A stretch of DNA of 64,000 nt from a virus. The stretch covers positions 1 through 64,000 of IMG/VR virus record IMGVR_UViG_3300013126_000023. One strand, given 5' to 3'. The notes under the pieces were generated by a model, which was not told where the DNA came from, did no database searches, and saw only the letters and a program-made list of their open reading frames with translations. Within the stretch, counting starts at the first letter, position 1, and each line of letters opens with the position of its first letter. The translations under genes were made by a program, and so were the position numbers. Shown here piece by piece: positions 1 to 64,000 of the stretch.

Positions 1-110
1 CCATTAGCAGTTGCACCTTGAGCTAATATAGTAACATTGGCGAAAGAATAACTAATTTCATTATTAGCTAATAGATTTTCAAATACACAATTATTTGCTG
101 CGTAAGTCAT
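1..110 (-). CDS. Kelch-like repeat virion protein, N-terminal fragment
   Basis: Partial gene running off the left edge of the window; only the first 36 codons are present. Its ATG (110-108) overlaps the stop of the preceding gene in an ATGA arrangement, as in the next three genes of the series. The N-terminus starts MTYAANNCVFEN and reaches an ANVTIL stretch that corresponds to SNVSIL/ANVNIL in the three complete paralogues, so it is probably a further copy of the same family. No repeat motif is reached before the window ends. The family call rests on N-terminal similarity and position only. Confidence 0.6.
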   Translation of the reverse strand, partial: MTYAANNCVFENLLANNEISYSFANVTILAQGATAN

Positions 111-1105
111 ACTTGTGTCCCAGAATTATTACCTCTAAGTGTAGTCAATGCACCTATACAAGTAGCTAGTCCTTCGGAAGCAAATGAAAATCTTTGCACG
201 CTTGTAGTATAATTGTATCCTCCGCTTGTATAACCATGTGTACTAGAACTTGAACCAGCAGAACTAGATAACCCCGAAGTCAGGCAACCAACGACACTTG
301 AAGGCGTATCACTTGCATAAGGAAATTTTTGTATACATGCTAAAGTGCTATTAGTTGGATAAAAATATCCTCCTGCTATATAACCATTTGTCGATGAATT
401 ATAAGGTGAGGCAGATTCTATACCTATATTCAAGGTAAAAATAGAGGTTGATACGCTACCATATGCAAAAGGAAATCTTTCCATACAATTAGAAGTAGGA
501 ATAGGACCACCAGAAACATACCCGTTAGTATAAGATGAATTGCCTATTTGCCATTTACGACTATTTTGTAAATTGCCCAAGCATGTTGAATTGCTATCAG
601 CGGCAAATGGAAATTTATCCACCCTAGCCACACTGGTATCTGGAGATAAACAACTTTGTCCTCCAGTATTATATCCATCTGTAAGCGAAGAAACACCAGA
701 AAATGTTCTTCTTGCCAAGGTAAGACAACCGACAGAATATGCGCTACTATCTGTCGTAAAAGAAAATTTATCAATAGTATCTCTCATTACGTTACTGCTA
801 TCAATACCGCCTGCAAAATATCCATTTTCCCTGGATTGATGAGCAGCTCCAGTATGTTTAGCAACTGTAGTGTTTCCTACACTTCTGGATACATACGTAG
901 ATACAAATGGGAATTTTTCTATACTAGATAAAATACCAGGTACGTTTCTACCTGCTATAGAATATCCAGCAATACTACCAATCGAGGGAGATGTGCTGGC
1001 AAAAACATTTGATGTTAAACTAATTCCAGATTCTAGGATAACCGAATTAACACAAGCGTTTCTGAATACGTCAACAACGAAATTAGAATTTATACTGTAA
1101 CTCAT
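107..1105 (-). CDS. Kelch-like repeat tail/adhesin protein (paralogue 1)
   Basis: A 332-residue protein of about six tandem units of roughly 45-50 residues. Each unit carries a KFPF or RFPF core, a Gly-Leu or Gly-Asn-Leu turn and an HGYxxGG or NGYxxGG end. Such units are known from virion proteins of T4-like marine phages and resemble kelch/beta-propeller blades. A role in the distal tail or host-surface binding is inferred. It lies in a chain of paralogues joined by ATGA overlaps, so translation is probably coupled. No signal peptide or catalytic motif is visible. About six blades would suit a closed propeller, but this is a structural guess. Confidence 0.7.
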   Translation of the reverse strand: MSYSINSNFVVDVFRNACVNSVILESGISLTSNVFASTSPSIGSIAGYSIAGRNVPGILSSIEKFPFVSTYVSRSVGNTTVAKHTGAAHQSRENGYFAGGIDSSNVMRDTIDKFSFTTDSSAYSVGCLTLARRTFSGVSSLTDGYNTGGQSCLSPDTSVARVDKFPFAADSNSTCLGNLQNSRKWQIGNSSYTNGYVSGGPIPTSNCMERFPFAYGSVSTSIFTLNIGIESASPYNSSTNGYIAGGYFYPTNSTLACIQKFPYASDTPSSVVGCLTSGLSSSAGSSSSTHGYTSGGYNYTTSVQRFSFASEGLATCIGALTTLRGNNSGTQV

Positions 1106-2136
1106 ACCTGATGGCCTCCCATCAAGGATCTAGTTTCTGTTAGCAATCCTATGCATGAAGCATTAGTATCACTACTAAAATTTATTTTATCTATGCATCT
1201 TAAATATGAAAAGGTAGGATAATTATAACCACCTACAGTATAGCCATAACCTACAGGTCCAGCTGAAACTCCTGCAGATGAATGTCTTCCGCAATTGTTA
1301 CTTAATGTTCCTACAGATGAGGCAGCACCTTCTGCAGAAAATGGGAACTTGTCTATGGTAGCTACCCAACTACCAGAAGTATATGGTGTAGAAGGTGTAG
1401 GGAATAATAAACCTCCACCCAAATATCCATGTGTTATTGATGACATACCAGCATTATATCCTCTAGCTTGATACAAACAACCAACGCAACCAACAGTACT
1501 TTCGGTAGCAAATGGAAATTTTTCTATATAATTGCAATTTTGTGCGTAATAATTCCCCGAACTATAACCAGCATACAATGATGAAATACCATTATATTGA
1601 GATTGATAAGTTAAATTACCTGGAGACGTAGCACTAACATCAGTTGAAAATGGAAATTTGTTTAAAATTGTAGAGGAAGGTTCATTAAATGATGCAAAAC
1701 CTTTTGTAGGTGATGCATAACCGGAAGAAACAGTTTTGCAGTGTGTTAGATCACCTACATCTATAGAATTAGTTCTTACAGAAAATGGAAATTTATCTAT
1801 AATGTTTGAATTTGTTGTGGGATTTATAATTCCCCCAAAGGTGTAACCATGCTGTGTTGATGATGTTCCACCTGCCTGTGATCTCGTAACTGATATCGCA
1901 GCTATACAGGCAGAACCCTCGTCTGTTGAAAAGGGAAATTTTTCTATATTATTTTTGAATGATACTGTTGGACCACCTTGTCCGCTAGATACAAACCCAG
2001 CAGTAGTTCCCCAATAAGGTGATGTTAAAATACTAACGTTAGAAGTTATAGCTATGCCTTTTTCTAAGATGCCGGTATTAAAACAAACATTTCTGCTTGT
2101 ATCAATAAATGGTATACCGCAAATAGAATATGTCAT
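1102..2136 (-). CDS. Kelch-like repeat tail/adhesin protein (paralogue 2)
   Basis: A 344-residue paralogue of its neighbours, with the same N-terminal plan (MTYSICGIPFIDTSRN, then EKGIAITSNVSILTSP) and repeated IEKFPFSTD / IDKFPFS units separated by Gly-rich HGYxxGG turns. The stop overlaps the next gene's start and the start overlaps the previous gene's stop (ATGA), indicating one mRNA with coupled translation. The N-terminal 45 residues are the most conserved part among the copies and may attach the protein to the virion, while the repeats vary. That division is inferred from comparison within the window. Exact binding target unknown. Confidence 0.7.
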   Translation of the reverse strand: MTYSICGIPFIDTSRNVCFNTGILEKGIAITSNVSILTSPYWGTTAGFVSSGQGGPTVSFKNNIEKFPFSTDEGSACIAAISVTRSQAGGTSSTQHGYTFGGIINPTTNSNIIDKFPFSVRTNSIDVGDLTHCKTVSSGYASPTKGFASFNEPSSTILNKFPFSTDVSATSPGNLTYQSQYNGISSLYAGYSSGNYYAQNCNYIEKFPFATESTVGCVGCLYQARGYNAGMSSITHGYLGGGLLFPTPSTPYTSGSWVATIDKFPFSAEGAASSVGTLSNNCGRHSSAGVSAGPVGYGYTVGGYNYPTFSYLRCIDKINFSSDTNASCIGLLTETRSLMGGHQV

Positions 2137-3164
2137 ACTTGTGTTCCAGTCATACCCGATCTACAGCAAGCTAGATCACCCACATTAGATTGAGAAGTAG
2201 GTGAAGCAAAGGGAAATTTTTCTACGGTTAATGCCGATCCAAAAATAATTCCCGGAGATCCTTCTCCACCTGCTGATAATCCTGCAGTGTTAGAAGATGA
2301 TGAAGCAAAATTTAATCTACCTGTTCCCAATCCCCCAACACAAGAGGCGGCAACTGAGGTTGAAAAAGGATATTTTTGAATATTAGTATAAAAAGTGTTT
2401 GGAGGAAATTTACCTCCTACCATATATCCATCAGTGCTTGATGAATGGCCACCAGAACCATAAGTACATATACCGGTTGTACCTATATTAGAAATACTAG
2501 TCTCAGAAGCAAATGGAAATCTTTCTATATAGTTAGCATAGCCGCCTGATGCAGAATTTTCACCCGACGCTACATAACCTGCATCCACTGAGGATGAAGA
2601 AGATGCTGCTGATCTACATGCACACAGATTGCCAATGTTAGTGGCATTGGTATCTGTTGAAAATGGAAATTTATCTATGCGTCTTTGTAGATTAGGATTA
2701 ACAGGTTGATTACCACCTGCAGCATAACCATGAGTTACTGAAGATATACCAGCAACTGCTGATACCGAACCATTTAAATCTCCCACATCAGTAGCATTTG
2801 CACAGGATGGAAATGGGAATTTGTCTATTACATTTGAAAAACTATTAGGAAGAACAAATCCTCCGGTATGATATCCATGCTGTTTAGAGGATACTCCTAT
2901 TCTGCTACCTGCTCTGGAAGCAGTTAAATTACCAGAAGATACTGCAGCACTAAACAATTGTGTTACAGGATATTTTTCTATAAAAGATGTACTAGTGGTC
3001 GGAGTATTACCCCCACTCACAAAAGCAGATGATTCTCCCCATAAAGGAGAGGTAAGTATGTTGACGTTAGCTCCAACACAAAGACCCTTCTCTGTGAATC
3101 CTGAATTAAAGCTACCGTTTTTACAAGTGTCTATTACACATACACTGCAAACACTAAAAGTCAT
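2133..3164 (-). CDS. Kelch-like repeat tail/adhesin protein (paralogue 3)
   Basis: A 343-residue member of the same tandem family. The N-terminal block (MTFSVCSVCVIDTCKN, then TEKGLCVGANVNILTSP) matches paralogue 2. It is followed by about six units with IDKFPF / IERFPF / IQKYPF cores and Ser-rich GYxxGG ends. It is first in the series in transcription order, directly after the S74-domain fibre gene, whose stop it abuts. Several extra cysteines occur near the N-terminus. Function inferred as a phage particle adhesin or fibre component; no enzyme motif is seen. Confidence 0.7.
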   Translation of the reverse strand: MTFSVCSVCVIDTCKNGSFNSGFTEKGLCVGANVNILTSPLWGESSAFVSGGNTPTTSTSFIEKYPVTQLFSAAVSSGNLTASRAGSRIGVSSKQHGYHTGGFVLPNSFSNVIDKFPFPSCANATDVGDLNGSVSAVAGISSVTHGYAAGGNQPVNPNLQRRIDKFPFSTDTNATNIGNLCACRSAASSSSSVDAGYVASGENSASGGYANYIERFPFASETSISNIGTTGICTYGSGGHSSSTDGYMVGGKFPPNTFYTNIQKYPFSTSVAASCVGGLGTGRLNFASSSSNTAGLSAGGEGSPGIIFGSALTVEKFPFASPTSQSNVGDLACCRSGMTGTQV

Positions 3165-4672
3165 TACTTGTTTTCAAGCGTTCTAAGTCTTTGGTCTAGT
3201 TCTTTAACCGTCTCAACTAAGTATCCGATCAAACCGGAATAATTAACGCTCTTAGTACCTTTCTCGTTTGTATCAACCAAATGTGGTAACACATTTTCAA
3301 TATACTGAGCAATAACACCAGCAGATTTTTTACCAGTGTCCTTCCATTCAAATTCAAATCCTTCTACGCTTGCTAATACAGATGAAGCATTAGTAATCTT
3401 ATTAAGATTTGCTTTTTCATTTAAATCTGATAAGGAATTAAATACTGTGGCGTTTAAAGTACCAGTATTGGGATTAAAATATAATTTAGTAGAGGATACG
3501 TTTGCCGAAGTTAATGTACCTGTGGTTGTATTATTAGCCATTAACAAATAAAAGGTACTCGAATTTATATTACCTTCGTTAAATAAGCTAACTCCACCAC
3601 CTCCACCACTACTACTGAATACCGTACCATTTGCAAAGTAAAACTGTGTAGCAAAAACATTACCACCTCTAACATTTCCTGACACTGTTATATTAGATAT
3701 ATTAGCAGTAGTTACGCCGGATATTACTCGGGCATTGGTATAATATAAATTTGTACCTTCAGCTAAATCAGTTGTGCTTACTGGTATATTATAATAGGTT
3801 GATCCATCATTAGTAAATTCCCATCTATCTTGCGTCTCATCCCACAGTAATAATACATTGGAACTAGATCCTCTATTTACAATTAATCCACCGTCCTGAG
3901 TAGGAGCGCCTGTATGATTAGAATTTAAAACAATTTGATTATCAGCAAGATTAATAGTTTCAGTATTAATTGTGGTCGTAGTACCGGAAACTGTTAGGTT
4001 ACCGCTAACTGTCATATTTAAAAATGTTTGATCACTAGGTAAATTGGCAGTGTAATTACTTCCATCGGCTGTTGCTATGGTAAATGTATTACCCGAGGCC
4101 GAAAATCCTGATACGCCTGCAACATTCACATTTGATGCAGAAGTTATTCTACCATATGTATCAACAGTAATAACAGGAACCTTAGATGATCCACCATATT
4201 GTAATGGTGTTACGCCAGAAGTAGCTAAAGCAATAGTGGGTGTCGCCCCCGATCCGCCTTGTCCAGTTACAACTATACCTGTTCCTGCAAGAACATTGGA
4301 AACAGATAAACTAGAATTAGATTGTAATAAAGTAACGCCTGTAGAATTAACTACCTGAATAGAATTGCCACCGTCTTTAATGGTTATACCACCAAGAAAT
4401 ATCGAATTACCTGCTACATATAATTCTTTAAATCGTAACGCGGGCGTGCCTAAGGCGTATGTATTATCAGTTAGAGGAACAATATTTCCATCCAATCTTG
4501 TTAACAATACCTTAGCTAGAGTATTATTAAGTAGTATATTACCGCCGGCAACTATTCCATCATGAACTCGCAGGGTACCACCTGAAGTATCTACTGTTAG
4601 TTCACCTGCTGCCCCAGTAAAGGTACTATTTTGATTGCTATTGCCTCGTCTAAATTGCACTTGTGTTGGCAT
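3164..4672 (-). CDS. Tail fibre protein with C-terminal S74 chaperone domain
   Basis: A 502-residue fibre. The N-terminal block MPTQVQFRRGNSNQN...FTGAAGELTVDT is a common head-proximal fibre start, also seen in T4-like cyanophages. The middle contains short beta-rich repeats, including LAEGTNLYYTNARV, shared with the giant fibre at 13.8-22 kb. The last 100 residues form an intramolecular chaperone auto-processing domain (Peptidase_S74 family): SDLNEKANLNKI with the likely nucleophilic Ser, then GVIAQYIENVLP and a C-terminal helix. In this family the domain trimerises, folds the fibre and is then usually released by self-cleavage. Start chosen at the conserved MPTQVQFRRG. Confidence 0.85.
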   Translation of the reverse strand: MPTQVQFRRGNSNQNSTFTGAAGELTVDTSGGTLRVHDGIVAGGNILLNNTLAKVLLTRLDGNIVPLTDNTYALGTPALRFKELYVAGNSIFLGGITIKDGGNSIQVVNSTGVTLLQSNSSLSVSNVLAGTGIVVTGQGGSGATPTIALATSGVTPLQYGGSSKVPVITVDTYGRITSASNVNVAGVSGFSASGNTFTIATADGSNYTANLPSDQTFLNMTVSGNLTVSGTTTTINTETINLADNQIVLNSNHTGAPTQDGGLIVNRGSSSNVLLLWDETQDRWEFTNDGSTYYNIPVSTTDLAEGTNLYYTNARVISGVTTANISNITVSGNVRGGNVFATQFYFANGTVFSSSGGGGGVSLFNEGNINSSTFYLLMANNTTTGTLTSANVSSTKLYFNPNTGTLNATVFNSLSDLNEKANLNKITNASSVLASVEGFEFEWKDTGKKSAGVIAQYIENVLPHLVDTNEKGTKSVNYSGLIGYLVETVKELDQRLRTLENK

Positions 4673-4682
4673 TTTTTCTCCG

Positions 4683-5270
4683 TTATGATGCTAAGGCGCC
4701 TAAGTCTTGTAGTTCTATTGAACCGGGAGGATTCATTAAATCTATATTTGGTGTCAAACTAACACCAAACGCATCGAATGATGCTGTTAAATTACCGAAA
4801 TCCCCTGCAGGGAATAAGTATTCTCTGAAGGAAACGTTACCTGTGGCAGAATCATAAACTATACCAACGCCTGACGATATATTACCGCCTATAATATTTA
4901 TTATACCGGTTGTATTATCGTAGCTACCACTACCTGTAACAAGAATAGCTGTTCTAGCTCTGGCGTTTGTATAGTATAAATTTGACCCTTCAGAAATATT
5001 AGAAGAGGATAATACAACTGCGCCCGTCTGGCCATTAACACTAGTAACACCGCCAGTAATATTTATAACACCCGTTGTATTATCATATGAACCTGCACCA
5101 GTAATGGTGATAGCCGTTCTAGCTCTTGCATTTGTATAGAATAGGTTGACAGCCTCTGTAATATTATCAGAGTAAACTGTTCCCAGATCACTAAAGGTAA
5201 TTGACCCGTTAGCAATATTATTGCCGGCTATAACAAAATCTGCTATATATCTTGATCTGGTTGTTGGCAT
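4683..5270 (-). CDS. Short tail-fibre-like repeat protein
   Basis: A 195-residue beta-rich protein beginning MPTTRSRYIADFVIAGNNIANGSITFSDLGTVY. This start is closely matched by the small protein at 11330-11644, so it is a reusable fibre module. Two copies of a LFYTNARARTAITITGAGSYDNTTGVINI-type unit follow; the same unit occurs near the C-terminus of the giant fibre. The C-terminal third is unique. No catalytic motif. Probably a fibre or fibre-tip subunit in the distal-tail operon; function inferred from shared modules and position. Confidence 0.65.
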   Translation of the reverse strand: MPTTRSRYIADFVIAGNNIANGSITFSDLGTVYSDNITEAVNLFYTNARARTAITITGAGSYDNTTGVINITGGVTSVNGQTGAVVLSSSNISEGSNLYYTNARARTAILVTGSGSYDNTTGIINIIGGNISSGVGIVYDSATGNVSFREYLFPAGDFGNLTASFDAFGVSLTPNIDLMNPPGSIELQDLGALAS

Positions 5271-5280
5271 TTTAGTCTAC

Positions 5281-5658
5281 TTATACTCCAGCTACCCAAT
5301 TTACTGTTTCTTCATCCCACATATAACGTTTTGGTGGGTCACCTGTCCCTGCATCTTCTGGCATTGGTACAGGTGAATCCCAAGTACACGTTGTCTCGTT
5401 TAATACCCAGGAATTAAATGGTTTAGGTGGAATAAACGCATTTCTGTTGGCATCATAACTATATCCAATACCGGCATAATTCTTTCTGAAATTACCATTG
5501 TATGATGTTTGTTTCCAAACTCCGCCAAGTAGTCTTTCACAGAAAGCTGCACCAATATGTTCTTTCTCCACACCGCTGGCATCAGAAGTATCTGCATTAC
5601 TAACCACAATAACTCTTACAACTATATTATTTGCATCAATTTCTGCAAAATGAGCCAT
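5281..5658 (-). CDS. Conserved T4-like cyanophage-type structural protein
   Basis: A 125-residue protein starting MAHFAEIDANNIVVRVIVVSNAD. This N-terminal signature is recognisable in small proteins that are frequent in fibre regions of T4-like marine phages. It is rich in aromatic residues in the second half (repeated Trp near the C-terminus: SWVLNE, CTWDSP, MWDEETVNWV). No signal peptide or enzyme motif. It sits between fibre modules and a 2OG oxygenase, so a tail or accessory virion role is likely but unproven. Confidence 0.6.
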   Translation of the reverse strand: MAHFAEIDANNIVVRVIVVSNADTSDASGVEKEHIGAAFCERLLGGVWKQTSYNGNFRKNYAGIGYSYDANRNAFIPPKPFNSWVLNETTCTWDSPVPMPEDAGTGDPPKRYMWDEETVNWVAGV

Positions 5659-5659
5659 A

Positions 5660-6265
5660 TTACTCTCCTAAATGAAGCCCTGTTAAGTCTAATTCATCAC
5701 CAACATATCCTACTGGAAATGTATTGAATGCTAAACTAATTCTAAGATTATCTCCCTCTTTCGCCTGAACCATATGAGTTAAGGATGAAGGAAATATTAT
5801 TAAATCCCCAGTACCAACTTCGAACCACCATGATTCACTATTCCAATGGTTCCAATCAGTTGTCGGCAATTTTATTCTATCGTAACCATCTTTAAAAAAA
5901 TATATTCTATCTTTTTCTTTATCTGCACTTACATAAAATACTGCAGATAAAAAAGAATTTGGATGTGCATGTTTATGATGATACTCGCCGGGTTTAGTAT
6001 AATTTAACCAAGATTGCGTAATTCTAAGTTTTACATCATGCTTTGGCGCATATACTGTTTTTAAATATTCATGTACACTGGTTTCACAAAATTCTTTTAA
6101 TTTATTTAATGTCTTATTTTTTAAAATATAATTATCTACACTAGTCGTGTTACCCATATTAGCACGACTTTCTTGATTATGTAAAAAATCTATTTCTTTT
6201 TTAGTTAACTCTTTATCTAATTTAAAAAATCCCACAGGCGTAGGAAACAAGTTATTTATATTCAT
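5660..6265 (-). CDS. 2OG-Fe(II) oxygenase superfamily protein
   Basis: A 201-residue protein of the 2-oxoglutarate/Fe(II) oxygenase type common in T4-like cyanophages (2OG-FeII_Oxy_5-like). Visible landmarks: N-terminal LFPTPVGFFKLDKEL; YHHKHAHPNSFLSAVFYV around residue 115-130 (metal-binding His region); GDLIIFPSSLTHMVQ near 165 with the distal His; and RISLAFNTFPVG with the Arg expected to hold 2-oxoglutarate. The family hydroxylates proteins or small molecules; the substrate here is unknown. It lies between fibre genes, overlapped by four bases with the gene before it, so a virion-protein substrate is an attractive inference. Confidence 0.8.
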   Translation of the reverse strand: MNINNLFPTPVGFFKLDKELTKKEIDFLHNQESRANMGNTTSVDNYILKNKTLNKLKEFCETSVHEYLKTVYAPKHDVKLRITQSWLNYTKPGEYHHKHAHPNSFLSAVFYVSADKEKDRIYFFKDGYDRIKLPTTDWNHWNSESWWFEVGTGDLIIFPSSLTHMVQAKEGDNLRISLAFNTFPVGYVGDELDLTGLHLGE

Positions 6266-6519
6266 CCATTGATCGCTTTCTCAATCATCTCCTGTTGGTT
6301 AGTTAACTGTGCATATTGCTCTGGTAACCAAATAGTATTGACTGAATCTTCAAATTGTTTAATTTTATCCAATGTACTCATCACTTCTTCCCACGTAGGA
6401 CATGGTCTAGGATCATCCCAACGTGAAAAATAGCTGTTGGTTATTTCCCATTTAGCACCTGGACGAAGCATTTCCATTGCTGTATCTATACCATATAATC
6501 TATATATCTTATTTTGCAT
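6262..6519 (-). CDS. Small conserved phage protein of unknown function
   Basis: An 85-residue soluble protein, MQNKIYRLYGIDTAMEMLRPGAKWEIT..., with a central DDPRPCPTWEEVMSTLDKIKQFED helix-like stretch. I do not recognise a defined domain. Proteins of this type sit beside oxygenase and fibre genes in T4-like marine phages. Its stop overlaps the downstream 2OG oxygenase start by an ATGA, suggesting coupled expression and perhaps a chaperone-like or accessory role for a nearby fibre. That role is inference only. Confidence 0.55.
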   Translation of the reverse strand: MQNKIYRLYGIDTAMEMLRPGAKWEITNSYFSRWDDPRPCPTWEEVMSTLDKIKQFEDSVNTIWLPEQYAQLTNQQEMIEKAING

Positions 6520-6520
6520 T

Positions 6521-8320
6521 TCAACTCCAAGAAAGAATAACTATACCGGAACCACCTTTTCCACCTGGTCCTTGACTAGGAGAGCCTAATGCGCTACCCG
6601 AACCACCACCACCTCCACCTCCAGTGTTCGCCGTAGCACTGTCACCTACTCTTGATGCATCTGGTCCAGGACCGTCAGCATTTCTACCATCTCCACCCCC
6701 ACCCTTATTCGCTGTAACAGTAGTTCCGCCACCCTTGCCTGCGGCTCCGCCACCACCACCTGCTCCCCCACCTCCGGAATAAGAAGTTGATACTCCAGAA
6801 AGTGCAGAAAATAAAGCATTACCACCATTACCACAAACTTCCGGAGGGTAAGAACCAACACCCCCGGGTCCGCCTGCTCCGCCACCTCCACCTGAAGCGA
6901 ATTGCCCCGCACTGCCTCCAGAATATCCTTGCCCAGATGTGCCAGATCCGCCCGACGTCGATCCCGGAAATGGATTGCCGCCTGCTCCACCGCCCGAACC
7001 TCCAGCTAGTCCAGTTCTTCCGGGAGCACTAGAACCAGAGCTGCCACCCCCACCACCACCTACGGAAACAATTGAAAAGAATGAACTATTGCTGCCACTG
7101 CTAGCCACAACTGTATCTGCGGTTGACCCAGAACCCCCACCACCTATGGTAATAGAATATGTATTACCTGATTGCACGGCCAATCCTGTGCCTGTTAAAA
7201 ATCCTCCGGCACCGCCACCGCCTGCTTGCCTACATCCGCCGCCCCCGCCACCAGCAACTACAAGATAATTTACTGATGTAACTCCCTCAGGCACTCTCCA
7301 AGTTGCAGAATTATAAAATATTGCACGTTTTCTCGTATTAGGGATTAAATATGATAGAATGACTATACCGGAACCGCCTGCTGCTGCGGCTTGTGATGAA
7401 CTACCATTGTAACCACCTCCACCTCCACCTCCACCGCGATTGACAGTTCCAGCAGCGCCAGCATAAGTGGTAGGGCTTGATGTACTGCCTCCACCTAAAC
7501 CGCCGCCACCTGTGCCACCTGTGCCGCCTATAGTATTTGGTGCTCTACCATCTGATGCACCGCCACCGCCGCCTGCGTACGCGATACTTGTACCAGAAAT
7601 AGAATTTGAAATACCATTACCACCCGCTCCACCAGAAGTGGGATTAGGTGACCCACTAGATCCATTGGCACCCATTGTACTAGCGCCACCGCCACCGCCG
7701 CCAGTAGCATAAGAAGGGCCGTAAAAACCTGAACCGCCATTACTACCTTGGCTAGGAGACGTTGATGGTATATTTCCGGCACCACCTGGGCTAGACACAG
7801 CAGCAGCATCTCTTGAAGCACCACCTCCGCCTGATCCCCCAGACCCACCGTCAGTTACTGCAGTATTGTTAGAATTATCATAAGAACCACCGCCACCCCC
7901 ACCTACAGATATAATTGATGAAAAGGGCGATCCCGCTATTGAAGAATTGCCACCAATACTACCTCTAGCACTAGGTCCACCTGCAGACCCCCCGGCGCCA
8001 ATTGTAATTGTAAAAGTATTGCCAGCAGTAATAGGTAATCCAGTTCCTGCTAAATAACCACCTGCTCCGCCACCACCGCCGCCTGAGCGGCCTCCTCCTC
8101 CTCCACCACCAGCAACAACTAAGTAATCTACTAATGTAACACCCTCAGGTGCTAACCAAGTACTTGAAGAAGTAAATGTATCTATAAATCTTACCCCGGT
8201 GCCCGGCCATAATCCCAATTTAGTGTAGTTGAGGGCCTGTGATAGAGTCCACATACCTGAAGCAACATACAAATTAGGTGTAGTGTTTGCTTTTGTAATA
8301 ATTCTACCAATATAATCCAC
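6521..8320 (-). CDS. Glycine-rich repeat tail protein (copy 1)
   Basis: A 599-residue protein with an N-terminal attachment-like segment (MDYIGRIITKANTTPN) followed by two glycine-rich units. Each unit begins with a hydrophobic VDYLVVAGGGGGGG strand and contains FTITIGAGGSAGG-type strands, Gly/Ser loops and a closing GGSGIVILS strand. Repeated poly-Gly beta sheets of this kind are known from phage fibre tips (compare the glycine-rich adhesin lattice of S16-like gp38, which is an analogy only). Two sister genes lie at 8324-10909 and 11653-13455. The codon pattern (GGT/GGA-rich) makes the DNA unusually C-rich on the plus strand. Probably a receptor-binding component. Confidence 0.7.
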   Translation of the reverse strand: MDYIGRIITKANTTPNLYVASGMWTLSQALNYTKLGLWPGTGVRFIDTFTSSSTWLAPEGVTLVDYLVVAGGGGGGGRSGGGGGGAGGYLAGTGLPITAGNTFTITIGAGGSAGGPSARGSIGGNSSIAGSPFSSIISVGGGGGGSYDNSNNTAVTDGGSGGSGGGGASRDAAAVSSPGGAGNIPSTSPSQGSNGGSGFYGPSYATGGGGGGASTMGANGSSGSPNPTSGGAGGNGISNSISGTSIAYAGGGGGASDGRAPNTIGGTGGTGGGGLGGGSTSSPTTYAGAAGTVNRGGGGGGGGYNGSSSQAAAAGGSGIVILSYLIPNTRKRAIFYNSATWRVPEGVTSVNYLVVAGGGGGGCRQAGGGGAGGFLTGTGLAVQSGNTYSITIGGGGSGSTADTVVASSGSNSSFFSIVSVGGGGGGSSGSSAPGRTGLAGGSGGGAGGNPFPGSTSGGSGTSGQGYSGGSAGQFASGGGGGAGGPGGVGSYPPEVCGNGGNALFSALSGVSTSYSGGGGAGGGGGAAGKGGGTTVTANKGGGGDGRNADGPGPDASRVGDSATANTGGGGGGGSGSALGSPSQGPGGKGGSGIVILSWS

Positions 8321-8323
8321 TAT

Positions 8324-10909
8324 CTAACTCCATCTAAGTATAACTATACCTGATCCTGCTGAACTAGAAGCATTTTCACCACCACCGGAACCTCCGCCTG
8401 TGTTAGCGGTACCAGCAAATCCTGTTCCTTCCTGCGGTGTAGCATTATAATTTGCTCCATTACCACCACCTCCCAGTCCACCAACTCCGGCGGGAACTCC
8501 TTGACCTCCACCGCCACCACCATAATAAGAAGAAATTCCAGAAATAGAGGTTGCTATACCGTTGCCTCCTCTACCACCTGTACTACCTGGTGCAGCAGGT
8601 GAGTTATAACCTGTTTCTGCTGCTCCGCCGCCGCCTCCAGATTGCCCGCCACCGAGTCCCCCATTATAACCTTCTACTGGAGTATAAGACCCTTGATTTC
8701 CTGAACCCGCGGCAACTGTTCCAGAATTAGCACCACCTCCGCCTCCCCCAGAACCTCCTGGACCTCCTGCTATACCAAATGTAGCATACGTGCCACCATA
8801 TCCTCCACCTGTAGCAGAAATTGTACTAAACGAAGAATTGGAACCCTTGTTGCCTGTATTCGGACTACTGGAAACGCCTGCTCCACCTGCCCCAACGGTT
8901 ACAACATATGTATTTCCGGCAGTTACTGCTAATCCTGTGCCTATTCTGACTCCTCCAGCACCACCACCTCCTCCGCCACCTCGACCAGCTGATCCGCCAC
9001 CAGCAACAATTAAATATTCGACCTGCGACACGCCTACCGGCGCAGTCCATTTTCCTGAGGTTGTGAATATTGCTATTTTGTTCGTGGGCGGTATTAGATA
9101 TCGAAGAGCTACTATACCGGAACCACCTGCTCCACCTGGTCCATATGGGCTGTCACCTGCTCCGCCACCACCACCTCCAGTATTAGCCGTTCCTGCTGAG
9201 CCTGTGGCTCCAGGTGAACCAACAGAACCACCATTACCTCCGCCGCCTAAACCGCCAGTGCCGGCTCCAGCTGATGGATAGGATGGCGATGCAGGCGCTG
9301 CTGCTCCCGCTCCTCCGCCACCGCCACCTGCATAGTAAACAGAATTACCAGAAATAAGTAAAGCTATACCATTACCGCCATCCGGTTTTCTAGATGGTCC
9401 AGAATTTAATCCGAAACCTACCTCACCTGCGCCTCCACCGCCCCCAGTATTTCTTACCTCTGAATATTGAGAGCCTGAGGTAAAACTCTGTCCGCCATTA
9501 TTACCTTGGCTTGGTGAAGTACTTGGTGTATTACCTGTGCCCCCAGGTTGTGGGTTTATACCAAAATTAATATGAGCTCCTGAGCCGGCGCCCCCTCCAG
9601 AACCACCATTACTTCCTCGTTCTGAAAGTTCACCACTTCTTCCTCCCCCATTACTACCTATAGTATGAAAAGAGGAATTGCCCCCAGATGTTGCTGATGT
9701 TGATGAATAAACACCCCCAGTTCCACCTGCGCCTACAGTAATAGCATAAGATGTACCAGGAGTTACTTGAAACCCTGTCCCATATCTTAAACCACCTGCA
9801 CCCCCACCACCTGCTCTATTATATTGTCCGCCGCCCCCACCGCCAACAACTAAATATTCAACTGAGGTAACATCTGTAGGTGCAGTCCATGTGCCGGATG
9901 ATGTAAATTCTTGATAAACAAACTGATAACCTGTTGGCGCAATTTGAAACATACCTGTAGATGTAAAGGTATGAATAGTATAACCACCAGCAGTTGTGAC
10001 AGTACCACCAATAGCATTCATAGTTCCTGTTACATAACGAATAATAACTACACCAGAGCCACCTGCGCCCCCGGTACCTTGTTCTCCACCTGATCCTCCA
10101 CCTCCCCCGCCGAAACCTGAAGCACCAGCAGTACCAGTTGTTCCATTAGGATATAAACCAGGAACGTTAGTAGCTCCTGCACCCCCGCCTCCTAGCCCTC
10201 CAGCTCCGGGTGTGCCATTTATAGTTCCTGCACCCCCGCCCCCGGCAAAATATGTAGAAACACCATTAGATATAGTTGTGGGTAGCCCGTTGCCCCCTCT
10301 TGCATTACCTGACCCGGGATTTGGATAGCCACTTTCTCCTGCACCCCCGCCACCTGAACCTCCACCATTAGCATATGGTGAACCCGCCGGGCTATATCCA
10401 AAGCTACCTCCGTTATTACCTTGCCCAGGAATGCCTCGGCCAAAGACATTAGGGCCTGAATAATAAAAAGTACCGCCGCCTGAACCGCCATTTCCTCCAG
10501 TGGCTGCAGCATTAGGACCAGATCCACCTCCACCTGATCCTCCACCCACAGCAACTACTAAAGTTGTAAATGAACTATTTGATCCACTAGTTACAACTAT
10601 GCCTGATCCGCTAAAAGGACGCTGACCCCCTACACCGCCAGCACCTACAGTCACTAAATAACTTACACCATATTCCACAGCCAATGCTGTACCAGTTAGT
10701 AAACCCCCAGCACCCCCGCCGCCACCATAATAACCACCACCTCCCCCACCACCAGCAACAACTAGATATTCTATGGTTGGACCTGGCCATAAATTTTGAC
10801 CTTTGTAATAGAATTGCTTTACAAGTGTCCATACACCACTTGCCCTAGCAGCATCTACAGTTGGTCCTACGGCGGATATTATTCCACCAGAATATCTATG
10901 AATTCCCAT
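8324..10909 (-). CDS. Glycine-rich repeat tail protein (copy 2, three units)
   Basis: An 861-residue paralogue of the 6521-8320 gene with one more unit. Three segments begin with (E)YLVVAGGGGGG or EYLIVAGGGSAG, run through SYAITVGAGGTGG-type strands and long Gly/Ser/Asn loops, and close with GSGIVALRYL or GSGIVILRWS. A short non-glycine linker (around residues 295-345, GGTVTTAGGYTIHTFTSTG) joins units one and two and looks like a separate phage fibre sub-domain. The N-terminal 45 residues resemble copies 1 and 3. The unit-number difference (two, three, two) points to expansion by recombination. Receptor-binding role inferred. Confidence 0.7.
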   Translation of the reverse strand: MGIHRYSGGIISAVGPTVDAARASGVWTLVKQFYYKGQNLWPGPTIEYLVVAGGGGGGGYYGGGGGAGGLLTGTALAVEYGVSYLVTVGAGGVGGQRPFSGSGIVVTSGSNSSFTTLVVAVGGGSGGGGSGPNAAATGGNGGSGGGTFYYSGPNVFGRGIPGQGNNGGSFGYSPAGSPYANGGGSGGGGAGESGYPNPGSGNARGGNGLPTTISNGVSTYFAGGGGAGTINGTPGAGGLGGGGAGATNVPGLYPNGTTGTAGASGFGGGGGGSGGEQGTGGAGGSGVVIIRYVTGTMNAIGGTVTTAGGYTIHTFTSTGMFQIAPTGYQFVYQEFTSSGTWTAPTDVTSVEYLVVGGGGGGQYNRAGGGGAGGLRYGTGFQVTPGTSYAITVGAGGTGGVYSSTSATSGGNSSFHTIGSNGGGRSGELSERGSNGGSGGGAGSGAHINFGINPQPGGTGNTPSTSPSQGNNGGQSFTSGSQYSEVRNTGGGGGAGEVGFGLNSGPSRKPDGGNGIALLISGNSVYYAGGGGGGAGAAAPASPSYPSAGAGTGGLGGGGNGGSVGSPGATGSAGTANTGGGGGGAGDSPYGPGGAGGSGIVALRYLIPPTNKIAIFTTSGKWTAPVGVSQVEYLIVAGGGSAGRGGGGGGGAGGVRIGTGLAVTAGNTYVVTVGAGGAGVSSSPNTGNKGSNSSFSTISATGGGYGGTYATFGIAGGPGGSGGGGGGANSGTVAAGSGNQGSYTPVEGYNGGLGGGQSGGGGGAAETGYNSPAAPGSTGGRGGNGIATSISGISSYYGGGGGGQGVPAGVGGLGGGGNGANYNATPQEGTGFAGTANTGGGSGGGENASSSAGSGIVILRWS

Positions 10910-10915
10910 AAATTC

Positions 10916-11320
10916 TTATACTGCAATTTGCTCAAAAGATGCGACAAAAGATAATGCTGATCCTGTATTACTCGTAACTCCCACGGATTGATACTCTGAA
11001 ACATAAAATGATGTTGTCTTATCAGTAACAATCAAAGTAGAATTAGGAGGAACACTTATTTGATATACTATATAAAAAGGTGTGCCGCTTGCAAATACAT
11101 TACTATTACTTATAGCAACACTTGCTGGAACAGTATTACCTGTTAGATTAGAAACAACTAAATTACCTATTTTATGTATATTGCCTGAAGGTGCCGTCAA
11201 TCCAGTAATTGTAGTAGTGCCATCATATGTCCATGCAGCATTAGCAGTATTGCTAGTTGGAGTAAGATATGCTGTTCCACCTTTGATTGAAGTTACATTT
11301 ACTATATTTGGATTTGCCAT
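10916..11320 (-). CDS. Small structural protein, fibre region
   Basis: A 134-residue protein starting MANPNIVNVTSIKGGTAYLTPT. This start is close in design to the 119-residue protein at 13452-13811 (MALPNLLEVSTINGRTAFAN), and both share a core of NLVVSN/IVNI, then VPPNSTLIVTDK or VPSRSTLLVVGK, then an acidic GDALQ or YQSVGV end. The shared plan marks a small virion-protein family common next to fibre genes in T4-like marine phages. All-beta, no catalytic motif. Possibly a fibre joint or capping subunit; inference. Confidence 0.6.
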   Translation of the reverse strand: MANPNIVNVTSIKGGTAYLTPTSNTANAAWTYDGTTTITGLTAPSGNIHKIGNLVVSNLTGNTVPASVAISNSNVFASGTPFYIVYQISVPPNSTLIVTDKTTSFYVSEYQSVGVTSNTGSALSFVASFEQIAV

Positions 11321-11329
11321 TTTTAACCC

Positions 11330-11644
11330 TTAGAAACCAAAAATTAAGGACATAGCTATGGCCTTGCCTGTAGTTACACCCCCGCTAGAAAATACAGTTC
11401 CATTAGCCCAATAATATTGTGAAGCCAATACATTACCCGATCCAATATTGCCTGATACTGTTATGTTAGAAATATTAGCAGTAGTTATACCTGAAACTAC
11501 TCTTGCATTGGTATAGTATAAATTATTTAATTCTGTAATATTTGCTGTATATACGGTGCCTAAATCACTAAAGGTAATGGTACCATTTGCCACATTATTA
11601 CCAGATACCGTAAAACTAGCAATATACCTATTTCTTGATGCCAT
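11330..11644 (-). CDS. Short fibre module protein
   Basis: A 104-residue protein beginning MASRNRYIASFTVSGNNVANGTITFSDLGTVYTANITELNNLYYTNARVVSGITTANISNITVSGN. The first 40 residues match the N-terminus of the 4683-5270 protein, and the remainder matches the LNNLYYTNARV repeat and the ITVSGNxxxGNVLASQ(Y/F)YWANGxxF unit of the giant fibre at about 14.6 kb. It is a stand-alone copy of modules used in longer fibres and could be an assembly partner or a truncated duplicate. The ending (AIAMSLIFGF) is hydrophobic. Confidence 0.6.
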   Translation of the reverse strand: MASRNRYIASFTVSGNNVANGTITFSDLGTVYTANITELNNLYYTNARVVSGITTANISNITVSGNIGSGNVLASQYYWANGTVFSSGGVTTGKAIAMSLIFGF

Positions 11645-11652
11645 TTTTTACC

Positions 11653-13455
11653 TTATTGATTTAACTTAATGATGACGATTCCGGAGCCGCCGGCGCCACC
11701 TCTATTAGATGGTTGACTGAAATATCCAGCACCACCTCCGCCTCCGCCAGTATTTGCTCCTCCGCTACCACCTGCACCTGTACTTGGGTTTCCACTTTCA
11801 CCATTATTGGATCCGCCTGCGCCAACTATTCTATTAGGCGAATTACCGTAAAATCCGCCACCACCACCTCCACCATCTCCACCACTACCACCTATTTCAT
11901 ATCTAGCTGGATCTGCACCACCTGAACCTCCGCCGCCACCTGCATAATATAAAGAAGAACCACTAATAGTGTATTGTCTACCTATACCACCGTTGCCCCC
12001 TGTGCCATAACCTGAAGGATTTGCTATATTAACAGTTGCAGAAGTACCCGCTCCACCTGCTCCGCCCCCACCGCCACCTGCATATGCACCCGCAGCAGAT
12101 GCTCCAGATCCTCCCGCGGATCCGAATCCTGATGACCCACCTGAATTAGGTTGTATAGAAGGTTGACCTGAAGAATTAGTAGTATATGCTCCGCCACCGC
12201 CTGAACCTCCCGCGGTAGCTACTGAGCCGGGTGCATTTCCACCACCGCCACCACCATAAACGGATGTGATAGTATCAAACGTACTGTTATTACCTATAGA
12301 ACCAGCATTTGCAGAAGGACCTGAAGCACCAGTACCACCTGCACCTACAGTAATTGTGTATTCTGTGCCCGCAGTAACACTACGAGCAGTTTGATAAGAT
12401 AATCCACCGGCGCCGCCACCTCCACCTATTGTCGTCCCACCTCCGCCTCCTCCAGCAACTACCAGAACATCAATAGATGAAACACCTACAGGAGCTATCC
12501 ATTTACTAGTGCTTTTAAAGGTGAGAATAGATTGGTTTGGTACTAGATATTTAAGTATAACTACACCGGATCCTCCGTTACCAATATAAGAAGAATAGGT
12601 TGGTGCGCCGCCCCCACCCGTATTAACATTGGCGTTTGCCGTACCAGGACCCTGAGATGCACCAGAAAATTTCCCGCCTCCACCATAACCACCTCTGGCA
12701 GTTGAGGTTACGCTACCGCTACCCCCACCGGCCAAATAATAAATACCATTTATAAGTTCGCCTACAACTGACCCAGCTATAGCGTTTGACAATCCATTAC
12801 CACCATACACGTTAGCTGTACCAGGACTTATCACGTCGTCGCCCGCCTGCCCAGCTCCACCTCCACCTCCACCGCCAGAACTAGCTAAACAGTTTCCGCC
12901 TTTATTTCCTTCTCCTGGAGTGCCCGGGCTACCTATAGCTATAGCGGTTCCTCCGGCTCCTCCTCCAGAGCCACCAGGGCTACCTGTTGACCCGCCAGAA
13001 TTAGAACCACCGCCACCGCCCCCACCTGTAGTCGTAATAGCTGGCCAGCTTGGTGATACTTCTACTTGAGATATATTTGAACCTGTTCCACTTGCACCTA
13101 CACCAGCTGGCGTAGATCCGGCCCCACCAGAGCCAACATTAATAGTATAATTATACGTAGGCGTTACGGCTACGCCCGCACTATACTTATATCCGCCTGC
13201 TCCGCCGCCCCCACCATACCAATTGCCACCACCTCCTCCACCTGCAACCGTAAGTATATCAACGCTTGTTACACCTGCAGGAACAGTCCAAGTACCACTG
13301 GCTAAAAAGGTTTGTATTACTACAAACCCAGGTAAGTAAGAAGGAAATATTCTTTGCAAAGTTAAAGCATGGTGTTCCGTAGAAGTCCAAATACCCGTGG
13401 CAAAGGTATTAGAAGAAACTCTATAGGAACCTATTAATCCGCCATAAGGCCTCAT
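11653..13455 (-). CDS. Glycine-rich repeat tail protein (copy 3)
   Basis: A 600-residue paralogue of the other two glycine-rich proteins. Its N-terminus is MRPYGGLIGSYRVSSNTFATGIW, followed by two units starting VDILTVAGGGGGGN and IDVLVVAGGGGGGT and ending GSGVVILKYL and GSGIVIIKLN. The N-terminal attachment region resembles its sisters, whereas the loop composition differs, as expected for receptor-contact surfaces. It overlaps the upstream small structural gene by four bases. Adhesin role inferred from architecture and neighbourhood. Confidence 0.7.
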   Translation of the reverse strand: MRPYGGLIGSYRVSSNTFATGIWTSTEHHALTLQRIFPSYLPGFVVIQTFLASGTWTVPAGVTSVDILTVAGGGGGGNWYGGGGGAGGYKYSAGVAVTPTYNYTINVGSGGAGSTPAGVGASGTGSNISQVEVSPSWPAITTTGGGGGGGSNSGGSTGSPGGSGGGAGGTAIAIGSPGTPGEGNKGGNCLASSGGGGGGGAGQAGDDVISPGTANVYGGNGLSNAIAGSVVGELINGIYYLAGGGSGSVTSTARGGYGGGGKFSGASQGPGTANANVNTGGGGAPTYSSYIGNGGSGVVILKYLVPNQSILTFKSTSKWIAPVGVSSIDVLVVAGGGGGGTTIGGGGGAGGLSYQTARSVTAGTEYTITVGAGGTGASGPSANAGSIGNNSTFDTITSVYGGGGGGNAPGSVATAGGSGGGGAYTTNSSGQPSIQPNSGGSSGFGSAGGSGASAAGAYAGGGGGGAGGAGTSATVNIANPSGYGTGGNGGIGRQYTISGSSLYYAGGGGGSGGADPARYEIGGSGGDGGGGGGGFYGNSPNRIVGAGGSNNGESGNPSTGAGGSGGANTGGGGGGAGYFSQPSNRGGAGGSGIVIIKLNQ

Positions 13456-13811
13456 CTAATATCCTCATAGACTATAGTCGCCCATATTTTATTATTAGCA
13501 TCAGCAGACATTTGTAAGGCATCGCCTTCTTCTAAATTAACAGGATTTTCTTTTCCAACCACAAGTAATGTGGATCTAGATGGTACAGATAATCCAAAAC
13601 CTAAATAATTATTCACACCAGTTCTAAGTACATTAATATTGACATTACCAGTATTACTAGTATCAATACTTGCCGCCATTATATTTACTATTCTAAACGA
13701 ATTACCAGAACTGGCAGGATTTACCAATACGTTAGCTAGAGTGGTAGTCACATTAGCAAAAGCAGTTCTGCCATTTATAGTTGAAACTTCTAACAAATTA
13801 GGTAAAGCCAT
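13452..13811 (-). CDS. Small structural protein, fibre region
   Basis: A 119-residue beta-rich protein, MALPNLLEVSTINGRTAFANVTT..., related in layout to the protein at 10916-11320 (see NGRTAF versus GGTAYL, VPSRSTLLVVGKENPVNL versus VPPNSTLIVTDKTTSF). It lies immediately downstream of the giant fibre gene. Small proteins of this pattern are common in structural regions of T4-like cyanophages, but the precise role is not known. No signal peptide, coiled coil or catalytic motif is evident. Confidence 0.6.
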   Translation of the reverse strand: MALPNLLEVSTINGRTAFANVTTTLANVLVNPASSGNSFRIVNIMAASIDTSNTGNVNINVLRTGVNNYLGFGLSVPSRSTLLVVGKENPVNLEEGDALQMSADANNKIWATIVYEDIR

Positions 13812-13823
13812 TTTTATTTTCCG

Positions 13824-16800
13824 TTAAAATATTCTTGTAAATGCATATGTCCTTGCCTTAGTAGAATATATAATGTTACTAGTTGTTTTAACTAGTGCAT
13901 CTACTACAATCAATATATCATCTGCTACAGCTGCATCATTTAAAGTAACCGTAGTGGTTCCGATAGTATAATCAGTAGTTGGTACTAACAATACACCATT
14001 TAAGTAAACATATGAATCGGATGGAGACTGTATATTTAATGTCCGACCATTGGTGTCTGATCCACTAAATACTGTCTGCCCTGCTGTCGCGGTATAGAAG
14101 TACTTATTAATTGATGCAACATTACCGACCGTAACTAATGAATCAATAACAGTTACTAAATTATTTGCAGCAACACCTGCGGTAAATACTACATTCCCTA
14201 CGTTAGATGTATAATCAGATGTGCGTGTTAGTAAAATACCATTTAAAAACACATGCGCTTTATCTGGATCTGCTAATGTTAGAGTGGCTCCATTATCATC
14301 AGCACCAGTAAATACTGTTTGGTTTAATGTAGATGTAAATGTATATTTACTAACAGAAACACTTGTTCCTGTACCAGTAATTGTAATAACACCTGTACTA
14401 GAATCATAACTACCTGCACCTGTAACACTAATAGCTGATCTTACTCTTGAATTAGTATAATATAAATTACCGGATACTGCTGATTCAGAAACATTTGCTG
14501 TTGTTAAAACAACTGCGCCCGTTAAACCATTGACGCTTGATACAGCTCCGCCGCCACCTCCACCGCTTGTAAATATATCGCCATTAGCCCAGTAAAATTG
14601 ACTTGCTAATATATTACCTACTCTGACGTTGCCGGTAATAGTTAAATTAGCAATATTTGCTGTAGTTACACCTGATATTACTCTTGCATTTGTATAATAA
14701 AGACTTGTTCCCTCTATTACATTACTTGTAGTTAAGTCTACAACATTAGCTTTGGCGTTTAATAATCCTATTACATTAGAATAAACTCTTGCATTGGTGT
14801 AATATAAATTAGTTAATTCTATTACATTAGCAGTAGTTAAATCTACTACATTCGCTTTTAATGCAAGATTACCTGTTAATGCAGAATACACTCTTGCATT
14901 TGTATAATAAAGATTAGTGCCTTCTGATACATTACTTGTTGTTAGATCTGCTACATTTGCTTTAGTATTAAGTAATCCAATTACGTTGGAATAGACTCTA
15001 GCATTTGTATAGTAAAGATTATTTAATTCAACTACATTAGCAGATGTTAAATCAACTACATTAGCTTTAGCATTTAATAGAGTTATTACATTAGAATAGA
15101 CTCTTGCATTTGTGTAGTATAAATTGGTTAATTCGACCACATTCGCAGTGGTTAAATCTGACACATTAGATTTGAGAACTAAATTGCCTGTTACTGCTGA
15201 ATAAACACGAGCATTGGTATAATAAAGATTCGTCCCTTCTGTTACATCGGAAGTGGATAATAAACTTATAGACTTTTGTATAACAATATTACCAACCATA
15301 GAAGAATGGTTAGTACATTGATAAACGTATGTGTTACCAGCTAGCTCATAAGGTATTTTCCAAAATAATTCACCAGTATATTTGCCTTGAGCACTTGCTC
15401 CTGTTGAAATTGTGCCGTCATCGTCTACATGAGTAAGACCAGTATTGTAATTAGAACCACCGTTAGAAATCCTTAAAGCAAATGGATGTGAACTACCTTG
15501 ATTTAAATCAAATGATATAGTTTCTCCTGCATTAACATATATTGTCGGATTATCTCCAGAATATTGGTCTATATTATAATTGAATACGGGTGTAGTAACT
15601 ACTAATTGAGTAACGGCTGGAATAGCTGCTAGTATGGCACGAGCATTCGTGTAATATAAATTTGTACCTTCAGCTAGATTTGATGTAGTATGATTACTTA
15701 ACGATACAACTAAATTGGCTATATTAGAATTTACAGATACATTAGCTGTGCCAACTACATCTTGTGATGCTATCCAAGCGCTACCGCTCCATTTCAATAC
15801 TTGACCTGCAGTTGCGCCTGTAGTATCCACATCTGCTAGGGCATTAACACTTAACAATGCAATGTTAGATAATACTCTAGCATTAGTATAGTAAAGATTA
15901 TTTAATTCAACTACGTTACTAGTTGTTAAATCTATTACATTGGCTTTTGTATTAAGCAAACCAATGACATTTGAGTATACTCTTGCATTGGTATAATAAA
16001 GATTAGATCCCTCAGCCAATGATGTCGTAGTATGATTACCAATACTAGATACCGTTCCAATAACTGTACCTGTTAAATAATCTACTATTAAATTGGCATA
16101 TCTAAATGAATTATTAGCAGTGTCAATAACATTGGATGGTTCAGGATTTAAGTTTGCAAATAACTTAAATACCCCGCCGTCCGATGCGTCTCTAAATAAA
16201 CCTGCATGTCTTTGATTTAAACCATCAAAATAATTGCCGACAAAACCAATATCTACAGCATCGCTACTATAATTATTGCCTGCCAAATATATTAATGGAT
16301 CGTTAATTGTTAATGTGTTTGATGTGATTACTGTTGTATTACCTACAACAGTTAAATTGCCACTAACTGTTAAGTTAAAGAATGATGGGCTAGCATTGGT
16401 TGCAATATCTTGTGCAGCAGATATTGTAGGAGTCGCAGTTTCGCCACCTTGATTTGTTATTACAATGCCTAAACCGGCAATAACATTACTTACATAAGCG
16501 CCTGTAGTATCGGTGCCTAATCTTACAGAATTTTCTTGTATGTTAGCAACAAAAGAATTACCATCTGCTGTGGATATGGTAAATGAATTGCCGCTAGAAG
16601 TAAAGCTGGAAACTCCTGCTACCGATACATTAGATGCTGAAGTTATTCTACCATAGCTATCTACAGAAATAACAGGGATCTTTGTTGCCCCACCATATAC
16701 TAATGGTGTCACACCTGTAGGTGATAAAGTAATATTTCCTGTTACATTATCATAGGAAATACCGTTACCAGATGTAAGTGTAGAACGAACGCGAGCATTT

Positions 16801-19800
16801 GTATAATAAAGACTTGTGCCCTCAGCAACATTACTTGTTGTTAAGTCTACTACATTAGCTTTAGCGTCTAATAAACCAATAACATTTGAGTAAACTCTAG
16901 CATTTGTGTAATATAAGTTGTTTAATTCAACTACGTTAGCAGATGTTAAATCAACTACATTAGCTTTAGCGTCTAATAAACCAATAACATTTGAGTAAAC
17001 TCTTGCATTGGTATAATAAAGATTAGCGTTTTCTGGTATATCAAATGTGCTTAAATTAACTACACCTGTCTGACCATTAACACTTAGAACGTTGGCACCT
17101 AAAGCTACAGTATTAGCTCTTATAGTACCATTTGTAGAATCATAAACAATTGTATTATCAAATGCGCTTATTGCCAATCTAACTCTAGCATTAGTAAAGT
17201 ATAAATTAGCACCCTCGATAACATTGCTTGTAGTTAAGTCTACAACATTAGCTTTATTATTAAGTAGGCTAATAACATTCGAGTAAACTCTTGCATTTGT
17301 ATAATATAGATTAGTTAACTCTACAACATTTGCAGTAGTTAAATCAACTACATTAGCTTTCGCATTTAATAAACTAATTACATTTGAATAAACTCTAGCG
17401 TTTGTGTAATATAGATTTGTACCTTCAATAACATTTGTAGTATAGATATTATTCCATACATTAGATGAGATTGAATAAGTACTTATTCCATTGGCTACTA
17501 ATAAATTACCAGAATCATTAAATATGAAATTATAATTACCAGCTTGTATGGTAGTATTAGAGAAACTTCCTTTAACAACATCTGTTATAACATTACCAGC
17601 AGTTAAATTACCACTATATGTTGCTAATGCTGATACAACATTCGAGTAAACCCTGACATTTGTATAATATAAATTAGTTAACTCTGTTACATTTGATGTT
17701 GTTAAATCTCTTACATTTGCCTTGGCATTTAGTAAGGATATTACATTAGAATATACTCTTGCATTAGTATAGTAAAGATTTGTACCTTCAGGCAAATTAG
17801 TTGTGGAACTAGTATTTGATAATAATATATTACCATTGATATCAATGTTTTTATTGAAACTAATTCTATCTGTAGAAAATACATAAGTAATATTTGCATT
17901 GGCGCCCTGAATACTAATACCAGCACCGTCAGCTACAGCAGCACTGGATGCGCCATTAGCAATTTCTATTAACTTATCTTCTACTAATAATGTCCCAACA
18001 CTTAATGAGACTACGTTACCATTGACAGTCAGATTGCCCTGTACAATTAAATCGTCTAATACCACATCTTGACCAACAAGACCAGCTACTACCCTGGCAT
18101 TGGTATAGTATAAATTCAATCCTTCTAATACATTATTAGTATTTAGATCAACTACATTAGCTTTGGCGTTTAGTAAACTGATTACATTTGAATAAACTCT
18201 AGCATTTGTGTAATATAAATTTGTACCTTCAGCTAGGTTAGCAGTAGTGAAATTAGCTAATGATAGTACCAGGTTTGCTAAATTAGAAGTATTAGAGAAA
18301 TTAGCAACATCTGAAGAACTAGTTGAAATAGTATTAGGTACCCAACTGCTACCGTTCCAAGCTAATACTTGACCTGACGAAACACCGGTGGTGTCAACAT
18401 CGGCCAATACATTTATGCTCATCAATGTCACATTGGACAATACTCTTGCATTAGTATAATATAGGTTAGAGCCTTCAGGAATTTCGCCGGTGCTTAATGA
18501 TACTGCGCCTTGTAAATTATTAACACTAGTAACATTGGCGCCCAATGCTACTGTATTGGCTCTGATAGTACCTGCTACAGGATCATATATGATTGTAATA
18601 TCACCAGCTGATACTGCAGTACGAGCTCTTGCATTTGTATAGTATAAATTGTTGCCTACTTCTGATATATTAGCAGTAGTTAGAAGAGGAGATATATTAG
18701 CATGTACTCTTGCATTAGTATAATATAGATTACTTGCACTTTCTATTACATTTGCTGTGGTAAGATCTACTACATTAGCTTTGGTGGCTAAAGGTCCAAC
18801 AACGTTAGAATATACTCTTGCATTTGTATAATAAAGATTATTTAGTTCAGCTATGTTAGATGTTGTTAATAAAGGAGCAATGTTTGCATATACACGAGCA
18901 TTTGAATAGAAAAGTTTAGAACCTTCTATAACATTATCGGAATAAAGTTTACCCCAACTATTAGACACAACTGTATCTACACTTATAGAATTGCCTATCA
19001 ATGTAAATATATTTGCGCTTACTACTGACAATCCATTGGGAGATGATTGTAATAGTGTTTCGCCCAAGAAGATTGTGTTGCCGGATAGATATAAATCTTT
19101 CCAGCGCTTACTATTAGAACCTAAGTTATAAGCAACATCCGTTGCAGGAATAATATTACCATCTAATACTTCTAGGTATGATTTTACTCTTGCATTAGTA
19201 TAATAAAGATTAGTTATTTCTGTTACATTTGCAGTCGTTAATAATGGACTGACATTTGCATATACTCTTGCATTTGTATAATAAAGACTAGATCCTTCAG
19301 CAACATTACTTGTTGTTAAATCAACTACATTTGCCTTGGCATTTAATAATCCAATTACATTAGAATATACTCTTGCATTAGTATAGTAAAGATTATTTAA
19401 TTCAATAATATTGGAAGTTGTTAATAGCGGAGCTATATTTGCATATACACGAGCATTAGAATAATATAAATTAGAACCTTCAGGTATAGTTGTAGTAGAA
19501 GTGCTTGCAGAAGTTAATACCAACGCCCCATTTATATCTAGAGCTTTATTAAAACTAATTCTATCTGTAGAAAATACATAAGTAATATTTGCATTTGCAC
19601 CTTGAATAGTTATGCCCGCACCATCAGCCACTGCTGGCGAAGATGCACCATTAGCTATTAAGATATTTTTATCTTCTACTATTAGTGTAGCAGTATTAAA
19701 GGTAGTTACATTACCATTAACTGTTAAATCACCTTGAATAGTTAAATCATCTACAACTACATCCTGACCAACTAAACCTGCTAATACTCTAGCATTTGAG

Positions 19801-21998
19801 AAATATAGATAATTGGGATTTTCTACCACATTTGCTGTGGTTAAATCTGAGACATTTGCTTTAACGTTTAATAAACTAATTACATTAGAATATACTCTAG
19901 CGTTAGTGTAGTATAAATTTGTACCTTCAGATAAATTAGAAGTACTTAAATTAGACAAACTTAATACTAAATTAGCAAGATTAGATGTATTCGCAAAATT
20001 TGCTGTGTCTGCAGAACCACCAGACAAATCACTAGACGGTGCCCATTTACTACCATCCCATTTCAATACTTGTCCTGTACTAACACCTGTAGTATCTACA
20101 TCTGCTAATACATTTACGCTCATTAAAGAAACGTTGGATAGTACTCTTGAATTAGTATAATATAAACTAGTACCTTCGACAACATTACTTGTGGTTAAAT
20201 CAGAAACATTTGCTTTGGCGTTTAGTAAACTAATTACATTAGAATAAACTCTAGCGTTAGTATAGTAAAGATTAACACCTTCAGCTAAATTGGATGTAGT
20301 TTGATTACTTAACGATACAACTAAATTAGCAAGATTAGATGTGTTGGCAAAATTTGCTGTAGTGGATGACGCAGCAGAAATAGTATTAGGTACCCAATTA
20401 GTACCATTCCATGCAAGTACTTGGCCAGATGCAACACCAGTAGTATCAACATCTGCCAGAGCATTTACGCTCAATAATGCTATATTAGAAAGTACTCTAG
20501 CATTCGTGTAATATAGATTGTTTAATTCTGTTACATTTGCTGTAGTAAGATCACTTACATTAGCTTTCGCATTTAATAAACTAATTACATTAGAATAAAC
20601 TCTAGCGTTAGTATAGTATAAATTTGTACCTTCAGATAAATTAGAAGTACTTAAATTATTAAGTGACAATACGAGATTAGCTAAATTTGCCGTATTGGCA
20701 AAATTAGAAACATCAGCAGCGCCGCCTGACAAATCAGTTGCAGGCGCCCATTTACTACCATCCCATTTTAATACTTGTCCAGATGAAACACCAGTAGTAT
20801 CAACATCAGCTAATGCGTTTACACTTAATAATGCGATGTTGGATAATACTCTAGCATTACTAAAATATAGATTTGTACCCTCAGCAAGATTTGATGTGGT
20901 TTGATTACTTAACGATACAACTAAATTAGCAAGATTAGATGTGTTAGCAAAATTAGATATATCAGCAGCACCGCCGGACAAATCATTAGACGGTGCCCAT
21001 TTACTACCGTCCCATTTTAACACTTGACCGGATGAAACACCTGTAGTATCTACATCTGCTAATACATTAATACTTAGTAATGAAACATTAGATAAAACTC
21101 TAGTGTTAGTGTAGTATAGATTAGTATTTTCTGTTAGATTGGCTGTAGTAAAATTACTTAATGTATATACAATATTAGCAGCATCAGCAATATTTGCTGA
21201 CGTTGCAGTAGTTGCTACAACGGCGGTGCTAGGATACCAATACAAACCATTGTATCGTAGATAATCACCAGAATTAGCGCCGGTAGTATTTACATCAGCT
21301 AGTACATTAATATTGGAAGTACTTAATCTTGCATCTACTCTAGTATTAGTAAAATATAGATTAGCACCCTCTGATAAATTAGAAGTACTTAAATTTGATA
21401 AGCTAATAACTAAATTAGCTAGATTTGATGTATTGGCAAAATTAGCTGTATTGGCAAAATTTGAAGAAGTAGCAAAAGTTGCAATACCTGCAGTAATAGA
21501 ATTAGGTACCCAATTAGAACCATTCCATTCTAAAACTTGCCCTGTAGTTACACCTGTCGTGTTTACATCTACCAAAGCATTAATACTAGTTGTTGCTATT
21601 CTTGCATCAACTCTAGTATTAGTAAAATATAAATTATTGCCTTCTGCTAAATTAGAAGTAGTATGATTAGATAATCTGACTACTATGTTTGATACATTTG
21701 AATAATTGGCATTACCAGCATTATTAGCATAACCCGAAACTAAGGCAGGTGTTACTAGCCCTAAAACAATATTGGCTATGTTGGAATTTTCAGACGCAGA
21801 CACAAGGATGGAACCGGGTACCCAATTGGTTCCATCCCATAGTAAGGTATTATTTACCGAAGCTGGTGTTGTACTAGTATCTACATCTTTAAGACTATCT
21901 ACTGATATATTAGATAAAGAATTAGCAGATATAGAATTAGAAGTTAGAACATTGCCTGATCCAATAAATCCAGCAGATATTCTTGCAATAGATGCCAT
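13824..21998 (-). CDS. Giant 2,724-residue tail fibre with tandem repeats and a cupredoxin-like insert
   Basis: By far the largest gene in the window. It consists mostly of two interleaved repeats: a LYYTNARVYSNVIxLLNAKANVxDLTTSNVxEG unit (dozens of copies) and an ADVDTTGVSSGQVLKWDGSKWAPS unit. Other units resemble the N-terminal part of the fibre at 3164-4672 (VTPLxYGGxxKxPVIxVDxYGRITSASNV). A separate domain near DNA 15260-15620 has NPTIYVNAGETISF, SSHPFAL and YQCTNHSSM, a cupredoxin-like set with His, Cys, His and Met in the type 1 copper arrangement. The C-terminus carries two QTVFTGADDNG / YVYLNGVLL units seen in marine phage fibres. The start has an AGGAAGAAG ribosome site and a late promoter at 22029-22036. 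First gene of the fibre operon. Confidence 0.85.
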   Translation of the reverse strand: MASIARISAGFIGSGNVLTSNSISANSLSNISVDSLKDVDTSTTPASVNNTLLWDGTNWVPGSILVSASENSNIANIVLGLVTPALVSGYANNAGNANYSNVSNIVVRLSNHTTSNLAEGNNLYFTNTRVDARIATTSINALVDVNTTGVTTGQVLEWNGSNWVPNSITAGIATFATSSNFANTANFANTSNLANLVISLSNLSTSNLSEGANLYFTNTRVDARLSTSNINVLADVNTTGANSGDYLRYNGLYWYPSTAVVATTATSANIADAANIVYTLSNFTTANLTENTNLYYTNTRVLSNVSLLSINVLADVDTTGVSSGQVLKWDGSKWAPSNDLSGGAADISNFANTSNLANLVVSLSNQTTSNLAEGTNLYFSNARVLSNIALLSVNALADVDTTGVSSGQVLKWDGSKWAPATDLSGGAADVSNFANTANLANLVLSLNNLSTSNLSEGTNLYYTNARVYSNVISLLNAKANVSDLTTANVTELNNLYYTNARVLSNIALLSVNALADVDTTGVASGQVLAWNGTNWVPNTISAASSTTANFANTSNLANLVVSLSNQTTSNLAEGVNLYYTNARVYSNVISLLNAKANVSDLTTSNVVEGTSLYYTNSRVLSNVSLMSVNVLADVDTTGVSTGQVLKWDGSKWAPSSDLSGGSADTANFANTSNLANLVLSLSNLSTSNLSEGTNLYYTNARVYSNVISLLNVKANVSDLTTANVVENPNYLYFSNARVLAGLVGQDVVVDDLTIQGDLTVNGNVTTFNTATLIVEDKNILIANGASSPAVADGAGITIQGANANITYVFSTDRISFNKALDINGALVLTSASTSTTTIPEGSNLYYSNARVYANIAPLLTTSNIIELNNLYYTNARVYSNVIGLLNAKANVVDLTTSNVAEGSSLYYTNARVYANVSPLLTTANVTEITNLYYTNARVKSYLEVLDGNIIPATDVAYNLGSNSKRWKDLYLSGNTIFLGETLLQSSPNGLSVVSANIFTLIGNSISVDTVVSNSWGKLYSDNVIEGSKLFYSNARVYANIAPLLTTSNIAELNNLYYTNARVYSNVVGPLATKANVVDLTTANVIESASNLYYTNARVHANISPLLTTANISEVGNNLYYTNARARTAVSAGDITIIYDPVAGTIRANTVALGANVTSVNNLQGAVSLSTGEIPEGSNLYYTNARVLSNVTLMSINVLADVDTTGVSSGQVLAWNGSSWVPNTISTSSSDVANFSNTSNLANLVLSLANFTTANLAEGTNLYYTNARVYSNVISLLNAKANVVDLNTNNVLEGLNLYYTNARVVAGLVGQDVVLDDLIVQGNLTVNGNVVSLSVGTLLVEDKLIEIANGASSAAVADGAGISIQGANANITYVFSTDRISFNKNIDINGNILLSNTSSTTNLPEGTNLYYTNARVYSNVISLLNAKANVRDLTTSNVTELTNLYYTNVRVYSNVVSALATYSGNLTAGNVITDVVKGSFSNTTIQAGNYNFIFNDSGNLLVANGISTYSISSNVWNNIYTTNVIEGTNLYYTNARVYSNVISLLNAKANVVDLTTANVVELTNLYYTNARVYSNVISLLNNKANVVDLTTSNVIEGANLYFTNARVRLAISAFDNTIVYDSTNGTIRANTVALGANVLSVNGQTGVVNLSTFDIPENANLYYTNARVYSNVIGLLDAKANVVDLTSANVVELNNLYYTNARVYSNVIGLLDAKANVVDLTTSNVAEGTSLYYTNARVRSTLTSGNGISYDNVTGNITLSPTGVTPLVYGGATKIPVISVDSYGRITSASNVSVAGVSSFTSSGNSFTISTADGNSFVANIQENSVRLGTDTTGAYVSNVIAGLGIVITNQGGETATPTISAAQDIATNASPSFFNLTVSGNLTVVGNTTVITSNTLTINDPLIYLAGNNYSSDAVDIGFVGNYFDGLNQRHAGLFRDASDGGVFKLFANLNPEPSNVIDTANNSFRYANLIVDYLTGTVIGTVSSIGNHTTTSLAEGSNLYYTNARVYSNVIGLLNTKANVIDLTTSNVVELNNLYYTNARVLSNIALLSVNALADVDTTGATAGQVLKWSGSAWIASQDVVGTANVSVNSNIANLVVSLSNHTTSNLAEGTNLYYTNARAILAAIPAVTQLVVTTPVFNYNIDQYSGDNPTIYVNAGETISFDLNQGSSHPFALRISNGGSNYNTGLTHVDDDGTISTGASAQGKYTGELFWKIPYELAGNTYVYQCTNHSSMVGNIVIQKSISLLSTSDVTEGTNLYYTNARVYSAVTGNLVLKSNVSDLTTANVVELTNLYYTNARVYSNVITLLNAKANVVDLTSANVVELNNLYYTNARVYSNVIGLLNTKANVADLTTSNVSEGTNLYYTNARVYSALTGNLALKANVVDLTTANVIELTNLYYTNARVYSNVIGLLNAKANVVDLTTSNVIEGTSLYYTNARVISGVTTANIANLTITGNVRVGNILASQFYWANGDIFTSGGGGGGAVSSVNGLTGAVVLTTANVSESAVSGNLYYTNSRVRSAISVTGAGSYDSSTGVITITGTGTSVSVSKYTFTSTLNQTVFTGADDNGATLTLADPDKAHVFLNGILLTRTSDYTSNVGNVVFTAGVAANNLVTVIDSLVTVGNVASINKYFYTATAGQTVFSGSDTNGRTLNIQSPSDSYVYLNGVLLVPTTDYTIGTTTVTLNDAAVADDILIVVDALVKTTSNIIYSTKARTYAFTRIF

Positions 21999-22028
21999 CT
22001 TCTTCCTGTTACATAATAGTTATTCTAA

Positions 22029-22036
22029 TATTTATA
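22029..22036 (-). promoter_or_regulatory. T4-type late promoter (TATAAATA)
   Basis: Exact TATAAATA on the minus strand, about 30 bases before the giant fibre start. It sits in the 54-base gap between the oxygenase gene at 22053 and the fibre, so it can start the whole distal-tail operon. T4 late promoters of this form are read by the gp55 sigma-like factor; that protein is not in the window. Confidence 0.75.
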
Positions 22037-22052
22037 TAAAACAGAAATTATA

Positions 22053-22616
22053 TTATCGGATTTTTGGTCCCTGTACCCAAGAAACTAAACTATATCGCTT
22101 TCCTTGAGTAACCTCAGAAACAGAATGTTCAAATAATGAGGGAAACACTAACACCGAACCTCTAGGTAAAAACTGAGCTTCGGTAGGATTTGGTATACTT
22201 CTAAAATTGAATCTACCACCCTCATAATCTTCTGGTTTAGATAGCTGAAACACTACTGATAATTTTCTTTCAGATTTACTATCATGTAACCAGTTTACAT
22301 CGTTATGCTCATTGTATTTACCTTTGTATACACTATCATATTCTGTGAATTGTATCTCAGAAACATGATTGTAAATATCCATATCTAACGCTGTTCTATT
22401 AGCTTCTTGGGCAAAGTAAATAACTAAAGCCGAAATATAATACTCGTAAATATTTATCCATCTTATTTTAGATGATCTATAATCATTATCTATTTTATGA
22501 TCGCTACCAAATCCTATTCCAGATTCAACAGCGTCATACTTTAAACCAGTTTTTATAATTTTATCACATAACTCATCATCTAAAGCACCAGGCCAAACCT
22601 GCCAATAATCTCTCAT
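22053..22616 (-). CDS. Prolyl-4-hydroxylase-like 2OG-Fe(II) oxygenase
   Basis: A 187-residue protein matching the P4H/PKHD-type oxygenase pattern. It shows YNEHNDVNW with an HxD pair around residue 100, RKLSVVFQLSKPEDYEGGRFNF (the typical RKLS..VQLS..DYEGG strand pair), RGSVLVFPSLFEHSVSEV with the distal metal His, and KRYSLVSWVQGP with the 2-oxoglutarate Arg. All expected active-site residues are present. The family hydroxylates proline or other residues in proteins. It is the last gene of an operon that also encodes a collagen-like fibre, a second oxygenase-like protein, a methyltransferase and a glycosyltransferase, so the fibre is a plausible substrate. Confidence 0.8.
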   Translation of the reverse strand: MRDYWQVWPGALDDELCDKIIKTGLKYDAVESGIGFGSDHKIDNDYRSSKIRWINIYEYYISALVIYFAQEANRTALDMDIYNHVSEIQFTEYDSVYKGKYNEHNDVNWLHDSKSERKLSVVFQLSKPEDYEGGRFNFRSIPNPTEAQFLPRGSVLVFPSLFEHSVSEVTQGKRYSLVSWVQGPKIR

Positions 22617-22618
22617 AT

Positions 22619-23584
22619 CTATTCCGTATCAAAGAAAAACAAATGAAATAATCTAGAATTTTGAAGATTGTTGCCGAAATAATTAGACGCCGAATGAATT
22701 AATCTAGCATCCCAAATAACTAATCTATTGAACACATTGCCTACAGTGTCCACTTCATCAAATTTTGTTTTATCATAATAATCGTTTTCAAATACATCAT
22801 TATAGTTAACATCGTTAGAATGCACCTTTCTTATTCTAGGATATTTTTTACTTCTAAAAAAACTTGTCCCAGTTTCTACAGGTGCATCGGGTGTTAGGTA
22901 AATTGCTGCGGCAAAGCTTTGTATATCTGAATGGTATACTAATGGATCCTCAGCAGTACAATATTGAAAAACTCCATTATAGGAATGATTTTCCCATACA
23001 GTTATTTTTTTACCTATTAGTTGTTCAAATAACTGCTTTGTACCGGGCGCCAAAAATTTACTAGTTGTTCTTTTGCCCTTAAAATATCTTAGGTCGGGCT
23101 CATATACTTGTTGTAAAGCAATCTGCCTTACTTGATCTGGATTCTCATAAAAATTATCTACAACTATTATTTCGGGAAAGATATTATTAGATATTTTTAT
23201 TTCATTATATTCTTGAATTGATGTATCCGATAATAATTTTTTATAAAATTTATTTACATCTAATTCATATATAGTTAGTAATGTACTGTTATAAGAAAGA
23301 ATAATCTTTACATTAGGTGTTTTTGGTGCAGGTATACAAACATCAAATCCAGAATTGATAAAATCTAATGATTGACTATTATATGCATCCGCTACATCTT
23401 GTCTTTCATTATAGCAAAATATAGTTATCATTTTGCCATCGATTTCTAAAAAGAAATCTAAATCTACTTTTGGAACGGTTGGAACCATCCAACCTGAAAT
23501 TCTTAAATGATTATTTTCTAAATAAAAATCATCTATAAAACCGAAAATTTTATCGGTCATTGTTTTGTGATTATCTCGTATCAT
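22619..23584 (-). CDS. Two-domain protein with C-terminal 2OG-oxygenase-like (DUF6445-like) domain
   Basis: A 321-residue protein. Residues 1-125 (FGFIDDFYLENNHLRISGWMV) form a beta-rich domain of the kind found at the front of glycan-modifying proteins. The rest begins PEIIVVDNFYENPDQVRQIAL and contains YHSDIQSFAAAIYLTPDAPVETGTSFFR with an HxD pair, and later VWDARLIHSASNYFG with a distal His. This resembles the DUF6445 group of double-stranded beta-helix proteins. Oxygenase activity is inferred from the H-x-D...H pattern. It sits two bases from its neighbours inside the putative fibre-modification cluster. The substrate is unknown. Confidence 0.65.
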   Translation of the reverse strand: MIRDNHKTMTDKIFGFIDDFYLENNHLRISGWMVPTVPKVDLDFFLEIDGKMITIFCYNERQDVADAYNSQSLDFINSGFDVCIPAPKTPNVKIILSYNSTLLTIYELDVNKFYKKLLSDTSIQEYNEIKISNNIFPEIIVVDNFYENPDQVRQIALQQVYEPDLRYFKGKRTTSKFLAPGTKQLFEQLIGKKITVWENHSYNGVFQYCTAEDPLVYHSDIQSFAAAIYLTPDAPVETGTSFFRSKKYPRIRKVHSNDVNYNDVFENDYYDKTKFDEVDTVGNVFNRLVIWDARLIHSASNYFGNNLQNSRLFHLFFFDTE

Positions 23585-23585
23585 A

Positions 23586-24125
23586 TCAATCCTTTATCCA
23601 ATACCACACATCATTTTGTATAACTTTAAAATTATTTTTTAAATTATTCTCTTTTCTAAATTTAGCTAAGGCTTTATTTACCCCCGGTAATGTGAAATCA
23701 TGGCCGGAAAATAAACCACCTCGTCTTACTTTATTATAGTAATTATTAATATCACTATAGCACATTTCAAAAGAATGGTCACCATCTATAAAAATAAAAT
23801 CTAAACTATAATCATCTATAAGGTGCCTAGCTTGGTCTGCAGGCTTTTCTATAAGTTTAAATCTATCATTAAATACACTTAACGATTGTAATGCCTCTCG
23901 TTTGATCGAGTTAATGTCTTCTTCAGTAATATATCTATTCCAATCTTGATAAGGTAAATAGGGATCTATTCCATACAACAATTTTATATTACTGCATTCT
24001 TGTAAAAGATATCCTGAATTTCTACCATACCAAACACCCAACTCGCAACCAATTAAACTATTGCCCATTTGTTTTATTAAATTGGGCAATTTAATTGCAG
24101 ATTCTGTAACAAAATTAGTATTCAT
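23586..24125 (-). CDS. Class I SAM-dependent methyltransferase
   Basis: A 179-residue protein with a Methyltransf_24-like plan: ELGVWYGRNSGYLL (SAM-binding motif I, around residue 29), LYGIDPYLPY (acidic residue after strand 2), LDFIFIDGDHSFEMCYSDINNYYNKVRRGGLFSGHDF (DGDH motif and the GG-loop-SGHD stretch typical of sugar/O-methyltransferases in glycan clusters). It overlaps the glycosyltransferase gene by 11 bases. This family methylates sugars or small metabolites and is often found beside glycosyltransferases. The acceptor here may be a sugar placed on a virion protein, which is inferred. Confidence 0.8.
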   Translation of the reverse strand: MNTNFVTESAIKLPNLIKQMGNSLIGCELGVWYGRNSGYLLQECSNIKLLYGIDPYLPYQDWNRYITEEDINSIKREALQSLSVFNDRFKLIEKPADQARHLIDDYSLDFIFIDGDHSFEMCYSDINNYYNKVRRGGLFSGHDFTLPGVNKALAKFRKENNLKNNFKVIQNDVWYWIKD

Positions 24126-25257
24126 AATTTAACGCATAATGTTGTGCAGGTTTATTATCTAGATGAAAATTATATCCACCTAGGTCTTCTATTCTTTTTA
24201 ATATTTGCCTTTCATAATAATTACAAATTCTATCAACTTTTCGTTGTATTTCTCGACGTCTCGAATTAGTTGCAGACTCAATGTTGGTTGTCTGAAAATA
24301 TAAACAATCTTTTATGTGAATAAATTTTGTAGTAAGAAAAGTTCGAACCAACAATTCATAATCATCTACACAATTAAGTTTATCATTGTGTCTGCCTATA
24401 CTATTATATATCGACCTTTTCCAACATCTAAAGTGATTAGGAGTTCCCACTATATGACGAATAGTTGAAAAATTAATAGGGACTCTTGAAGGTCTGTAAT
24501 GCCTACCTTTGTACCATAGATCATAATGTTGACCATACCCTGTGGCAAAATAATCACCATAATCTACATTACCACCATCATCAAAAAATTCTGCTGAGGA
24601 AGAATAACAAAATCCAGCATCCTCATATTTTGCAAAAGCATTAACTATTTTTTCGAGAGCCAGATGGTGTAGGATATCATCATGATCTAATTCTAAAAGA
24701 TACTCCCCGTTGCATAAACTAGCAGCGAATCTTTTAGTTTGGCCTATAAAACCACTTCTATTTACATAATTAAATACTTTAACACGTTTATCATTATTAA
24801 CTAATCTTTTTATATACTCTACATTACTTTTATCAGAAGAGTCATCTACAATAATCCATTCCCAATCCGTAAAAGATTGTTCTAATAGACTATGATATGC
24901 TCTGTCTATTTTATCAAAACTATTATAGGTGGGAGTAAATACACTTACCTTGGGATTTTTATCCTCCAGTATTCTGATCAAATACTCATTGTAAATTAGA
25001 TCAGCATCCAAAGAACTTATCTTATCTACTAAAACAATATTAAGATTAGATATACTTATAGGTTTCCATAACAAAGGATTACCTACAATAATTATTAGAT
25101 CAAATTTACTTAATAATTTAGGATCAATACTACAATTAAAAAAATGGATTTCTAACTCAGAAGCTATTCCTTCAAATGTTTCTGTAGTTCTAAAATTCTT
25201 ATCTATTTTATCAATTGAAAATATTGCTATCCTTGGAAGAATAGGTATTTCAAACAT
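24115..25257 (-). CDS. GT2-family glycosyltransferase
   Basis: A 380-residue protein with an N-terminal extension of about 100 residues and then a GT-A glycosyltransferase family 2 domain: KVSVFTPTYNSFDKIDRAYHSLLEQSFTDWEWIIVDDSSDKS (nucleotide-sugar-binding DD), GQTKRFAASLCNGEYLLELDHDDILHH (DHDD, the metal-binding DxD equivalent), and a later CVDDYELLVR acidic motif at the catalytic-base position. No membrane segment, so it acts in the cytoplasm. Located between the collagen-like/fibre genes and a methyltransferase; a virion glycosylation role is the simplest inference. Confidence 0.85.
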   Translation of the reverse strand: MFEIPILPRIAIFSIDKIDKNFRTTETFEGIASELEIHFFNCSIDPKLLSKFDLIIIVGNPLLWKPISISNLNIVLVDKISSLDADLIYNEYLIRILEDKNPKVSVFTPTYNSFDKIDRAYHSLLEQSFTDWEWIIVDDSSDKSNVEYIKRLVNNDKRVKVFNYVNRSGFIGQTKRFAASLCNGEYLLELDHDDILHHLALEKIVNAFAKYEDAGFCYSSSAEFFDDGGNVDYGDYFATGYGQHYDLWYKGRHYRPSRVPINFSTIRHIVGTPNHFRCWKRSIYNSIGRHNDKLNCVDDYELLVRTFLTTKFIHIKDCLYFQTTNIESATNSRRREIQRKVDRICNYYERQILKRIEDLGGYNFHLDNKPAQHYALNYEY

Positions 25258-25258
25258 A

Positions 25259-25933
25259 TTAGTTAGATACTATGGCTTCTATATTTATTCCAGCTGTAGT
25301 GTAGATAGGCGAGGATTGATTGGGAGAAACTTCTACCATATAGGTTGCACCCCATGCTCCTGTATTACTATTAACTTTTTGTACATAAACCGATTGAGAA
25401 GAGGATAAAGACAACCATCCAGTAGAAGGGGATGATGCCCCAGATCCCCCCTGATAGTACAAATTTTGTCTAGTGAATCTGACATAAAAAGAACTACCTA
25501 TACCACCTGTAACTGGCCAATACCAATAGCTATTAAAAAGAGAAACACTACCACTCAACGAATCTGTTCCACGTATTTCCATTGTACCATCTGCGTAAAG
25601 ATATATGTAAGTATACATAGTAGAAGCGCCGGGCTGAAAATCTTCAGAAACCCAATTAGTACCAGAAAGTGTGGAAAAGGGTCCCCCACCATAAGATGTT
25701 TCTATTGCCTCAAATGCTCCCTTAGTACCGTAAATGTATCTGCGAATACTTGTTGTGCCGCCAGTAGGTATATAACAATGATTACTAAGATCAGGATATG
25801 CCCAGGATCCTGCGGGCACATGATCTCCTCCCGCATACAATTCACTTAATGATGTAGATCCTCCATCACTAGCTCCGTAGGTATCACCTAAACAAGCACC
25901 CAATCTAACGCTAGATCCACCAATTCTTGGCAT
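25259..25933 (-). CDS. Probable tail/fibre structural protein
   Basis: A 224-residue protein, [42 protein letters not shown]..., rich in Gly, Ser, Tyr and Trp, with alternating beta strands and no catalytic motif. The opening RIGGSSVRLGxCLGxTYGxSDGGSTSLSELY pattern resembles short phage proteins that follow fibre genes. Its start overlaps the stop of the collagen-like fibre by one base, so it is produced with it and may form a tip or an assembly partner. Function inferred from position and composition. Confidence 0.55.
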   Translation of the reverse strand: MPRIGGSSVRLGACLGDTYGASDGGSTSLSELYAGGDHVPAGSWAYPDLSNHCYIPTGGTTSIRRYIYGTKGAFEAIETSYGGGPFSTLSGTNWVSEDFQPGASTMYTYIYLYADGTMEIRGTDSLSGSVSLFNSYWYWPVTGGIGSSFYVRFTRQNLYYQGGSGASSPSTGWLSLSSSQSVYVQKVNSNTGAWGATYMVEVSPNQSSPIYTTAGINIEAIVSN

Positions 25934-28536
25934 TATAAACCTTTACTCTTTACTAATAAATCCAATTCTTTTACTGCTTCTATTAGAAGTGCTACTAATT
26001 TTTCATACTTGACGGTTTTATAATTTTGACCGCTCTTAGAATACTCATGCCCAGAACCTTGAACACCTATATCAAATGGTGCAGGTACAACAATTTCTGG
26101 TAGTACTTTTTCTACTTCTTGAGCTATCACACCTATTTCAATCCTATTAGTATCATATCCATAACTACCCGCTACTTCATTTGCCATAAACGATACACCA
26201 GATAATTGCCTAATTTTGCCCAAAGCATTAACAATAGGTGTGATATTAGTTTTTAATCTTTCATCAGAATAATATGCGGTTACATCACCCGTAGCTCTAA
26301 TGTCCCCACCAGAACCACTAGCTGGAGTACCTACTCCCAAACTATTCAAAGTTAAATCTGATGGTATGGTTGCTGGACCAGGGCCGCCTTGAGGTCCAGT
26401 TGCACCTTGAGGTCCAGTTGCGCCGCCGGGACCGGTAGCACCGCCGGGACCAGGACTACCCTGTGGACCAGGACTTCCTCCAGGTCCAGTTAGACCTTGT
26501 GGTCCCGTTAGACCTTGTGGTCCCGTTAGACCTTGTGGTCCAGGAACGAAACCTGCTGGACCAGGATTACCCTGTGGACCAGTTAATCCTTGTGGACCTG
26601 GATTTCCTCCAGGTCCAGTTGCGCCTTGAGTACCAGTAGGTCCAGTTGCGCCTTGAGTACCAGTTAATCCTTGTGGACCTGGATTTCCTCCAGGTCCAGT
26701 TGCGCCTTGAGTACCAGTAGGTCCAGTTGCGCCTTGTGGACCAGTTAATCCTTGTGGACCAGTTAATCCTTGTGGACCAGTTGCACCGCCAGGGCCAGTA
26801 GCACCACCGGGTCCGGGATTACCTTGAGGTCCGGTTGCACCACCAGGGCCAGTAGCACCGCTGGGACCAGGATTACCTTGAGGTCCGGTTGCGCCGCCGG
26901 GACCGGTAGCACCGCCGGGACCTGTAGAACCTTGTGGGCCTGCAGGACCAGTATTACCTTGAGGTCCAGTTGCACCACCAGGGCCAGTAGAACCTTGAGT
27001 ACCAGTAGGTCCAGTAGATCCTTGTGGACCGTTGGCCCCCTGAGGACCAGGTAAACCTTGGGAACCTGTACTGCCCCCCGCTCCTTGCGATCCTTGAGGG
27101 CCAGATGGACCTGTTGCTCCTTGAGGCCCTGTTAGTCCCTGAGAACCTGGGCTACCTTGAGGGCCGGCATTACCTCCAGGACCTTGAGAACCCGTTGGTC
27201 CGGTAGATCCTTGTGGACCAGTTGTGCCCTGTGGACCCGTATTGCCTGCAGGTCCTGGACTACCTTGAGGACCAGTGTTGCCGCCTGGTCCAGTATTGCC
27301 CTGAGGACCTGGGTTACCATTGGGACCTTGAGAACCCGTTGGTCCGGTAGATCCTTGTGGACCAGTTGTGCCCTGTGGACCAGGAGCAGATGAACCAGGT
27401 GGACCTTGAGTTCCTGTAGATCCCTGCGAACCTGATGGACCCTGCGATCCTTGAGGACCAGTTGCACCTTGTGGACCAGAGCCACCTGCACCTTGAGGTC
27501 CTTGATTACCGACATTTCCTTGTGATCCTTGTACACCCACTAAACCTTGTGGACCAGTTGCACCTTGTGGCCCAGTTAATCCTTGAACACCTTGATGACC
27601 CTGGGCACCTTGCGCACCAGTTACACCTTGGAAACCTTGTACACCAGTAGTACCCTGAGCACCCTGAGGCCCTGAAGGTCCAGAAGCACCCTGGGGGCCT
27701 GTTGCGCCTTGTGGTCCAGTTACACCTTGAGTTCCTGTTGCGCCTTGTGGACCAGCTCCGCCTGCGCCTTGTGGGCCTTGATTGCCTATATTACCTTGAG
27801 GACCAGTATCTCCTTGAGGACCAGTATCTCCTTGAGGACCAGAACCACCTGCACCTTGTGGACCTTGATTACCTACATTGCCTTGAGTTCCTGTTGCACC
27901 TTGAGGTCCAGTTGATCCTTGGACCCCCTGAGGACCAGAAGCACCTTGAGGACCTGTGATACCTACAGTTCCTGCTGTACCGCCTGCTCCCTGAGTGCCC
28001 TGTGAACCTTGTGCTCCTTGGGCTCCTTGGGCACCTTGTGTACCTTGAGTTCCTGCAGCACCCTGTGCACCGGTGGAACCTACTCCAACAATAATTCTAG
28101 TTATATGCAGAGAACCAAATTCTAATCCCAAATTTAAAGTGAGAGTATTATTTGTTGCGGTATAATCTATAGTAGGATATATGGTTATACCATTTATATC
28201 CACTAAAATATTATTAGGATTCGTTAATGAAAGTGTATTATTGTTGTCATCTGGACCGGTAAAAACTGTTTGTCCAACAGTTGTACCGCTAGTAGCATTG
28301 CCTACTGTATAAACATAACTAGTAAAAGTAGTGGCGCCACCGCCACCCTCTATGCTAGTTAAAACATTACTCCAATATCTTGAACCATCTACATTAGCTA
28401 ATAATACAAATCCATTACCTTGAGGTATACCTAAACTTGGTTCAGCCTCTTCCAGAGATAGGAAAGTGTATCGAGAGCTCGATACATTTGCCGCAGGAGT
28501 AAGTTTTACTTTATTACTTAGGCGCTTTAATGACAT
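25933..28536 (-). CDS. Collagen-like triple-helix tail fibre with S74 chaperone domain
   Basis: An 867-residue fibre. Residues 1-155 form a globular N-terminal domain with the [14 protein letters not shown] and [17 protein letters not shown] unit shared with the giant fibre C-terminus. Roughly residues 155-735 are nearly uninterrupted Gly-X-Y triplets dominated by GPQG, GATG and GSTG, with a few two-residue offsets, a classic collagen-like rod that should trimerise. The C-terminus is a Peptidase_S74 chaperone: [14 protein letters not shown] with Ser-Asp, [15 protein letters not shown] and a final helix. Proline is almost always at position X rather than Y, unlike animal collagen. Neighbouring oxygenase and glycosyltransferase genes may modify it. 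Confidence 0.9.
26340..28080. repeat. Collagen-like GPQG-type triplet repeat tract
   Basis: Coding repeat of 9-bp Gly-X-Y codon triplets, with higher-order blocks such as repeated [14 protein letters not shown] at 26560-26740 and repeated GNTGPxG and GPTGSQGP units near 27180-27400. The near-identical blocks imply recent slippage or recombination. Length of this tract probably varies among related phages. Confidence 0.85.
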
Positions 28537-28884
28537 TTAGATCAAGCTTGTTTCTAGTAAACTAAGTGTAATTTTAAGATTTGAATTCGCACCAGCATAA
28601 GCCATTACAGAAGCGTTCGCTTCTAATACTAATTTACCCGTTAAAACCGATGCCGCGTCTTGTCTTCCCATAGGAAAATTTCTAACTAATTCAGTTACAA
28701 CGGTTCCTGTATTAGATAAATGCGCAAAAGTTACATTAGAGTCATAATCATCTCTTATATTAGCAACCTGAGCCATTAAAACGATAGTAGCAGTTTCTTC
28801 TGGAGTAGTATATAATATGCCTACATTTGCAAAAAGAGGTGATGTTATGGTTTTGAACGTATTTAATGGAACTAAGGTTGCCAT
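28537..28884 (-). CDS. Small virion-associated protein
   Basis: A 115-residue beta-rich protein: MATLVPLNTFKTITSPL, then LYTTPEETATIVLMAQVANIRDDYDSNVTFAHLS, then VRNFPMGRQDAASVLTGKLVLE. This pattern (pre-mRNA-like TPxGxTAIVLxAQVAN..., then GDAxxxxxGKLVLE) recurs in small structural proteins beside the large baseplate/fibre proteins of T4-like cyanophages. It starts six bases after the 1,150-residue protein and ends directly before the collagen-like fibre. Role unknown, probably a small virion component. Confidence 0.6.
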   Translation of the reverse strand: MATLVPLNTFKTITSPLFANVGILYTTPEETATIVLMAQVANIRDDYDSNVTFAHLSNTGTVVTELVRNFPMGRQDAASVLTGKLVLEANASVMAYAGANSNLKITLSLLETSLI

Positions 28885-28890
28885 TTACTA

Positions 28891-31800
28891 TTATCCTTCT
28901 ATTGCTAATATATATGGTGTCATAACTGCGAACAAACTTTTATTAAATGTTCTACCATTAATTGTACCTGTAGCTCTATTAATTAATAATTCATTACCAA
29001 TTCTAAAATCACCTAAATGATCTGTAGTTGTATAATAAACAGCACCGCCGTTTCTTTCAACGACTTCATTTTCTTGATTGGGAACACCTCCCATATAAGG
29101 TAAGGCAGTCATCAATGTGTCACCAGCACCTACATATTCCATCGTATGACTTGATGCTGAAATATAACTAGGTTGATGAAAAGATGCAAATGAATTAGCT
29201 GGTACAGTAAACAGAGTTCTTGTATCCAATGTGATATTACTAAACCCTATAGGTGAAACACCTACTGTTACGGTAGCATTATTTACTACATTAGTTGAAG
29301 TAGCTACAGTAAAATAAGTTGCCTGTCCACCTGAGATGTTAGACCAATTCATATTCACAAAACCAACGACTTCCGCAGCTAGAAAATCTCTATTATTATA
29401 CAGTAATTTAGCAGTTCTATCATAACCATCATTAGTTGTAGGATTAATTAAAGTTCCTACATTAGCAGATATAGGCAATTTAGCAGGAGCAACTGATGGA
29501 CCAAAAAGTATAATATTGGCCATTCTATTAATTAACGAATTTATTCGTTGTTGCTCCGGAGCACCTGCAGTAGTCACCGCAGCTGCAGCTGTTGTGTTTT
29601 GACTTACCTGAGGTGTTCTACCAGTTATCAATTGATAGGTTTGTGTTAAAGGAATGGCTTGAATAATCTGCGGTGTTATATCTTTTAAATATAAAAAAGC
29701 ATTAGCAGTTTGAGCTACCTGTCCGACTACTTGCGTTGCAGTATTACTTTGGTTATAATAATAAACACCAGACATTGTCGCTTGTCTATTACCACCGTGC
29801 AATAAATCAAAGTATATACTATCTACAATATATCCTATATCTCTTTCGCACTTGGTTGAACCATTAGTTATGTTAGCTAAGAAACCTGGATATGTAGCTT
29901 GAACAAAAGCTACACCTTCCTTTTGTAAGAACAGTCTATTGTTTATTAGTACATTACCAGCATTTACTGTATCTGTATCTACTCTTGGCGGATAAGCATT
30001 AGGAATAATATTACTAGTTATACCTACTGTTCCGTTGGAAATAATATTTGCAACTAAACCAAACGTGTTACTAAAATCTCTAACGGGACCCGATCCAGAT
30101 GACACTGCCTTCGTAGCATCTCTGTACTGTGGAACTGTAATTTGGTATAAAGGAGTGCCACTAACATTGGCAGTTAAATCTTGAATAGCTCTAGTAGCTA
30201 ATCCTTTAACATAGTTAATTGCAGCTACTGTTTCTGTAGATTGATTTGGAATAGCTGAAGAACTTTGCGCCCAATACTGCAATCCTGCGAAGGTAGTTTG
30301 GGTATTACTATTGTATGCTACATCTATTGCTACAGAATCTACAATTAATTTAGTATCTCTTTCACATTTTTCTTGGTTATAATTAGCAAAGGTTACAACA
30401 TCACCTATTGCTACAAAATTCTGCGAAACATTTGATAATCTAAAACTTCTGCCTTTTGTGTTGCCGATTACTTTAGCGTAGTAAAGCGGGAAACTTACCC
30501 CATCAGCAACCAAACCATATGTGCCAAAAGATGTATTGGAATTAGTAATAGAACAGAATCCACCCTTCTCACATAGTACACCTATATTACAGCATATGGT
30601 AAACACCGATACCAATTGCGTGTAACCTCTATTAAGCATATGTATGCCAATACCACCTTCATTAGTTTGTGTATAAGAATCACAAACCATTGATCGTAGA
30701 CCGGTAACATAATTACCATCTACTCTCATACCAGTACCGTTAGTTGTTATAGACGAGCAATTTTGAATATAAGGAGAGGTAGTAATATAACCGGCAGATC
30801 CATTAGGATTAAAACTAAATACTGAGGAAGGTGATTTATGATTTCTAAAAGTAAATCCCCAGACATATGATGCATTATTCACATAGAACAAATCAGAATA
30901 TTCATTTTGAGGACGTACAGTTGTAGTTCTCAAATTATCTCCTAATAACCCCACTCTTGTAGGTATATTAATAGGATTTCCATATAAAGTATATTCACCA
31001 CTTAACACCTTAACAGTTGTCCAAGGTGTGGCTAAACTTAAAGCAGTATGAATATTTGCTACAGCATTAGCTAGTGTTCTACCATCATAAGCATCATTGC
31101 CTGTGGTAGCTACGTAAATTACATTTGCATGTGGACGAGAAACTTCTTCACGTAATGATGCAAGAGTTGGCACCATTGCTGCTTGTGCTCTTGCATTAGT
31201 AAAGTATACATTACCAATATTGGTATTTGCCAATAAAGGATTAGGATCCTCGGGAACATCTGTAGTGTATAATGTTACTACACCTTGTTTACCTGCTACG
31301 GATATAACTGCATTGGCTAAAAAGGTTACATTTGCCTTTAAAGTACCGTTAGCAGAATCATATATGATAGTATTATCACCGGCACTTATAGCACCCCTTG
31401 CTCTCGCATTGGTGTAATATAAATTTGATGATACTTCAAGTATATCTGCAGTTGTGCCTGTGGCAGTAGAATAACTACTTATTACAGACCATGAATTACC
31501 TGTATATTGTAATACCGTAGAATCGCCAGGTTTAGTAAAACGCAATCCTATATTGTTAAAAATATTACTTCTAAGAACAAAACTACCGCCATTAGTAGTT
31601 TTTAAAGTAATTATTTTTATTTGGCCATTTTGACCTGGTGGTATATCTAAATAATCAATACCTCCCTGATCAATAGAAACAATTGGAGGTTGGTAAACTA
31701 AATTGGCACCAGTTGTACCCGGTGTGCCATTTACAGTAACATTGGAAGTGTATTTAGTACCAAGGAAATTAGACCCATCAAATGTAGTAGATAGGGCAAT

Positions 31801-32343
31801 AATATTACTCGAGTTAGTAGAATCGCTAACATCGAAGATATATGTTGAACCTGCAATTAATCTTAAACCGCTTGAAAATGGTTTGAACGCAGTATAAGGT
31901 CTGGTTGCATCTGTAGTATTGACCCAATTTTCAGGGTCATTACCATTTAATAATATTTTACCGTTTTTATGAGTAACAACAAATATTTGGGTAATAGGTG
32001 AACCTTGTACTAAGCTTAACCCTTTACCCGAAAATAAGACATTCGAAGTATAAAGAAATAATGTTTTAGGTAATACTGAAACATTAGCTATAGCTGATGT
32101 ATTAGCTGCAGTATTCGCATACAAATCTGTTCTAACTTTAGATACAGAAATCGTATTTGAATCGTAGATATTTTGTACATCTGACCCAATAATGACATTA
32201 CCATTAATAGTTGGGTCATTAATATAGGCAAATATATTTGCCGCGGTGATATTTTTACTAACACCGTTCTGTACAAGATAAAAGTAATCCCCTCGTTGAA
32301 CCAGGTTCGCTGAGGGTAATTCTGTGATTTTTACATCAGCCAT
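28891..32343 (-). CDS. Large tail/baseplate-associated protein with beta-helix and repeated KCERD modules
   Basis: A 1,150-residue virion protein. The N-terminal ITELPSANLVQRGDYFYLVQNGVSKNI motif is typical of fibre attachment regions. Around residues 150-235 a domain with GSTYIFDVSD and YTSNVTVNGTPG resembles a cupredoxin-like fold lacking its metal ligands. NLYYTNARARGAI repeats follow, then a pectate-lyase-like right-handed beta-helix (VIYVATTGNDAYDGRT to about residue 600). Two modules open with KCERDTKLIVDSVAIDV and KCERDIGYIVDSIYFDL. The C-terminus HLGDFRIGNELLINRATGTINGRTFNKSLF is recognisable from T4-like cyanophage structural proteins. Possible carbohydrate binding or cleavage; catalysis is not shown. 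Confidence 0.75.
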   Translation of the reverse strand: MADVKITELPSANLVQRGDYFYLVQNGVSKNITAANIFAYINDPTINGNVIIGSDVQNIYDSNTISVSKVRTDLYANTAANTSAIANVSVLPKTLFLYTSNVLFSGKGLSLVQGSPITQIFVVTHKNGKILLNGNDPENWVNTTDATRPYTAFKPFSSGLRLIAGSTYIFDVSDSTNSSNIIALSTTFDGSNFLGTKYTSNVTVNGTPGTTGANLVYQPPIVSIDQGGIDYLDIPPGQNGQIKIITLKTTNGGSFVLRSNIFNNIGLRFTKPGDSTVLQYTGNSWSVISSYSTATGTTADILEVSSNLYYTNARARGAISAGDNTIIYDSANGTLKANVTFLANAVISVAGKQGVVTLYTTDVPEDPNPLLANTNIGNVYFTNARAQAAMVPTLASLREEVSRPHANVIYVATTGNDAYDGRTLANAVANIHTALSLATPWTTVKVLSGEYTLYGNPINIPTRVGLLGDNLRTTTVRPQNEYSDLFYVNNASYVWGFTFRNHKSPSSVFSFNPNGSAGYITTSPYIQNCSSITTNGTGMRVDGNYVTGLRSMVCDSYTQTNEGGIGIHMLNRGYTQLVSVFTICCNIGVLCEKGGFCSITNSNTSFGTYGLVADGVSFPLYYAKVIGNTKGRSFRLSNVSQNFVAIGDVVTFANYNQEKCERDTKLIVDSVAIDVAYNSNTQTTFAGLQYWAQSSSAIPNQSTETVAAINYVKGLATRAIQDLTANVSGTPLYQITVPQYRDATKAVSSGSGPVRDFSNTFGLVANIISNGTVGITSNIIPNAYPPRVDTDTVNAGNVLINNRLFLQKEGVAFVQATYPGFLANITNGSTKCERDIGYIVDSIYFDLLHGGNRQATMSGVYYYNQSNTATQVVGQVAQTANAFLYLKDITPQIIQAIPLTQTYQLITGRTPQVSQNTTAAAAVTTAGAPEQQRINSLINRMANIILFGPSVAPAKLPISANVGTLINPTTNDGYDRTAKLLYNNRDFLAAEVVGFVNMNWSNISGGQATYFTVATSTNVVNNATVTVGVSPIGFSNITLDTRTLFTVPANSFASFHQPSYISASSHTMEYVGAGDTLMTALPYMGGVPNQENEVVERNGGAVYYTTTDHLGDFRIGNELLINRATGTINGRTFNKSLFAVMTPYILAIEG

Positions 32344-32349
32344 GTTTTA

Positions 32350-33198
32350 TTATACTACTGTAGCCTGTGCAGAAGTTGTTACGTTGCTTGTGCCACCACC
32401 AGAAACTGTAGAAGCATTAGCACGGAAGTATCTATTAGCAATTACACTTACGTTAGATATAGTCAATGTATTTGTAGTGTTACCTGAAATATTAGCACTA
32501 TATGGTACTGTTACGAAGGTTGTATTATCTGTAGAGTATTCCCAACGTATTGTAATTGTAGCACCATTTGGCGAAGATCTAGGAGCTGCAGTAAATACTA
32601 CAGCATTACCAGTTGTATTGGATGCAGCTGATGGTACTGTAGTAAAATATATGAAATAATCTTTTACTGTAGAGTCATCGTTAGCATCACCCAATAAAGT
32701 GCCGCCACTATTTTCATTAAAATTCTTCGACATTGCTACAAGTGTTTCAGCTTTGTTTCTGGTGCTGCCCTGTGTAGTAGTATATGTATTATAATGTACC
32801 CAACCCGTATGGTTAATACCTTTGAGTTTATTATCTCTAGCATTCACCTCATTTAAATCCACCCCGACTACGGATGCCTTATTAACAGTGTTAGCTCCAC
32901 TACCAATACTTACATTAGCTCCCCATCCATTGGTGCTTACCCATTTTGGATCTTCTTGTAATGCAATATTTGCAGTAGCTACGTTAGCACCTTTAAAAGT
33001 TGTATCCAATTGAATAGTATTCCCTGATACTAACTTTGCTATTCTATAATCTACGTTAGCAATAACTAAAGAATACCCAGCTTGGAATCCATTAGCTGCA
33101 GTTACTACAGAAGCACTGGTAACAACAGTATCACTACCATTATTAGCAGTTGCTGTTGCAGAAACTTCTCGTCTGTCTATTTTACCCCATAGAGACAT
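32350..33198 (-). CDS. Virion structural protein (MSLWGKIDRRE type)
   Basis: A 282-residue protein with the MSLWGK start known from conserved structural proteins of T4-like marine phages. The middle contains DPKWVSTNGWGANVSIG and HTGWVHYNTYTTTQGSTRNKAETLVAMSKNFNENSG, a block that recurs in that family. The C-terminal 80 residues form an Ig/fibronectin-like beta sandwich (ATITIRWEYSTDNTTFVTVPYSANISG). A strong ribosome site (AAGGGG) precedes the ATG and a late-promoter-like AATAAATA lies 18 bases upstream, making it the first gene of the collagen/fibre-modification operon. Confidence 0.7.
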   Translation of the reverse strand: MSLWGKIDRREVSATATANNGSDTVVTSASVVTAANGFQAGYSLVIANVDYRIAKLVSGNTIQLDTTFKGANVATANIALQEDPKWVSTNGWGANVSIGSGANTVNKASVVGVDLNEVNARDNKLKGINHTGWVHYNTYTTTQGSTRNKAETLVAMSKNFNENSGGTLLGDANDDSTVKDYFIYFTTVPSAASNTTGNAVVFTAAPRSSPNGATITIRWEYSTDNTTFVTVPYSANISGNTTNTLTISNVSVIANRYFRANASTVSGGGTSNVTTSAQATVV

Positions 33199-33215
33199 TT
33201 TTTTCCCCTTTTGAA

Positions 33216-33223
33216 TATTTATT
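33216..33223 (-). promoter_or_regulatory. Late-promoter-like element (AATAAATA)
   Basis: Minus-strand AATAAATA, one base away from the T4 late consensus TATAAATA, 18 bases upstream of the 33198 start and in a 29-base intergenic space. Placement before a structural operon supports it; the mismatch at the first base lowers confidence. Confidence 0.5.
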
Positions 33224-33227
33224 GGCG

Positions 33228-34769
33228 TTACTTATTGCCAAAAACTTTTGCCTCGCGTTCTTTCTTAGCTTTTCTAGTTTTTTGATCCATACCAATTGTT
33301 TGCTGTGTATCTCTAGAAAATTTTACTACGCCAGGTTTTGATCTATCTACAGTACCACTTAGTTCTTTGCTGTATAGTTTTTGGTTACCATAATCTGCAG
33401 TAGATCTATAAGCTTCCAAGACGCCTTGTTTAATAAGTAATGCCTCAGCAATAATTTCTATTTTGCCTGTATCAAAAGCTTCTGCTGCTATATTTACTAT
33501 ATCTTGTTGAAATTCTGGATCATCACTAGATATGATTGTTTTAACTGCATCTAGATAATCAGAATAAGTTAGATTAGTAGGTATATCAACATTGTATTGA
33601 TTTTCTATTACTATTGTAAATGGTACACTTTCTTTCATCATTGATTTTTTAATTGCCTTACGACGATTAAGTAGATAAGAATCTGAACTATCTTTTTTGC
33701 CGTCATTATTTACGTCTGAATCTTCTTTACCGACAGGATCCATCCCTTCTTTCATTCCACCACGTGCCTGAGCAGATTTAAGCATTGCAATTCTATCACG
33801 GTATCCTGCAATACCAGGCTTGATGTCCCTGGCAGCTTCCTTTTCACCAGGTGTTGGATTGGGTATGTGTTTCATTGTAGTCCTAGCCTGACGTGATTGA
33901 TATGCCCTATCTTTACGATCAGCATCTAAATCGCTCATCGCACCTTCATTAGTCTGTTCTACTTCTTCCAATATATGATCATCTTTTTTCAAAAGACTCT
34001 TATGACCTAGTTTCTGATATTCTTTATCAGCATCGTGTAACTTGTCATGAAATTCTTTGTGTCTTTGTGAATTGCCCTTTTCTTTATAATCTTGTTTAAG
34101 TTGTCTAAAAGACCTAATTTTATCTATTAACAAAGAAGCCTTTCGATTTTTTTCATCTTCTTTACTACTATTTGGGTTTGAAGGTGATACATGCGATACA
34201 GGTGATACAGCTAATGCTTCTTCCATGCTCTTTGCACGGAGTTTAGCTAAAACAGCGCCAGCAACTTTCTTGCCTCTTTCAGCTGAACCATAACGCTTTG
34301 CAGCAGATGCAGCAATCTTACCAAACATCTTACCAGGTTTACCTATATCCTTACCAGCACGAGCAGCCTTTGCTGAGTATGATGCTTCATCTAGAGCAAG
34401 TGCTTCTTGTAGAGTTTCTTCAAACTCTTCGTCTGACATATCAGCTACTTCTTGGTCTATCATTTCATCAGTTACTTCAGCATGCTCATGCATCTTAGCT
34501 TTTTTAACTTTCATAGCTTCGGTATATACTTTACGAATACCGTCGCTAAATTTTACAGTATACCAAGCAATATTACCTTCAGCATCAGGATCAGCATGTG
34601 CCTCAGCAATACATTCCCCATCACCGAAAATAGGATGCTCAACGTGGGTAGCGCAATAGTGAGCCTTATCTACTTGACCTTCTACTACATCTTTATTTTC
34701 TTTAATAGGTGAATCACCTCGCAATACTTTTTGTATTGATTCAAAAAGCTCATTTGTTATTCTTGTCAT
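33228..34769 (-). CDS. Conserved late protein with Ca-binding-like loop
   Basis: A 513-residue, highly charged protein. The N-terminal part has HYCATHVEHPIFGDGECIAEAHADPDAEGNIAWYTVKFSDG followed by an acidic helical stretch. A second region AARAGKDIGKPGKMFGKIAASAAKRYGSAERGKKVAGAVLAKLRAK is basic. A loop at about residue 360, SDVNNDGKKDSSDSYL, matches an EF-hand/dockerin-like calcium-binding spacing (D-x-N-x-D-G-x-x-D). Similar multi-segment proteins are common near the structural genes of T4-like cyanophages, with unknown function. AAGGAAATT ribosome site; late-promoter-like element just upstream. An internal virion or capsid-assembly role is possible but unsupported. Confidence 0.55.
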   Translation of the reverse strand: MTRITNELFESIQKVLRGDSPIKENKDVVEGQVDKAHYCATHVEHPIFGDGECIAEAHADPDAEGNIAWYTVKFSDGIRKVYTEAMKVKKAKMHEHAEVTDEMIDQEVADMSDEEFEETLQEALALDEASYSAKAARAGKDIGKPGKMFGKIAASAAKRYGSAERGKKVAGAVLAKLRAKSMEEALAVSPVSHVSPSNPNSSKEDEKNRKASLLIDKIRSFRQLKQDYKEKGNSQRHKEFHDKLHDADKEYQKLGHKSLLKKDDHILEEVEQTNEGAMSDLDADRKDRAYQSRQARTTMKHIPNPTPGEKEAARDIKPGIAGYRDRIAMLKSAQARGGMKEGMDPVGKEDSDVNNDGKKDSSDSYLLNRRKAIKKSMMKESVPFTIVIENQYNVDIPTNLTYSDYLDAVKTIISSDDPEFQQDIVNIAAEAFDTGKIEIIAEALLIKQGVLEAYRSTADYGNQKLYSKELSGTVDRSKPGVVKFSRDTQQTIGMDQKTRKAKKEREAKVFGNK

Positions 34770-34792
34770 TTGAATTTCCTTAAATGATTAAT

Positions 34793-34800
34793 TATTTATT
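34793..34800 (-). promoter_or_regulatory. Late-promoter-like element (AATAAATA)
   Basis: Minus-strand AATAAATA followed by AT-rich sequence, 24 bases upstream of the 34769 start, in the 29-base space between two late genes. Same one-base variant as at 33216-33223, which strengthens both. Confidence 0.5.
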
Positions 34801-36097
34801 AAGTTCCTAAACCCGCTGAAACTGAATCTCTAGACCACGCTTTACAAGACCAATAACGAGCTTTGTGTTTCGGACCCGGATTATCGCAATTATGTCTAGC
34901 TCTAAAATTACGACGTCTATCTGGATTACTTGTCTTAATAGTCAATCCAGTTGTATCACCGAAATTCACTTTAACTACATTACCTTTTTCATTCTTTGAA
35001 TATACAGCAAATTTACCTTTGCCGTCAGATGTTCTAAAAGGTTTATTTAGTTGAACCTTTTTACCATTCTTTTCTGCTTCTAGGAGGTCCAAGCCTTCCG
35101 CCACTGCCTTCTTTTCATCTTTTTTCTTCTCAGGCTTAACAGGTTTAACCATCTCTCTATCACTGACAGGATAATCTCTCAAATGACGTGTTGTAGCATT
35201 GGGTTTCTTAGATGCTTCGTCAATCTCGGTTTCTTCTCTAACAACATAGCTAACTGTCTTCATACCCGAAGTAGGATGAATAAATGTCTTTTTCATGACC
35301 TTGCCGCCATGCTGTTTGGCATGCGCAAAGGCATCTTCTTTTTTACCAAACTCATTCTTAGGTGGTTTGATCATAGGAGATGCTTCAGCAAGATTGCCTT
35401 TGTGATATGCTCTAGCTGCATCTTCAGGTGTATCATGTAGAGTAGTTTTTTGAGTAAATGCCGTAGAGGAACCACCTGCTGCATAATACTTTTTAGTCAT
35501 ATTATGCTTTAGAATGTTGGCACCTTTGCCTTTGGTGGCAGAATGTGTATAACCTACATATGTCCCAGTTTTACCCCTTAATACAGGACCTTTAGTCTGA
35601 TCGATGTAGGTATACTGGTCAGCATTATTAGCTTCATCCAAATCTTTTTTCATCTTACTCATTTTATTTTTCATTTGTTGAGCAAGATGTTTAGCTCTCG
35701 ATAACGCTGCAGGTTTTTTACTGCCAGATTGAGCAGGTGTAACCTTGGTATAAGGACCTTCAAATGGAATAGAATTATCATTTGGATCTACTTTTGCTTC
35801 GGATAAATCCCAATCCTCATATTGTTCGTCACCAGTAGGATCGAAATCTTCTTCCACTGAACCATAGGCAGAATCATCATCACAATCAAAACATATAGAG
35901 TCCAATTGTTTACGCAGTTCGGAAAATTTTATAACTTTACTTTCTTTCATAGCCGCCATATTATCCACTAAATTTGGATAAGGACGACCAGCAGCTCTTG
36001 CTCTTCGTTTTGCTTCAGCTTTTTGCGCAGACGTCATCTTTCCGCCATCGCCTTTATTGGGATTAGGTTTATCCCAAGGTTTTTTTTCTTCGTTCAT
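34799..36097 (-). CDS. Conserved late protein, multi-segment, unknown function
   Basis: A 432-residue mosaic of short charged segments. N-terminal KPWDKPNPNKGDGGKMTSAQKAEAKRRARAAGRPYPNLVDNM is a recognisable phage motif. The middle has an acidic DCDDDSAYGSVEEDFD stretch, then KGPVLRGKTGTYVGYTHSATKGKGANILKHN and KKDEKKAVAEGLDLLEAEKNGKKVQLNKPFRTSDGKGKFAVY. The C-terminus RRNFRARHNCDNPGPKHKARYWSCKAWS, with two Cys and two His, is widely conserved in T4-like marine phages and could hold zinc. Mosaic build suggests several binding modules. No reaction can be assigned. Confidence 0.55.
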   Translation of the reverse strand: MNEEKKPWDKPNPNKGDGGKMTSAQKAEAKRRARAAGRPYPNLVDNMAAMKESKVIKFSELRKQLDSICFDCDDDSAYGSVEEDFDPTGDEQYEDWDLSEAKVDPNDNSIPFEGPYTKVTPAQSGSKKPAALSRAKHLAQQMKNKMSKMKKDLDEANNADQYTYIDQTKGPVLRGKTGTYVGYTHSATKGKGANILKHNMTKKYYAAGGSSTAFTQKTTLHDTPEDAARAYHKGNLAEASPMIKPPKNEFGKKEDAFAHAKQHGGKVMKKTFIHPTSGMKTVSYVVREETEIDEASKKPNATTRHLRDYPVSDREMVKPVKPEKKKDEKKAVAEGLDLLEAEKNGKKVQLNKPFRTSDGKGKFAVYSKNEKGNVVKVNFGDTTGLTIKTSNPDRRRNFRARHNCDNPGPKHKARYWSCKAWSRDSVSAGLGT

Positions 36098-36483
36098 TTT
36101 AATGGTCCGTTAGTAAGCCAAACGCTACAGGATCTATCTCCTGCGCATTTAAATTGAAGAATTTCACAATATCCTAAATTGGATTGTTCAACCACATCCA
36201 TACCATTGGGGCCAATACCATCTGCAATACATTTTCTCATTTCTTTAGTTACATTAAATGCAGCACAATTGTAACATCTCATAGTGCTGGCTTCCTCTGC
36301 AGGAATGTCCCAAATTTTAGCAAGTCTTTCCCAGTAATCACCTGGTTCATTTGGATTGGCGGGCCCATAAACATATTCATCTATAGCATGCTGTCTATTC
36401 TCAACATTTACATGTAAATCTTTAGTGGCAATAGGACACACTTGTTCTTGTAATTGTATCTTGAATTGCCTATAATTTTTCAT
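36094..36483 (-). CDS. Cysteine-rich small late protein
   Basis: A 129-residue protein with nine or more conserved-looking cysteines and few basic runs: CPIATKDLHVNVENR at the start, then MRCYNCAAFNVTKEMRKCIADGIG and YCEILQFKCAGDRSCSVWLTNGP. The same plan (CYNCxxF...MxxCIxxG...GYCxxLxFxCxxxRxCxxW) is seen in small proteins of T4-like cyanophages. Paired Cys suggests metal (zinc or iron-sulphur) binding; which one cannot be told from sequence. Start and stop overlap neighbouring genes (ATGA). Confidence 0.6.
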   Translation of the reverse strand: MKNYRQFKIQLQEQVCPIATKDLHVNVENRQHAIDEYVYGPANPNEPGDYWERLAKIWDIPAEEASTMRCYNCAAFNVTKEMRKCIADGIGPNGMDVVEQSNLGYCEILQFKCAGDRSCSVWLTNGPLK

Positions 36484-36959
36484 TTCTTTTTAGCACCAGA
36501 TAATCTAGTTCTTTCTATACCTTTTACTTTTTGTAAAGTTCTGGCAATTAGACCAGGTTGATTTGCAATCAATTGTTTTACTCTACTTTCTATACGATCT
36601 CTTTCTTGTGCAGATAACGATGCCTTATTTCTACCTTTTAGCAATTTTTTCATTATCATTCTTCTAGCTGCAGCTTTAGCTCGTGTGGTTAAAACTGCAG
36701 TAGTAGAAGGTCTTTTTAATTTCATCTTCTTGGCTGTTTGCAGTTTTTGCTTACGCTGCATGGCCTGCTGTGATTTCTTCATTCTAGATGAGGCTGATAT
36801 TTTTTCAGATAAAGTAACAGGTTCTTTATCCTCATCCTCATGGTAGAGTTCATCCGACTCATAAAGATCTATAATATCTTCCCAAGTTATCTGCTCCACA
36901 AGATCAGTTATTTCTTCTTCAGATAAATCTACCTCTAAAAAGTCTTTTAATGTTTTCAT
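36480..36959 (-). CDS. Basic helical late protein, unknown function
   Basis: A 159-residue protein with an acidic first third (LEVDLSEEEITDLVEQITWEDIIDLYESDELYHEDEDKEP) and a strongly basic, helical remainder (QRKQKLQTAKKMKLKRPSTTAVLTTRAKAAARRMIMKKLLKGRNK...LIANQPGLIARTLQKVKGIERTRL). This acidic-basic split recurs in small proteins near the structural genes of T4-like marine phages. DNA or prohead interaction is possible but inferred only from charge. ATGA overlaps on both sides place it in one transcript with the Dps-like gene. Confidence 0.5.
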   Translation of the reverse strand: MKTLKDFLEVDLSEEEITDLVEQITWEDIIDLYESDELYHEDEDKEPVTLSEKISASSRMKKSQQAMQRKQKLQTAKKMKLKRPSTTAVLTTRAKAAARRMIMKKLLKGRNKASLSAQERDRIESRVKQLIANQPGLIARTLQKVKGIERTRLSGAKKK

Positions 36960-37387
36960 TTAAGTAACGCCTTTAACATCCAACCATGTTTGTTATGAAT
37001 ATCTATTCTATCTTGAATAAAATTAGATAACCCCATTTCAGATTGTTTTTCTGCAGCTTGGTATGCTCGCATCAATGTGACTAAAATTAAATTATTACTA
37101 TCTAATAAATCTTGAAAAATATCTCTAGAATTACTCGGCATTGATTCTGTAACTGTAGCCATAGCCAATAGACTAGCTAAAGTTGATGGGGCGTATGAAT
37201 CTAATGCTCGTATTTCTTCTGCAATTGGATCAACTGCGCCATGTAATTCTGTGTATATATCTTCTAAAAATTTATGATACTGAGGAAAATTAGGTCCTTC
37301 AATATTCCAATGTGCAGAATGCGCTTTAAAATACATGACAAAAGTATCTGCTAATGTCTGGCTTAGTAACTTTATTAATTCTTCCAT
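36956..37387 (-). CDS. Dps-like ferritin-fold protein
   Basis: A 143-residue four-helix protein resembling Dps (usual length about 150-170). AHSAHWNIEGPNFPQYHKFLEDIYTELHGAVDPIAEEIRALD (residues 22-62) contains the Dps signature: HWN (His26), a second His (His38), Asp53 and Glu57 of the intersubunit ferroxidase centre. Later helices lack a long basic N-terminal tail, so DNA binding is not obvious. In bacteria Dps stores iron and detoxifies peroxide; a phage copy could protect DNA or handle iron during infection or in the particle. It lies inside a late operon of virion-type genes, so particle association should be considered. Confidence 0.8.
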   Translation of the reverse strand: MEELIKLLSQTLADTFVMYFKAHSAHWNIEGPNFPQYHKFLEDIYTELHGAVDPIAEEIRALDSYAPSTLASLLAMATVTESMPSNSRDIFQDLLDSNNLILVTLMRAYQAAEKQSEMGLSNFIQDRIDIHNKHGWMLKALLK

Positions 37388-39000
37388 CAGTCCAATCCCA
37401 TTTGCATGCGCTTTTTAGCTTGTACATTATGTTGTGTTTTTTTACCAACTATTGCTTTCTCATCCTCTGTGGCTTGTGCATCAGTAGTATATTCTAATTT
37501 ATGTCTACCAATTATCTTATTAAAGGAAGCAAACGAAACTAAGCCTACGGGTTTGTCCGCTTCTATTCCAGGACCCATAGGTTTATCAATACCCTCTTTT
37601 ACACTTTTGCTCATATCCTCTTCCTTATCTTCTATTTTCTTATGCCCCTTGGCAATAATAACATTTTTTACTTTATAAGGTTTTCCGGTTCTTTTGTTAA
37701 TTTTTATTTTATAATCTGCTGACGTTATCTTTTTAAACATTCCCGCTTTGGCTCTACCTTTTTGTAAAAAGGCTTCATCTAATTCCCCACCATGAGAAAC
37801 TACAGTATGAGCAAATGGCTCATCAGCTAAAGAAGAATCATGATGCTTTATTAATTTAGCAAATTTTTTATAATGATCTATAATGAATTGTATATCTTTA
37901 TCTTGTATACCCAATAAATTGAAGGTATCATGTGCAATAGATGCATACATAGTAAAATCATGTATTTCTGTCGATGTTGGAATTTGAGTTTCCGCTAGTT
38001 TTTCTAACCCAAACATTTTATCCAATGCCATCATTGCCTGCTTTACATATTTAGGATTTAAATCCTTACTATCAAACAATTGTTTCATCAATTTAGATGC
38101 AGTTGGGCACATATCAAAATGTTTAGTTTTATAATCTAAATAAACTAATTGCCCAGAAGATTCAATTAATTCTTTTGAAGGGATTAAAAGTGCAGGCAAC
38201 TTATTTTTATGATTATGCTTAATTACATAATCAGGTTTTTCTTCTTTGAATATTGAAACATGCTGCTTTACGTCCTCAATCTCATATATCCAAGATTTGA
38301 CCGTTATATTATTTTCCAATTGTATAGTTACATAGTTAGAACCTCTATATACTATGTAACCTTGTTTACCTTCTTTAGTTTTTATTACATCTAATAGATT
38401 AAATACGTCATGCGACAAATAACTTTCTCTTAATGATTTTTTTTCTTTAGGCGCATTTATATCATTGAAAATTTTAGTAGCATCTTTATGCAATTCAGAA
38501 GGCAAATAGGATTTTAGTTCATCCGGTGATTTAGATTTTCTAGCTTTAGAACCCGAAACACCAGATAAACCTTGAGATTGGTCAGACCGTTCTCCACCTA
38601 CCTGTTTAAAAGTTATACTATCAAATTTATAATAACCGTGATCTGTCTTTTTACCATTATAGGTTTTAAGTCTTTCAATTAAGCCTGCACGATCCGATCC
38701 CCCGTAAAAGGTTACGTGGCCGCGCTTGCCTTGGCTATACATTTGAGATAAAGCATGTAAAGGAGTGACAGTTGAATCCACACTGGTATTAGCAGGCACT
38801 GCTTTAGAGATATAACCTACCTTTCTATCGGCAGGTATTGGTCTTGAGGTAGCTCTGGTAGTAAATACATTAACAGAGGAATGTTTGCCCCTATGCATTT
38901 GTTGTACTACGGATTGGTGGCCTACAGTGAAGGGCGAAAATCCTCCCACTGTGACTGCGTGATCTCCGTAATCTTCTTCGTTAAGCGTCATTGTATCCAT
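37387..39000 (-). CDS. Nucleotidyltransferase-domain fusion protein
   Basis: A 537-residue protein. Residues about 14-160 form a cytidylyltransferase-like (Rossmann, HxGH class) domain: VTVGGFSPFTVGHQSVVQ carries the (T/H)xGH motif in the form TVGH, and SGVSGSKARKS resembles the SxTxxR closing motif. The remaining 330 residues begin with SYLSHDVFNLLDVIKTKEGKQGYIVYRGSNYVTIQLENN and include helical HDFTMYASIAHDTFNLLG; this part is also seen in T4-like cyanophage proteins and has no known activity. The late promoter at 39019-39026 precedes it. Possible substrates are nucleotides or phospho-sugars; the substrate cannot be named. Confidence 0.7.
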   Translation of the reverse strand: MDTMTLNEEDYGDHAVTVGGFSPFTVGHQSVVQQMHRGKHSSVNVFTTRATSRPIPADRKVGYISKAVPANTSVDSTVTPLHALSQMYSQGKRGHVTFYGGSDRAGLIERLKTYNGKKTDHGYYKFDSITFKQVGGERSDQSQGLSGVSGSKARKSKSPDELKSYLPSELHKDATKIFNDINAPKEKKSLRESYLSHDVFNLLDVIKTKEGKQGYIVYRGSNYVTIQLENNITVKSWIYEIEDVKQHVSIFKEEKPDYVIKHNHKNKLPALLIPSKELIESSGQLVYLDYKTKHFDMCPTASKLMKQLFDSKDLNPKYVKQAMMALDKMFGLEKLAETQIPTSTEIHDFTMYASIAHDTFNLLGIQDKDIQFIIDHYKKFAKLIKHHDSSLADEPFAHTVVSHGGELDEAFLQKGRAKAGMFKKITSADYKIKINKRTGKPYKVKNVIIAKGHKKIEDKEEDMSKSVKEGIDKPMGPGIEADKPVGLVSFASFNKIIGRHKLEYTTDAQATEDEKAIVGKKTQHNVQAKKRMQMGLD

Positions 39001-39018
39001 TGAAATAAAGGTATTATT

Positions 39019-39026
39019 TATTTATA
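39019..39026 (-). promoter_or_regulatory. T4-type late promoter (TATAAATA)
   Basis: Exact TATAAATA on the minus strand, about 20 bases before the 39000 start, in the 67-base gap after the 39068 gene. It can drive the nucleotidyltransferase, dps-like and downstream late genes. Confidence 0.75.
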
Positions 39027-39067
39027 ATTATGATTAATTGTATTCTTCCCAGGCATTTTTATGTAAC

Positions 39068-40297
39068 TCATTGAGTCAAATCATAGAAGGATATTAAACC
39101 GATACCACCACCGGTACTTGTTAGTGTTCTGGCAGCAAGGGTATAAATATCACTAACACTATTAATGGATGCACCTAGCTGAAGATCAAAATTAAATGCA
39201 GCTGTTGCACCAGACAAGGCACTTCTGCCTGATTTTGAAGTAATAAACTCGCTATATACAACAGTTCCTGACGACATGGAGCTTGATGATATATCATATT
39301 CCACGTTAACATCAGAACTAACATTTGCAAAAGAAGCACCTGTTAGAGTACTATTTTTAACTAAAGCTATCTGGTAGTTGTCTGCTGTTGTAGGTAAAAA
39401 ATTCACATTGTAGGGTATAACTACTGCTCCATGTGCTGTATTAGCAAGACGTATTGACACCAGAGGCTTGTATGTTGTAGTTATATAGTTACCAGCAGTT
39501 GCACTTGTCATAGAAGCAACGTGCTCTATGGATGTTTGTTCGTACCCACCCTCAGAAATAACAGTAGAACATATCTGCTTTAAATAAGAACTGCTAGTAG
39601 TGACACCAGTATTTGTTATCTCATATCGTATAGGTAGAATAGCAGTTGTCATGTAAACCGATGTACCAGTAACATTTGCATTGTGGTAGGTGTGACATAG
39701 GATAAATTCCCCATTTATTACAAAACCACATCGAACACTACCTACACCAAGCCATTCAAAATCCATCCATAAAATTTGTGGTTTAGTTAAATCTAGAGTT
39801 ATACCACTTTCCCCTGTACCGTCTAGTTTATCGCCGTTCCAGGAAGCTTGCTCTACTCTTCTAGTGGTGTTATCAACAGCACCGCTAATAAATGTTCTTA
39901 AAACAAATGCCTTGGTTGTATTATTCTGCTCTAAATACAAACCATTTTCCGTACCAAAATATCCTACTCTCTGCCTCAAGTTGGTCTTGGCTTCATTCAT
40001 TACAAATGTAGCCAAAACAAGTAAACCCTTACCTGGTTGGTATGGAAAAGATCTAAAGGTTTGTCTAATAACCTCTGAACCCGATGATGTACTTACATCC
40101 ATTCTCACCGTTGATTCATTAGGTAAATGAGTTATGCTTCCCCCGGTCGATGTTGCAGTGTCGAATTGGTTATCAGAAAAATACCTATTTTGCGAATCAA
40201 ATAATGTGAATGGATTGGCAACTTGCAATCTACCAAATGCATCATAGGAGTTATTGTCTTTTGTAACCTGTATTTTGTTATTGAACAAATAAGTCAT
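39068..40297 (-). CDS. Virion structural protein, beta-rich
   Basis: About 409 residues, starting at MTYLFNNKIQVTKDNNSYDAFGRLQVANPFTLFDSQNRY. This N-terminal signature (AFGRLRVSNPxTLFDS) is well known among conserved structural proteins of T4-like cyanophages. The body is beta-rich with a jelly-roll-like WNGDKLDGTGESGITLDLTKPQILWMDFEWLGVGSVRCGFVI stretch, where lectin-like or concanavalin-like folds are plausible. ATG at 40297 is preferred over the TTG four codons upstream because a GGAG ribosome site lies at the right distance. ATGA overlap with the previous gene. Confidence 0.7.
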   Translation of the reverse strand: MTYLFNNKIQVTKDNNSYDAFGRLQVANPFTLFDSQNRYFSDNQFDTATSTGGSITHLPNESTVRMDVSTSSGSEVIRQTFRSFPYQPGKGLLVLATFVMNEAKTNLRQRVGYFGTENGLYLEQNNTTKAFVLRTFISGAVDNTTRRVEQASWNGDKLDGTGESGITLDLTKPQILWMDFEWLGVGSVRCGFVINGEFILCHTYHNANVTGTSVYMTTAILPIRYEITNTGVTTSSSYLKQICSTVISEGGYEQTSIEHVASMTSATAGNYITTTYKPLVSIRLANTAHGAVVIPYNVNFLPTTADNYQIALVKNSTLTGASFANVSSDVNVEYDISSSSMSSGTVVYSEFITSKSGRSALSGATAAFNFDLQLGASINSVSDIYTLAARTLTSTGGGIGLISFYDLTQ

Positions 40298-41049
40298 ACA
40301 ATTCTCCAACCTTCTCGGTAAATCATTTGAATCCCACCATTATCTTGTTGCAAAATAAACCCACCAGGATCATTGTCAACATTTCCTATAACAGTAATAG
40401 GGTTTATAGAACAATTACCAGATTCATCTTTTACTATATACATTCTACCATTATAAGTGATTGTAGGTAAATAGATAGTAACGTTGCCTGCATAATTTAC
40501 ACCCAAATAATAATCTTTAGACGTAATATTATAGACAGGAATATCTATAAGTTTAGTTTCATGATCTAATCTAGCTACCGAACCTGCACCCCCACCAGGA
40601 CCGTGTAGGGATATTTTACCCAACCATTGTTCAAGATATTTTATTTTTCTTTGTATAACCCCTATGTCTGCATCTACAAGTAAAGAATCAGGTTGTTGAA
40701 ATGAATCCTTTTTTACACTTGCAGTAATAGATGTTGCTGCCAAATCAGCAAGTGTCTGTTCTTTAACAGGTTCAGGTACGATATCCTCTTCCAAAATAGA
40801 TTCTAAATCATCTAAAGATGGAGGCAAAGGATAGTTGTTTTCTATACTTACTCTATCTGCTTCTTGTTTTAACTCTAAAAGAGCCTTATTCAAATCCGAA
40901 AAAGCATTACTACGAATAGACTCTCTTATATTATTTTCAAATGCTTTATGTTTATTAACTTCGTCTAAAAGCTGAGGATCCACATTCTGACCAAAAGATT
41001 TAGCCAAGTTTACCAATAATTGCTTTTCCTTGATAGATTTTATAGACAT
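40294..41049 (-). CDS. Structural protein with coiled-coil N-terminus
   Basis: A 251-residue protein. The first 140 residues are helical and charged (ALLELKQEADRVSIENNYPLPPSLDDLESILEEDI), ending in VIQRKIKYLEQWLGKISLHGPGGGAGSVARLDHE. The C-terminal 85 residues are beta-rich with YLGVNYAGNVTIYLPTITYNGRMYIVKDESGNCSINPITVIG and end GGIQMIYREGWRIV, a unit frequent in phage fibre and neck proteins. The pairing of coiled coil, glycine hinge and beta tip suggests a short trimeric fibre or whisker. Inference from architecture; no homologue is named with certainty. Confidence 0.6.
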   Translation of the reverse strand: MSIKSIKEKQLLVNLAKSFGQNVDPQLLDEVNKHKAFENNIRESIRSNAFSDLNKALLELKQEADRVSIENNYPLPPSLDDLESILEEDIVPEPVKEQTLADLAATSITASVKKDSFQQPDSLLVDADIGVIQRKIKYLEQWLGKISLHGPGGGAGSVARLDHETKLIDIPVYNITSKDYYLGVNYAGNVTIYLPTITYNGRMYIVKDESGNCSINPITVIGNVDNDPGGFILQQDNGGIQMIYREGWRIV

Positions 41050-41097
41050 AGTATTGACATGGTGTTATTATTAACTATGAGCCTAGATGATATGCTA

Positions 41098-41592
41098 TTA
41101 TTTCTTCTTAACAATCTTCTTTGCTACATTAGTATCAATTATGTTCCACGGATGTAATTTAATCATGTATTTTGTTCCTTCAGGTGTTCCCCAATCCCAT
41201 CGATAAGGATTTTCATAGTCCTCATAAATTAAAGGATTTTCTTTACCGAAGTTTCTTAATAGAACTGCTGCTAAGGAATTTGCTTCATTCTCATGTTCTG
41301 ATCCAGTTAAACCCGATTCGTTATTAAGAATGCCTTGTTCATTCTGAGCATGATGGACTAACTCATGCCCAATAGTTCTTAACACATCGGCTAGGTGCCT
41401 TTTATCTACACTCACTCTTATAAAATTTTCGCTAGGGGAATAAGAACCAAAGCTTCTATTTTCATACGCGGATATTGCAGAATGATCTAATTTAATATTA
41501 GGTTTTGTTTCAATCCCTAAAAAATCTGTTGCATAATCAACAAAAGAATTTATAATATCTTTTTCTTTGTTTATTTGTTTAAAGGTTTTCAT
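41098..41592 (-). CDS. HExxH zinc metallopeptidase-like protein
   Basis: A 164-residue protein with LRTIGHELVHHAQNEQG around residues 75-91, giving HExxH plus a following His, the zinc-binding motif of gluzincin/SprT-like metallopeptidases. A downstream GSEHENEANSLAAVLLRNFG supplies a Glu (ENEAN) in the position expected for the third zinc ligand. No signal peptide, so cytoplasmic or virion-associated. Similar small HELVHHxQ proteins occur beside the structural genes of T4-like marine phages and may process prohead or virion proteins; that role is inferred. Confidence 0.7.
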   Translation of the reverse strand: MKTFKQINKEKDIINSFVDYATDFLGIETKPNIKLDHSAISAYENRSFGSYSPSENFIRVSVDKRHLADVLRTIGHELVHHAQNEQGILNNESGLTGSEHENEANSLAAVLLRNFGKENPLIYEDYENPYRWDWGTPEGTKYMIKLHPWNIIDTNVAKKIVKKK

Positions 41593-42782
41593 GCTCTTGT
41601 GACTTTTCTATCGAATCTAGGATTGAATCTTAAAGCGCTAGCTACTTTATTGGGTACTATTTTAAATAAAATATTTCCCTTTTTTGCATTTGAAATTACT
41701 ACACCTTCATCGGTACTAGGTTTGCCGTCTATTTCTGTAGTAAAATTAGAAGGTTTGTTTTTACTTAATGATGATGATAGCGCCTCAGTTGCATTGTTTA
41801 AATGATTATGAAAATCAAATAAAGAATTATATTTGTTTTTACTGAATCTTACATCGTCCATTAAACTATTAAAGTGATTTGCTTTTGCATTTTTAGATTT
41901 TTCAGTTTTCACTTTAGACATTTCTTTTTCTTTAATGTTATTCAGATGCGCCATATATCCTTCAGGCGTAGGTGGTTTAATATTACCATCCTCTGTTCTT
42001 AAAGCATTCATATAGGTTAGTATATGATCCGGGTGTTCGCCCGTTAATTTAAAATGATCTGGATTATTATCTAATAATTCTTGAGCAGCCTTCAGACTAT
42101 CTTCAGCTTTTTTTTGTTGAGTTTCTGCGTAGTGATGTGGTTGAGGTTGAAATGATGTATCAGCTACAAAAACATTTTTAGTATGATTTATAGCTGCAGG
42201 ATTTACTCCCGATCTGGCAACTCCCTCATCATCATAGGTTGTGTGAAAAGCTATACCTATTTTTTTAGGTGGACCAGAATGATTTATGGTCATTCTATTT
42301 GGTGTTATACTTGTTTTATTGTTTTCAACTGTAGGTTCACTAGATGTGGGGGTTTTCTCATCATGTGTATATAGCAGGTCACCTTGTACAGAATTGCCAT
42401 TATTAATTAGATCTTGTCCATGTTTCAATACATGTTTAAGAGCACTAGCTAATCCTGGAGCATGGCCATGATTTTTATCTACATCATCTGCTGTAAAATT
42501 AATTTTTGGGTTTTTATTAAAAGCAGATTTAGTTGCTACAGAAAATAGATTATTCTTTTTTTGCATAATTAAACTAACACCGCCATCTACTTTTCTAGAT
42601 GCAGCTATCTTTTTAGAATTGCCTGTTCTAAAATAATCATGAGTATCTTTTAAATTTTGAACAGCAGATTTCGCCCCGGACAACCCATAGATAATGTGTT
42701 GCTGATACGGGTGATCTAAGTGTGATAGCTGTTTATTGGCCTCACTAATATCCTCAGTTATAAAGCTTTTTAAACTTAGCAT
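41589..42782 (-). CDS. Ligase-fold nucleotidyltransferase-like protein (DUF6267-like)
   Basis: A 397-residue protein with the order of motifs of DNA/RNA ligases: SRKVDGGVSLIM (motif I, KxDG with Lys64 as the candidate AMP-accepting residue), SVQGDLLYT (motif III-like), DEGVVISNAKKG (motif IV, EGVV) and ILFKIVP (motif V, weak, one Lys). The family is frequently labelled DUF6267 in T4-like phages. An OB-fold is not evident and the helical middle (residues 210-340) is unusually long. It could adenylylate or ligate nucleic acid, or be a degenerate copy. Overlaps its neighbours by four bases or one. Confidence 0.65.
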   Translation of the reverse strand: MLSLKSFITEDISEANKQLSHLDHPYQQHIIYGLSGAKSAVQNLKDTHDYFRTGNSKKIAASRKVDGGVSLIMQKKNNLFSVATKSAFNKNPKINFTADDVDKNHGHAPGLASALKHVLKHGQDLINNGNSVQGDLLYTHDEKTPTSSEPTVENNKTSITPNRMTINHSGPPKKIGIAFHTTYDDEGVARSGVNPAAINHTKNVFVADTSFQPQPHHYAETQQKKAEDSLKAAQELLDNNPDHFKLTGEHPDHILTYMNALRTEDGNIKPPTPEGYMAHLNNIKEKEMSKVKTEKSKNAKANHFNSLMDDVRFSKNKYNSLFDFHNHLNNATEALSSSLSKNKPSNFTTEIDGKPSTDEGVVISNAKKGNILFKIVPNKVASALRFNPRFDRKVTRA

Positions 42783-43819
42783 TAAGGTTGACCATTCATT
42801 TTTAAAGATGTAGCCATTGGAGTACTGTTATGTTTTACTTGTATAGCAAATTGTCTCTTGCCATCTGCCATAACATTCATATAGGCGCCACCCGTGGGTT
42901 CCATTACAATTTTTTTGGCATTTTTAACTGCATGATATATGGGATTATCATGTGTTTCTTCTACGCTAGCTGAAGCATCTTTGTTGGGCGTACTTTTACC
43001 TGAGACTTTAACGTAGGGAATTCCCTCAGATGTTTGGGATGCTTTAAGAAAAGTATCGATCAAATGATTACGTAATTTTTCGTGATCCTCATCAGACATT
43101 TTATTATATAGATCGGCGACTTTATCTCTAACTTCTGTATGTACTTCTTGAGCTTTTGCTAATGCATGGTTATATAGATCGGGTCTACTCTTTAATTCTT
43201 CTTTTCTAACTGATTTTACGTTACTTAATCCGTTTTCTCTGGCAAATTTATTTTGCTTGCTATTAACAGTGCCCTCAATATCATAGTTTAAAAATTCACC
43301 AATATCACCTACACCTCCATTGTGGAAACCTATTTTACCTTTCTTTGAGGATTTTGCGGATGCACCTAAAAATTCATGTTTGGCATCTGCAGGTTTTTCC
43401 TCGAATTTGGCAATTAAGTCTGAGGGATTTTCTTGTTGGCTTTGGTCAATACCGGTCGTTTTTTTAATGTCGCCGGGTTTATTTGTAATGTATACGTTAG
43501 ATAATTTACGATAACCTTTTTCATGAGCATGTTTTAAAAATGCTATAGCCATTGCTTTGGCTCTTTTATCCTGCTCGCCGTATTCACCAGGTAGTTCATC
43601 TAATATTTTCTTGGCACCTTCAACCGAAGATTTGTGTGCAGAATCATTATATTTTCCGCCGGTTAGCGTATTATTTTCAGAATCATATTCCCCATTCAAA
43701 TAGTAGGCCATTCTACCTTCATTTACAGCAGATCTGAAGGTATTGTAATACGAACCTGTTTTAACGGGCCCTTTTTCTATAAGGACTAGTAAGTCATTAA
43801 CGAAATTCTTTATGCCCAT
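42782..43819 (-). CDS. Conserved late protein of unknown function
   Basis: A 345-residue soluble protein, MGIKNFVNDLLVLIEKGPVKTGSYYNTFRSAVNEGRMAYYLNGEYD..., with blocks KAMAIAFLKHAHEKGYRKLSNVYITNKPGDIKKTTGIDQSQQENPSDLIAKF and GKIGFHNGGVGDIGEFLNYDIEGTV. The sequence from SDLIAKF to KQNKFARENGLSNV, with a conserved D and E/K-rich surface, is reminiscent of nuclease-like or nucleic-acid-binding domains in T4-like cyanophages, but no diagnostic motif is clear to me. It is always next to the ligase-fold gene in this window, so joint action is possible. Confidence 0.5.
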   Translation of the reverse strand: MGIKNFVNDLLVLIEKGPVKTGSYYNTFRSAVNEGRMAYYLNGEYDSENNTLTGGKYNDSAHKSSVEGAKKILDELPGEYGEQDKRAKAMAIAFLKHAHEKGYRKLSNVYITNKPGDIKKTTGIDQSQQENPSDLIAKFEEKPADAKHEFLGASAKSSKKGKIGFHNGGVGDIGEFLNYDIEGTVNSKQNKFARENGLSNVKSVRKEELKSRPDLYNHALAKAQEVHTEVRDKVADLYNKMSDEDHEKLRNHLIDTFLKASQTSEGIPYVKVSGKSTPNKDASASVEETHDNPIYHAVKNAKKIVMEPTGGAYMNVMADGKRQFAIQVKHNSTPMATSLKMNGQP

Positions 43820-44045
43820 CTAAATATCCATTACTTTTAAGAGTGTCTAATACTTCATCTGTGGACATGTTATAATAAGTTTTCATTAATTCGCCATCCG
43901 TTTTATCTCTAAGATGATGAGTACTATTTTTTTCGTCGTATCTTAAATGATAATTGGCTTGATGACCTGGATGATTTAGCTTTGCTACGGTAGGATAATG
44001 ATATTTAGAATCAAAATACCTAAAAGAATCCATCAGATGCTCCAT
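43797..44045 (-). CDS. Small late protein of unknown function
   Basis: An 82-residue, His/Tyr-rich protein (FRYFDSKYHYPTVAKLNHPGHQANYHLRYDEKNS). Two starts are possible: ATG 44045, or ATG 44033, which has a GGAG ribosome site at better spacing and would give 78 residues. The stop overlaps the next gene by 23 bases. It is the first gene after the late promoter at 44064-44071 and so opens the late operon that runs on to the HExxH gene. No domain recognised. Confidence 0.5.
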   Translation of the reverse strand: MEHLMDSFRYFDSKYHYPTVAKLNHPGHQANYHLRYDEKNSTHHLRDKTDGELMKTYYNMSTDEVLDTLKSNGYLDGHKEFR

Positions 44046-44063
44046 TAGAATATATCGGTTTAA

Positions 44064-44071
44064 TATTTATA
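44064..44071 (-). promoter_or_regulatory. T4-type late promoter (TATAAATA)
   Basis: Exact TATAAATA on the minus strand, about 20-30 bases upstream of the 44045/44033 starts and just past a Rho-independent terminator. Together they separate the early region to the right from the late region to the left. Confidence 0.75.
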
Positions 44072-44085
44072 TGTTCTTGAAAGTC

Positions 44086-44111
44086 AAAAAGTAAGGGCCC
44101 TGAGGCCCTTA
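44086..44111 (-). terminator. Rho-independent terminator
   Basis: Stem TTAAGGGCC / GGCCCTTA with a four-base TCAG-type loop on the minus strand, followed by CTTTTT. It lies about 10 bases after the stop of the HNH gene and ends the early transcript. Confidence 0.8.
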
Positions 44112-44120
44112 ACTAACTAT

Positions 44121-44681
44121 TTAAATATTATTAGACCAAGCTTTTACAACAGGGTGTAAAATATCATCGGTGTAATCCATTTTCATAGTATTTACTATTG
44201 CTAATACTATTTGAATATTACCTTTCACATAGCCTTTTTTGGAGTCTATTCTATCCACACTGGGTCTAAACGGATTGCGCTTTCCTTTAGTTCCCATTTC
44301 CATACTAAAAGGAAGTTTGGTTATAGCACATACCCCAGCACACTCGTCGAATTTCTTTTGAATATAATCTGGAGTAAGATCAAACTTAAAATTTTTGGTT
44401 TTAGCTCTCGTTTTAAGAGCAGTATGTTCCATTTTACCAAATCTCAAGGGATCCGCTTTTCTTTTACGATAGCTTGCCCCATGTTTTTCTTTAAGTTTTC
44501 TCTGTTTACTTTCAGGCAATGATTGCAGCTTTTCTTTCTTTTGCTGATATTCCCATTTAGTAAATGCTGTGAGTAACGCAGATTCTGTTTCTGTTAGATT
44601 TCGCTCACCTACTTTTCTAACTAGATTCAATCGTCTGGCTTCTTTAACTAGTGTTTTGTCAGTAAAATCAATAGTGTTCAT
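44121..44681 (-). CDS. HNH-type endonuclease-like protein
   Basis: A 186-residue protein with a basic N-terminal half ([19 protein letters not shown]) and a C-terminal HNH-like core: [51 protein letters not shown]. The [18 protein letters not shown] motif and the preceding CAIT are characteristic of phage HNH proteins in which the first His is replaced by the D of SVD. Only one of the usual zinc Cys pairs is visible. Phage HNH proteins of this kind can be homing nucleases or DNA-processing enzymes. It is the last gene of an early unit and is followed by a terminator. Confidence 0.7.
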
Positions 44682-44689
44682 AGTAAATT

Positions 44690-44707
44690 AGCCGGATCGC
44701 TCCGGCT
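44690..44707 (-). terminator. Stem-loop, possible weak terminator
   Basis: Perfect AGCCGGA / TCCGGCT stem with a four-base loop, between the winged-HTH stop and the HNH start. On the minus strand only AATTT follows, so termination may be partial and allow some expression of the HNH gene. On the plus strand it is followed by TTTT, but no plus gene uses it. Confidence 0.5.
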
Positions 44708-44712
44708 TTTAA

Positions 44713-44961
44713 TTAAGCTGAAAAAGCTTCGCTGCCTGCTTGCTTATAAGCAGCAGCTACCATAGCACGGCTAGGTTTACCTAGACGATATGAAGCCTTA
44801 CCATTTTTTGTGGTATTAGTGTAAATTGCATGCCCTTCTGAACGAAGTTCACTAATGCGAGGACGAATGCTATCCTCTTTAGTACCAGTCAATCCTGCAA
44901 GTTGGGCAGGAGTAAATTGGCGACCAGATTTAAGCACATTCAATACACGATTTTTAAGCAT
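44713..44961 (-). CDS. Winged helix-turn-helix DNA-binding protein
   Basis: An 82-residue protein from MLKNRVLNVLKSGRQFTPAQLAGLTGTKEDSIRPRISELRSEGHAIYTNTTKNGKASYRLG. FTPAQLAGLTGTKEDSIRPRISELR is a helix-turn-helix with a recognition helix, followed by a beta wing. ATG 44961 is chosen over upstream in-frame codons because GGAGATGTT precedes it. It stands alone behind a consensus sigma70 promoter with a structured leader, so it is probably an abundant early regulator. Its binding site is unknown; self-regulation is possible. Confidence 0.75.
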   Translation of the reverse strand: MLKNRVLNVLKSGRQFTPAQLAGLTGTKEDSIRPRISELRSEGHAIYTNTTKNGKASYRLGKPSRAMVAAAYKQAGSEAFSA

Positions 44962-44965
44962 AACA

Positions 44966-45010
44966 TCTCCATAAAATAAAACCACATTAAGGTGTGTGGT
45001 CGTCACCTAA
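44966..45010 (-). promoter_or_regulatory. Structured 5' leader of the winged-HTH gene
   Basis: Transcribed leader of about 45 bases containing two mutually exclusive hairpins: AGGTG with CACCT, and CCACA with TGTGG. The second is followed by TTTTATTTT just before the ribosome site. The overlap of the two pairings is what an attenuator would look like. Read directly from sequence; function inferred. Confidence 0.4.
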
Positions 45011-45014
45011 ACAT

Positions 45015-45043
45015 ATTATATAATACTTCGCATAATATGTCAA
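45015..45043 (-). promoter_or_regulatory. Consensus sigma70 promoter (TTGACA-17-TATAAT)
   Basis: Minus strand TTGACA (45043-45038), a 17-base spacer and TATAAT (45020-45015), both boxes perfect. It drives the winged-HTH gene and, by readthrough, the HNH gene. A promoter this strong needs only host RNA polymerase and marks an early unit. Confidence 0.85.
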
Positions 45044-45046
45044 TAC

Positions 45047-45247
45047 TTATTTAACCTTTTTCAAATATTCTTTACCAATTTTGCCTTCTTCAATTTCTCG
45101 AAGAGCGGTAACCAATGCTTTGTTTTCTTTAGAAACTTTACGAGCATCACCTCGTTTAAGTTCTCTCGATCTTACGGCAGCAATCAATATCATTTCATAC
45201 TTATTTCCAATTTTATTGGACGCTACCTCTGATGTAATTCTAGCCAT
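45047..45247 (-). CDS. rpoZ-like: RNA polymerase omega (RpoZ)-like protein
   Basis: A 66-residue protein that looks like a shortened bacterial RNA polymerase omega subunit. It starts MARITSEVASNKIGNKYEMI, parallel to E. coli omega [20 protein letters not shown], continues LIAAVRSRELKRGD in place of LVAARRARQM, and contains ALREIEEGKI, nearly identical to the ALREIEEGLI segment of omega. Omega helps fold and hold the beta-prime subunit and is part of the ppGpp site. A phage copy could enter host polymerase and alter its assembly or stringent response. The start overlaps the upstream DUF458-like gene by one base. It lies in a unit with a late promoter at 46215. Confidence 0.75.
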   Translation of the reverse strand: MARITSEVASNKIGNKYEMILIAAVRSRELKRGDARKVSKENKALVTALREIEEGKIGKEYLKKVK

Positions 45248-45717
45248 TATGCAATCCTCAATTCTTTTAATCTATCTGCAGCATATGAAGCAGCAAACGC
45301 ATTGGGTTTAACTAAAGGAATTACATTACATGTACCCTTAATGTAACCAACTGCTTGTGACAACACCACATTGCTTATATGATCGTCGTTAGGGTTTATA
45401 TCCAAATGTACTTCCACATCCCTATTAACAAGTACTTCTTGCAACTTTAAGTACAATTCTGAAATTTTGTACACTTCGTTCATTAAGCGAAACGTAGGTT
45501 TATTAGCTTTTCTGTCGTAATCTCTTTCAGTAATAACTTCACCAAAAATTTTGCACCCGTGTTTGCCATCTTTATGCACAACTATTGCAAGAATATAATC
45601 TGCATACCAGATATTGTTTCTACGATATCTTTCAGAATCGCATCCTATATAAATTTTCGTTTCAGCGCTTTGTGTTTCTATAAACTCTTTTACTTTATTG
45701 ATATCTAATTTTTTCAT
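45247..45717 (-). CDS. RNase H-like protein (DUF458/YkuK type)
   Basis: A 156-residue protein. KIYIGCDSERYRRNNIWYADYILAIVVH gives the first strand pair with a Asp (GCDS), and VEVHLDINPNDDHISNVVLSQAVGYIKG gives a second Asp-rich strand, as in the RNase_H_like (DUF458, B. subtilis YkuK) family; FGEVITERDYDRK supplies a Glu between. The three acids could form a metal-binding catalytic site. Family function is not established. ATGA overlap with its upstream neighbour and one-base overlap with the omega-like gene indicate coupled translation. Confidence 0.65.
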   Translation of the reverse strand: MKKLDINKVKEFIETQSAETKIYIGCDSERYRRNNIWYADYILAIVVHKDGKHGCKIFGEVITERDYDRKANKPTFRLMNEVYKISELYLKLQEVLVNRDVEVHLDINPNDDHISNVVLSQAVGYIKGTCNVIPLVKPNAFAASYAADRLKELRIA

Positions 45718-46193
45718 GGTGATCTTGAGAAACCAATTAACAGTTCATCATTTCCTTCTATTAAACTTTTACTATGTACATACAATCCAACACTATCTAA
45801 ATAGATTGCTATCTCATCATAGGTTGGTTGATTTTCATAACTAGGATTGACTATGTATGTAGAAACTTGGCCGTCATTTACGATACTAAGCTTACTGTTT
45901 AAAGATGATAAAACTTGAATAGGATTATGTTCTTTTCCTATTCTTATACTTGTCAATGTATCAATTTGTTTATCTAAAACATACTGTTCAAGATTTATAG
46001 GTTCACTTAATAAATCGAAAGTGAAATTTTCTAGATCATCATAAAATGTATTAAATGCATTGTATGTGATCTCATCCGTTTCTATGCCGTAGTTTTTTAA
46101 TATATGGTCAGGAAAAATTTCTGCTTCCAACCCTGGATCATTTCTAAATGATAAACCTACATACAAATTAATTTTACTAGGTATTTTAGACAT
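45714..46193 (-). CDS. Early/late-region protein of unknown function
   Basis: A 159-residue soluble protein: MSKIPSKINLYVGLSFRNDPGLEAEIFPDHILKNYGIETDEITYNAFNTFYDDLENFTFDLL, then QIDTLTSIRIGKEHNPIQVLSSLNSKLSIVNDGQVSTY. I recognise no domain. It has a good AGGAGATT ribosome site and a late promoter about 25 bases upstream, and is the first gene of the unit that continues into the DUF458-like and omega-like genes. Acidic surface, no cysteine, no membrane segment. Confidence 0.5.
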   Translation of the reverse strand: MSKIPSKINLYVGLSFRNDPGLEAEIFPDHILKNYGIETDEITYNAFNTFYDDLENFTFDLLSEPINLEQYVLDKQIDTLTSIRIGKEHNPIQVLSSLNSKLSIVNDGQVSTYIVNPSYENQPTYDEIAIYLDSVGLYVHSKSLIEGNDELLIGFSRSP

Positions 46194-46214
46194 TATAATC
46201 TCCTGGTACTATAA

Positions 46215-46222
46215 TATTTATA
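46215..46222 (-). promoter_or_regulatory. T4-type late promoter (TATAAATA)
   Basis: Exact TATAAATA on the minus strand, about 22 bases before the 46193 start, with the ribosome site between them. Gives the omega-like gene unit late expression. Confidence 0.7.
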
Positions 46223-46309
46223 CCAGATAAGGGGCGCCTCACATGGTCGTTTAAGAATCAGCGCATCCTTTCGGCACTCGCCACTCCCCCATTTTTCGTC
46301 TCCCGACGC
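46223..46309 (-). ncRNA. Candidate structured non-coding RNA, GC-rich
   Basis: An 87-base non-coding block, clearly GC-rich in an AT-rich genome, between the stop of the 46310 gene and the late promoter. On the minus strand it can form CGTC-GGGA-GACG, GGC-GAGT-GCC, GCGC...GCGC, and a long-range GGGG/CCCC closing pair. It has no open reading frame. It is not a simple terminator since no T-run follows. Identity unknown; it could be a 3' UTR-derived RNA, a ribozyme-like element or a cis-regulator. Confidence 0.4.
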
Positions 46310-46732
46310 TTAAGCTGCGATTTGCTTCAGCTCTTCAATCTCAAGATCCTCGTCCTCAGCTTTAGGAGTAACTGTAACCTTGGGTTGCTTAACAGCTTTG
46401 GTCTCCGCAGGAGCCTTAACCTTGGCTGGCGCCTTAGCAACTTTCGGCGCTTTAGGTGTTGCCGCAGCTTTCTGTGCAGCAGGGGTACCTGATTTTTTAT
46501 CCATAGTCTCGGTGATCAATGATTCCCACTGAGTAAACACGCCGCCTAATTGTAACAAATATTGGCATGCTTCAGCCTTTGTCATTGCTTTAGGAAGTTG
46601 GACAAGTTCTAAAGGATCGTGGCCACCTTTAGCTAGCAACTTAACACGAGATGCTAGATCATTAGCAAAACGAACCTTAGTAGAACCATGCTGGGTGGAA
46701 ACACCTGCAACTGTAAAAAATGAATCTGACAT
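46310..46732 (-). CDS. Small conserved early protein with Ala/Lys/Pro-rich tail
   Basis: A 140-residue protein with a compact N-terminal domain, MSDSFFTVAGVSTQHGSTKVRFANDLASRVKLLAKGGHDPLELVQLPKAMTKAEACQYLL, known in recognisable form from T4-like cyanophages and pelagiphages. A histone-like AKAPxKVKAPAET linker and an acidic EDEDLEIEELKQIAA end follow. The ATG at 46732 is chosen over the upstream ATG at 46750 because GAGGTAAC sits in front. The acidic tail recalls single-stranded-DNA-binding-type tails, but DNA binding is not shown. Behind the strongest promoter of the window, so probably very abundant early. Confidence 0.6.
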   Translation of the reverse strand: MSDSFFTVAGVSTQHGSTKVRFANDLASRVKLLAKGGHDPLELVQLPKAMTKAEACQYLLQLGGVFTQWESLITETMDKKSGTPAAQKAAATPKAPKVAKAPAKVKAPAETKAVKQPKVTVTPKAEDEDLEIEELKQIAA

Positions 46733-46781
46733 AATAAAGTTACCTCTCATAATTTTTGAATTAATTAACTACCATACCATA

Positions 46782-46810
46782 ATTATATAACCGACTGAAC
46801 AACCTGTCAA
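46782..46810 (-). promoter_or_regulatory. Consensus sigma70 promoter (TTGACA-17-TATAAT)
   Basis: Minus strand TTGACA (46810-46805), 17-base spacer, TATAAT (46787-46782): full match to both boxes. Its -35 box overlaps the stop of the SWIM-finger gene, and about 40 bases of leader precede the 46732 start. Confidence 0.85.
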
Positions 46811-47187
46811 GCATTTTGAATAAATTTCTTTACTGCGGTAGAATGCTTGCATGTCTTACGATATTGAAAACCAATACAATCACAAGTGACTGAACCATTT
46901 CTGGAGATCACTTGATATTGTTTACCAGTTTTCTTGGACTTAACATTGAACATTCTGCTAGCAGAACGACCCTTTGCCATATCAAAACCAACGATATTTT
47001 GTTTGAAAACCATCGACACAGGATGCAATGGATTATCTGTCAAAATACTAACGTAGTCGTCATCTAACCATTTAGGGTTAGGAACGACCTGCCCTTTTAG
47101 AGTATTCTCAACCCAGCCCTCGTTCTTATAAAGATAAGAATAATAGCGTGTCTTGAGCTCTACGAATTGTCCGATTTCTAAGTTCAT
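46807..47187 (-). CDS. SWIM zinc-finger protein
   Basis: A 126-residue protein ending in a SWIM finger: SVTCDCIGFQYRKTCKHSTAVKKF, with the CxC...CxH arrangement that binds zinc. The N-terminal 85 residues (MNLEIGQFVELKTRYYSYLYKNEGWVENTLKGQVVPN) form a beta-barrel-like domain of unknown function, also present in T4-like marine phage proteins. SWIM domains bind nucleic acid or proteins. A perfect -10 box ends only six bases before the ATG, so the transcript would begin at or near the start codon and no ribosome site is visible: a leaderless-like gene. Confidence 0.75.
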   Translation of the reverse strand: MNLEIGQFVELKTRYYSYLYKNEGWVENTLKGQVVPNPKWLDDDYVSILTDNPLHPVSMVFKQNIVGFDMAKGRSASRMFNVKSKKTGKQYQVISRNGSVTCDCIGFQYRKTCKHSTAVKKFIQNA

Positions 47188-47193
47188 ATCATA

Positions 47194-47222
47194 ATTATAA
47201 TAGAAAAAGTAACCCGAGTCAA
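47194..47222 (-). promoter_or_regulatory. Sigma70 promoter (TTGACT-17-TATAAT), leaderless spacing
   Basis: Minus strand TTGACT (47222-47217), 17-base spacer, TATAAT (47199-47194). Its -35 region lies in the downstream arm of the terminator hairpin at 47211-47233 and its spacer is the terminator's T-run. The expected start of transcription falls on the ATG at 47187. Confidence 0.8.
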
Positions 47223-47233
47223 ATGCTCGGGTT
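47206..47233 (-). terminator. Rho-independent terminator
   Basis: Stem AACCCGAG / CTCGGGTT with a seven-base loop on the minus strand, then ACTTTTT. It follows the stop of the small membrane gene. A second hairpin, GTGTTGT / ACAACAC (47238-47257), lies just upstream of it. Confidence 0.75.
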
Positions 47234-47274
47234 CTTGGTGTTGTTCTTTCACAACACTAAGGAATGCTTAAAAT

Positions 47275-47433
47275 TCAAGCATCCTGGGACTTAGATTCCA
47301 ACAATCCTTGTTCTTCCATAAACTCTAAGGTGTCCTCTATACCTTTATTATGGCCTTTCTTGTAACATGCAAAACATGCTAGAAGAAGCAACCCTATTTG
47401 AATTAAATCATAAATGTGTATTGTGCTAGGCAT
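47275..47433 (-). CDS. Small single-pass membrane protein
   Basis: A 52-residue protein, MPSTIHIYDLIQIGLLLLACFACYKKGHNKGIEDTLEFMEEQGLLES. One hydrophobic segment (residues about 9-23) is followed by a cytoplasmic-looking charged tail with GIEDTLEFMEEQGLL, a motif that recurs in tiny membrane proteins of T4-like cyanophages. ATG 47433 is preferred to upstream in-frame codons because GGAGTAGAT lies before it. Function unknown; a regulator or membrane anchor is possible. Confidence 0.6.
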   Translation of the reverse strand: MPSTIHIYDLIQIGLLLLACFACYKKGHNKGIEDTLEFMEEQGLLESKSQDA

Positions 47434-47453
47434 ATCTACTCCTATTACGCAGC

Positions 47454-47924
47454 CTACCAATCTGAACGTTTTTGTTTTAAATAGTCGTACAGATCATATT
47501 CATTTAAGAATTTGGCCACTAAAGAATTCATTAAACCATATGCCTCGATTTCCCATGGTTGATCCCAATAAGAAACATCATTGTATTTTACGCCGCGCCA
47601 ATAAATTTCATGTGAATTTTTATAGTAACGCGGTTTAATTTCTTCCTTAGCCAATTGTTTAAGATGAACCATTTCATGAGCTAAGGTTTTAAAAATTTCA
47701 ATTGTTCTTTTGAATCTGTATAGTTCTATAACGAAGCAACGAGGCCGACGTTCATCATATGAATGTATATATCCTCCTGCAGATAGTTTATCAAAAATAA
47801 TTATTTCAATCTCAACATATTTCATCATATGTGTAGATAACAAATATTTACCAAATGTAAGTGCAGCTAGTTTTAAAGTGTTAGTTAATTTTCTATTTTT
47901 AGCTCCTCTAACACTTATCCTCAT
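47454..47924 (-). CDS. HExxH metallopeptidase-like protein (SprT-like)
   Basis: A 156-residue protein with KTLAHEMVHLKQLAKEE at about residues 82-98 (HExxH plus a following helix), then YYKNSHEIYWRGVKY and PWEIEAYGLMNSLVAKFL with a Glu (WEIEAYG) suited as third zinc ligand. This is the layout of small SprT/ImmA-like zincin proteins of T4-like phages. Basic N-terminus (MRISVRGAKNRKLTN). The substrate is unknown; it lies in the replication region rather than among the virion genes, unlike the second HExxH protein at 41098. Confidence 0.7.
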   Translation of the reverse strand: MRISVRGAKNRKLTNTLKLAALTFGKYLLSTHMMKYVEIEIIIFDKLSAGGYIHSYDERRPRCFVIELYRFKRTIEIFKTLAHEMVHLKQLAKEEIKPRYYKNSHEIYWRGVKYNDVSYWDQPWEIEAYGLMNSLVAKFLNEYDLYDYLKQKRSDW

Positions 47925-47926
47925 AA

Positions 47927-48076
47927 TTAATCAGTAAATGCAGGTGGTTCTTCATACAAGAACATTTGTTTTGCAGATTTAATAACTTTTGGTTCGTCGT
48001 CTACTACTTCCTTCAATAGAAGAACATCATTATCAACCTCTTGCTCTTTTAACATGCTTTCTTTTTTATTTTCCAT
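47927..48076 (-). CDS. Small acidic protein downstream of gp41
   Basis: A 49-residue open frame, MENKKESMLKEQEVDNDVLL...EEPPAFTD, with an AGGAG ribosome site five bases before its ATG. It fills the gap between the helicase and the SprT-like gene. Strongly charged, no domain recognised. The good ribosome site and tight packing support it as real. Confidence 0.6.
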   Translation of the reverse strand: MENKKESMLKEQEVDNDVLLLKEVVDDEPKVIKSAKQMFLYEEPPAFTD

Positions 48077-48084
48077 AGTAGCTC

Positions 48085-49479
48085 CTAAGTTTTGATACCA
48101 GAAAAGTCTCTTATTCGTTTAAAGGTATTCCCAAAATTAGTATCTAGATCCTCTGTATTTAATTTGATGCCCGAATCGGATAAACCTTTTTGGGCTGATG
48201 CTTCCAAATCATATAGTTTCATTTTAGATCTGTCAATACCTACAACGAACTTTTTATTTATCGTTGGATCATTGTAACGATTTTTAAGTTGTTTCACTAA
48301 TATTTGATTCATTTGCTCTAATTCCTCAGTAGATATCAAAGCAAACATAAAATCTACAGTAGCAGGCAGACCAAATGATTCAGATGTATCTGTCAATTCT
48401 ACATCAGTATTACCATATCCTCCCCTAGTTGTTTGTGTAGCACTAAGAATCGGAACATTTTGTTCTACTGCTAACCCCCTCAGTTCTTCTGCAATAGCTT
48501 TAATTAGTGTATAGGAATTTATATTGGCGCCTGCCTTAAATCTTGAACTTGCGCAAATATTCAAATAATCTATAATAATTATATCGGGAGTAAATTGTTT
48601 CTTTAACTGCAATTCTTTGAGAAGAGAATTGAAATGCCCAACGTGTGCCCCGGCAGTAGGATATTCTTTGATAATTAACTTACCATGCGTTTTGCTTTTT
48701 ATCTTGTCAATTCTATTATCAAAGATTGATTTAGGTAGTTCTTTCAACTGATCCATAGTAATGTTCATTAGATTTGCATCTATTCTCTCAGCAATTCTTT
48801 CTTCTGCCATTTCCATAGTAATGTATAAAACATTTTTCCCTTGGCTTATTACGCTACTTGCAACATGGCACATAAAAAGAGACTTACCTACACCTGTTCC
48901 TGCCAATGCAACATTAAGAGTTTTATTAGGCATTCCACCATTTGTAATTTTATTAAAATAATCTAAGTCAAAAGATATTCGCGTTTCAACCTTGTGGTAA
49001 AAGTCATATCTTTCACTAGCATTCTCAATATAGTCATGGCCAACTCTATCATCAAAACAAACACCTAAAGCTTCTTGCAATAAGCTAGGTATACCATCAG
49101 TAGATTTAGATTTATCTCTACCATCTATAATAGCAATAGAATTTAGAATTGCATTATATAATGCCTTATCTTTGCAAAATTTTTCTGTTTCTTTTTCTAA
49201 CCATTCCTTATTATGATCTGTCGGCACCAGTTCTTGGATATATGAAACTATATCTTTGTATTGATCATCATTAAGATTTTTATCATTTTGTGCAGTAATA
49301 ATTAAAGTATCAACGGATGGAATATTATTATAGTCTTCTATAAATTTAATTATATATTCATAAACACGTCCATCAACAAACTCAGTAAAATAATCCCGCT
49401 TTAAAAACGGGATTATCTTTCTCATATAATTTTCATTGTTGACTAGATTCTGTAGTATTACTGTCTCTATCTTCGTCAT
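48085..49479 (-). CDS. 41: Replicative DNA helicase gp41 (DnaB family)
   Basis: A 464-residue protein. The N-terminal helical domain MTKIETVILQNLVNNENYMRKIIPFLKRDYF and the RecA-like motor with ALAGTGVGKSLFMCHVASS (Walker A, residues about 194-200), MEMAEERIAERI and IIIIDYLNICASSRF (Walker B, near 305), and a Gln/Arg-rich SATQTTRGGYGN motif match T4 gp41 (475 residues). It unwinds DNA ahead of the fork as a hexamer with the gp61 primase, which is not in the window. It follows uvsX with one small gene between, the same uvsX-41 order as T4. Start overlaps the preceding gene by 47 bases. Confidence 0.93.
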   Translation of the reverse strand: MTKIETVILQNLVNNENYMRKIIPFLKRDYFTEFVDGRVYEYIIKFIEDYNNIPSVDTLIITAQNDKNLNDDQYKDIVSYIQELVPTDHNKEWLEKETEKFCKDKALYNAILNSIAIIDGRDKSKSTDGIPSLLQEALGVCFDDRVGHDYIENASERYDFYHKVETRISFDLDYFNKITNGGMPNKTLNVALAGTGVGKSLFMCHVASSVISQGKNVLYITMEMAEERIAERIDANLMNITMDQLKELPKSIFDNRIDKIKSKTHGKLIIKEYPTAGAHVGHFNSLLKELQLKKQFTPDIIIIDYLNICASSRFKAGANINSYTLIKAIAEELRGLAVEQNVPILSATQTTRGGYGNTDVELTDTSESFGLPATVDFMFALISTEELEQMNQILVKQLKNRYNDPTINKKFVVGIDRSKMKLYDLEASAQKGLSDSGIKLNTEDLDTNFGNTFKRIRDFSGIKT

Positions 49480-49735
49480 ATAAGTTAATAGCCTTTTCTA
49501 AAATATCATTAAGAACTTTTTCCATTACTAGATTAAATTCTTCAGATTTAAATTCTTCTTCTTGAAGACCTTTTGTTTTATTAATAAAGGCAAAATCTAA
49601 TGTCATCAATCCCCTTTCGTCGGGGCCCAACTCTACATTGTTAATACTTATGATAGTGTCAACAAATTTCCCTTCAACTATTTTTATACCCCATGCTTTA
49701 TCACTATGATGCCAAGGTTCATACTTCACTAGCAT
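49433..49735 (-). CDS. Conserved small replication-region protein
   Basis: About 100 residues: MLVKYEPWHHSDKAWGIKIVEGKFVDTIISINNVELGPDERGLMTLDFAFINK..., with an acidic, Ser/Gln-rich end (EDRDSNTTESSQQ). Small proteins with this pattern lie between uvsX and gene 41 in T4-like marine phages, where T4 has gene 40; homology to gp40 is not evident. GGAGG lies before ATG 49735, which is chosen over an upstream TTG. It overlaps uvsX by 17 bases and gene 41 by 47 bases. A role in recombination-linked replication is inferred from position. Confidence 0.65.
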   Translation of the reverse strand: MLVKYEPWHHSDKAWGIKIVEGKFVDTIISINNVELGPDERGLMTLDFAFINKTKGLQEEEFKSEEFNLVMEKVLNDILEKAINLYDEDRDSNTTESSQQ

Positions 49736-50777
49736 TTTCAAACTCCTCCGCTAAATCTTTATCTGAAAAATTCTTCACCATGTCTGTTCCGGCAATTTTA
49801 TAACTTGATTCTATATAATCTCGAAACTCTTTGCTAGTTAAAATTGGCATCCAAAATTCTTTTGTATAAGTATCCTTTTGCCTAAATTTCTTTTCGGATC
49901 CTTTATGCGAATACCAACCATTACTCGGTTTAATTACAAACCCACCTTCCATGGCAACATCCAACAATCCGGACCAGGTACTAATACCACCCTCAAATGA
50001 AACCTCAATAGGAATCTTTGATTTTTCTCTAACAAATCTAGATTTTTCAACATTCATAATAAAATTGAATCCAACAACCTCATTGCCATCTTTTTCTTGT
50101 TGGCGCCCGATAATAAAAATGTTGTCTGCAGAATAGTAGATTCCAGTGCCGCCAGACACAATCTGTTTTGGAAATAATCCGATTTCAGCATATGTATGAT
50201 TCACCACAATCATTGGTATATCTTTAATAGTTAGATGTGGGGTAATCATTCTAAATAAAGATTTCATTTGCTTAGCACGTGTCATATCAGCAACTGATTT
50301 GCCCTCTAGAGCATCTTCAACTTCTTTCTTAGAGGCTAAGTTGCCAACAGAATCAACAACAATCATAACATGATCGCCTCGTTCGATATTATTAAGCTGA
50401 GACATACTATCAAATTTCAATTGCTCAATATCTGTTATGGGCGTATGAAGAACACGGGCTGTGTCGATACCGAAGTTATCAAAGTAAGACTGAGGGCTAC
50501 CAAACTCAGAATCATAAAATAGAACAATAGCATCTTCATATTTGTCTAAATAAGCCTTTGCGCAAAGTAAAGAAAACGCAGTTTTAAAATGTTTAGATGG
50601 ACCGGCAAACACTGTTAAACCGGGAGTTAACCCGCCCTCTAAACTACCAGATAATGCCACATTCATCATAGGCACTGAAGTTTGTATCATATCCTTTTTA
50701 GAAAAGAACTTAGATTTACCGAGTACTTCTGTTTCCTTAATGGTGGAATTCTTTTTTAACTTATCAATTAAAGACAT
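49719..50777 (-). CDS. uvsX: UvsX RecA-like recombinase
   Basis: A 352-residue protein. TVFAGPSKHFKTAFSLLCAKAYL carries the T4-type Walker A (GPSKxFK, residues 59-66); HVMIVVDSVGNLASKKEVED gives Walker B; and VNHTYAEIGLFPKQIVSGGTGIYYSAD is the DNA-binding/loop 2 region. Length and motifs match T4 UvsX (391 residues) and cyanophage versions. UvsX coats single-stranded DNA and drives strand exchange in recombination-dependent replication and repair, with UvsY and UvsW, which lie outside this window. Gene order polymerase, then uvsX, then helicase. Confidence 0.93.
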   Translation of the reverse strand: MSLIDKLKKNSTIKETEVLGKSKFFSKKDMIQTSVPMMNVALSGSLEGGLTPGLTVFAGPSKHFKTAFSLLCAKAYLDKYEDAIVLFYDSEFGSPQSYFDNFGIDTARVLHTPITDIEQLKFDSMSQLNNIERGDHVMIVVDSVGNLASKKEVEDALEGKSVADMTRAKQMKSLFRMITPHLTIKDIPMIVVNHTYAEIGLFPKQIVSGGTGIYYSADNIFIIGRQQEKDGNEVVGFNFIMNVEKSRFVREKSKIPIEVSFEGGISTWSGLLDVAMEGGFVIKPSNGWYSHKGSEKKFRQKDTYTKEFWMPILTSKEFRDYIESSYKIAGTDMVKNFSDKDLAEEFENASEV

Positions 50778-50786
50778 TTTGTATCC

Positions 50787-51587
50787 TTATAAAATAACCT
50801 GCCAAGGTTTTCTAGTTTCTACTGGGCAGATTTTGCCATCATATACTAATCTTTCAGTATTTCTTATATAATGATGTAAATAAAAACTAGTTTCTTCTGT
50901 TGGTAATGTTTCAACAAGACATCTCATAGATGATTCCATTAAATGTATTTGTTTTGCATTTTGTAAAAGTATACCATAATTAAATATATTTTCGCTAGTA
51001 TCATTATAAATGATTTTTAGGTCACCTGTCAACTCTTGAATTTTCCTCATATCAAATTTGAACCCTCTGCGAGGATCATCCTGTACAAAGGCATAATCCT
51101 CATTAGTAGCATTTAATTTATTAAATACTCTAGTTTCTTCTGGAATATCTCGATGATAGTATGAGGACATGAATCTATGAGACCAATCTATTTCCATAAA
51201 TTCATAGTAGTTTCTATGCCCATATGAATATTGATCTTTAAGTTCTGCCCATGATACTTGATAATATTTCATATCCTTCGTCACTAGATCATCAAAAGGT
51301 TGTCCGGGTAAAACGGTATGACCAAGTAAATACCATGCTGCAGGTTTGATCGCACTTACTAAATGTCTAATCTGATGATACTCAGAACCCGAATCAATTG
51401 GGACTACTTGAATTCTTGAATCGTCTCTAAACATATGTTTGACTGCGGGGGCATAGTGTCTCCATGCCCCTACATAAACACCATCTAATTCGTGATCTAT
51501 TAGTAATCGACGTATCATACCATTATATGATATGTGATCCCCTAGCCCTAACATATGTACTATGAAACCAATATTTTTCTCACTCAT
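50787..51587 (-). CDS. Glycosyltransferase-like protein, uncertain
   Basis: A 266-residue protein: MSEKNIGFIVHMLGLGDHISYNGMIRRLLIDHELDGVYVGA..., with LKIIYNDTSENIFNYGILLQNAKQIHLMESSMRCLVETLPTEETSFYLHHYIRN. The N-terminal GLGDHI loop and the C-terminal xxIFNYGxLLxxAxxIHxxESSxxxL segment recall GT-B-type glycosyltransferases and fucosyltransferase-like phage proteins. Two Rossmann-like halves are plausible. Wedged between polymerase and uvsX by an ATGA overlap, it is expressed early, so its target might be DNA bases or metabolites rather than virions. Low confidence in function. Confidence 0.45.
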   Translation of the reverse strand: MSEKNIGFIVHMLGLGDHISYNGMIRRLLIDHELDGVYVGAWRHYAPAVKHMFRDDSRIQVVPIDSGSEYHQIRHLVSAIKPAAWYLLGHTVLPGQPFDDLVTKDMKYYQVSWAELKDQYSYGHRNYYEFMEIDWSHRFMSSYYHRDIPEETRVFNKLNATNEDYAFVQDDPRRGFKFDMRKIQELTGDLKIIYNDTSENIFNYGILLQNAKQIHLMESSMRCLVETLPTEETSFYLHHYIRNTERLVYDGKICPVETRKPWQVIL

Positions 51588-54076
51588 GCAAATAATCCTT
51601 CCAATGTAGCTTTAGGTTTAGCGTTCCACCCTATGCCATTTAATATAGTTGTTAAAGGTTCAAGAAAGGATTTCTCGAACATGGTTTGATAATCTACGTA
51701 AACTTTTAATTTTAATTCTTCAGGGATTGTGGATACAAACGCTATACAATTTTCACCTATGATATTAGGTTCTTTTAAGTATAGAAATTTTATCTTGTCT
51801 CCCTCTCTAATCAATTCATATTTTTTCTCTAATTTGCCCTGCTTTAGATAATGATTATACAGTAAGGCACCTCGAACATGCATAGGAGTTCCTTGCCTAT
51901 AGATATTAGCTCTATCAGAATATTTATCCAAGCCATTAACCGACCTAGGAAATGCGATCTCCTCAGCTTTTAAATTTTTATATTCTTCTTCAAACTCTCT
52001 AATATATTTTTGAATATGTGCCTCGGATTTAGTTAATGCTAAATTTACCGCATGTCTAAGAGCATCCCTAATCGGTTCAGGAGTAGATGATCTAACTATC
52101 TCTAATCCCATTACCTTTAATTTAGGCTCCTTATATTGTACGCCCTCATTATTATAAACATTTAGAGCATACCTTTTTTTCGCCACCCAAATGCCTCTGT
52201 CGGCAATAACTTCACGTTTAAAATATACTTTTCGTTGAAAGGCGTTGGTATAAGACATGAGTTGATCGCATGCCTTATTGATTGCAGTTTCTATTTTATC
52301 TTGACAAATCTTATCAAGTATTTCTACGATTTTATCCTTAGGTAAATCTTTGTAGAATTTTTGTACTAAGGGATCCAACGTAATATAACATGCATCAGTG
52401 TCAGAATAAAAAGAATACTCATAATCATTAGTACCACAAATCTTATTAAGGTATTCATTTAAAGCTTTACCGACAGTACGAATAATATATTGTCCTGTAA
52501 TCGTAATTCCCTCTGCTATCTTATCATCATAGAATCTAAAAAACTCATTGCCCCATGCGCCAAAGAGGGAATTCAGTTGAATTTTTCTAGCCATCTGAAA
52601 ATTATTATATTTTGCAATATCTTTTTGATAATTTTTATCCTTAGTGTCCTCATATTTCTTTTGAGCGGTAATCATTAATTTTTTATATTTCTGTCGATCA
52701 TCAAATAATTTTTGGACAATTTCCGGGAAAATGCCTTGTTTATTATTTTTAAAGAAATAGCCATTGCCGGTCATACAATAGTTTTCATCTTGTAAATCAT
52801 CTAGATTAAATTTCTTATCAATTAATCTAGCAACAGTTACATCTAATGATTTTCCTACCACCATTGTTTCTGGAGATAAATTATATTGCATAATGATACT
52901 AGGATATAGGCTTGTGGCATCAAACGATACTACCCAATCATATTTTCCTGGAACAGGTTCCTGTACATATGCGCCTTCAATCGTTCTACCTCTTTTAGTA
53001 TCATCCCTCTGATGTACGACAATATTTTTGTCCCATAAATGATTCCATAAAATACAATCCCATGTTCTAACTGCAGAAAATACATCTACAAAATTACATT
53101 TAGCATCATATGCCATCGTTAAAATCAACTCAATTAATTTCATTTTATCTTCAAGTTGATCTACTAGTTCAACGTCTACTACGTTATATTCTACAAATTT
53201 TTGCCAATTGTTCTTATAGAACATTCTAAAAGAATCATACTCTGCATATGATAATTTTTCTTTACCCAATTCGACCTTAGCAATGTGATCTAATTTATAT
53301 GATTCTTGAGCGGTATAAGTAAACTTTTTATATAAATCCAAATAGTCTAGTACTGCTATACCTGCAATATCAAAAACAATTTCTATATTTTTAAATCTTG
53401 TAATTTCACGTTGATTGACAATTCTCCAGGGAGAAAGATCTTTCATAGAATCTTCGCCTAGTACTTTTTTAATACGATTACAAAGATACGGTATATCAAA
53501 AAATTCTATGTTCCAACCTGTAATGATATGTGGATAATCAGAGGAAGTATATTCAATAAATTTCTTTAACAAATCATATTCATCTTTACATTTAATAAAT
53601 TTATGATTGGGTTTTATCTCATCGCAATTTTTACCGCCCCATGAAATTATTTCTTTAGTGTTGAAATCTTGTATAGTGATAAGTAACAATTCTTCTAAGG
53701 GATCATTAACATCAGGAAATCCATATTCTGCAGATGTCTCGATATCTATTGTCCAGATTTTTATTTTGCTTATATCAAAATCTATTTCACCTGGGAATGA
53801 TTTTGTAATGTATTGATAAGCAAAATTTGTATTACCAAAAATAGGAAAGTCTTGAACATCCTTGTATCTTTTTACAAAATCTTTTGCCTCATAAATGGAT
53901 TCAAACTCTATTCTTTCCAAATTTTCGCCATATAGAGATTTAAAAATGGATTGTTTGGGAGATCTTACAAACAAAGAAGGGGAGAAATCTATTTTTTCCT
54001 GTACTATTTTACAATTATTGATCCCACGAACCAAAATTTTATTGCCATATTGTAACACATTAGTATAAAAGCGCAT
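51584..54076 (-). CDS. 43: DNA polymerase gp43 (family B)
   Basis: 830 residues against 898 in T4. The proofreading exonuclease shows IDIETSAE (residues 111-113 acids), NIEFFDIPYLC and YNVVDVEL (YxxxD). The polymerase shows SFDATSLYPSIIMQYNLSPET (motif A, Asp near 386), RKIQLNSLFGAWGNEFFRFYD (motif B) and FYSDTDACYITL (motif C, DTD). The motif C tail is DTDA where DTDS is usual. It replicates the phage genome with the gp45 clamp and gp44/62 loader. ATG 54076 is used instead of the preceding TTG because GGAGAAAAA sits upstream. A strong sigma70 promoter lies ahead. Confidence 0.95.
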   Translation of the reverse strand: MRFYTNVLQYGNKILVRGINNCKIVQEKIDFSPSLFVRSPKQSIFKSLYGENLERIEFESIYEAKDFVKRYKDVQDFPIFGNTNFAYQYITKSFPGEIDFDISKIKIWTIDIETSAEYGFPDVNDPLEELLLITIQDFNTKEIISWGGKNCDEIKPNHKFIKCKDEYDLLKKFIEYTSSDYPHIITGWNIEFFDIPYLCNRIKKVLGEDSMKDLSPWRIVNQREITRFKNIEIVFDIAGIAVLDYLDLYKKFTYTAQESYKLDHIAKVELGKEKLSYAEYDSFRMFYKNNWQKFVEYNVVDVELVDQLEDKMKLIELILTMAYDAKCNFVDVFSAVRTWDCILWNHLWDKNIVVHQRDDTKRGRTIEGAYVQEPVPGKYDWVVSFDATSLYPSIIMQYNLSPETMVVGKSLDVTVARLIDKKFNLDDLQDENYCMTGNGYFFKNNKQGIFPEIVQKLFDDRQKYKKLMITAQKKYEDTKDKNYQKDIAKYNNFQMARKIQLNSLFGAWGNEFFRFYDDKIAEGITITGQYIIRTVGKALNEYLNKICGTNDYEYSFYSDTDACYITLDPLVQKFYKDLPKDKIVEILDKICQDKIETAINKACDQLMSYTNAFQRKVYFKREVIADRGIWVAKKRYALNVYNNEGVQYKEPKLKVMGLEIVRSSTPEPIRDALRHAVNLALTKSEAHIQKYIREFEEEYKNLKAEEIAFPRSVNGLDKYSDRANIYRQGTPMHVRGALLYNHYLKQGKLEKKYELIREGDKIKFLYLKEPNIIGENCIAFVSTIPEELKLKVYVDYQTMFEKSFLEPLTTILNGIGWNAKPKATLEGLFA

Positions 54077-54099
54077 CAATTTTTCTCCGATTATTCCTC

Positions 54100-54128
54100 A
54101 TTATAAATAAATTAGCATAGAGAGTCAA
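54100..54128 (-). promoter_or_regulatory. Sigma70 promoter of the DNA polymerase gene (TTGACT-17-TATAAT)
   Basis: Minus strand TTGACT (54128-54123), 17-base spacer, TATAAT (54105-54100). It gives a leader of about 20 bases before the polymerase ATG at 54076. Its -10 box overlaps the plus-strand late promoter at 54102-54109. Confidence 0.8.
54102..54109 (+). promoter_or_regulatory. T4-type late promoter (TATAAATA), plus strand
   Basis: Exact TATAAATA on the plus strand, about 90 bases before the start of the plus-strand cassette. It shares four bases with the -10 box of the polymerase promoter in opposite direction. The long leader makes the assignment less certain than for the other late promoters. 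Confidence 0.55.
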
Positions 54129-54199
54129 TAGATATTGATCAAAAATATAATGAAAGGGTGCTAAATATTTATATGACATAACAAAAGAAAGGAAGAAAA

Positions 54200-55738
54200 A
54201 TGCGTGCAGTAAAAACTGCTTTGAGTTTATTCCTTGTTATGTTTCTAAGTACCGTTTTCGCTCAAAACACTAGTACTCAAAGTACAACCAACGGTGTAAC
54301 TACCAATACCATCAATCCACTTAACCAGGGCGGTTATGACTCTAAAAGTTTGGTGGACACAAATTCCACATCTAATAGTACAAGCTCGGTTACAACCAAC
54401 AACGTTTCTACTAGCACTAGCAATAATGTTAATACTAGTACTGTAAACAGCAATTCAACCAACACTAATAATAACGTTAATACAAGTACAAGTACTTCTA
54501 CCAACGTAAACACTAATAATAATGTTCAAAGTGGTACTGTGACCAATAACAATAATAACGTTATGAGTGGTACAGTAACATACAATAATAATAACGTAAA
54601 CACAGGTACCCAAACCTTTAACAATAATAATGTAAGTACTTCTACAGCTACCAATAATAACAATAATGTAAGTACTAGCACAAGTGCTTCTACCAATGTG
54701 AATACAAATAATAATATTAATACCGGTACTATGACGTATAACAATAATAATGCTTCGACTAGTACTAATGTGAATACAAATAATAACATTAATTCTGGTA
54801 CTCAAACATTCAACAACAACAATGCAAGTACCAGCACTAGTACCAATACTAATACCAATAATTCAACCAGCGTAAATACAAATAACAATATCAACACTGG
54901 TACTATGACTTATAATAACAACAATGCGTCAACAAGTACCAATACAAATGTGAACACTAACAATAATATTAATACTGGCACAATGACGTATAATAACAAC
55001 AATGCGTCAACTAGCAATAGTACAAGCACTAACTTAAATACAAATAATAATATCAATACTAATTCAAGTACCAGTATGAATCAAAATATGAATTACAATG
55101 TTAGTGTTACTGACAATAAAAATACTAATGTTAGCAATAGCACATCAAATAATACCAACATGAATATTCAAACTGGTGATATGACTAATAGAAATATTAA
55201 TACGACTACAGCAACAACTAATAATGTTAACGTAAATCAAAGTTCAAGTTATAGTAACAGCAATAGTAATAGTACACAAGTTGTTAACACAGATAACTTA
55301 AATAAAAATATTAATGAAACCACAATTACGCAACGTGTCATTCAGCCTCCTCCAACTGCTATTGCTCCTGCAATGATGTCTGGCGGCGGGAATGACTTGT
55401 GTTCAACGGGACAATCTGGTGCAGTACAGACTCAGATGTTTGGCATGGCATTAGGTAGCACACAAAGAGATTTAAATTGTGAACGCTTAAAATTATCCAA
55501 GACTCTTTTCGATATGGGTATGAAGGTTGCGGCAGTTGCTACCATGTGTCAAGATAGAAGAGTCTGGGAATCAATGATGGCTGCTGGCACTCCTTGCCCA
55601 TATGAAGGTAACATTGGAGACAAGGCAAGAGAACTTTGGGCAGCAAATCCACATAAGATTCCAAAATACGATTATGTGACAGCATCAGAAGTTGACAAGA
55701 AAGAAACTCCTAAATTTCATACTAGCAGCTTTAGATGA
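54200..55738 (+). CDS. Exported low-complexity Asn/Thr/Ser repeat protein
   Basis: A 512-residue protein with a Sec signal peptide (MRAVKTALSLFLVMFLSTVFAQ, likely cut after residue 21). Residues about 25-375 are almost only Asn, Thr, Ser and Val in NTGTMTYNNNNASTSTNVNTN-type units. A C-terminal domain of about 110 residues follows, with GNDLCSTG, LNCERLKLSKTLFDMGMK, ATMCQDRRVWESMMAAGTPCP: four cysteines, as expected for periplasmic disulphides. The C-terminal pattern is recognisable in exported proteins of marine phages. AAGGAAGAA ribosome site. Could act at the host envelope (adhesion, exclusion or lysis) or on the particle; function unknown. Confidence 0.65.
   Translation: MRAVKTALSLFLVMFLSTVFAQNTSTQSTTNGVTTNTINPLNQGGYDSKSLVDTNSTSNSTSSVTTNNVSTSTSNNVNTSTVNSNSTNTNNNVNTSTSTSTNVNTNNNVQSGTVTNNNNNVMSGTVTYNNNNVNTGTQTFNNNNVSTSTATNNNNNVSTSTSASTNVNTNNNINTGTMTYNNNNASTSTNVNTNNNINSGTQTFNNNNASTSTSTNTNTNNSTSVNTNNNINTGTMTYNNNNASTSTNTNVNTNNNINTGTMTYNNNNASTSNSTSTNLNTNNNINTNSSTSMNQNMNYNVSVTDNKNTNVSNSTSNNTNMNIQTGDMTNRNINTTTATTNNVNVNQSSSYSNSNSNSTQVVNTDNLNKNINETTITQRVIQPPPTAIAPAMMSGGGNDLCSTGQSGAVQTQMFGMALGSTQRDLNCERLKLSKTLFDMGMKVAAVATMCQDRRVWESMMAAGTPCPYEGNIGDKARELWAANPHKIPKYDYVTASEVDKKETPKFHTSSFR
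54430..55300 (+). repeat. Asn/Thr/Ser low-complexity coding repeat
   Basis: In-frame repeats of AAT/AAC and ACT/ACA/AGT codons, about 20-35 codons per unit, with recurring GGTACTATGACTTATAATA-like segments at 54720, 54900 and 54980. Codon third positions vary between copies, so the protein sequence rather than the DNA appears to be kept. Confidence 0.8.
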
Positions 55739-58188
55739 ACGAAGAATTTAATCATAAGCATTATAATTATAAATGGACAAAGGGCTTTTTGCTAGCCCTT
55801 TGTATTACTTTACTTTTGTTGTCGGGTGCAGTGCTGGCTCAAAATTCTCCCAATACACCAAGTGGATATAGTATAGATTCTACTACAGGAAATCTAATAC
55901 AAAATCCCACCATGACATCTGGTACTGGCTGGACAACATCTGGTATGACTGGTTCATATACACCTGACGGTTATATTTTTAGTTATTCATCTGGCACTAT
56001 AGAACAAAATGTAAATTTTAATGCAATAAATTTTGGTTATTTAACTAACAATGCCGTATATGCAACTGGTATAATGTATGGATTTAAGTATAGATTTCAG
56101 TGTGCAAATCAAATAGGCGCTACTTGTGAAACAGGTACACTACAGGATACATTGAATGCTACATTTACATACACTGCACCCAATGGAACCATAGAAACAA
56201 CAAGTTCATACGGACTTGGATTAAAAAATATTAATGATGGTAATCCTGCATATAATCCTGTATGGCAACAGTTAGCAGAAACATATACATTTACTGGCCC
56301 TAAGAATATGGCATCTGTAGGTTCAGCTAGATTAAGTATAACTGGTATGGATGCAGGGTTCTGGGCATGTAATCCTGACTGTTACGGTCCTCAGATTAAA
56401 GATGCATACATGAGATTAAACTATAGTGTTGATCCTTGCATTTTAAATCCTGCATTCAATTCTAACTGTCCTGGTTTTCAAAACGTATTGCAGGGATCTA
56501 AAAGTCCAACATTTTATTATAGCTATAACATTGCACAATCTTTACCACACATAGGTGGCGGTGTTGTACTTCATGGTTATGATTATGGGTTTAATTGGTA
56601 TAACTATGGTGCTTGTTATAACACTTTTCTTTTCTGGTGTACAGATTGGAGAACAGATGGCGGCGGCAATATCAACTTTAGAATAAGTGATAAGAATAAT
56701 ACTACTATGCTTCAGAATCAGTGGTATGTTGGCGGTAATAATTCTGGCGGTAGTTACAGCAATAGATTTTTATTTACAGAATCACGCAACAGTTTAGATA
56801 TGGGATCAGTACAATGGTGGGCAAGTGATGTATGGAATCACTTTGGTTGGGTAGGTTGGACTAGACCTATATGGACACCTGATCCTTGTTACACAAATGG
56901 ATTATACAGTCCAAACTGTAGTAACTTTAAAGATACATTGAATCAAGTATTAGCAGACGTTAAAGCACAACAAGAAAAAATTGCTGCTTTATCACCAAAT
57001 ATATCTAGTACAAGCTCAACACCAAGTGGTTCAATTACTGTTACGATATCTGATGCTACTACAACTAGCCCATCAGTAACAGTTAATACTACAATGGATC
57101 AGAATAGTTTTGTTTCAACAAATAGAAACATTGCTATTTCAGCCAATCAAAATCCCCAAGACCTAGCTGCTTCTGTCATAGGTCGTAATGCTGCTAATAA
57201 TGCTAGAGTAAATGCCATAGCACAAAGAGCAATGGCAGATGCAAATAATATAGCGAGTGCATCTACTAGAGAAGCAGAACAAATTGCTGATAATCTAACT
57301 AATTCAAGTATCGTATCAAGTATGGATGCTTTAAAAGAAACAGATCAGGCATCTAGTACAATAACTATAGGCAGAGTATCACAAACTAATATTACTAGCA
57401 CTGTACAACATATTGCACAAGCAGCACCACAAGTAACACCGCAACAAAAACAAGAACAAGTGCAACAAGCAACTTCTGTGACAGCCATAACTATAGAATC
57501 GGCGGCACAATTGCTTATGCCTAATGCAGCATTTAGATCTATGGAAATCTCAGTATCTATTCCAAGTTTACCCCCTGTGAATAATACTGCAAGACTACAG
57601 GAAGAAAAACAAGAATTAATTTTTAAAGAACAAGAGCAAACACAAGTTACTAGTATTCAACCAATTCCAAGTCCAGACCAAAATGTTTTTGTATCTCCCA
57701 TCAATGTAACAAGTATACCATTACAAGCTTCTCAATCAAATATGGAAGTATTATCGCAACCATCAAGTCAAACGCTTGATACAAATATTCAACAAATAGT
57801 AGTACAAGAACCTAGAAGAGAAATAGTAACAGAAGTAGAACAACCTCAGCAGGCTAGAAATTTTACTACTGATAAAACTAATCCTATTAATGACATTATA
57901 GAGAATAGAACACAAGTAGTAGAGCAACGAACCGAGCAACCTTTATTATCATCAGTTAATCGTAATGCACAGAATAACGAAGTAGCTGGTGGTGTTGACA
58001 TTAATAATTTAGCAGTGCTTCCAGTAGGATTTAGTGCCTACAATATTGCATTAAAGGATGTGGCATTTTATGCGCCAAAGGAAATTTATCGTAATCAAAA
58101 GACCGTAGACAATGTTAGAGCATTAAGATCGTTGGCAAGTGATAGACTTCACCAAGAGATGGTGGATCAACAATACTTACCGAGGTAA
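55735..58188 (+). CDS. Large exported protein with beta-sandwich and Gln-rich coiled region
   Basis: 817 residues. A hydrophobic N-terminal segment (KWTKGFLLALCITLLLLSGAVLAQ) acts as signal peptide or anchor. Residues 35-400 form beta-rich lectin-like domains (LIQNPTMTSGTGWTTSGMTGSYTPDGYIF resembles carbohydrate-binding modules) with two DPC-x8-NC-PGF/SNF cysteine units. From about 410 on, the chain is helical and Gln/Ala-rich (QQEKIAALS, AIAQRAMADANNIASA, PQQKQEQVQQATS). The DPCxxNxxYxxxCxxF unit is widespread in marine phage proteins. Coupled to the upstream gene by an ATGA overlap. Envelope or particle role; no enzymatic motif. Confidence 0.6.
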   Translation: MNEEFNHKHYNYKWTKGFLLALCITLLLLSGAVLAQNSPNTPSGYSIDSTTGNLIQNPTMTSGTGWTTSGMTGSYTPDGYIFSYSSGTIEQNVNFNAINFGYLTNNAVYATGIMYGFKYRFQCANQIGATCETGTLQDTLNATFTYTAPNGTIETTSSYGLGLKNINDGNPAYNPVWQQLAETYTFTGPKNMASVGSARLSITGMDAGFWACNPDCYGPQIKDAYMRLNYSVDPCILNPAFNSNCPGFQNVLQGSKSPTFYYSYNIAQSLPHIGGGVVLHGYDYGFNWYNYGACYNTFLFWCTDWRTDGGGNINFRISDKNNTTMLQNQWYVGGNNSGGSYSNRFLFTESRNSLDMGSVQWWASDVWNHFGWVGWTRPIWTPDPCYTNGLYSPNCSNFKDTLNQVLADVKAQQEKIAALSPNISSTSSTPSGSITVTISDATTTSPSVTVNTTMDQNSFVSTNRNIAISANQNPQDLAASVIGRNAANNARVNAIAQRAMADANNIASASTREAEQIADNLTNSSIVSSMDALKETDQASSTITIGRVSQTNITSTVQHIAQAAPQVTPQQKQEQVQQATSVTAITIESAAQLLMPNAAFRSMEISVSIPSLPPVNNTARLQEEKQELIFKEQEQTQVTSIQPIPSPDQNVFVSPINVTSIPLQASQSNMEVLSQPSSQTLDTNIQQIVVQEPRREIVTEVEQPQQARNFTTDKTNPINDIIENRTQVVEQRTEQPLLSSVNRNAQNNEVAGGVDINNLAVLPVGFSAYNIALKDVAFYAPKEIYRNQKTVDNVRALRSLASDRLHQEMVDQQYLPR

Positions 58189-58190
58189 AA

Positions 58191-58844
58191 ATGTCCGAAG
58201 AAAAAGTAGATGTAAATAAAAAAATTGACGATGCCGAAGCGGCAATGAAAAAGTATGCTAGTAAAGATACTGTAATCAGCATCGGAGGTTATGAGTTTAC
58301 ACCCGCAAAGTTAATGGTAGCAGCTACACTAGTTAGTTCTGCATTAGGTGGATTATACGGTGTGTTTGAAGTATATAAAGATTATATGGGTATGAAGAAA
58401 AAAATTGCTGAGTATGTAGCACCAGATTTTTCAGAATTTGATAAGCGTCTAGCTGTAATAGAAGAAAATGCCAGCAAAACCGCTAAGGCAGTTCAAGAAG
58501 GATCTGATAAAACTGCAGAATATACTCGCGATATTAAAAATGATCTAAAGAACGATATTCGTCGTCTAGAGAAAACAGTTGAGGATGTAGAGCGCGGTAA
58601 TAAGACTCAGCAACGTGAAATAGATCGTACAGTAGCAGAAGTAAAGACAGATGTTCGCAATATTCAAAAGCAAGCGGACGCTTCGATTAATGCTGCAACC
58701 AAAGAAATTAATCGTATGTCAGCAGAAAATTCAAAAGCAATTGCTGCTAACAATAAAGAGGTTGATGCTAAGTTAAAAGCATTAGACAAAAAGATCAATG
58801 AAGATTTAAAGAAAGCACTCGATAACCCATTGGCTAATAGGTGA
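58191..58844 (+). CDS. Membrane-anchored coiled-coil protein
   Basis: A 217-residue protein with one likely membrane segment (LMVAATLVSSALGGLYGVFEVY, residues about 39-60) after a short cytoplasmic-type start (MSEEKVDVNKKIDDAEAAMKKYAS). A very long charged coiled coil follows (EENASKTAKAVQEGSDKTAEYTRDIKNDLKNDIRRLEKTVEDVERG...). Heptad Ile/Leu spacing supports an extended dimer or trimer. GAGGTAAAA ribosome site two bases after the previous stop. Similar proteins lie in exported-protein clusters of T4-like marine phages. Spanin-like bridging of the envelope is possible but not shown. Confidence 0.6.
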   Translation: MSEEKVDVNKKIDDAEAAMKKYASKDTVISIGGYEFTPAKLMVAATLVSSALGGLYGVFEVYKDYMGMKKKIAEYVAPDFSEFDKRLAVIEENASKTAKAVQEGSDKTAEYTRDIKNDLKNDIRRLEKTVEDVERGNKTQQREIDRTVAEVKTDVRNIQKQADASINAATKEINRMSAENSKAIAANNKEVDAKLKALDKKINEDLKKALDNPLANR

Positions 58845-58847
58845 TAA

Positions 58848-59021
58848 ATGGAAACACTAGCAGATGCTTTAGGTAAGTTATGGTTCTTAGGAGCAGGCGT
58901 TGTTGCAATAGCAGCATACGCTGTCACATTGAAAACTAGATTAGATTATTTGGAAAAGAACTATGACAAACAAATTACTGCACTATGGGATGCAGTAAAC
59001 AAATTAAATAGAGACAAATAA
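58848..59021 (+). CDS. Small single-pass membrane protein with helical tail
   Basis: A 57-residue protein, METLADALGKLWFLGAGVVAIAAYAVTLKTRLDYLEKN..., too short to appear in a simple ORF scan at 60 residues. One hydrophobic segment (residues 11-27) is followed by an amphipathic coiled-coil tail (LKTRLDYLEKNYDKQITALWDAVNKL). AGGTGATAA precedes the ATG. It ends one base before the stop of the minus-strand cyclase gene, so the two transcripts converge with no spacer. The design resembles the membrane-anchored coiled coil upstream. Confidence 0.65.
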   Translation: METLADALGKLWFLGAGVVAIAAYAVTLKTRLDYLEKNYDKQITALWDAVNKLNRDK

Positions 59022-60260
59022 TTATAATTTCATTCGATTGTCGTCTATAAATTTAATTTGATCCACTAATGCATCTGCATCTGTTTTATAGTTATTGAAG
59101 TCTGCTTTACTTAGAGTCTTGTTAAGATCTTCTAACATCTTTTGTGCTTGGTGGTTGTGTTCTGCTCTAGCTGCATACAACCATCTAAAAGCATTTTTCT
59201 TATCATTTAACTTTAAATAAAATTCACCTAATTTAAGCATAGCGGAAACATTACGTTTCATTGCTACTTCTTTAAGATCATCTAATATAGCATTCATTTC
59301 TGATTGACTACTTGTAGGATCATCAAATACCATAACTGCATATCTTTGCTGGGCCTTTTCGTCAATCTTACCAGCAGTCTTGACAAATTGAAAAGCTGAA
59401 GATTTATACCCAAATTTTTCTAATAGATCTGCTATTTGTAATAGTCTATCACTATCAAGTTTATAACAAAACTCTTTGAATATAGCATCAGCATAAGGTT
59501 TGAATTCATTGGGTATCAAGTCTTTCATGCCCATACTTACTAGTTCATCCAATGCTGCTTTGTCCTGTTTAGTAATTCTCCACATCAATATTCTTACTGC
59601 AGGTCCTAACTTATCATCTCGTTTAAAATTTTGAGCATCCGCCAATGATCTGTTTCTTGCAGCTGCATCATTGACAATAGCTGCTACTAGTTCTTTATGT
59701 GATTTAGTAGGAGCAGTTTGTGAGGATGTTTTAGGTGCCTTTGCAAGGTGCGGATTTGGTTCCGCTCCATCTATAACCACACTCCAAATTTCCATTGGAG
59801 AAACATTCTTAAATTCTTGTATGCCTCTACTAACAAATTTTAAATCTTTCAATTTACCAGCAACTAATTTATACACAGTGTCAGTCATAGTTACGCCACA
59901 ATAGTCAGCAAGACTTTCTGTTCTAGCTGCTAAATTAACAGCATCTCCCATAAGATTACTGCCATATATCCATACTTCACCCATATGCATTCCTATACGC
60001 CAACGCATACCATTTTTTAATTTTTTTATTCTAGCTTGCATTTCTATGGCAAATTTAACAGCATCAACAGCACTGGAAAATTCAACCAATATGCTATCGC
60101 CCCCAGTATTAAACAAACGTCCTTTACTAGAATCTATTAATGGATCGATAACGGCGCGGCAGGCATCTAGTTTTAGTAGGGTGCCTTCTTCGTCCTGTTG
60201 CATTGATGCGCTATAACCAATAACGTCACTGCAAATAATAGTAGCTAATTTAGTTTCCAT
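59022..60260 (-). CDS. Class III nucleotide cyclase with helical-repeat C-terminus
   Basis: A 412-residue protein. Residues 1-165 form a class III adenylate/guanylate cyclase catalytic domain: ICSDVIGYS (Asp12, metal), GRLFNTGGDSILVEF (Asp55, metal), GMHMGEV, and LMGDAVNLAARTESLA (Asp106, Asn109 and Arg113 at the transition-state and base-recognition positions). The adenine-recognising Lys of classic enzymes is Asn51 here, as in some rhizobial-type cyclases. After a Pro/Thr linker, residues 190-412 are TPR/Sel1-like helices (LGEFYLKLNDKKNAFRWLYAARAEHN). No membrane segment. A late promoter ends six bases before the ATG, and no ribosome site is visible. Product could be cAMP, cGMP or a pyrimidine cyclic nucleotide. 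Confidence 0.85.
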   Translation of the reverse strand: METKLATIICSDVIGYSASMQQDEEGTLLKLDACRAVIDPLIDSSKGRLFNTGGDSILVEFSSAVDAVKFAIEMQARIKKLKNGMRWRIGMHMGEVWIYGSNLMGDAVNLAARTESLADYCGVTMTDTVYKLVAGKLKDLKFVSRGIQEFKNVSPMEIWSVVIDGAEPNPHLAKAPKTSSQTAPTKSHKELVAAIVNDAAARNRSLADAQNFKRDDKLGPAVRILMWRITKQDKAALDELVSMGMKDLIPNEFKPYADAIFKEFCYKLDSDRLLQIADLLEKFGYKSSAFQFVKTAGKIDEKAQQRYAVMVFDDPTSSQSEMNAILDDLKEVAMKRNVSAMLKLGEFYLKLNDKKNAFRWLYAARAEHNHQAQKMLEDLNKTLSKADFNNYKTDADALVDQIKFIDDNRMKL

Positions 60261-60274
60261 AAATAATATTTATA
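60259..60274. promoter_or_regulatory. Back-to-back late promoters (bidirectional)
   Basis: Sixteen-base inverted element: TATAAATA on the minus strand (60274-60267) facing the cyclase, and CATAAATA on the plus strand (60259-60266) facing the membrane gene cluster. The plus element begins in the cyclase start codon. Divergent use gives matched late expression of both. Confidence 0.6.
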
Positions 60275-60295
60275 ATAATAACTAGGGAGTTAAAA

Positions 60296-60829
60296 ATGAG
60301 TGAAGTTAAACAAGAAGTTAAACCTTTATCAAGAAGTGAGCGTGAAGCCAAAATAAAAGATAAGGCTGGGTTTATAATTGTATTTTTAGCAGCAGTTTTA
60401 GCAATAAACACTATGCTTGGCGGCAGTAATAGTAGCAAGATACAGAACAATACTATTCAAGCAAATAATATGTGGGCTTGGTACCAAGCCAAAAATGTAC
60501 GAGGCGTTCTGTATGAGATTAGTGCCGCTGAAGCCAACAAACCAGAAAATGCTGAAAAATTTCTTGCCGAAGCTAAACGTATGAGTGATGACAAGAAAGA
60601 AATCATGGAGAAGGCAAAAGTCTTAGAAGCAGAAAGAGATGCTGCTAAATTAAAGTCTCCTTGGTTTACCTGGGGCGGTAGTGTTTTACAAATAGCAATC
60701 GTTCTTTTAACTGCTAGTATTCTTGCAGTAAGTATGCCAATGTTTTACATTAGCACAATAGTTGGAGCCGTAGGTTCTTTTCTAGTTAGCCAAGCAATAT
60801 GGATGTGGATCCCATGGTTAAGTGTTTAA
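60296..60829 (+). CDS. Two-TM-hairpin membrane protein (DUF4337-like)
   Basis: A 177-residue protein. A membrane segment (GFIIVFLAAVLAINTMLGG, residues about 24-42) precedes NNTIQANNMWAWYQAKNVRGVLYEISAAEAN, a pattern typical of the DUF4337 family (QxxAxxxWxxYQAKxIKxxLYE). A charged coiled region (EAKRMSDDKKEIMEKAKVLEAERDAAK) follows, then one or two C-terminal membrane segments. AGGGAG ribosome site. Family function is unknown; members are common in bacteria. It is transcribed away from the cyclase from the shared late promoter. Confidence 0.7.
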   Translation: MSEVKQEVKPLSRSEREAKIKDKAGFIIVFLAAVLAINTMLGGSNSSKIQNNTIQANNMWAWYQAKNVRGVLYEISAAEANKPENAEKFLAEAKRMSDDKKEIMEKAKVLEAERDAAKLKSPWFTWGGSVLQIAIVLLTASILAVSMPMFYISTIVGAVGSFLVSQAIWMWIPWLSV

Positions 60830-61002
60830 TAGGATTAAGTTTTTTACTTATTGCTGGGTGTGGAGATTTTTACAGATACCCGTGTCAAAATCCAGATAAT
60901 TGGGAAAAAGATATTTGTAAAAAACCCTATTGCGAAATAAATCGTTCATGTCCAGAACATATCTTTAAGGAAGATTTAAAAGATAAGGAATGTAAAAAAT
61001 GA
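60814..61002 (+). CDS. Small lipoprotein
   Basis: A 62-residue protein from MVKCLIGLSFLLIAGCGDFYRYPCQ. LLIAGC is a lipobox, so the mature chain would begin at the lipidated Cys in the outer or inner membrane. Five more cysteines follow (PCQNP, ICKKPYCEINRSCPEH, ECKK), suggesting disulphides. ATG 60814 is favoured over one 15 bases upstream because it gives a normal-length lipoprotein signal. It overlaps the preceding gene by 16 bases. Small phage lipoproteins can block superinfection or act as outer spanins; both are options here. Confidence 0.65.
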   Translation: MVKCLIGLSFLLIAGCGDFYRYPCQNPDNWEKDICKKPYCEINRSCPEHIFKEDLKDKECKK

Positions 61003-61391
61003 AGGAAATGTTTGATAAACTTATAGGACAGGAAGGAGATAAACCTTCAGCGTCCGATAAATCCGAAAAACGTAGTAAACCAGGTGAAAGATATACAGAA
61101 AATGAGCTCATGGTTCGACTTAAGTTTATTATTGGTTGCTGCTTGGCTTTCACTCTTATTGGAATTGTATTTACCGTTCTTTATTCTATTATGTTTGTTA
61201 CCCAACCTCTTAATGCAATCAGTCCGATCGATCAGAAATTTTTTGAATTGATTATACCTGTTGCCACATTTCTTTGTGGTACATTATCGGGTATTATGTT
61301 AGCAGGTACAGGGAAGGAAGCGGCGATGGCTGGTGCAGCAGCTCAAAGGCAGGCTGACAAAGAAAAGAAAGATGAAACTAAATCGTCTTGA
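60999..61391 (+). CDS. Two-TM membrane protein, conserved in T4-like marine phages
   Basis: A 130-residue protein. A charged N-terminus (MKEMFDKLIGQEGDKPSASDKSEKRSKPGERYTENELMVRLK) precedes one membrane segment (FIIGCCLAFTLIGIVFTVLYSIMFV) and a second one (FELIIPVATFLCGTLSGIMLAG), with SPIDQKFFELI between them. The IDQKFFELIxPxxTFLxGTxSGxML signature is familiar from small cyanophage membrane proteins. The tail is Ala/Lys-rich. Holin-like topology is possible, but holin function is not shown. ATGA overlap with the lipoprotein gene. Confidence 0.65.
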   Translation: MKEMFDKLIGQEGDKPSASDKSEKRSKPGERYTENELMVRLKFIIGCCLAFTLIGIVFTVLYSIMFVTQPLNAISPIDQKFFELIIPVATFLCGTLSGIMLAGTGKEAAMAGAAAQRQADKEKKDETKSS

Positions 61392-61509
61392 TTGGTTGTT
61401 AGATGTATGGGTCGCGTATAGTCTAATATGGATATACGCACCATATATTATGATGCCGAAAGAAGTGGAAGCGGGGGTTGGAATCGCACCAACGTCCTCT
61501 GGATTATGA
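61372..61509 (+). CDS. Possible 45-residue membrane peptide, overlapping tRNA antisense
   Basis: Open frame MKLNRLDWLLDVWVAYSLIWIYAPYIMMPKEVEAG... starting inside the previous gene. The first 30 residues are aromatic and membrane-like, which looks protein-coding, but the last 15 codons run antisense through the tRNA-Met gene and no ribosome site is obvious. Real only if translation is coupled to the upstream gene. Confidence 0.3.
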   Translation: MKLNRLDWLLDVWVAYSLIWIYAPYIMMPKEVEAGVGIAPTSSGL

Positions 61510-61540
61510 GTCCAGCGTTCTACTTCTGAACTACCCCGCA
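61466..61540 (-). tRNA. tRNA with CAT anticodon (Met type)
   Basis: Cloverleaf read on the minus strand: acceptor TGCGGGG/CCCCGCT, D arm GTTC/GAAC, anticodon stem CTGGA/TCCAG with loop CTCATAA, T arm GTTGG/CCAAC, encoded TCCA end. The first acceptor pair is a T-T mismatch, which recalls initiator tRNAs, but the anticodon stem lacks the initiator GGG/CCC pairs. Elongator or initiator status is therefore undecided. Confidence 0.85.
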
Positions 61541-61550
61541 TTTGATCTAT

Positions 61551-61558
61551 TATTTATA
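61551..61558 (-). promoter_or_regulatory. T4-type late promoter between tRNA genes
   Basis: Exact TATAAATA on the minus strand in the 18-base space between two tRNA genes, 10 bases before the first nucleotide of the CAT tRNA at 61540. Could boost that tRNA late. Spacing fits, but chance occurrence in an AT-rich spacer is possible. Confidence 0.45.
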
Positions 61559-61638
<80 letters not shown>

Positions 61639-61640
61639 TC

Positions 61641-61731
61641 TGGTGCCCAAGGCCGGAATCGAACCGGCACGCCCCTTTCGGAAAGCGAGAGATTTTAAGT
61701 CTCTTGTGTCTACCTGTTTCACCACTCGGGC
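61641..61731 (-). tRNA. tRNA-Leu (TAA)
   Basis: Minus-strand cloverleaf with acceptor GCCCGAG/CTTGGGC, anticodon loop CTTAAAA (anticodon TAA) and the long variable arm (CGCTTTCCGAAAGGGGCG region) of class II tRNAs, plus encoded CCA. TTA is a frequent Leu codon in this AT-rich genome, so the tRNA suits the phage. First of the three tRNAs after the promoter. Confidence 0.95.
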
Positions 61732-61739
61732 TAATTATT

Positions 61740-61768
61740 ATTATATAATACTCAGGTGATAATGTCAA
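61740..61768 (-). promoter_or_regulatory. Consensus sigma70 promoter of the tRNA array
   Basis: Minus strand TTGACA (61768-61763), 17-base spacer, TATAAT (61745-61740): perfect boxes, nine bases before the 5' end of tRNA-Leu. Transcription would begin almost at the mature tRNA end, leaving a very short leader. Confidence 0.85.
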
Positions 61769-61785
61769 GAGTAAAGTTAATCAAA

Positions 61786-61908
61786 TTACTTACCCTGCCC
61801 TCTGTATTTTTTATGACTACGTTTAACATACTTATTCATAGTAGCAGTTTTTGAACCATTTTGTTTAGTTCTTTTTTCTATACTTTTGTGCTTTTTTTCT
61901 ACAGACAT
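61786..61908 (-). CDS. Small basic conserved protein (KKYRGQGK type)
   Basis: A 40-residue, very basic protein, MSVEKKHKSIEKRTKQNG...KRSHKKYRGQGK. The ending K(R/K)SxKKYRGQG is a pattern I recognise from tiny proteins of T4-like cyanophages. It overlaps no other gene and has an AGAATTGAT-like weak ribosome site. Nucleic-acid binding is likely from charge. Too short for most gene scans. Confidence 0.65.
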   Translation of the reverse strand: MSVEKKHKSIEKRTKQNGSKTATMNKYVKRSHKKYRGQGK

Positions 61909-61909
61909 A

Positions 61910-62188
61910 TCAATTCTCCACTTGTGGGTCTACGCCTTGATTCTTAGTTCCTCTTTTATAAGATTCACTAGTTAAATTTTTATCATGATTAGTAATAGTT
62001 TTTCTATTACATTCAGTGCATAACGAGTAATAAAATTTATGTTTTACCGGGCCACCTACCCATTTATAATTTGTCTCTATAACTTCAAATAATTGATTTA
62101 ATTTATCAACACATTGTAAAGGGTCGCAAGTAACTAAACCCGTTTTTGGATCAATGTGAATAACTGGACCATGTTTAATTTTTTTCAT
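61910..62188 (-). CDS. Small protein with half zinc-finger, unknown function
   Basis: A 92-residue protein: MKKIKHGPVIHIDPKTGLVTCDPLQCVDKLNQLFEVIETNYKWVGGPVKHKFYYSLCTECNRKTITNHDKN. Four cysteines (TCDPLQC and LCTEC) could hold one zinc ion. Basic C-terminus. I know no family. It shares a transcript with the LSm-like gene before it (one base apart) and the 40-residue basic protein after it. Confidence 0.5.
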   Translation of the reverse strand: MKKIKHGPVIHIDPKTGLVTCDPLQCVDKLNQLFEVIETNYKWVGGPVKHKFYYSLCTECNRKTITNHDKNLTSESYKRGTKNQGVDPQVEN

Positions 62189-62189
62189 A

Positions 62190-62492
62190 TCACATATTTT
62201 TTATTACTTTAGTATCTTGAATAGTTATGTTCTCATTGAAAACCATATTGTATTGATTTTCCAATTCAAGTGCAGGGTCTGCCATCCAAACAATTTTATC
62301 TAGTTCTACTCCTACGGTATGACCTTTGGTATATCCTGCATATGGTATCAGTCCCATAGCATGTTTTTCAATTGTAGATTGCGAAGGTATAATTGCTATA
62401 GCGCAAGGCTTCACAACCATCATTCTATTTTCTTCTCTATAAACTTGTCCAATAATTTCTTCAGCTGTCACTAATTTTATAAGTTTAATCAT
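62190..62492 (-). CDS. LSm/Hfq-like small beta protein
   Basis: A 100-residue protein, MIKLIKLVTAEEIIGQVYREENRMMVVKPCAIAIIPS...LIPYAGYTKGHTVGVELDKIVWMADPALELENQYN. The KLVTxEEIIGxV...xxVxxPxxIxxxP...GLxPYxxxxxxxxVxxxxxxIxxxxxPxxxLxxxYN layout matches the small LSm-like proteins of T4-like marine phages (Sm1- and Sm2-like strands separated by a loop). RNA binding is inferred from fold. ATG 62492 with GAGGTG upstream is preferred to the GTG six bases earlier. Confidence 0.65.
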   Translation of the reverse strand: MIKLIKLVTAEEIIGQVYREENRMMVVKPCAIAIIPSQSTIEKHAMGLIPYAGYTKGHTVGVELDKIVWMADPALELENQYNMVFNENITIQDTKVIKNM

Positions 62493-62505
62493 GGTCACCT
62501 CAATG

Positions 62506-62525
62506 AAAAGGGGGATTTCTCCCCC
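62506..62525 (-). terminator. Rho-independent terminator
   Basis: Stem GGGGGA / TCCCCC with a GAAA tetraloop on the minus strand, followed by TTTTC. It lies six bases past the stop of the 34-residue gene and ends the hsp20 transcript. Confidence 0.85.
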
Positions 62526-62530
62526 TATTA

Positions 62531-62635
62531 CTACTTACGATTTTTGACGTATTCTTGAACTTGTTTTTCAATTCTCATACGCCTTCCTTCACCTATACTT
62601 TCTAAACATTTCCAAATCGTTTTTAGTATTTTCAT
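62531..62635 (-). CDS. 34-residue conserved basic peptide
   Basis: MKILKTIWKCLESIGEGRRMRIEKQVQEYVKNRK, read here in part only: a basic amphipathic helix. The ATG overlaps the stop of the upstream 52-residue gene (ATGA) and has AAGGGGC as ribosome site. Placed between two tiny genes and a strong terminator. Position, overlap and ribosome site support coding; function unknown. Confidence 0.6.
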   Translation of the reverse strand: MKILKTIWKCLESIGEGRRMRIEKQVQEYVKNRK

Positions 62636-62790
62636 AAAAGCCCCTTACGTTTAAGACATTTCTCTCTGTAATCGAAGTCGGCACGGTCTATGCTTTTAGA
62701 TAGGTAAACTTCAGCATAGTTAGGCAATTTAAAAATATTACTAATAAGCCTGATTATCCGTGCATAAAATGCACGGATTTTAAGCGGCAT
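62632..62790 (-). CDS. 52-residue DUF3563-like protein
   Basis: Begins MPLKIRAFYARIIRL and contains PNYAEVYLSKSIDRADFDYREKCLKRKGLL. The Y-L-x-x-S-x-D-x-x-D-x-x-x-R-x-x-x-L segment is the pattern of DUF3563 proteins, which are short and of unknown function. Its ATG lies inside the last codons of hsp20 (overlap of 11 bases), so it is translated from the same mRNA. A perfect inverted repeat (62760-62782) lies within its first codons. Confidence 0.6.
   Translation of the reverse strand: MPLKIRAFYARIIRLISNIFKLPNYAEVYLSKSIDRADFDYREKCLKRKGLL
62760..62784 (-). repeat. Perfect hairpin over the hsp20 / small-gene junction
   Basis: AATCCGTGCAT and ATGCACGGATT around a three-base TTT loop, forming 11 perfect pairs. 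It covers the hsp20 stop region and codons 4-11 of the downstream gene. No T-run follows on the minus strand, so it is more likely a translational or mRNA-stability element than a terminator. Confidence 0.6.
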
Positions 62791-63271
62791 CTTTGGATTC
62801 TGTTAAAAGTTGTCTTTTACTAGATTTTTTTTCGCCATCTGTTACTTCAATTTTGCGAGGCTTTTTATGTTCTGGAATAATTTTTTCCAAAACAATCTTT
62901 AGCATTCCATTAAACATCTCTGCATTTTCAATTTCTATTTGATCATCTAAGGCAAATGTTCTAGTAAATGCCCTATTAGCAATACCCTTAAATAGAAAAT
63001 TATCCTGATCGTCAGCAGAAGATCCTGAAATAACTAATTTATTATCTTCCAAGGTAATTTCAATATCGGATTTAGCAAATCCAGCAACAGCTAATTCGAT
63101 AACATACTTGTTATCTTCTACCTTGCGAATATTATATGGTGGATAGTTAGGAATATTTTTGGTCAAATCATCGTGTAGCTTAGCCATACGATTCCAATTA
63201 TCATCGAAACCAACATAGAACTTATCTAAGTCCTTAAACATATCCAAAACGTTACGTGGTACTAGTGTCAT
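62780..63271 (-). CDS. hsp20: Hsp20-family small heat-shock protein
   Basis: A 163-residue alpha-crystallin-domain protein like bacterial IbpA: NIRKVEDNKYVIELAVAGFAKSDIEITLEDNKLVISG (domain start, residues about 53-90), FTRTFALDDQIEIENAEMFNGMLKIVLEKIIPEHKKPRKIEV (the hallmark GMLxIxLE and IPEHKKPRxIxI end). Small heat-shock proteins hold unfolding proteins; T4-like cyanophages carry a copy that may help capsid or fibre assembly. AGGAGAATT ribosome site. It follows regA after a 126-base leader with strong secondary structure. The IPxI anchor motif itself is not obvious in the tail. Confidence 0.93.
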   Translation of the reverse strand: MTLVPRNVLDMFKDLDKFYVGFDDNWNRMAKLHDDLTKNIPNYPPYNIRKVEDNKYVIELAVAGFAKSDIEITLEDNKLVISGSSADDQDNFLFKGIANRAFTRTFALDDQIEIENAEMFNGMLKIVLEKIIPEHKKPRKIEVTDGEKKSSKRQLLTESKDAA

Positions 63272-63303
63272 ATTAATTCTCCTATTAAGCGAGTATAAAA
63301 ATT

Positions 63304-63381
63304 AACCAACCCATATGGCGTTGGCACCAGTGGACATTTTACTAGCCTTCGCTGGCATGCTAGTTCCCATCCCGGGGAATA
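63304..63381 (-). ncRNA. Candidate structured leader RNA upstream of hsp20
   Basis: On the minus strand: TTCCC/GGGAA, ACTAGC/GCTAGT with a 12-base loop, and CCAAC/GTTGG with a nine-base loop. The 12-base loop contains GCCAG, which can pair with CTGGT just 3' of the second stem, giving a pseudoknot. The block is compact, GC-richer than its surroundings, and lies between regA and the hsp20 ribosome site. T4-like marine phages are known to carry wcaG and manA motif RNAs; identity with either is not tested. Confidence 0.5.
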
Positions 63382-63397
63382 TAATATATATAAAACT

Positions 63398-63826
63398 TTA
63401 TTCTACTGTTTGCTTCTTTTTGCCAATATTATATTTAGTTTGCAAATTCCAGTCGTCTTTTTCTTTAAATGAAATAACTTTTATCTGAGACAAAGGCGCA
63501 ATATCTAAAAATTTATTGCTGTCTATAATTTTTACTAAACCCCAATCAACTAGCAGTTTAGCAATAGTATTACGCCTTTGTATGTCATTGTCTGTTAAGT
63601 CAGCATGCTTGCCATCTAATGCGAATAATTCTTTGAAATGAACTATATAATATCTACCTTGCTTATGTAAAATATGACAAGATTGATATAAAATTTTATC
63701 GCTTCTAGAGGCTACACCTATTCTAGTTAAAGTTTCTCTGACCTTTAGAAAATCATCAGGTTTTACGAGTGTAACTTCTAATGGACAGTACCCAGGGAAA
63801 TCTATTTTGAAAACATCATCAGCCAT
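63398..63826 (-). CDS. regA: RegA translational repressor
   Basis: A 142-residue protein (T4 RegA has 122). PLEVTLVKPDDFLKVRETLTRIGVASRSDKILYQSCHILHKQGRYYIVHFKELFALDGK and VKIIDSNKFLDI...SQIKVISFKEKDDWNLQTKYNIG match RegA along its length, including YQSCHIL and YYIVHFKEL. RegA binds the start regions of many early mRNAs, including its own, and shuts off their translation. ATG 63826 is preferred to the GTG three codons earlier, because AAAGGTGG sits at the right distance. It overlaps the gp62 stop by eight bases, the T4 order 62-regA. Confidence 0.95.
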   Translation of the reverse strand: MADDVFKIDFPGYCPLEVTLVKPDDFLKVRETLTRIGVASRSDKILYQSCHILHKQGRYYIVHFKELFALDGKHADLTDNDIQRRNTIAKLLVDWGLVKIIDSNKFLDIAPLSQIKVISFKEKDDWNLQTKYNIGKKKQTVE

Positions 63827-64000
63827 GCCTACCACCTTTGGACAATCTTGTTTTTAATATTTTTATTGTAGAATCATCGAGAAGAGGTAGTACTTGACGC
63901 GCCTTGTCTGTGCTATAGCCATAGTATTCTTTTACAATCTCGATCGCCTCAATCTTTTCAGGCTTGAGCCATTTATTGAATCTTTTTTTGGCTCTGATTA
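63819..64000 (-). CDS. 62: Clamp-loader small subunit gp62, C-terminal fragment
   Basis: Partial gene entering from the right edge; about 59 C-terminal residues, ending KRFNKWLKPEKIEAIEIV, YYGYSTDKARQVLPLLDD and LKTRLSKGGR. The YYGYSxxKAxxxLxLL...GG end and the position directly before regA match gp62 of T4-like phages, which with gp44 loads the gp45 sliding clamp. The ribosome site for regA (AAAGGTGG) lies within its last codons, so the two are translationally linked. Confidence 0.85.
   Translation of the reverse strand, partial: IRAKKRFNKWLKPEKIEAIEIVKEYYGYSTDKARQVLPLLDDSTIKILKTRLSKGGRHG

Follow-up and report, generated by a model that had tools for sequence, protein, structure and literature searches.

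A phage class III nucleotidyl cyclase and its small one-TM coiled-coil neighbours: a possible late envelope or lysis signalling module

The window, a 64,000-nucleotide stretch of virus record IMGVR_UViG_3300013126_000023 (70,861 bp), encodes a soluble class III nucleotidyl cyclase that abuts tm57, a small coiled-coil protein with one transmembrane (TM) segment. Across the close-family cyclase loci that we compared (n=48, the window and 47 fetched), the near-invariant partner of the cyclase is of this kind, tm57 in some loci and the tmccB-tmccA pair in others. The locus is probably a variant of a known yet unexplained phage envelope or lysis signalling module, and the role that we favour for it is a late one in envelope signalling or lysis timing. 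Stated in full, that the window holds a curli-less variant of a phage module of class III cyclase plus small one-TM coiled-coil protein, acting late on the envelope or in lysis, the proposal has in our judgement an even chance of being right. Linkage of phage cyclases to curli genes is already published. The open-access literature, which is what could be searched, yielded no soluble phage-encoded cyclase of this type; nor did we find in it the soluble Sel1/TPR cyclase family with its near-constant TM-coiled-coil partner, the replacement of cyclase type and partner type, or the link of the partners to lysis cassettes. The record is from a T4-like myophage (it encodes UvsX, a DnaB-type helicase, a gp43-type polymerase and a RegA-type repressor), and its polymerase is ~51% identical to cyanophage homologues. 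The cyclase relatives come from viral contigs, most of which are fragments.

The cyclase (412 aa; 59022 to 60260, minus strand) comprises a catalytic domain at residues ~1-170, a disordered linker at ~173-184 and Sel1/TPR-like helical repeats at ~188-409. PF00211 matches it with E=2e-8 and 34.4 bits, above the curated cut-off of 21.9. An AlphaFold model built from a deep alignment of the window protein with viral and cellular homologues has a mean pLDDT of 87.6 and supersedes an earlier model from 13 sequences that was poor in the catalytic domain. Foldseek places the catalytic half among class III cyclases (1ybu, which is Rv1900c, and 3mr7, each with a TM-score of 0.88); the best structural match is Rv1900c (1ybt, 1ybu), with TM-scores up to 0.90 over the catalytic domain. 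The C-terminal half is assigned as Sel1/TPR-like from the secondary structure of the model, and matches to Sel1/TPR entries in the viral library, of low significance, point the same way, so that the TPR/Sel1-like half proposed in the sequence-only reading holds. Strong purifying selection acts on the cyclase, with dN/dS at ~0.04 in both halves (range ~0.03-0.06; the wider pairs approach synonymous saturation, and pairs with pS of 0.3-0.4 agree). A tblastn search of 50,697 phage records with the window cyclase gave no match. A first, narrower genome scan for a cellular source was likewise empty, and a wider one led to alphaproteobacterial class III cyclases as the nearest cellular relatives (80 loci, catalytic domain identity up to ~45%); nothing in them matches the C-terminal half of the phage cyclase.

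The catalytic residues are intact. The metal-binding D12 and D55 and the transition-state N109 and R113 are kept wherever an aligned viral homologue extends over them, as the sequence-only reading had expected. Its Lys-to-Asn change is also correct (N51), but the base-recognition Asp that it credited to the enzyme was a misassignment: the position equivalent to D157 of Ma1120 (numbering taken from the primers in PMC4215837), and to the aligned position of 3mr7, is N102, and D106, although conserved, lies at a different position. The canonical Lys/Asp pair of adenylyl cyclases is thus replaced by N51/N102. Asn occupies both positions in 72 of 78 viral rows, some of which are contigs fetched twice; five of the others lack one of the two base-contact columns and one has Gly at 51. 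The Asn/Asn pair, near-fixed in the phage cyclases, is rare in the alphaproteobacterial relatives, where the commonest pairs were K/D in 39, N/D in 19 and G/N in nine of 80, N/N occurred in one, with Asn at the base-Asp position in 13. Substantial adenylyl cyclase activity remains in D157 mutants of Ma1120 (PMC4215837), and ATP is therefore a plausible substrate of the window cyclase, judging by this analogy, with a base specificity that sequence does not fix. Motif conservation, the low dN/dS and a persistent linkage to membrane genes all argue for the active cyclase with membrane partners that had been suggested.

On the low-coordinate side of the cyclase, on the opposite strand, lie the genes of a secreted and membrane-anchored series: fib512 (54200 to 55738), with a signal-peptide-like start and Asn/Thr repeats; fib817 (55735 to 58188), secreted-looking with a hydrophobic N-terminus and without a family match; cc217 (58191 to 58844), a membrane-anchored long coiled-coil protein with only weak coiled-coil matches to known families; and tm57 (58848 to 59021; 57 aa, one TM, coiled coil), all on the plus strand. 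The last two, cc217 and tm57, form the membrane coiled-coil cassette that had been described as converging with the cyclase. The position of fib512 roughly corresponds to that of curlin in the type VIII secretion (T8SS) module; as a curlin candidate it was set aside, its BLAST similarities being low-complexity only and the Pfam Curlin_rpt profile giving no match. On the other side, also on the plus strand, are a DUF4337 membrane protein (60296 to 60829; PF14235, E=2e-30), a small lipoprotein that overlaps its end (60799 to 61002; lipobox LIAGC, with a conserved YRYPCQNPDNW-type motif) and the membrane protein tm130 (60999 to 61391; phrog_25359), the three neighbours that had been named from the sequence. 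The open-access literature held no informative paper on DUF4337.

The bidirectional late promoter that had been proposed is supported in part, by a late-promoter-like TATAAATA box (60267 to 60274, minus strand) 6 bp before the cyclase ATG and a CATAAATA box (60258 to 60265, plus strand) 30 bp before the DUF4337 ATG and followed by AGGGAG. A transcript from the TATAAATA box would be leaderless or nearly so. Counted across the window, the TATAAATA motif shows no enrichment (11 occurrences versus 14.8 expected). It falls within 50 bp upstream of five of 59 ORFs, where shuffles predict 0.6; because the opposite-strand motif does so for three of 59, this upstream signal is modest. A late-like box near the cyclase ATG is present in several relatives but not all, and in the window and some of them TATAAATA stands 5-6 bp before the ATG. 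The late expression that we infer for the cyclase thus follows from a promoter-like motif of modest significance. A promoter shared with DUF4337 was considered as the main link between the genes and rejected as a general rule: it suits the window and its close relatives, whereas many other cyclase records lack DUF4337 or have it in another place.

Comparison of loci distinguishes the constant neighbour from the optional ones. Either tm57 or tmccA adjoins the cyclase in 44 of the 48 close-family loci, and the four exceptions are cut off on the partner side: L015, L046 and L047 stop at the cyclase, and L039, which shows holin160 and a GH24 lysozyme, extends only 437 bp upstream. The commonest constant neighbour is tm57, adjoining the cyclase in 34 of the 47 fetched loci. 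It may converge with the cyclase and abut it, which is the window's layout, or run in the same direction 8-14 bp upstream, or the two may lie inside a holin/lysozyme cassette. In the alternative arrangement tmccA-tmccB converges with the cyclase, often after the small 2-TM gene tm71. Two loci (L014, L040) place tmccB-tmccA between cc217 and the cyclase, exactly where tm57 stands in the window downstream of cc217. We also considered tm57 as a divergent tmccA, and hhalign (probability 9%) gave no detectable homology, so that the notion of a common slot is a matter of position. On the cyclase tree, a quick maximum-likelihood tree in which many forks have limited support, partner type changed at least four times, layout at least seven times and DUF4337 adjacency at least nine times. 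DUF4337 itself turned up in 12 of the 32 virus records that carry the cyclase; its absence from six long ones (122, 160, 400, 109, 150 and 183 kb) indicates that it is not an obligate partner. The cluster of DUF4337, lipoprotein and 2-TM protein is an optional neighbour of the cyclase. The sequence-only reading was therefore right that the cyclase has persistent membrane partners and wrong about which ones, and the loss of linked membrane genes that it named as evidence against itself is seen in part, DUF4337 not being found in 20 of the 32 records.

Relatives of these membrane genes also occur in lysis cassettes. A search anchored on tm57 returned 79 loci, 27 with the cyclase and 52 without it. 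In 50 of the latter tm57 is preceded by holin160, which is weakly related to a PHROG holin family, and followed by a GH24 lysozyme, with spacings of 3-12 bp and 35-50 bp apart from two exceptions; the other two loci are cut off at the missing side. These 52 loci fall into eight clusters at 80% identity and one at 70%, and the single cluster suggests that they may be one lineage. In loci anchored on DUF4337, this gene starts 3-33 bp after a GH19 endolysin (nine) or lies before holin160-GH24 (eight), and it is also found between tmccB and tmccA. The cyclase itself lies between holin160 and GH24 in L026, L027 and L033, and these loci and L039 have adjacent holin-type and endolysin genes. Ten cyclase-bearing records also have a GH19 endolysin gene, at a distance of ~0.75-7 kb (0.75-2.7 kb in L005, L021, L037, L038 and L149). 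The window's record, a fragment, gave no recognised endolysin to a GH19 query, and none was recognised in the scanned window ORFs.

The tmccB-tmccA pair ties the window to the phage curli module. Both proteins belong to phrog_18771, and the only isolates in the collection that carry them are the Methylophilales phage Melnitz strains and Pelagibacter phage HTVC008M, where tmccB-tmccA is followed by CsgF-CsgG-curlin-FecR with a CHASE2 cyclase at the end. A T8SS module with FecR and adenylate cyclase has been published for pelagiphages (PMC9599517, PMC9004378); as described, CsgF is preceded in it by one or two short genes called "histidine kinase" (PMC9599517). The genes in that place in HTVC008M and Melnitz are tmccB and tmccA (~92-115 aa), whose close relatives show no kinase domain by Pfam; the published kinase genes would thus appear to be tmccB and tmccA. 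A tmccA-anchored search that ignored cyclases found 80 loci in 60 sequence clusters. A class III cyclase is present in 68 of them, most of which are published curli modules, at a median distance of 985 bp; ten of the 12 without one end within ~4.3 kb on at least one side. The same 80 loci hold tmccB in 77, FecR in 50, CsgG in 46 and DUF4337 in eight, and occasionally DUF3307, lipoprotein and tm130 genes. Records with DUF4337 or tm57 but without the linked cyclase differ in this respect: PF00211 turned up in just three of 32, and all three also have tmcc genes with CHASE2 cyclases. DUF3307 precedes more distant window-type cyclases in L152, L153, L155 and L156, the last of which has tmccA and tmccB besides, and in L341 the lipoprotein and tm130 stand beside tmccB-tmccA and a CHASE2 cyclase. 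With DUF3307, tmcc, lipoprotein and tm130 genes in both, the gene pools of window-type and curli modules overlap. The two cyclases are distinct: that of HTVC008M is of the CHASE2 membrane type and ~21% identical where it aligns, and is therefore not orthologous to the window's. The window cyclase as an orthologue of the pelagiphage curli cyclase was accordingly rejected, since the HTVC008M and Melnitz cyclases are CHASE2 proteins that tblastn did not match. CsgG and CsgF were found in none of the 32 cyclase-bearing records, mostly fragments and including the window's, and FecR (PF04773) was not found in the 70,861-bp record.

How might such a module work? We propose that the cyclase is made late, from the TATAAATA box before its ATG, that its Sel1/TPR half binds the membrane coiled coil, and that it makes a cyclic nucleotide, most likely cAMP. 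The nucleotide may be sensed by a receptor of the host or by the partner protein, and the signal would tune a late step at the envelope, for which lysis timing and the operation of a secreted or outer-membrane apparatus are the likeliest candidates; tm57 would hold the slot of tmccB-tmccA in close relatives. No protein with a cyclic nucleotide-binding domain (CNBD; PF00027) was found in the 32 records, so that the signal would need a host CRP-type protein or direct protein contact to be passed on. For Melnitz it has been suggested, in a paper that does not mention a cyclase, that the curli pore could regulate lysis (PMC9004378), and our lysis reading agrees with this. A bolder generalization, which we hold to be doubtful, is that phage cNMP signalling, whether or not a curli pore is present, is a late envelope or lysis clock, for which cyclases were recruited at least twice from unrelated subtypes to work with one-TM coiled-coil proteins, including the tm57 of lysis cassettes. 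Gene neighbourhood alone proves no joint action of the cyclase and its partners.

Other explanations account for parts of these data. Phage cAMP could drive or distort CRP-family regulation late in infection, with the membrane neighbours incidental. Such a takeover of host catabolite control would suit the intact catalytic site, the purifying selection, the alphaproteobacterial class III cyclases as nearest cellular relatives and the lack of a phage cNMP receptor in the 32 records, by which a host receptor would be needed. We think it unlikely, because it leaves unexplained why tm57 or tmccB-tmccA stays adjacent through at least seven layout changes and why the non-orthologous CHASE2 cyclase has the same linkage. 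It is also unlikely that the cyclase regulates secretion or assembly of the extracellular repeat proteins fib512 and fib817. Both start with a signal-like N-terminus and are encoded in the same cluster, the tmccB-tmccA-cyclase core is common to curli-bearing phages, and roles in aggregation and superinfection exclusion have been proposed for the curli module (PMC9599517); yet CsgG, CsgF and FecR were not found in the window's record, fib512 lacks a curlin profile match, and no fib genes lie near the cyclase in L007, L009, L010, L013, L017, L024 and L026.

Two further readings concern the enzyme itself. The cyclase domain might make no cNMP and serve the TM coiled-coil proteins structurally, as its linkage to membrane proteins rather than receptors, and Asn at both base contacts, a pair seen in one of 80 cellular relatives, would suggest. 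With every metal and transition-state residue invariant, with Rv1900c also having Asn at the Lys position and with Ma1120 D157 mutants staying substantially active as adenylyl cyclases (PMC4215837), this is very unlikely. We regard as least probable that the cyclase jams a Pycsar-like defence through a competing or decoy cNMP, an idea raised by the sequence-only reading. PycC has the same class III fold and the nearby membrane proteins recall PycTM effectors (PMC11224242), but the PycC profile reached the window cyclase at only E=0.003 (14.7 bits, over just 50 residues), a very weak match; PycC base residues differ (PMC11224242), the 32 records hold no CNBD protein, and the lysis- or curli-type setting is unlike a typical early anti-defence locus. 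PADLOC, the PF00027 search and the specificity residues all left the decoy reading without support.

The envelope or lysis reading bears on how phage second messengers are viewed. Most discussion of cyclic nucleotides in phage biology treats them as signals of host defence. In the loci compared here, class III cyclases of two unrelated types adjoin, in many phages, small membrane coiled-coil proteins of the same or an equivalent kind, some of which have relatives in lysis cassettes. Phage curli, phage cyclases and DUF4337, so far separate oddities, reduce to one question, whether a second messenger or a cyclase-membrane complex times a late envelope event, and the genomic data lend independent support to the suggestion from Melnitz that curli pores regulate lysis (PMC9004378).

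Several known systems resemble parts of the window. Pycsar has in common with it the class III fold of PycC, whose specificity residues differ (PMC11224242); a CNBD effector such as PycTM or PycTIR, the latter of which carries a CNBD (PMC11224242), was not found in the 32 cyclase-bearing records. Rv1900c, like the window cyclase, has Asn at the Lys position, but in the same alignment its second base-contact residue is still Asp and a His stands opposite the transition-state Asn; its partner domain is also a different one. The alphaproteobacterial cyclases of the 3mr7 group have the same motif layout as the phage cyclase, without its C-terminal half. The holin160-tm57-GH24 and GH19-DUF4337 cassettes have tm57 and DUF4337 in common with the window; most of them lack a cyclase, whereas most cyclase loci lack holin160 and GH24. 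Against the phage T8SS module, the window has tm57 in place of tmccB-tmccA and a soluble cyclase with Sel1/TPR repeats in place of a CHASE2 membrane cyclase, and CsgG, CsgF and FecR were not found in its record, which is a fragment. Nevertheless, DUF4337, DUF3307, lipoprotein and tm130 genes occur with both types, and one feature of the T8SS module, a class III cyclase clustered with small TM-coiled-coil genes, is present in the window in the form of tm57.

A TATAAATA-type box (60267-60274) lies 4-6 bp before the cyclase ATG in the window and in its relatives L004, L005 and L024 (loci fetched from viral contigs), whereas other late-like boxes of the window stand 18-30 bp before the ATG. L007, L009, L014 and L017 have a box of the same type, with one mismatch, at this short distance before the cyclase ATG. 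Because so short a distance separates box from start codon, the cyclase transcript is predicted to be leaderless or nearly so. Downstream of the cyclase and on the same strand, L007, L009, L010, L013, L017, L024, L011 and L040 carry tm71, a two-TM gene of 71-72 aa that usually overlaps or touches the cyclase stop codon; the window has no tm71. More distant window-type cyclases (~36-37% identity overall) occur in L152, L153, L155 and L156, each preceded by a DUF3307 membrane gene, with a metallophosphoesterase gene nearby in L152, L153 and L156 and a glycosyltransferase gene also in L156.

DUF4337 appears to be a family of phage membrane proteins associated with lysis. In L175, L194, L207, L209-L213 and L223 a GH19 endolysin gene ends 3-33 bp ahead of the DUF4337 start, and in L230, L232, L235-L238, L240 and L242 DUF4337 lies upstream of a holin-like gene and a lysozyme gene. 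Right after the membrane cluster of the window, two CAT-anticodon tRNA genes and one tRNA-Leu(TAA) sit side by side (61466-61731) behind a minus-strand 12/12 match to a sigma-70-like promoter (61768-61740). Elsewhere in the window, three consecutive ORFs of similar length (107-3164), each matching phrog_19111 (unknown function), form a tandem paralogue set adjoining a tail-fibre gene.

The coiled-coil protein cc217 (58191-58844) gives weak PADLOC matches to coiled-coil regions of ZorA (MotA/ExbB/TolQ), which probably reflect generic coiled coil. In Melnitz (L322, 12119-12757) and HTVC008M (L323, 6900-7462), two small TM-coiled-coil genes directly precede CsgF. Short histidine kinases have been placed just ahead of CsgF (PMC9599517); in both phages, the two TM-coiled-coil proteins at this position are too short for a kinase domain.
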